Of a DNA stretch of 25,716 nt, positions 1 to 25,716 are shown piece after piece. The notes beneath the pieces are model-generated. The model was not told where the DNA came from. It saw nothing but the letters and a program-made list of their open reading frames with translations, and ran no database searches. How positions within the stretch are numbered: the first letter of the stretch is position 1; the number at the start of each line of letters is the position of its first letter. The DNA is from Lobulomyces angularis (lineage: Eukaryota; Chytridiomycota; Chytridiomycetes; Lobulomycetales; Lobulomycetaceae), in contig JADHYX010000326.1 in the NCBI GenBank assembly GCA_027604685.1, forward strand, positions 1-25,716, read 5' to 3'. A program made the translations under genes and the position numbers.

Positions 1-399
1 AAAAAACAAAAAATTTTTTTTTTTTTGCTTCCAGCACTTTCTTTCAAACTGAAAATAAAAATAAAAAAAGAATTTGTTCATTGTCTTGATATCTTAAAAT
101 ATAGTGACTTGTTATAATTTCCAATCAAAGATAAATTAAAAATAAAGTAAAATTAAAAAGAAAAAATGTGAAAATTTTTCTTGAAAGATAAATTGAAAAT
201 TATCAAAAAAATAAAAATAAAATAAAAAAAAATTATTATTATTCTACAAAAAGAGTCTAAAAAAAAAATATAAAATTAACCAAAAAAAAAAAATAGAAAA
301 TTAAAATAAAATTAAAAAAAAAACTACAATTCAATTTTTTTTTTTTTTAAGAAAATTTTTCATCACCAGAAAAAAAAAAAAAAAAAAAAAAGTTTTATA
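1..399. other. A/T-rich intergenic sequence, no gene seen
   Basis: Homopolymer runs of A and T dominate this stretch and stops are dense in all frames. It lies downstream of the ankyrin-DIL gene, whose stop is at 402-400, so it probably holds that gene's 3' UTR and spacer. No tRNA, open frame or convincing repeat was seen. Confidence 0.6.
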
Positions 400-2690
400 T
401 TAACTTTTTTCTGTACTTTTTCCATCCAACATCTCTAAAACTGCTTCGTTTACATAAGGATTTCCTAATCCTTCAGTTTTTCCATCTTTTTCTATAATTT
501 TTGGTATCTAACAGAAAGTTAAAGAAAAAAAGGCTTAGTGAAAAATAATAATAAAATAACTTATACTTTAAAAGGCAGCTCTCGTTTCACAATAAATTCT
601 GCTACATCTTCAACATTTTCTTCTTCATCACATTCAATGGAATTTTTTTTTTCTATTGAATGTTCCTTCATGCCTTTCACTACACCATCCACATATGCCC
701 TAACTTCCTCAGGAATGGAAACTTCCCCGACTTCATACAGATAATTGTCAATAACTAATTTAACTTGGCATAAATTTAATTTTGTTACACTCTTCAAATT
801 TTCCAAAAATCCTTGTAAATCAGTGCAGCTACTTATTCCTTGCAAAAACTGTAATAGTTGAAATGTTGTATCCAAATGTTTAATAAAATTTTCAGCAGTT
901 TCTTCAGAAAATGTTTCCTTTATAAATTCTTCTATCAAACTAAAGTTGACTCTTATCTGGACCCCTTTTGTCCGACAGCAATACATATTGCTTTTTATGA
1001 TTGTGTTAAATGTGTCACAACCAATAGTAAAAAATATTTGGTTAAATATTTGTTCAATTATTCTACTGTCAACTTTCATTTGAATCAAGACTTTGTAAGC
1101 ACTTGTAAGTATACTAATTACAGTTATTGGCGCAACCTTGTATGTTGAGGCACTGCTGGTATTTGGAATTTGTATTTGCCTTGTAGAACTTAATATGCTT
1201 TTTAAAAAACTGCCAGTTCTATTGTAACTAAAAAAAAAAAAAAAAAATATAAAAATTTTTTTAATTAAAAAATTACCCATCTAATATTCCTTCAAATTTG
1301 ACGTTAACTTCAACACTAGAGTAATCTAAAATGCTAGCCTCTAATATATCTCCAATTCTTTTTTCCACATCTTTAATAAAAACGATGGATAGTTCCTGTA
1401 TCAATTCAGTTAGGGTAAACTGTAAGTCAAATGTAGAACATAAGAGGCCCTGATCTTTTTTTAAATAAAATAATAATTGTGAAGAGTTGAAAATCCAATA
1501 TGATATAAAATTTAAATCATCGCGAGCAGGCTTTTTTTGTAAAAAAACAAAAAAAGAATAAAAATAAATAAATCGTAAGAGATTTAAAATCACTGTTTTT
1601 ATTTTTTACTTGAATAGCTTGAATGATTTCTTTAATTGCAGAATTAAAAAACAGTGTCATTAACTCCTTCGAATTATAATAGTGGGCATATCTTAAACAC
1701 AGAAATAATATATTAGCAGAAATTGGCTTTTGATTTTCTGAGGATTTAACAGAGGGTCTCATCTGATGAATAGCAACTTTAAGAATATGTGGTATAGCAC
1801 TTTCTTCAAAAACAAACATTTGATCCCAATTACACTTTTCCCAAATAAAGGGTATAACTTCTTCCTCTGGAACTGCAGAATCAATCTTTAATTCTTCCTC
1901 CAAAACTTCAAAAGATACATCATTTATATCAGTTTCTTCACCATCGTCCAAAGAACTAATGAACCAAAAATTAATTGAATTTTTTTTTTTTTTTGATAAA
2001 AATAATATTCAATACTAATTATCTGTTGAGGTGGCGGAGATTTCATCAAAATTAAAGGAATCCACGGTTAATATTAGATCAGACATATGTTTAGACTGTC
2101 GCGCTAAATCTTTTAACGACCTTCCGCGATTACTTTTTGCTTGTCGTGATGCACCTGCATCCAATAGTAACTTTGCCTGTAATTAAAAATAAAAATAAAA
2201 AATTAATAAATAAAAAAATATTTTTAAAATTTAAAAATTCACAGTTTCTTCATGTCCGTTTGCAACAGCCCAAAACAAACCTAGTAAAAACAGAGAAGTG
2301 GTAATTTTAATTTAAAAGTTGTAGTTTTAAATAAGTTAATATTTTACCGGTCCATCCTCGCTTATCCTTGGCATCCAACATGGCATTTTTTTGAATTAAC
2401 AAAGATACGACGAGTGAATGACCAAAGGCAGCTCCTAACATTAAACTAGTCATGCCATCATCGTCCTTACAATTAATATCCACAATATCACTAAATGAAG
2501 AAGTGATTTTGTCTACTCTGGTTATGTCATTATTGGAGCTAGCTCTGAGTAGTAGAGAATTGAGATTTTTTTTCTTTTCTTCAACGGTCAACTTTTTGTT
2601 GTTGAAAATATCATCTTCATTTAAAGGCAAGTACTCTGCGGAGTTGAATGCAGACGAAAGAGCAGACTTTGGCAGCTTTTCTTCAGTCAT
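400..2690 (-). CDS. Ankyrin-repeat and DIL (dilute) domain protein, 7 exons, 636 aa
   Basis: Inferred exons: 2690-2348, 2280-2243, 2176-2016, 1955-1610, 1530-1277, 1227-567, 507-400 (1911 nt). Residues about 70-160 carry ankyrin repeats: a DGMTSLMLGAAFGH unit, then an RGWTGLFWAVANGHEE unit and LLLDAGAS, continuous only across the first two introns. From about residue 220 the protein matches the DIL domain of class V myosin tails: ISANILFLCLRYAHYY, ISYWIFNSSQLLFYL and the diagnostic KGVQIRVNFSLIEEF at about 468-482. There is no motor, so it is not a myosin. Fungal proteins pairing ankyrin repeats with a DIL domain are known; cargo or vesicle binding is the usual guess for the fold, and the role here is inferred. 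The acidic start and ordinary C-terminus (LDGKSTEKS) suggest a complete gene. The UAG met when exon 3 is read unspliced lies at the intron 3 donor. Confidence 0.85.
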
Positions 2691-2861
2691 TTTCTGATAT
2701 AATATTAATCTTTTGTTATATACTTTATTATTCTTTCAAATAAAGCCTTTTTCTTAAAAAAGATCTCCGTCCAACCTTTAAGGACGGAACTCTTACTTTC
2801 ATTAACAAAAGATGATGTTTTTCTATATAAAAATTAAATGAAGTTCTTAATGGCAGCAAGA
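2691..2861. promoter_or_regulatory. Upstream region of the ankyrin-DIL gene, with a short hairpin
   Basis: This 171-base gap separates the minus-strand start at 2690 from the plus-strand orphan ORF. It includes a perfect 7-bp inverted repeat at 2766-2788 (TCCGTCC, 9-base loop, GGACGGA), which stands out because the surroundings are G+C poor. ATG triplets at 2812 and 2848 open only short plus-strand frames that close before or in another frame from the 2959 ORF. No promoter motif could be assigned. Confidence 0.4.
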
Positions 2862-3306
2862 GGGAGCTTTTCCTTCAAACGAGGAAATACAAAAAACTTA
2901 CACTATAACAGATAACTTTAGAATCAAACTTTCTCAAATTGGAACACAACTGGCTACTTTGGAAATTGTAAATGAACAGAGTGAGGTTATTCAATATCCT
3001 CACGGATTCAGAATTCATGATGATCTGTATAACGAAGATGTTCAAATGGCTAATGGGGTTTGCGTTATCATTTCGAATGCCAGTTATAAAGTATCAGTCA
3101 ATAACGTACCTCGTGCTCGTTTATTCAATCAAAGACAAGTAGCTGTATTTAAAGCTCGTGTTAATCCCGATGGAGTAGTAATAGCTGATGAACCGGCTAC
3201 AGAGGAACCAAATATTGAAGTGAGTTGGAAATCTTCAACTTTAGAATATAGTTTAAACCAGTTTATGAGGTTTACTAGGATAATAAATACTTTTCCTCGA
3301 ATTTAA
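2862..3306 (+). CDS. Orphan open frame without an ATG start; possible exon or decayed gene
   Basis: The frame is open from a TAA just before 2862 to a TAA at 3304-3306, about 147 codons, with no in-frame ATG near its start. Its first methionine is in VQMANG, well inside. The protein looks genuinely coding: mixed composition, few homopolymers and visibly more G+C than its flanks. It includes ITDNFRIKLSQIGTQLATLE, PHGFRIHDDLYNEDV, VPRARLFNQRQVAVFKARV and the C-terminal FMRFTRIINTFPRI. An ATG at 2848 is in another frame and stops at about 2923-2925. A frame open from about 2712 could join through an AG at about 2864, but no credible start was found. I do not recognise the family. It could be a last exon, a frameshifted pseudogene or a captured mobile or foreign sequence; nothing seen decides between these. 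Confidence 0.4.
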
Positions 3307-3836
3307 TTTTTTATTATAGTAAATTTCGATACAATCTAATAAAATATCGTCCTGAACCTCTCGCAAGCACTAATTACTAATAGTAGTGTAATAATCCTAT
3401 TTATTAATGCAAAAAAATTAAGTTAAAGGAAACTTAAAATTCTAGTAGCAGAAAAGAAAATAAAAATAAGATTACTTTCTTAGTAATTACTAGATTCATC
3501 CTTTTTTGAGAATAAACAGATAAATAATGGTTACAATTCAAATTTTTCTTGTTAACTTAACATCTAATTAATAAGTATACTAAGTAAGAATGATCTAGTT
3601 TTAGGTTAGCCTAATATTATAAAATTGTTAATTACTATCTATTGTATTCAAGTCTCAATGAAGTCATTACATACTTATAATTTATTAGTAGAATACCACT
3701 ACTGCACATAATATTTAGTGGAATACGTCTATTGCACATAATATATGGTAGAATACTACTATAATACCATTCTAAATAGACCTGCTTCATTAAAAACTTA
3801 TTCTACACTTTCACATTAATTCAATACCATCTTTAT
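3307..3836. other. Non-coding stretch between orphan ORF and UBE2T
   Basis: About 530 bases with dense stops in all frames. It contains many TAGTA/TACTA-type words and the tandem repeat annotated at 3685-3770. The UBE2T stop codon bounds it on the right. No RNA gene or open frame was recognised. Confidence 0.55.
3685..3770. repeat. Degenerate tandem repeat, 30-base period, about 2.5 copies
   Basis: Units 3685-3714 and 3715-3744 match at 26 of 30 positions by eye; both contain GAATAC followed by TGCACATAATAT. A third unit from 3745 keeps the first half (GTAGAATACTACT) and then diverges. The first unit contains AGTAG and CTACT arms that could pair. It is too short to be called a transposon end and its function is unknown. 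Confidence 0.6.
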
Positions 3837-5070
3837 TTAAATTTTTACTTTTTTATTTTTATTTAATTTCAAATTTACAACTCTTTTTTTTTGTGCACTT
3901 TTCTCACTTTCTGTCACCCCAACACCTTGACTAGAACTAACTGGATCACCCTGATTATTTAAAGACTCCAGTTTAATTTTACCAGAAACAGGCGTTTTCT
4001 GTTTGCAAGTTTCAAATATTTTACTTTCATAAGAATTGCTCTTAGTAAATTGAGATATTGGTGAATTACATGATGTCAGTGGCTTTGGAGTGTTTAATAG
4101 GTTTAGCGGGGTTATTGGTGTTGATATATTTTGAACTGGAGGCAGTTCGTTTTCATCCACTGCTGCAATATCACTTAAATTACTTTTACTATGGTCCCCA
4201 CTATGAATATCCACGGGACTTTCATTTAATAAATTGGAAGTTGTTTGTTCTGAAGCATCATTATCATTAAGTTGTTTAACAGGTACTGGGTTGTTATTTT
4301 TTATAAAAGCTTCTGTAATATTTGGCTCTTTAGTTTCCAAATTTTTACTCTGTTCTTCCTTATTCAAATATTAAAGGTTTTTTTATAGTTATTTCATAGA
4401 AAGAAAAATTAAAATAAAAATTATTACCTCTGGTGGAAGCGCATAAAGTTTCGTATGTTCTTGGGCTTTTGTGACAAAGAGTACAAAATCACTTTTTTGC
4501 TCTTGTGCCTTTAATAATGCACAGATAAAAACAAAACAAAATCAAAATATTAGGAATTGGTAAAACTTACTATTTCAATTATTAATGGGTCATCAGGATT
4601 TGGCTCTAATAGTAATTGTTGAATAGCTAAAAGTAACGCTTTTATGTTTAAAGAAGGGGACCAGGTACCAGTTGGGGGTAACTTCAATAAATCAAGGCAA
4701 ATCCTACCACTGTTGTCAATATTTGGATGATAAATTTTAGTCAAGAATTGAATTAACGGTGGTTCGAAAGGATATCTAAAATGTTTTAAAGTGAAAAATT
4801 AACAAATTGAATTCTTGTAAGTTTACGAAATGAAACCTGTCTGGAAATTTAATATTTAATTTAAATGTACCTAGTGCATACGGACTCTTTGTTGGACCTT
4901 CCAGAACTGATATGATAAAACAGTTATTTTAATCAAGAAAAAACTTTTAGGTATTTACCTGCATGGATTAAAGTTGTTAATTCAGAGTCTTGCCAACAAT
5001 GAACACCAGCAAGTGGTGAGTCATTTAGAATTCTAATTTCCTGCAAAATTCTAGAGGTTAATCGAGACAT
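3837..5070 (-). CDS. UBE2T: Ubiquitin-conjugating enzyme E2 T (Fanconi pathway E2), 5 exons, 329 aa
   Basis: Inferred exons: 5070-4959, 4906-4837, 4775-4571, 4508-4428, 4358-3837 (990 nt). Residues 1 to about 155 form an E2 fold: GVHCWQD near the start, [19 protein letters not shown] (HPN at 77-79), active-site cysteine Cys87 in [16 protein letters not shown], then [15 protein letters not shown] and EPNPDDPL. The LxLPPxGxW stretch after the cysteine and the Cys position (animal Cys86) point to UBE2T rather than a general E2. In animals UBE2T works with FANCL to monoubiquitinate FANCD2/FANCI at DNA crosslinks. The tail of about 170 residues is Ser/Thr/Pro/Asn-rich and ends in a basic stretch ([15 protein letters not shown]) resembling a nuclear signal, so the protein is much longer than the roughly 200-residue animal enzyme. 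The stop of the next gene upstream (DRC11) is 176 bases away on the same strand. Confidence 0.9.
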
Positions 5071-5246
5071 TTTTTTACTTTACAGTTAGTTTTGTTGAAA
5101 CCAAATGTTTTTCTATAACAAGGGTTTTTAAAGAACCATAAAATAATTTTTTGGAAACTTGTAATAATTATTTAGTTTTTTTTTTTTGTAATAATACATT
5201 AATAATATAAAAATAAAAATAAAAAATTTAATTGAAAAAAAAACAG

Positions 5247-8200
5247 CTATTTCTTTTTTGGAGGAGCTTTTAATTGCTTTTTTTTATTTTTGTCTTCCTC
5301 TGGATCAGCGACAACCATAGCTGCCAACCTTTTTCTAATCATTGGTGTCTTCTCATACCAATCCTAGTTCATGCAACTTAGTAATAGTTAACTTCTGTTG
5401 AATTTCTTACCTGAAACAATTTATCTTCCTCTGGAGCTAAAGGCATCATATTTATAATTTGATCAACAAATTCATTCGTCACTAATGGTCTATTTCGCAG
5501 CTAAAAAATAGTTTTTTTCAATAAAAATATATTGAAAATAATAATATACCAGTTTCATTCTTCTATTCGTCATAGCTCTATCACAACAAAGAGAAATGGA
5601 ACCAGTAGACATTCCACTTGACATTCTAGCCAAAAGACTAACGTTTATAGAGTTTGTTATGTTGGGAATTTTTTTTTGTATAAAGTCTCTCCAAATTAAG
5701 AACCTCGAAGTATAATCAGGTTTTGGACAAAATATAAACTTTTCAAAAATTGGTAAAATAACTTTCAGTTCAGCTTCCCATGGTTTACTAGTGGAACCAA
5801 TCAATATCACTCTATCTAAATTGGTCAAACTTTTTAAATTTTTTAACAAATCTTTTTTGATTCTTTTTGGATCTGTTTGATCATCCTTGGGAATTTTTTT
5901 TGCAAATATTAATTCAATGTTATCAATATAAATAATTGATGGTGCTTGAGCTTTGGCCACTTTAAAAACCATGTGAACCATTTTTGTAACGTTGGGTTTA
6001 CCAACAAACTGTCCTGCTGTGTTTTTTGGTGTTAAATTAAATATATGAGCACCTGCTTCCGATGCTATTGCATTTACTAACGATGTTTTTCCTGTCCCTG
6101 AAGATACGATTGAATTTTATAATTTTTAATTATTTTAAAGTTAATATTACCTTTCGCACCAAAAAACATCACTCTATAACAATATAATTAAGTAAAACAT
6201 AAATTAAATTAAATCACACTAGTTACTTACGTTGGAATTGATGGAACCCTTAAAGAGGTAGTATCCACTTGTTCTTTTGGCAAAACTTCTTTTTCCTGTT
6301 CAGTTATAACTGGTTGAACAGGAAAACCTAACGGTAAAATACAGTACTCACAAACTAGCTATATTTGCACAAAAAATATAAAAGTTAGGATAAAAAAAAA
6401 CTAACCCTTTGCAGTTCGCCAAGTGTTGGTTCAATCAAACTCGACTTATTTAAGTTTCCGAATAAATTATGCTCTCCTTTGAACTCATCTATACTGAGTT
6501 TAGGAACCTACAAGGTAAATTAATAAAATGCTTAAATAAAAATGTTTATTTACTTTTTGCAAAATTCCAGTTTGAACTAATTCTTCAATTAGACTTTCCA
6601 TGGTTCTGTTCGCTGTAAGATCTTTTTCCTTTTTTCCTTTTTTTCCTCCTTTTTTTCCTTTTTTTTCTTTTTTTCCTTTCCCACCTTTCTTTCCACCTTT
6701 TTTTTTTCCTAAATATAAAAAATTATATTATTAAGTATTACAAAACAAAAAAAAAAAATAAATGTAACGTTACCTTTTGCAGACTTTTTTCCTTTCCCAC
6801 CTTTTCCTTTCTTTTTACCTTTACCAGAGTCTTTTTCCACAGCACTTTTTAAATTTTTTAATTCTTCCTTTAATATCTCCATTACTGATGATTTAATCTA
6901 CCACAAATAAATTAAAAAGGAAATAATTCCAGTACCTCTGCTTCGACTTCTTTTCTCTTTAAAATTTTAATTATTTCTTGATCGTGTTTCTGGGCAAAGT
7001 TTTCTGTTTCATCTTTGTTTTGCCAATTATTTTCATAAGTACTTTGACTAAAAAAAAAAAGAGTACAAAAAATTAAATATAAATAGTAAGTTGTTAGGCT
7101 AAAAATACACTTTTTTAATTTCGGTCAAAAACTCTGAATTGTCAAACTTAAAGCTTTCTTCTACTTCTTCTTCCTTAAAAAAGTAAAAAATAAAAAATTG
7201 TCGTATGTAAAAGGATTGAAATTTGACAATATAATTTTTACTTTTTCGCCTTTTCCTTTTTTTGCACCAGGCTTAGCACCTTTGTTTTTTTCTGCACCTT
7301 TGGCACCTTTCTTTTCCGCAGCTGCACCATCTTCAGCTTAATTCATATGAAGATAAATAAAAAGTTTTGAAAATTGAAATAAATACGTTTGACAGCTTCA
7401 GGAAGTGGTGGTAAATTTGAATCTGCAGCTGCAGCTGCTTGATTAACTTGCTGTGGTAAGAGAAATTGAAAATTTGGGTCCTGCCATACTTCTTCTGGAG
7501 GAAAATCAGGTAATTTTCCATGAACTCTTTTATATTCCATATACCATTGTCTAAAACTGTCTTGTATTCCCTCTTTCATATCAGGACCTTCTACTTTCAT
7601 TATTCTAATTACAATATGTAAAATTTTTAATTCTTTTAGAACTTACTTTTCTTTGGTATTTACCAAAGCTTGCATATATTCGGTTTCATGTTGCTTTCTC
7701 AATGCTTTTCTTCTCTCTTTATTTAATTCGGCTTTTTGTACGTTGCTAGGCTTGGAATCTTTAGGTGGAGGCGCCATTCCTAAGATAAAAATAATATAAA
7801 AAAAGCATAAGCAAGTGTTTTCATACCCAAAAAGATTAACTCATCAGCCACCATCTTATGATACTTTTTTCTAGCTACAAATCCTTTGTAGACTTTTTGA
7901 ATGGTTAAGGCGGCTTTACTTACTGCATTCTCATCATCACCTTCATCTGCCTCGTTTTCCCTTTGAGCTTGTAATCTTATGTCTTTCATATATTTTGCTC
8001 TTAGCTGACCTTGCCTCCCACGCTCATTAATTTGAATCATTCTAATTGCATCATAAAGTTTAATTTCAGAAAATAATGCCGGTTTATCTAATGAAAATTG
8101 TTTTGCATTTAATGATTCCTATATATTTTTTTTTTTTTTATTTTAATTTATTTTTTATTATTGATAAATATTTTATTTATTTAAAAAAAATAAATAAAAT

Positions 8201-8822
8201 TAAAATATAAACTTTTGTTTTTTACCAAAAGCTTTTCTCTAGCATCCAGTTCTTGAGCTCTCTCTTCAATATAAAAATTTGGTATTGGAATTTTTAAGTC
8301 GTCAGGAGACAGTTTTAAATCTAAAAGAATGTCACTAAAATTTCTAAAGTCTAAATTTTCGATTTCAACCATTTTCTACATGTGTGAAAAAAAATGTATG
8401 TTGGATTAAAAAAAAAAAAAAAAAAAAACGAAACAATGTTTTTTTTAAATTTTTTTTTATTTTTATTTCATAATTTACATGTCGTAATTCTAGTAATCTT
8501 CCTAAACACGCTATAACAACTTCTTTAAGAAGTCTTCTTTTTTGAGGATGCACCATTTGATCGTAGGCGGTCTAAATAATGATTTAGAAACAAATAATTA
8601 AAAAGATACCTCCAGCTTTTTAAAAATTTGAATGTACTTAACGTAAAGGACTGCTATATGCTGAAATGCGCTTGCTTTATCTTTTGGGGCAATAATTGGA
8701 CTACTTTCATACACTAATCTTGATTTAAGATCTTCGTTGGCTTTAATCCAATATTCATTGTAGGTTCTAAAAATAATGAAGTTAAACTATTTTTATGGAC
8801 TATATATTTACTTATTTGACAT
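5247..8822 (-). CDS. DRC11: Dynein regulatory complex subunit 11 (IQ and AAA domain protein), 18 exons, 870 aa
   Basis: Inferred exons: 8822-8812, 8766-8610, 8571-8479, 8375-8226, 8118-7827, 7779-7647, 7604-7387, 7336-7242, 7173-7109, 7047-6936, 6897-6774, 6708-6554, 6507-6406, 6358-6231, 6173-6151, 6097-5550, 5500-5411, 5363-5247 (2613 nt). It matches IQCA1/DRC11 end to end: VLYVKYIQIFKKLE, AYDQMVHPQKRRLL, ILLDLKLSPDDLKIPIPNF, an IQ motif near 207-222 (TIQKVYKGFVARKKY), two Lys/Gly-rich linkers (about 352-383 and 467-510), DLTANRTMESL, then an AAA domain with Walker A GAKGTGKT at 617-624, a Walker B-like IIYIDNIE at 674-681 (Asp-Asn instead of Asp-Glu), and WYEKTPM near the end. DRC11 is a nexin-dynein regulatory complex subunit on axonemal doublets, so its presence implies a motile flagellum. 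The first coding exon is only 11 nt (MSN plus two bases); downstream ATGs would lose conserved N-terminal sequence. Confidence 0.93.
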
Positions 8823-8993
8823 TTAATAATTTCTATTTTAAAACTCCGCCAAACTATTTTATACTTTTAAAAGCATTAAATTACAGAATATGTTCTATGG
8901 TCAATAAATAAATTATTATATTAAAAAAAATTATTCTAAAAAGATTATATTAAAAAAATTAATCTAAAAATTTTTCAGTTTTACATTTATATT

Positions 8994-10551
8994 TTATTCT
9001 AGTATTCTACATTTAATATTGCCGTCCCATTTACCCCCATAATTCCAAAACCGCTCTTTTAATATTCTGTCTCCGGTATAATCATCCTCTGCCCATACTG
9101 GTAATTCAGTTTCAAAAAACCAACTACCGCTCTTTTCATATTTAAATGCATGTAGATATATCATTAGCTGTTCTGGTAAAGGATCCTCCTTAGGATATTT
9201 ACATTCTTGGCAAACTAAACTTTCTATACTATATAATGAATCATTATTCATTGATTCATTATCGAAAACAAAATCCTTTCCCCCCTTTGATTCATTAATA
9301 GTATGAAAATCATCTTTATCAAGAGGGAATGCAGCAGCTTTATATTTTTTCAAGATAGCATCTTGCTGTATTTCACTTTTTGCACCACCTTCTTCGCCAA
9401 AAACTTCAGAACAACAATAAATCGGATCATTTGCGATGGGAAATCCCAAATATTGAAGATGCACTCTTATTTGATGCGTTCTACCAGTTTTTGGTTCGCA
9501 TAAAACAACACTGGTTAGACCGTTATAACTCATCCTTTTAAATTTTGTTAAACATGGCTTTCCTTTTGGTGACACCATATTCACACTCATTTTATGGGAT
9601 ATTGTTAAAATTGGTTCAGCACATACTACTTCTTCTCTAAAAATATTAATAAAGGTGTTATATTAACAAATACATTGGAAATTCTCCTTTTACTCGAGCT
9701 ACATATGCCTTAGTTATATTTCTATTCATCATATCTTCCATCATAATATTAGCAATTTCCTTAGTTCTTGCCAACAGCACAACACCAGATGTCAGTCTAT
9801 CTAATCTATTGACACATGAATATTTCCAACTTTTAGAATCCAAATCATGCTCCTCTAGATTTCCAATCAAACTGTTTCCGTTGCCTGATTCTTCATCATA
9901 TTTAAAATAATTTTTATAATTACTGATTACCGATTTACTATCAAAACCCTCTATTTCTAACACTTTAGTGAGTGTGTTTTGGTTGTATCTACCAGTGGGA
10001 TGAACTAAATGAATTTAATTTTTCAGTTAAACTAAATTTAAGTACCAGGTAGTCCAGGAGGTTTATCTACTACTAATAAATTTTTTGAACAATAAACAAC
10101 CTTAATGTTTGGTAATGCACTAACAGGAGGTTCATGACGATGCACAATGTGGGTTAATAGGTCACCATTTGTGATAAGTTGACCACTGCTAATTTTATCG
10201 CCATTTACAAGAATTTTTCCCGCATTAATTGCAGCATCATAATAAGCAAAGCTTCCTGCTTGAAATTCATCAGTGTAAATGTCGATTACTTTCTTTTTTA
10301 ACCACCTTCCTTTAGCAAATGTCTCAAAATTCCTACATATTGTTTACAATTACATACACTTTATACTTTGGGAGATGTTACCAATCGTAAGGTTCGACTT
10401 TCCTTAATCCATTTTCAATTATATAGTTTGGAACAACAAAATTTTCAAAATTCGATTTTTTTCTTTGATTACTATTTTCATTTATTGCATTATTACTGTT
10501 ATTCCTACTTCTTCCCAAACTTCTGTCTCTGCCTTCAATTTTATTTTTCAT
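8994..10551 (-). CDS. RPUSD2: RluA-family pseudouridine synthase, RPUSD2/Pus9-Rib2 type, 4 exons, 476 aa
   Basis: Inferred exons: 10551-10382, 10332-10046, 10004-9674, 9636-8994 (1431 nt). This enzyme family isomerises uridine to pseudouridine in RNA; yeast Pus9/Rib2 act on tRNA position 32. The Asn/Ser/Arg-rich N-terminus leads into LRKVEPYDWNFETFAKGRW, an S4-like segment, HRHEPPV, VVDKPPGLPVHPTGRY, then the catalytic motif NRLDRLTSGV with Asp221, GEFP, and GRTHQIRVHLQYLGFPIANDPIY. The C-terminus keeps a CQECKYPKEDPLP segment and ends LPVWAEDDY..., both typical of the RPUSD2 branch. The residue before RLD is Asn218 where bacterial RluA enzymes usually have His. The internal spacer around residues 180-210 is acidic and probably a loop insertion. 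Cytosolic or nuclear location is likely; I see no clear targeting peptide. The choice between RPUSD2 and Pus9/Rib2 naming is arbitrary. Confidence 0.92.
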
Positions 10552-10881
10552 TTAAACTAAATTATTTATTGTTACACACACTATCCAAATAATTTTTTTA
10601 AATAGTGAAGAAAAAATATTAGAGTGTTAATTTGAAATTTTATTGATTAAGTAAATTTTCTTTATAAGTGAAAAATGCCAAAAATTAATGGTTTTTTCTT
10701 AGTAAATTTTCTTCAAAACTTTCCAAAATTTTTATTGAAATTTTGATAATATTAACTTATATATGGAAATTACAATTTTAAGTGTTACTATAAACATAGA
10801 GTATCAATATAAAGTGTACAATACAGCACAACGTATATCATTAATGCATTTGATTATTTTACTAGAAGACGTGTAAAAACT
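10552..10881. other. Spacer between pseudouridine synthase and PRCC genes
   Basis: About 330 A/T-rich bases holding the presumed promoter of the pseudouridine synthase and the 3' end of PRCC. An intergenic ATG near 10676 opens only a few codons. No RNA gene, repeat or motif was recognised. Confidence 0.55.
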
Positions 10882-11931
10882 TTACCAGCCATACTTAGCT
10901 TTTGTAATTTTGACATTTTGTCGACGAATAGCTGCTGCTTCTAGCAATTCTGCTTGATTAATAGCTGCTTCCCTTGCAAGGGAAAATATTGTGTGATTCT
11001 TTTTTTGAGACTTTGTAACCGGTTTGAGAGTCTACAAAACAAAAATTAAGACTGAAGAATTAAATGGCCGACTTACTGCTAAATGAGCTCTTGCTAGTTC
11101 CTGCTGCGTCAATGAAACTTTATGTTTTTCTTCATCCCATCTACCAACAATTTCTGATTGTTTTATTTCGACGTATTGAATCTCATTTTTTTTTCTACCT
11201 GCAACGCTCTCAATAACCTAAATGGTAATATATTATAAAAAATGCAACTTTTTTACATTAAATATACATTTTGTTTTTCATCATCGAAATCATCATTCGG
11301 TGCTTGCGGCTGATTCGAATAATAAGCATCTGGGGTGTATAAAGAAGAAGCAGAAGTTAGAGGTTTATATACGGGACCTTGAATGGGTTCATTGTCCTCA
11401 GGAACCGCTTCAGCTTCCCCTAAATTAAAGACCACATTAATTTTTTTTTAATTAAAATGGTACAATACCAAAGCTAAAGAAATCTTCAACCTTATCTACT
11501 TCTTTCTTAATAGGTAAAGATGACTTTTTAATTGTGTTGGGAATAAAATGAGTAGTTTTTGGTGATTCTTGGAGAGTTTTTTTTGATACTGCCTTTGGTT
11601 TGGGTAGTAACGAAAACAGTCCGGTTGACTTAACAGTTTCCTGATTTATTTTAATTTTTTTTGAGTTGGTATTATCTTCTTCTTGTATTTCCTTTTCAGT
11701 TTCATCAACAACAACAAAAAATTGCTTTCTCTTTTGTTGTTGGGCATTTTTAGAAGTAATATTATTAATGCTATTATCACCTGCTAGCTTTGGAGGTGGT
11801 AATATCGACGAAAGTGATGACCTCTAAATAAATTAAAAAATGACAAATTCAATTGTTATTACCTTTTGTGTTGATTTATTTGTTACAGTATCCTCATCAT
11901 CAGAGCTACTATATTCAGCTAAAGAGTTCAT
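10882..11931 (-). CDS. PRCC: PRCC-like nuclear splicing-associated protein, 5 exons, 288 aa
   Basis: Inferred exons: 11931-11863, 11823-11469, 11419-11268, 11217-11077, 11031-10882 (867 nt). The N-terminus is MNSLAEYSSSDDED, like the MSLVAYxSSDExE start of PRCC. It is followed by a proline/lysine-rich region with ILPPPKLAG and FSLLPKPK motifs, an acidic centre with YTPDAYY, and a helical C-terminal domain: EIVGRWDEEK, LTQQELARAHLA, KNHTIFSLAREAAINQAELLE, ending RRQNVKITKAKYGW. The terminal AKYG-aromatic ending is the PRCC signature. PRCC proteins are nuclear and associate with pre-mRNA splicing factors; the human gene is known from a renal carcinoma fusion. The UTP14 start lies 187 bases away on the opposite strand, across an assembly gap, so a shared promoter is possible. 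Confidence 0.85.
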
Positions 11932-11985
11932 TATATTTTTTTAATTAAATGAAAAATTTTAGTTAAAAAAATTTTTCTTTCTTTT

Positions 11986-11995
11986 NNNNNNNNNN
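11986..11995. other. Assembly gap (10 N)
   Basis: Ten ambiguous bases sit between the divergent PRCC and UTP14 starts. They may stand for an unknown length, so the true promoter spacing cannot be read here. Confidence 0.98.
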
Positions 11996-12118
11996 AAAAT
12001 CCAATCTTCAAGAAAAGAAAGTGAAATAGCCCTTCATAATCTTAAAATTATTAAATTCAATTCATTTTCTTTATAGGATTAATTTTATCTTTTTATAATT
12101 TAATTTTCCCGAAATATA

Positions 12119-15100
12119 ATGCCAAAGAACAAGAGACAAAAAACTAGAAAGGAAAAGAAAAAAATCAATTATGATGTTTTCAGCGATGGTAATTCATTCT
12201 GAAAAGTTATAAATTTATTTTTTTTTTTATTTTTAGAAGAAAAAGTTGAAAAGGAAAATCCACACTTGGATTCTGTAACAAATTACGAATATAACGTTGA
12301 TAAAATTAAGTTTGAGGACGATGAAGAAATAAGCGAAGATGAAGCTTTTGATGATGATGATAATGAAAAATATGGTGAATTTTTTTCTCAGGTAGTTTTT
12401 TTTTTTTTAAGAGAAACGCTGTAACTTAGTTTTAGAATTCAAACCAAAAAATGTCAAAAAAAAGTAATGTTAAGGAACTAGACCTAAATGAAACAGATTT
12501 AGAAGATGAAGGAGAGAAGGGGGAGGATGATGAGGAAGATTTTGATCATGATGAGGACATGATGGATGTTTCAGATTTATTGAATGCGGAGGTTAAAGAT
12601 TCAAAAAACTCAGTAAAACGGCAGTCTCACAACTTAGTTGACAATGAAGCTCTACAGAAAACTATGTCAATCCTGTTACCTGATACCCACGATGAAGAGG
12701 AAACAGGGGAACTGACAAATTCTGAGGATGAAAATGAAAGCATCGATTCTGAGGCTAGTGAAAATGAAGACGATGGACTAGTGACGTTAATTTCAAACCT
12801 GGACACAATTAAAAGTGGAAAAAAGCGAAAGAGAACAGCTGATGAAGTCACAGAAGCGTATGAAGAATCTGAATATAACTTAACCACTTCTCAGAACGAT
12901 TCGAATTTAAATGGAACAAAAAAGAAAGTCAATGTTAGCGACTTAGTTGGTGTATTGAAAGACACCACTAGTTTTGGTGGTTTAAAAAAGCATATTGAAA
13001 AATTAAATAAAGTTAGTAATAATAAGGAAAATTTGGGAGATACTTTGGCAGCTCCTCTAGCTAAAAGATTTCATGATAAACTTAATAGGGAGGCTGCGTA
13101 TGAACAATCTAAAAAAGAAGTAGGAAAATGGGGGCATATTGTACAAAAAAATAGGCAAGCGGAGCATCTTAATTTTCCGATGAACGAAGCACCAAAAATT
13201 AACCTTACATCAGGATCATTAATTTCTAAATTTGAAGTAAGTTTTTTTTTTTTTTTTCATGAAATGCCGATTCTCACTTTTTTAACTATTTTCAGGCAAA
13301 CACTGAAATGGAGAATGAAATACAGGCTGTGCTTAATGATGCAGATTTGACTGAAAAGAAGCAAAAAAATTTAGAGGAATTGGAAATGAATAAATATACA
13401 AAGGAAGAGGTTAGTGTATTTGAAATTATATTTGATTATTCAACCTTGAAAATAGATTGCTGACCGTAGAGCAGAATTAGCTAAAATGAGAAGTTTAATG
13501 TTTTTTCAAGAACAAAAAAAAAAAAAAATTGCTAAAATTAAGAGTAAAACTTACCGAAAGATTCAAAGAAAAGCTAAAGGACATCTTAGTGCTGATTTAG
13601 ACTTAGAAACCTTGAAATCGCTGGATCCTGAAGCTGCCAAGGAAAAGCTGTTGCAAATGGAAAGAGACAGAGCTAAGGTTTGGAGTTATTGAAGCGTTTT
13701 CAGAATTAATGATAATATTTTAGGAAAGAATGACATTGAAACATAAAAATAGTGGAAAATGGGCAAAGAAAATGTTGTCAAGGAAAGACACAGATTCAGA
13801 GGTATTGTTTTAAAATTGATCACCTAATCTTCCGTTTTACAGACTAGAAAAGCATTAATGGAGCAGTTAGAGAAGCACGAGGAATTAAAAAAAAAAATTT
13901 CTGGAATGCACAGTTCTGATGATGACTTTTCGGGAGATGAAGATGATGATGATGAAGAGGGTGACGGTGGAGAAGATATCGCAAATGCTGTAATGGAACT
14001 CAACTCTATGAAAAATTCGATCAGTGATACCCAAATTCCTACTACAGGCGTTTTTGCAATGAAGTTTATGCGGAAGCATGTAAAAGAACAAATGGACGCA
14101 TCAAAAAGATCTATTGATGAGTTGCAAGAGATGCTTGAAAGTGAAAGACAGCATTCATCTGATTTTTCTGAAAATGAGGAGGAATCTAAATTGGACTCAA
14201 ATACCAAAGTTAGCGGCAGAAAAGTTTTTAATAAAAAGGTTTTTTTTTTTCAAATTTAATAAATTACTCAATCTTATTATTAGGGATTAAATAGTACACG
14301 AACATTCGATGATAATGATAAAGATTTGGAACAAAAATTTGAAAACACTTTAACCTCCTCTGGGCCAATTTCCATAAAAAAGCCAGTCGATCCCTTAAAA
14401 CCCTTATTTGAGGTTGAATCTTTTGAAGGTACGGAATAAAGTATTTTTCTAAACTGAATTTTTTTCCTAGATTCAAATTTGTTTGAGGGATCTGTAAATT
14501 CTAATACAATAAATTCTTCTTTAAAAGTAAGCGAACTTGGCGATGTTGATGCACATAGTAGTTTTAAATCTGACAGTCTGAAAGATCTGAAAGAGGAAGT
14601 CCCAAAAGGAAAAATTGAAGATGATTTTTCTGGTAATGAGTCAAATGCTGAAAATCCGTGGTTGAGTAGTTTCAGTAAACCGCTATTGAAGAGTATTAAG
14701 ACCAATAGTCAAAGTTTTAAAGAAGGCAAGCAAGAAAAAGCATTAAAAAAATTTGCTGCTGACAAAAAAGAAAAATTAAGAAATTCTAAAATTAAAAATA
14801 ATGATGATACCTATGAGAAACTTGATATTACATCTATTGCAGAAATGGAAAAAGCCGAAGTTGATGAGGTTACAGAAGAGGTAACGGATTCTGCAACCAT
14901 AGCTGCTGCAGAAGTTAATACCGTTTTGACCGGTAAAAATGAAACCTCCGATGATTTTTCAGTAACGAAAGATATGCGTAAAGTAATAGTCGAATCTGAT
15001 GATGGAGCTGATTCGGATTTTGAAGTTGATGGGGAAAGAAATCATTTTAATATGATGAATAAGAAGGATGTATCACAACTTTCGCAGCGTGAAGTAATGC

Positions 15101-15643
15101 GGTTGGCCTTTGCTGATGATAATATGTTTGAAGTAGAGTTTGAAAAAGAAAAAGTTTCTATTATGGAAAAAGAAAAACCACAGGAGATTGATGTAACATT
15201 ACCAGGATGGGTAAAACAACTTAAATGTATAATAGTGTCTTATTGAAACTATATATAGGGAAGCTGGTCAGGGATTGGTGTAAAGCAGAAAAAAAAACCT
15301 TCCAAAAAACTTATAAAAAAAGTGGATGGTATAGACATTGATAAAAGGAAGGACTCTAAATTAAAAAACGTCATTATAAACGAAAAGAGGCAGAAAAAGG
15401 TTTAATTTTTTATTTTATTTTGTTTTATTCATTTTTTTTGAAATAATTTAGTCATTAAAGTATCAGATACCTTCAGTACCACACGGATTTAATAATCGTG
15501 AGCAATATGAAAAAACTATTAGATTACCGTTAGGAAAAGAATGGCAAACCAGTGATACTTTTCAAAAGTTAAACAAGCCTAAAATATCCACAATAGATGG
15601 AAAAATTATTCATCCTCTTTCTTCTAAATTAAAAAGAAAATGA
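12119..15643 (+). CDS. UTP14: U3 snoRNA-associated protein UTP14 (SSU processome), 11 exons, 1017 aa
   Basis: Inferred exons: 12119-12188, 12237-12391, 12436-13236, 13296-13409, 13456-13677, 13724-13801, 13843-14238, 14284-14428, 14471-15210, 15259-15399, 15452-15643 (3054 nt). UTP14 belongs to the small-subunit processome and activates the helicase Dhr1/DHX37 during 18S rRNA maturation in the nucleolus. Family marks: basic MPKNKRQKTRKEKKK start, acidic EEISEDEAFDDDD, IADRRAELAKMRSLMF, KIKSKTYRKIQRKAK, ERMTLKHKNSGKWAKKML, AMKFMRKH, LPGWGSWSGIGVK (joined across intron 9), VPHGFNNREQYEKTIRLPLGKEW and a basic terminal LKRK. Long acidic Asp/Glu/Ser tracts separate the blocks. The length is a little over the usual 770-900. 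The UGA stop at 15641-15643 is genuine by position. Confidence 0.95.
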
Positions 15644-15977
15644 TTTTTTTACACACAGAAACGAAAAATAAGGTTTTAACACTTGTTTCATTAATAATTT
15701 ACATCCCTTAATTATCTTTTTACTTTTTTTTTTTTTTAATGCATTTCAATAGAATATTTAATTTTATATATTAATAAATTTGAAAAGTAGAACAAAAAAA
15801 ATTTTTTTTTAGAACTTTTGTATAAATTCTGAAATATTATTTTTGAATTAAAAAAAATATAATAGAAAGTACTAATAATTAAAATTAATATAAAATGAGA
15901 TTAATATACAAAAATCGACCCATCTAAAATTTTAAACAGACTTTTAATTGAACATTCACCACCAAAGACCAAATTAT
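15644..15977. other. Convergent 3' spacer between UTP14 and the RRM gene
   Basis: About 334 bases between two convergent stop codons. It is very A/T-rich with poly-T and poly-A runs that could serve 3' end formation on either strand. Nothing else was recognised. Confidence 0.6.
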
Positions 15978-16886
15978 TTAATAATCACGATCTCTATTGT
16001 TATCACGGTTGTTGTTATAACCGCCTCTTCCACCACCTACAAGAAAAAATTTTCAGTTGTCACTTGCAATATTCTCATACCGTAAGAGCCACCTCTACCA
16101 CCTCTGGCACCACCATTGAATCCACCTCTACCACGGGAACCATCTCTGTTTCCATCATTTCGGTCGCCTCTGTCACTTCTTTCATTAGCTAAGTTAACAC
16201 GGATTTGACGCCCATCAAGTTCTTGCTCATTCATTTCTTGGACGGCTTTTTCAGCTTCCTCAGAAGAGCTGAAAGTGACAAATCCAAATCCCCTTGATCT
16301 ACCTAAAATTTAAAGTTGTTAAAAGCTATCTATAAAACTAAATTATAAACAAAGCTCTTCTAATAACTCAAAAAAATTTAAACGATAGAGCAATTGACCT
16401 ACAGAATAAAACTGCTGCCATTTTTTTTTTCGATATAAAGTTTAACCCATAACAAATAAACATATAACTATAATATCAATTGTTCAAATTAATACTATGA
16501 CATGTACATTGCTTTGCCTTGTACTGATCTAATAAAATCAATACAAAGGCGGATATCTAGATTTGTTACTGTATAAACAGACAAGTACAAGAATAACTTA
16601 AACGCTCAACAAAAGTATATATATGATGTATTTTTCTTCAAATTTCTAACCAGTTTCACGATCTGTAAGAACAACGGCATCAGTAACGTCACCGTATTGA
16701 GAAAAGTGAGAACGAAGAGATTCTTCGTTTGTATTCCAAGACAAGTTTCCTACAAATACCTTAAAAAAAAAGATGTTAACAAAACATTGTCGGTGCACTA
16801 TCCTTACTTTAGATGTCTAAAAACAGTAGGAAAAAAATACAATTAACATTAAACTTAAAAGAATTGTAAAATAAAAAATATACCAT
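15978..16886 (-). CDS. Glycine-rich RRM RNA-binding protein (CIRBP/RBM3-like layout), 5 exons, 133 aa
   Basis: Inferred exons: 16886-16884 (the ATG alone), 16816-16808 (9 nt, Thr-Ser-Lys), 16759-16651, 16302-16081, 16036-15978 (402 nt). The product starts [12 protein letters not shown]. One RRM spans about 5-80, with RNP2 VFVGNL at 5-10 and RNP1 RGFGFVTF at 44-51, followed by [12 protein letters not shown]. The tail is Arg/Gly/Asp/Asn-rich ([26 protein letters not shown]). Proteins of this layout bind mRNA and often respond to cold or stress; the target here is unknown. The two tiny exons are accepted because RNP2 begins at the exon 3 acceptor, no other nearby ATG is in frame, and the splice restores the short Met-X-X-Lys lead typical of the family. 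A cytoplasmic or nuclear shuttling role is inference. Confidence 0.85.
16303..16650 (-). other. Exceptionally long intron (348 nt) of the RRM gene
   Basis: Donor GTTAGA at 16650 and acceptor TTTTAG at 16303 flank an intron three times longer than any other inferred in the window (37-114 nt). Reading minus, it holds internal AG and GT sites that could bound short cassette segments, including one after TTTATACAG that would shift the frame, and an ATG followed by GCAGCAG. Glycine-rich RNA-binding genes often regulate themselves by alternative splicing of such introns. That role is only inferred here. Confidence 0.6.
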
Positions 16887-17155
16887 TTTATTTTTATTTT
16901 TTTTTTTTTTTTTTTGGTGTAACTTTGAAAAAATATTTGTTCATTGCTCAGATGTGTATTTCGAGGATACTCGAAATGAAAATACTGAGGAAATAAATAC
17001 TTTAAAATGAAAATTTAAGAAAAAACTATTGTATGAATAACAGCTTTCTCTTGTATAGCACTTAATTAATCTATGTTATTAGTTTTGAGTTTTGCCATTA
17101 AATTTTTCTTGGCGGACTTTTAAAGTTATATTAAAACTAAACAGATTAAGAACGA
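16887..17155. promoter_or_regulatory. Divergent promoter region of RRM gene and Dbf2-type kinase
   Basis: This 269-base gap separates two start codons facing away from each other. A poly-T tract borders the RRM start and a relatively G+C-rich GGCGGAC word lies at about 17111-17117, roughly 40 bases before the kinase ATG. No known element could be assigned. Confidence 0.4.
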
Positions 17156-19393
17156 ATGTCAAATTCAAAAATACCCATTTCCTCTGTAAATATATCATCG
17201 TTAAATGCTCAAAAATCACTTTCCGTTCCTGAAAAGTCGATCATAAGTTTCAACATCCAAAATGACAAATTTATCAATGAACCCATGCCCTCCAGCAGCA
17301 ATATGATTTCTTCCGCTGCTGAAGATTCAACTTATTTAATAAAAAATCTGAAAAAGGATACGACGAATATTGACGAAAAGCAAAAACCAAAATTGGCAAC
17401 TATAGAAGAAAAAGCTAATGAGTTACTTCAAGAAGCTTTGAAGAGTGATACAGATAATTCCTGTTGCAATGAAGGTGAAAAAGTAGTTTTTAATGATGTT
17501 GGTGATGAAACTTTTGTAACCCCAGGAAACTCCGTGCATGCTGTTAAAGAAGACAAAGTTAGCAACAGCACCAAAAGAATGTGCATGATGACCAAACTAT
17601 GTACCTAAGACCAATTTAAAAATGAATTATATTAATTTTCTTTTTTTATAATTGTCAGATTTTTTGGATTATTATTTCGATCTTTTAAGCTTTATCCATG
17701 AAAGAAAGCAAAGAGTAGAAAAATTTAAAGATGATGGGAAAAAACGAAATGTAACATAAGAAACAATTTTTTTTGAACTTAATTTATTTTAAATAAATTA
17801 AAATAAAATGTTAAGTTAAGTGAAGAACAGTATAAAAAAGAATGGAAGAATTTTTGTGGAAAAGAAAGAACCTTTTTAAGAAATAGAAGGACAAGAATGA
17901 GAGTAACAAATTTTCAAATTATTAAACAAGTTGGTCAAGGCGGTTATGGACAGGTAAAAACTAAATACAAAAAAAAAAAAAAAAAAAGAGGGTAAATTTT
18001 TACACTTATATGACAAAACAATTAGGTATTTTTAGCAAGAAAAAAAGACGATCAAAACATTTGTGCTTTAAAAAAAATGAGTAAGCAGCTTTTACTAAAA
18101 CTTGGAGAAGTTCAACATATTTTAACTGAGAGGGACATTCTAACAAGAACAGATTCTCCTTGGCTAGTTAAATTGTTTTACGCATTTCAGGACTCACAAA
18201 ATGTGTATTTGGCCATGGTAAGGATAAAAAAACTTCCAAATTATATAATTCCTGTATTTAGGAATATGTGCCTGGTGGTGATGTCAGAACGATGTTTTGT
18301 AATAGTGGAGTACTGCGAGAATACTCTGCGAGGTTTTACATAGCAGAAATGTTAATGGCTGTGTCAGAAATACATAAACTTGGATATATTCATCGGTAAC
18401 TTTTTTTTGAAAAACCTTTGGAAACTAAATCATTTTTGTTTTTCATTTTATATTTAGTGATTTGAAACCAGAAAACTTTTTAGTTGATGCTGGAGGTCAT
18501 TTGAAGTTAACAGATTTTGGTTTAAGTAGGGGATCACCAAGTGCTCGCTTACTGGAAGTGATGCAAAACAAGGTATTAAATATAGAAACAAGTGATGCAT
18601 TTACTTATCAATAGGTGGATATGGTAAAAAATAGTGTATTTGTAAAAAGATCAACACTGGAAAGAAGGAACATTTTTCAAACAGTGAGGAAGGAGGAGAT
18701 GAAGGGTTACTCTTTAGTCGGCTCCCCGGATTACATGGCACCTGAAGTTTTGGTCCACAACGACATGGGTTACGGGTTAGCTGTAGATTATTGGAGTTTA
18801 GGATGCATTTTATTTGAAATGCTTACTGGGTTTCCTCCATTTTCCGCACAAACCAATAATGAAATCTGGGTTAACATATATTATTGGAAAAAAGTATTGG
18901 AAAGACCCATATATTCTGGTCAAGATGCAGAATTTAATATGACTGACGAAGCATGGAGTTTGATAAACAAGTTAGTTTAAAAAAATAACAAAACTCTCAA
19001 AATTGAACTAAAATATTTTTTTGAAGATTAATTACTGATCAAGAAAAAAGATGGACTGAAATTAGCCTAATTAGCAAGCATAAATTTTTTACCTCACCCA
19101 GTGATGAAAGTTTGCCAATTTTAAGTTTTGAAGATTTAAGAAAAATTGGAACTAGTGGATGCAGTGTCCTTAGTAAGGACTTGAAAGTACCACATATACC
19201 AGTATTAAAAAATGAGTTGGACACCAGTTACTTTGATGATTTTGACAACATTGATGTGAAAATGTACAAGGAAATTTTTGAAAAACAAGAAAACGATAAA
19301 AAAAATGCAGATTTTTATAAAAGCAACGAAGCTTTTGGTGGTAGAGCTGGTTTTGTAGGGTTTACCTTCAATCCACGACAAGAATTGTTTTAG
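17156..19393 (+). CDS. DBF2: NDR/LATS-family Ser/Thr kinase of Dbf2/Sid2 type, 8 exons, 612 aa
   Basis: Inferred exons: 17156-17600, 17659-17750, 17816-17953, 18026-18217, 18262-18395, 18458-18572, 18615-18970, 19027-19393 (1839 nt). In yeasts Dbf2/Sid2 with Mob1 is the terminal kinase of the mitotic exit/septation network. Residues 1-148 are Ser/Asn/Lys-rich and poorly conserved. The Mob-binding region starts at Tyr149 ([12 protein letters not shown]), followed by [11 protein letters not shown]. Kinase motifs: GQGGYGQV 219-226, Lys241, HRDLKPEN 333-340, DFG 353-355, the NDR insert with [13 protein letters not shown], and GSPDYMAPE 408-416. After the kinase come [10 protein letters not shown] and the hydrophobic-motif region VGFTF near the C-terminus. 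The [19 protein letters not shown] and GSPDYMA strings favour Dbf2/Sid2 over Cbk1/Orb6. All catalytic residues look intact. Confidence 0.93.
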
Positions 19394-19706
19394 GAAAGAA
19401 ATTTTTTTTTTCCTTTTTTTCATTGTATTTACTTTTCCCCATCATTTAGATTGTACAGAAAAAAAAAACTGACGAAGAATTTAATAAAATATTGAAAAAA
19501 AAAAATTTATAAATAAGACTATATTATCTAATTAAAGTCATAATTGCATATCTAGCAGAATGAAATTTTTGAAAGAAAAAAAAAAAAAAGTAAAGGGTTG
19601 ATGAAAAAAAATTAGGTTTTTTTTTTTTTTATTTTTTTTAAATAGTAAAAACAAAAAAAAAAAAAAAATTATATATTAATAAAAAAATGAAGAAAAAAAT
19701 TCAAGG
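19394..19706. other. Convergent 3' spacer between kinase and HAS1
   Basis: About 313 bases of long A and T runs between two convergent stop codons. No gene or defined signal was recognised. Confidence 0.6.
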
Positions 19707-22004
19707 TTATCGATTCCATTGACGTGAATCTTTATTATTACCATTGGCTTTAACGCCTCTTGATTTCATATAATGTTCTTTTCCTCTACTCATATTCTTC
19801 AACGCTGCACCCTCCTTTCGATTTTTTCTATCTGTTTTTCCACTTGCTGATATTGTAATATTGACATTAGGTGGAACTGTAAAACCAAAGGCTCTAGCTA
19901 CACGTTGCAAATCTAACGCATTAACATCAAATATATTTTTTAGGGAATGAGAAGCGTAAGACTGTAGATAAGATCGATAACCATCCCTAGCACTTTTATT
20001 TAAGTAATAATTCTTTTCAACTAGTTTCTCCAGCTGGATAATTTTCAAAAAACATTAAATTAACTAAACAAAAAAAATTTACTTGAGATTGGACATTGGC
20101 TAACTTTTTCATTGGAAATTCATATTCATTTAATGGAACTCTAGCTTGCTTTAAATAGCGCAAAAATCCAAGTTCACTAGGTAGTAAAAATAGTAACGCC
20201 TTTCCTTTACCACCAGCACGAGCAGTTCTACCAACTCGATGGATATATTCCTAAATATAAGGAAAATACTTGATTAAGTAACAAAAAAAAACAATGCAGC
20301 TTTAGTTACTCTTGGGTCATCAGGTGGGTCAAACTGAATAATCCAATCTACAGAAGGAATATCTAATCCTCTTGCAGCAACATCAGTACAAAGAAGTATA
20401 CCATGATCAGCATTAATAAATTCAAAGAAAGTTGTTGTTCTTTTTTGCTGTTTTTGCCGACCCTATTGGTTAGTTAAAGAAAACAAAAAATTAATTAATT
20501 GAATTTCTTTTTACAAATTTTTCTTTTTTGTTTTGTTTTACTTACATGTAAGTCTAGAACTGGAATATCTATATAATTTAACAATTCTGCGTGATATTTG
20601 ACAGAGTTACATGAGGACATGAATATAATTACTTTTTTTTTTAAATTTTTTTTTAAGAATGTAAAAAGTAGAAGAAATCTAGCTTCACTTTCACAAACGA
20701 CGTAACCTTGCTCTAATCCTTCAGCAGTGGCCATTTCTTTTTTTTCATCCACATTGATATACAAAGGTGCTTTTTTCAAAGAAACTCGAGCTAAATCTTC
20801 AACTTTCGTAGTCTGAGTTGCAGAAAACAACATTGTTTGACGTTCTTTTTACAATAATTAGCACTTTTTGTTAAAAAAATATTATTCTATACCGGAAGGC
20901 AGTAATTTTATTATTTTATGCATTTCCTCTTCAAAACCAACCTCTAAAATTCGGTCAGCTTCGTCTATAACGAGCATTTTTAAATTATGATAATTAAATC
21001 CTTCAGTATTTTGTAAATGATCCAGTAATCTTCCAGGAGTTGCAACTAATAAGTTCACACCTTTGGCGAGTTTTTGAGCTTCTGCTTTTCTGTTTGCACC
21101 ACCCATAACAATTCCGAAAGTTTGAGAGTGATGCTTTAACAGTTCATTAGCCACACCAAAGATTTGAAGAGCTAACTCTCTAGTAGGAGATATGATTAAG
21201 ATACCAGTTCCTTAAAAAAAGCTAAGTTCAGATCACAGGATTAATTAAAAAAAACATACCATTTCTAGGTTTAAACTTTAAGCGGCATAAAAATTCTACA
21301 GCTGGGAGTAAAAAAGCTAAAGTTTTTCCAGAACCAGTTTTTGCAGCTCCTAAAATATCTCTACCAGTAAGAGCAGGAGGAATTCCTCTAGCTTGAATTT
21401 CAGTCATTTCAGTAAAACCCATTTCTTCAATAGCTTTATTTGAATTTTCCGATAAATTTAAGGAAGAAAATTTTTTATCAACTTTTTCATCTTCTTTTCC
21501 TGATTAATAAAAGAGTTTAAAAGAATTAGTTTTAGACTGCTTCAAAAAAAAAAAAACCTTCCAACTCATTTACTAATTCTTTCATATCAGTTTCTACACT
21601 GTATTTCTTATCAATAATCGATGTATTGTTTTCAATTTCATCATTTTCTGAGTCTTCACTTTCGTCATTGCTTTTAGCTTGTTCGGAATTCTAAAATTTA
21701 ATGTTTTCAAAAAGGTTAACTCAAATTTGTGAAAAAAAAAAGGAAGTACTTCATCATTACTATCCACATTAACGCTAACTTCATCTAGTTCATTTATGTC
21801 ATTAACTTCTTCATCTTCTTCTTCCACTTCTTCAACTAAATAAAAAGAAGAGAAACGACTTTAGTAATTAGTACAAAACCTTTTTTTTTTTGGTTTTTCA
21901 AAAAAATTGAGTTTCTAAATTTAAAATTAAAAAAATCACAATAATTAACCTTTTTGCTTTTTAGCAATCTTTTTTTCTTTTTCTTTGATAGACCTTTTTC
22001 CCAT
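19707..22004 (-). CDS. HAS1: DEAD-box RNA helicase HAS1/DDX18, 9 exons, 592 aa
   Basis: Inferred exons: 22004-21950, 21835-21750, 21690-21558, 21499-21260, 21210-20893, 20844-20546, 20462-20310, 20250-20083, 20033-19707 (1779 nt). HAS1/DDX18 is a nucleolar ATP-dependent helicase needed for pre-rRNA processing and U14 snoRNA release. Domains in order: basic start ([12 protein letters not shown]), an acidic region to about 90, Q-motif region [19 protein letters not shown] (Gln127), Walker [10 protein letters not shown] 143-151, PTREL 180-184, [14 protein letters not shown] 254-257, SAT 285-287, [31 protein letters not shown] 430-441. The C-terminal [34 protein letters not shown] is specific to this subfamily and separates it from other DEAD-box helicases. 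All catalytic motifs are intact. The Lys/Arg-rich end resembles a nucleolar signal. The start codon faces the next gene's start across only 32 bases. Confidence 0.96.
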
Positions 22005-22036
22005 TATATATTCAACAAAAAAAAATTTATTAAAAA
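22005..22036. promoter_or_regulatory. 32-base divergent intergenic gap
   Basis: Only 32 A/T-rich bases separate the HAS1 ATG (minus, 22004-22002) from the ATG at 22037 on plus. A shared bidirectional promoter with very short or overlapping 5' UTRs is the simplest inference. Core elements may lie inside coding or intronic sequence on either side. Confidence 0.6.
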
Positions 22037-22913
22037 ATGAATTTAGCAGAAGTAGAAAAAATTTGCAGTTTTTTAAAAGTCCCTAGAGGACATCAAATGG
22101 ATTTTAAATATCAAATATATTTTTTATTAAAAAGATTAAGAGTTTCTTTTTTATTGGATTTTTTTATTAATTTTGACAAACTTGTAAGTTTTCTTCAACA
22201 TTTTAAAAATGAACTTTGTATTGTAAAAATTTCAACGTCACATACTTTTATTTGCAATAGAGTCCTGTTGGAAAAAAAAATTTTTGAATTTTGTTTTTCT
22301 GAATACGTTTTTATTAATGTCTCAGGTTATTTTAAACTACCTGTGGTAAAAAATAAATTTCAATGATAATATTTAAAATAAAAAAAAATTTACAAAAAGC
22401 TATGTGATGAAAAGCAGAAACTAGAAACAATAAAAAACATCAAAAGTTTTTTAGAAAATTTTACCATAATAAATGGTTTAACAAAAGTTGAACTACCACA
22501 GCATTTAACCCATTTATTAATAACGATTACTGGTTGGCTCTTAGAGTACTGCTGCTTATATGTATTAACAGAAGATGCGGGTGGTGTGGTTTCTGATAAA
22601 AATTGTCTGTCAAATTTAACTTTAAATCTTTATACTGTAATTTACCAAAGGTAAACTATTTATACCAATCCGTTCCTTTTTATTTTTAATTTTTTAATTA
22701 TTTTTTTCACTTTCTTTAATCAGTTTAGAACTTGAAGATGTTAAAGTATTAAGTTTTAGTGCTCCAAATAATATTATCGGCGACTACTGTGAAAAGATTG
22801 AAGCTTATAAAAGTAGGATATGCTTAAAAAAACTGAATGGCGCGCTTAATGATAAAGAATCGTTAATCCTAAAAGTAGAAGAAGTTTGTATGTTTTCAAA
22901 AGTGTTATTGTAG
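22037..22913 (+). CDS. Small conserved-looking protein, tentatively C1orf74/UPF0739 (DUF4504) family, 3 exons, 249 aa
   Basis: Inferred exons: 22037-22345, 22400-22650, 22724-22913 (750 nt). The product is hydrophobic/aromatic-rich with no signal peptide and no obvious membrane helix. It begins MNLAEVEKICSFLKVPRGHQ, followed by an LLDFFINFDKLVSFL segment, an ICNRVLLEKKIFEFCF segment, a central GWLLEYCCLYVLTED, then NCLSNLTLNLYTVIYQS across intron 2. The pattern of a GWLLxYxxxY motif followed by a Cys-Leu-Ser-Asn segment, with a length near 250-270 residues, reminds me of the eukaryotic C1orf74 family, whose function is unknown. This rests on recall of a family pattern and is weak. Intron 1 is accepted because reading through meets a UGA just past the GTAAAA donor. 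An additional intron starting at the GTAAGT near 22183 is possible but not needed. Confidence 0.45.
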
Positions 22914-23030
22914 ATATAAAAAAAAAATTATTTTATTAATAAAGATAATAGATAGACAAGTTTTTTTTTATTTATTGAATAATAATTGAATATTTTAATT
23001 TTTTTTAGCACGTGGGTTTTATTTCACAAA

Positions 23031-25076
23031 ATGGAAAATGATCCAGAAAAGTTACAAGAGATGCTGTTGGAAGCATACAAACTAATCAAGGAAAAAGATC
23101 AAGATTTGGGTTGGGCTGCTCAAGTACAAACCAAAGCAAAAATAAATTAAAATTATAAAGAAATGTTTTTAATTAAAACAACATAAAATTTTAAGATAGG
23201 TCAAGATTTGTTAACGAAAAATGAAAATTTAGAAAAGGAATTAAAAATTTTGACACAAAAGTTGAATGAGACTAGTGAAAAAAAAAAACTTGAATCTAAG
23301 GTGGATGGAGATAACACTTTAGATTTTAACGGTTTGGAGAAGGCGCTGGAACAAAACCAACACAAAAGACTGGAAAGCCTAACTGAACTGGAGATATCTT
23401 CGTTAGAATCAAGTTTAGAATCATTACAAAAAGAAAACAACGAATTAAAAGAAGAAATTTCGAAGCTGAATGAAAACAAAAAAGAAATTGAAAAGAACTT
23501 AATAAAGTCTACACAGGATTTTGAGCTAATAAAGGACGAAGTTCAAAAGTTCCAAAGAATGGCTGAACAACTAGAAGAAGAAAAAAAAAATTTGTTGAAG
23601 GAAAAGATTGACTTGAATAAAATATTAAAAGAAAAAAAAAATTCTACTGACGAAGCAACGGAAGCACTGGCTAGAATAGTACAGGAAATGGAGGAAAAAT
23701 TATTTACTATGGAAAGAGAAAACGACGAGTTGAACAAATTTAAACACAATTTTGAATACGATTTGAACGATAGTAAAAAAAAGTGCATAGAGTTGGAAAA
23801 TATTTTAGAGGAATACAGAGATTACAGGATGAAATACGAACAAAGTCAGGGAATAATTGTGGAAATGGAGGGAGATTTAGAGATTCTTCGAAATTATACT
23901 GAATCTTTGAAGGCCATGTTGGCAGTTTTTGAGCCTAATAAAGATGGAAAGTCGGATGTTGGTGGAAAAAGCTTATTGGGAGAGTAAGTTCAATTATATT
24001 AACAAATTAATTAATAAAAAGATTATTAAAAATAATTATAAAGAGTAGAGGATAGAAGAATGGAACTGGAAGGGGAAAATGAAATTTTAGCAAAAAATAA
24101 CGCTCGACTTAAGCACAACAATATGCTTAGTTTAAACGAAAGGTCAAAAATGAAACTTCACATCCAGACCCTAACCCTTCAACAAGCACAGAGTAGTTTC
24201 AACTATTCTGGCCTTAAACCATTGCAAGCAGCATTAAGTCAAGCAGAAAGCGAAAAAAAGCAATTACTGGACAATATTAAGGAATTGGATACAAAATTGG
24301 TGCAGTTAACATTGAGCAGTCATCAAAATTTCAACAATATCCATGAGTTTAGTAGAGATGAAGTGATTGAATGTTTGAGAATAAAGTTGGAACAGGTTTC
24401 TGGTGAAGCCACATCTTTAAGAAAGGAATTAAGAACTGCTTTAATGCTAAAACTCAGTGAAACTGAAAAGTTGAGAAATGCAGAATCAGTTTTAAGGTGT
24501 TCATAGAATTCATTTGTTTTTTTTATTAATTCTATCAATCACCTCTTCATTATTAGATTAGAATCGGAAAATCTAGAGTTAAGCAAAAGACAAATCAATC
24601 AATTAAAATTTCAAATAGAGGAAGAAAAGAACAAGAATAAGTACCAAAGTGTTGAATTAAAAGCAAACAAACAAACTTCAACTGAAGATTTGCTAAATAC
24701 CAACTGCCTTAAGAAAATAGTCACTTCAACTACTATTAGAAAAATGAGTGAAGAATTGAAGAATTCCTCGAAGGCCACTCCTAACGCAGGAACCAGCACT
24801 TCAAATGCTCTGTTAAACAGAGTAAAAAATGAAAATGAAAAAATAAAGTTGAAGGTGGAAAAAAAACCTGAGCTGCCGCTCAGTGAAGAAGAAAAAAAAA
24901 CAACAAATAAGGAAAATCTAATAACAGAAAATGAAGAAAAAGGAAAATACTTAAAAATAAAAGAAAAAAAAACATTAGAAAAAAAAAATAATGAATTAAA
25001 TAATTTGGAAGAAAATAATTCAACAACATTAACTTTGGACAGAAATAATATGAATGAAAATTGTAATCAACAATAA
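23031..25076 (+). CDS. SPDL1: Spindly homologue: kinetochore dynein-dynactin adaptor with C-terminal CaaX-like CNQQ, 4 exons, 617 aa
   Basis: Inferred exons: 23031-23123, 23196-23983, 24044-24496, 24557-25076 (1854 nt). Spindly links dynein-dynactin to the RZZ complex at the kinetochore corona. What is seen: a short N-terminal helix; AAQIG at 29-33, formed across intron 1, matching the CC1-box AAxxG of dynein adaptors; a long coiled coil to about 290; SLLGEVEDRR at 290-299, formed across intron 2, matching the Spindly motif (animals have Phe where Leu292 stands); KMKLHIQTLTLQQ at about 329-341; IECLRIKLEQ with further coiled coil to about 475; and a low-complexity Lys/Glu/Asn tail ending ENCNQQ. 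The terminal Cys614-Asn-Gln-Gln corresponds to the farnesylated CPQQ of human Spindly. Length (617 against 605 in human) and motif order agree. BICD-type adaptors share the first two motifs but not the CaaX end. Confidence 0.87.
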
Positions 25077-25716
25077 TATATAAATATATATTTTTTTTTT
25101 TAATTATTATTAATAGTATTTTTCTTTGTATTTTGATAATATTTTTTTATATTAATTAATGAGGATTATTTTTTTCCCTACAATTTTTAAACAAAGAAAA
25201 AAAAACTAAATAGAAGATATCAATATAAAAAATGAGCAAAAAATCTTTATTGAAAAACTTAATTTTTAATTGCATGGAGTGTTCTGAAAAATTTTAATGG
25301 TAGATCATATAGATTTTAAAAGTAAGAATTAAACTATTTATTTTGTAAATTAAAACTGTTTCTTTTCCTTACCAATGTATGTTTAGACCATCTTCAGCAG
25401 TTTGTCCTAATTACATTTACATCAGTTAACCACAATTACCTCTAATATAATTTAAGCTTTTTTTGTGTAACGCGGGTTAATAATCGCGTATTTAAAGAAA
25501 AAATGTTATTATATAAATTACATAATCAGGATAATGAGTTGGTCAAGTAGATTCTGCACTGAAACAATCAGCCAAAGTTTAGGATATTTACATTAATATA
25601 TTTTTGATTACAAATTATAAAAAAAAAAAGGTATAAATAGTATAGTAATTAACAAAATTAATAAGAATTAGTTAATTAAATCAATAATTCGTATTCTTGA
25701 AAAATTGGTATTTGAA
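25077..25716. other. Right-end intergenic sequence, nothing identified
   Basis: About 640 A/T-rich bases after the Spindly stop. A 23-codon plus-strand frame starts at 25232 and a minus-strand stretch around 25380-25420 reads GQTAEDGLNIHW before a stop, but neither extends into a credible gene. A slightly G+C-richer patch (CGCGGG and ATCGCG words at about 25471-25490) stands out. No tRNA, snRNA or repeat was recognised. Confidence 0.45.

Follow-up and report, generated by a model that had tools for sequence, protein, structure and literature searches.

A four-exon gene for a coiled-coil protein

The window analyzed here is one whole contig of Lobulomyces angularis (C326), 25,716 nucleotides in length, and the genome searched comprised 20.76 Mb in 533 contigs. 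Four predicted exons on the forward strand (23031-25076) translate without a stop into a coiled-coil protein of 617 residues (Table 1). Retention of any one of the three introns introduces in-frame stops. The frame is also open with alternative GT-AG pairs; 21 pairs, counting the three chosen, were listed across the introns. We preferred the chosen set because it yields a public protein of 617 residues and because a relative from another fungal phylum, described below and denoted P0002, aligns without gaps at the splice junctions of the first two introns. The gap-free alignment at both junctions supports the splicing of these two introns. The public protein, HK099_007286 (P0001), was retrieved in a protein database search with 100% identity and 100% coverage, and is annotated as a hypothetical protein of Clydaea vesicula, a chytrid of the Lobulomycetales (Chytridiomycota). 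This narrows the 'fungus-grade' placement given in the sequence-only reading. The Spindly-like gene is probably single copy, since P0002, used as the query against the entire genome, matched no other locus with an E of 0.01 or lower.

Spindly is a lipid-bearing adaptor that recruits dynein to chromosomes in dividing animal cells. The sequence-only reading had described three signatures of animal Spindly in the correct order in this protein, two of them formed only by splicing. The spliced translation confirmed AAQIG, SLLGEVEDRR, and the terminal CNQQ in that order. The two motifs created by splicing are AAQIG and the Spindly motif, and CNQQ lies within one open exon.

Table 1 Features of the Spindly-like gene in the window.
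Feature	Position	Strand	Content	Basis or remark
Exon 1	23031..23123	+	Residues 1-31, opening part of CC1 box	Matches public HK099_007286
Exon 2	23196..23983	+	Residues 32-293 and part of 294; coiled coil CC1	Matches HK099_007286
Exon 3	24044..24496	+	Rest of Spindly motif, CC2, CC3	Matches HK099_007286; P0002 match (six-frame genome search)
Exon 4	24557..25076	+	CC3 end, disordered tail, CNQQ, stop TAA	Matches HK099_007286; AlphaFold2 model
Intron 1	23124..23195	+	72 nt, GT-AG	Translation, splice-pair listing
Intron 2	23984..24043	+	60 nt, GTAAGT donor	Translation, splice-pair listing
Intron 3	24497..24556	+	60 nt, GT-AG	Translation, splice-pair listing
CC1 box AAQIG	23115..23201	+	Residues 29-33	Interrupted by intron 23124-23195
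Spindly motif SLLGEVEDRR	23970..24059	+	Residues 290-299	Interrupted by intron 23984-24043
C-terminal CNQQ	25062..25073	+	Candidate farnesylation motif	CAQQ in P0002

The gene located just upstream (22037-22913, + strand, joined by hand) matched DUF4504 (PF14953), a family of unknown function, at 5e-8. The open frames scanned between 561 and 21211 resemble housekeeping genes, including those for a DIL-domain protein, UBC, an AAA ATPase, a pseudouridine synthase, Utp14, an RRM protein, a protein kinase, and a DEAD-box helicase. The open frame at 2851-3306 gave a Staygreen match only, below the cut-off.

The same motifs in a second fungal phylum

Homology searches that scored 7995, 7993, and 62 candidates, respectively, returned a single relative other than the protein itself. 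This relative, P0002, is the hypothetical protein BKA69DRAFT_1036091 of Paraphysoderma sedebokerense (Blastocladiomycota), which matched at E 6.1e-29 with 30% identity over 74%. Animal Spindly was found neither among the returns of these searches nor among the PDB matches. P0002 has a longer tail (760 residues in total versus 617) and contains AAEIG, TLFSEVEDRR, and a terminal CAQQ in the same order as in the chytrid protein. Pfam PF28219 is listed by the protein database for both HK099_007286 and P0002.

When the two proteins were compared in windows of 30 residues, identity was raised at the CC1 box (17/30, residues 16-45), at the Spindly motif (16/30, 271-300), and in window 421-450 (16/30), and was only 3-8/30 per window from 46-75 through 241-270. 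The tail was poorly conserved, with 2-8/30 identical residues per window over 496-615, yet the C-x-Q-Q end was kept.

We compared the motifs with 20,000 composition-preserving shuffles of the 617-residue protein. AAxxG appeared in 390 shuffles and a cysteine at position -4 in 103, while a loose form of the Spindly motif (L, aliphatic or aromatic, any residue, E, aliphatic or aromatic) appeared in 15,017 and therefore means little alone. In the scan of the protein itself, LLGEV at 291-295 was the only loose-motif match listed. The frequency of the loose motif, and the large proportion of low-complexity coiled coil in the sequence, would suit an unrelated coiled-coil protein carrying the motifs by chance. 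However, the extended motif L[LF]xE[VIL]E[DE]RR was present in none of the 20,000 shuffles, and all three features recur, in the same order, in a second fungal phylum. We rejected chance as the source of the motifs based on the shuffles and the P0002 match, and consider it extremely improbable. The P0002 match is the stronger evidence, outweighing any shuffle statistic.

Comparison with other dynein adaptors

The CC1 box of the protein aligns with AAEIG of P0002 and also with the CC1 boxes of BICDR1 and TRAK2. As the CC1 box is common to other adaptors, it is not diagnostic of Spindly. The protein might instead belong with the BICDR or HAP1/TRAK adaptors, as a fungal member that links dynein to vesicle or mitochondrial cargo and carries a generic CC1 box and LxxE motif. 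The best solved structures for its N-terminus were TRAK2 (0.049) and BICDR1 (0.54), and those for the N-terminus of P0002 were BICDR1 (6.2e-5), followed by BICD2 and TRAK2. HAP1_N was the best Pfam family for both proteins (5.6e-4 for the 617-residue protein and 5.9e-7 for P0002), and in the protein database P0002 is annotated with HAP1_N (PF04849.19). BICDR1, BICD2, and the TRAK/HAP1 adaptors have the CC1 box in common with the 617-residue protein, and differ from Spindly in their cargo.

Against such an adaptor, HAP1_N version 18 scored below its cut-off of 33.9 bits in both proteins (19.6 bits for the 617-residue protein and 29.4 bits for P0002). The six-frame genome search gave no HAP1_N match over the cut-off. 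The BicD domain was absent from the Pfam matches of the protein, and the BicD model matched neither this genome nor the control genomes. A SLLSEIE stretch is present in the BICDR1 chain too, but without the EVEDRR-type continuation seen in the 617-residue protein. An adaptor of this kind would leave unexplained the EVEDRR stretch common with P0002, the CxQQ end, and the presence in the genome of ROD and Zwilch. According to van Hooff et al. 2017, the phylogenetic profiles of these two proteins correlate with that of Spindly (r 0.730 and 0.804; PMC5579357). Membership in the BICDR, TRAK, or BICD families was rejected as less likely based on the HAP1_N score below the cut-off and the lack of a BicD domain match, and we consider this alternative very unlikely.

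Predicted architecture

To compare the protein with Spindly, we used an AlphaFold2 model built from a two-sequence alignment, which has modest confidence (mean pLDDT 61.8, pTM 0.22). Helices were predicted at residues 5-66, 75-178, 184-274, 291-341, 348-391, and 398-482, with a short helix at 504-516. A break at 275-290 is located directly ahead of the Spindly motif, gaps at 342-347 and 392-397 fall, at the same modest confidence, in the CC2/CC3 region, and pLDDT in the tail is below 50 from residue 478. Human Spindly has been described with an interruption of CC1 at ~155, a break just before the Spindly motif (~256), a loop at ~360 separating CC2 from CC3, and a tail of low confidence at 440-605 (PMC9481740). 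The order of these elements is the same in the chytrid model, where positions 179-183, 290, 392-397, and 478 sit 24 to 43 residues later. An interruption of CC1 is not expected in BICD1/2. The model is non-helical at 179-183, but it is non-helical at 67-74 too, with block pLDDT of ~68-74 near 179-183 and only two sequences in the alignment. The gaps at 67-74 and 342-347 are without counterpart in the description of human Spindly consulted (PMC9481740). With modest confidence, the model shows the layout of human Spindly. With the coiled-coil model as the query, Foldseek gave 77 matches with E up to 10, none of which reached 0.001.

Like animal Spindly (human SPDL1), the protein has an N-terminal CC1 box (AAXXG), a Spindly motif preceded by a break in the coiled coil, CC2/CC3, a disordered tail, and a C-x-Q-Q end. 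Unlike human SPDL1, it ends in CNQQ rather than CPQQ, its Spindly motif lies at 290 rather than at about 256-258, and its tail is rich in lysine, glutamate, and asparagine. Our literature search found no paper spelling out the human Spindly motif.

Partner genes in the same genome

As expected for an animal-type Spindly, genes for ROD, Zwilch, ZW10, and farnesyltransferase were found in the same genome. The gene models of ROD, Zwilch, and ZW10 (RZZ) and of the CENP-E-type kinesin described below are exon pieces or open frames joined by hand. ROD spans ~8 kb on contig C21, where the joined frames exceeded the Pfam cut-offs for KNTC1_N (2.7e-16), Rod_C (9.7e-20), and the first, second, and third ARM_KNTC1 domains, and matched the ROD chain of the RZZ structure 7qpg at 1.2e-6. 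Zwilch, on C287, scored 23.5 and 22.6 bits exon by exon against a cut-off of 25 bits, and passed it with the open frames joined (42.7 bits, 3.4e-11). It matched chains of 7qpg at 5.5e-5 and the Zwilch chain of 3if8 at 6.3e-6. Zwilch residues Glu422/Asp426 are reported to be needed for corona expansion (PMC10711656), and their equivalents fell outside the aligned stretches of the structure-chain comparison. The C-terminal domain of ZW10 was found on C74 (ZW10_C, 1.9e-8, over the cut-off). ZW10_C2 was below the cut-off in the joined frames, and the ZW10 N-terminal model had no match in this genome or in any control genome.

The farnesyltransferase beta subunit was identified on C94 (1.5e-43, 152 bits, versus 63 bits or less for geranylgeranyltransferase chains) and the alpha subunit on C313 (2.9e-21). 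On the dynein side, contig C85 encodes the dynein light intermediate chain (9.0e-18), and dynactin p62 (7.7e-14) is represented by its first quarter only, at one end of contig C349. The check that the sequence-only reading had proposed was thus positive, with ROD, ZW10, Zwilch, and both farnesyltransferase subunits recognizable in the genome, although for ZW10 the N-terminal part gave nothing and Zwilch passes only when joined.

Based on the motifs, the P0002 match, and these partner genes, the 617-residue protein is very probably a Spindly orthologue. Of what the sequence-only reading had proposed for it, orthology is now well supported and prenylation stays a prediction. Binding, kinetochore localization, and corona formation we infer by analogy with animal Spindly.

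The C-terminal CNQQ

Human Spindly ends in CPQQ, for which a farnesyl-dependent interaction has been proposed and which is predicted to be 'shunted' (PMC9231725). We take 'shunted' to mean prenylated with no further processing, and infer the same fate for CNQQ. A true Spindly could also carry an unfarnesylated CNQQ and bind RZZ independently of a lipid. CNQQ is without aliphatic residues, and a Drosophila Spindly orthologue is without a CAAX box according to Wu et al. 2023 (PMC10630089). However, the human end for which farnesyl dependence was proposed is of the same C-x-Q-Q type (PMC9231725), and farnesylation is reported to greatly enhance the interaction of human Spindly with RZZ (PMC10711656). 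The C-x-Q-Q end is also kept in P0002 despite the poorly conserved tail preceding it, and the farnesyltransferase subunits are present in the same genome. An unfarnesylated end is therefore unlikely in our view, and farnesylation of CNQQ is likely. Our literature search brought up no study in which farnesyltransferase had been assayed on CNQQ.

A CENP-E-type kinesin with a candidate C-x-Q-Q end

We surveyed the kinesins of the genome, which gave 85 exon-level matches, and scanned 30 of the loci with a signature. At one locus (C41, 49000-58900, minus strand), the joined motor frames best matched CENP-E in the PDB (5.2e-59), and the best structure other than CENP-E was OSM-3 (5.9e-52). For the single frame at the motor end, OSM-3 and other kinesins matched better than CENP-E. 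The motor is followed by several kb of lysine/glutamate-rich open frames. The most plausible last intron has 58 nt and a GTATAT donor, and the exon after it would end in CAQQ. Of the 43 open GT-AG joins listed for this end, four give CAQQ and the rest other ends, so the CAQQ end is a prediction only. This CENP-E candidate, whose predicted C-x-Q-Q tag matches that of the Spindly-like protein, is the most useful addition of the present analysis. A second kinesin (C345, 21000-23950, + strand) has a similar motor-domain end and a shorter tail, and is possibly another kinesin-7.

A possible farnesyl-dependent corona in chytrids

By transfer from animal Spindly, the chytrid protein would dimerize via its coiled coil. 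With features as described for Spindly elsewhere (PMC9481740, PMC10711656), the CC1 box would bind the dynein light intermediate chain and the Spindly motif the pointed end of dynactin. The farnesylated C-terminal cysteine would anchor the protein to ROD-Zwilch-ZW10 on unattached kinetochores. There Spindly would activate dynein and could join corona assembly together with farnesylated CENP-E. It is possible, and we suggest it only tentatively, that chytrids build an animal-like, farnesyl-dependent corona in which the CNQQ of Spindly and the predicted CAQQ of the CENP-E-type kinesin share a lipid tag.

The sequence-only reading had held that a Spindly copy in this genome would place the farnesylated system before the split of animals and fungi. 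This agrees with published work, but is not new. Rod, Zwilch, and Spindly were named as a module by van Hooff et al. 2017, who considered Spindly to be probably post-LECA (PMC5579357). Wu et al. 2023, who cite van Hooff et al. for the distribution of RZZ-Spindly, found all RZZ-Spindly members co-present only in fungi and animals, inferred an origin of Spindly at the base of Obazoa, and concluded that CENP-E and Spindly had acquired their CAAX boxes in the opisthokont ancestor at the latest (PMC10630089). An age of the farnesylated Spindly system preceding the animal-fungal split is thus already in print, and the present gene agrees with it. Among the papers listed by our literature searches, none was recognizable from its title or the start of its abstract as dealing with a chytrid Spindly.

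What this analysis adds is one chytrid gene, so far annotated as hypothetical, together with its partner genes and the CENP-E candidate with its predicted C-x-Q-Q end. With it, the published inference of a farnesylated corona of opisthokont age becomes testable in a fungus, and transformation has been reported for the chytrid Spizellomyces punctatus (PMC7213984). If chytrids do build such a corona, the vertebrate corona would be an ancestral opisthokont structure that yeasts have lost, and the idea could be tested in a chytrid.
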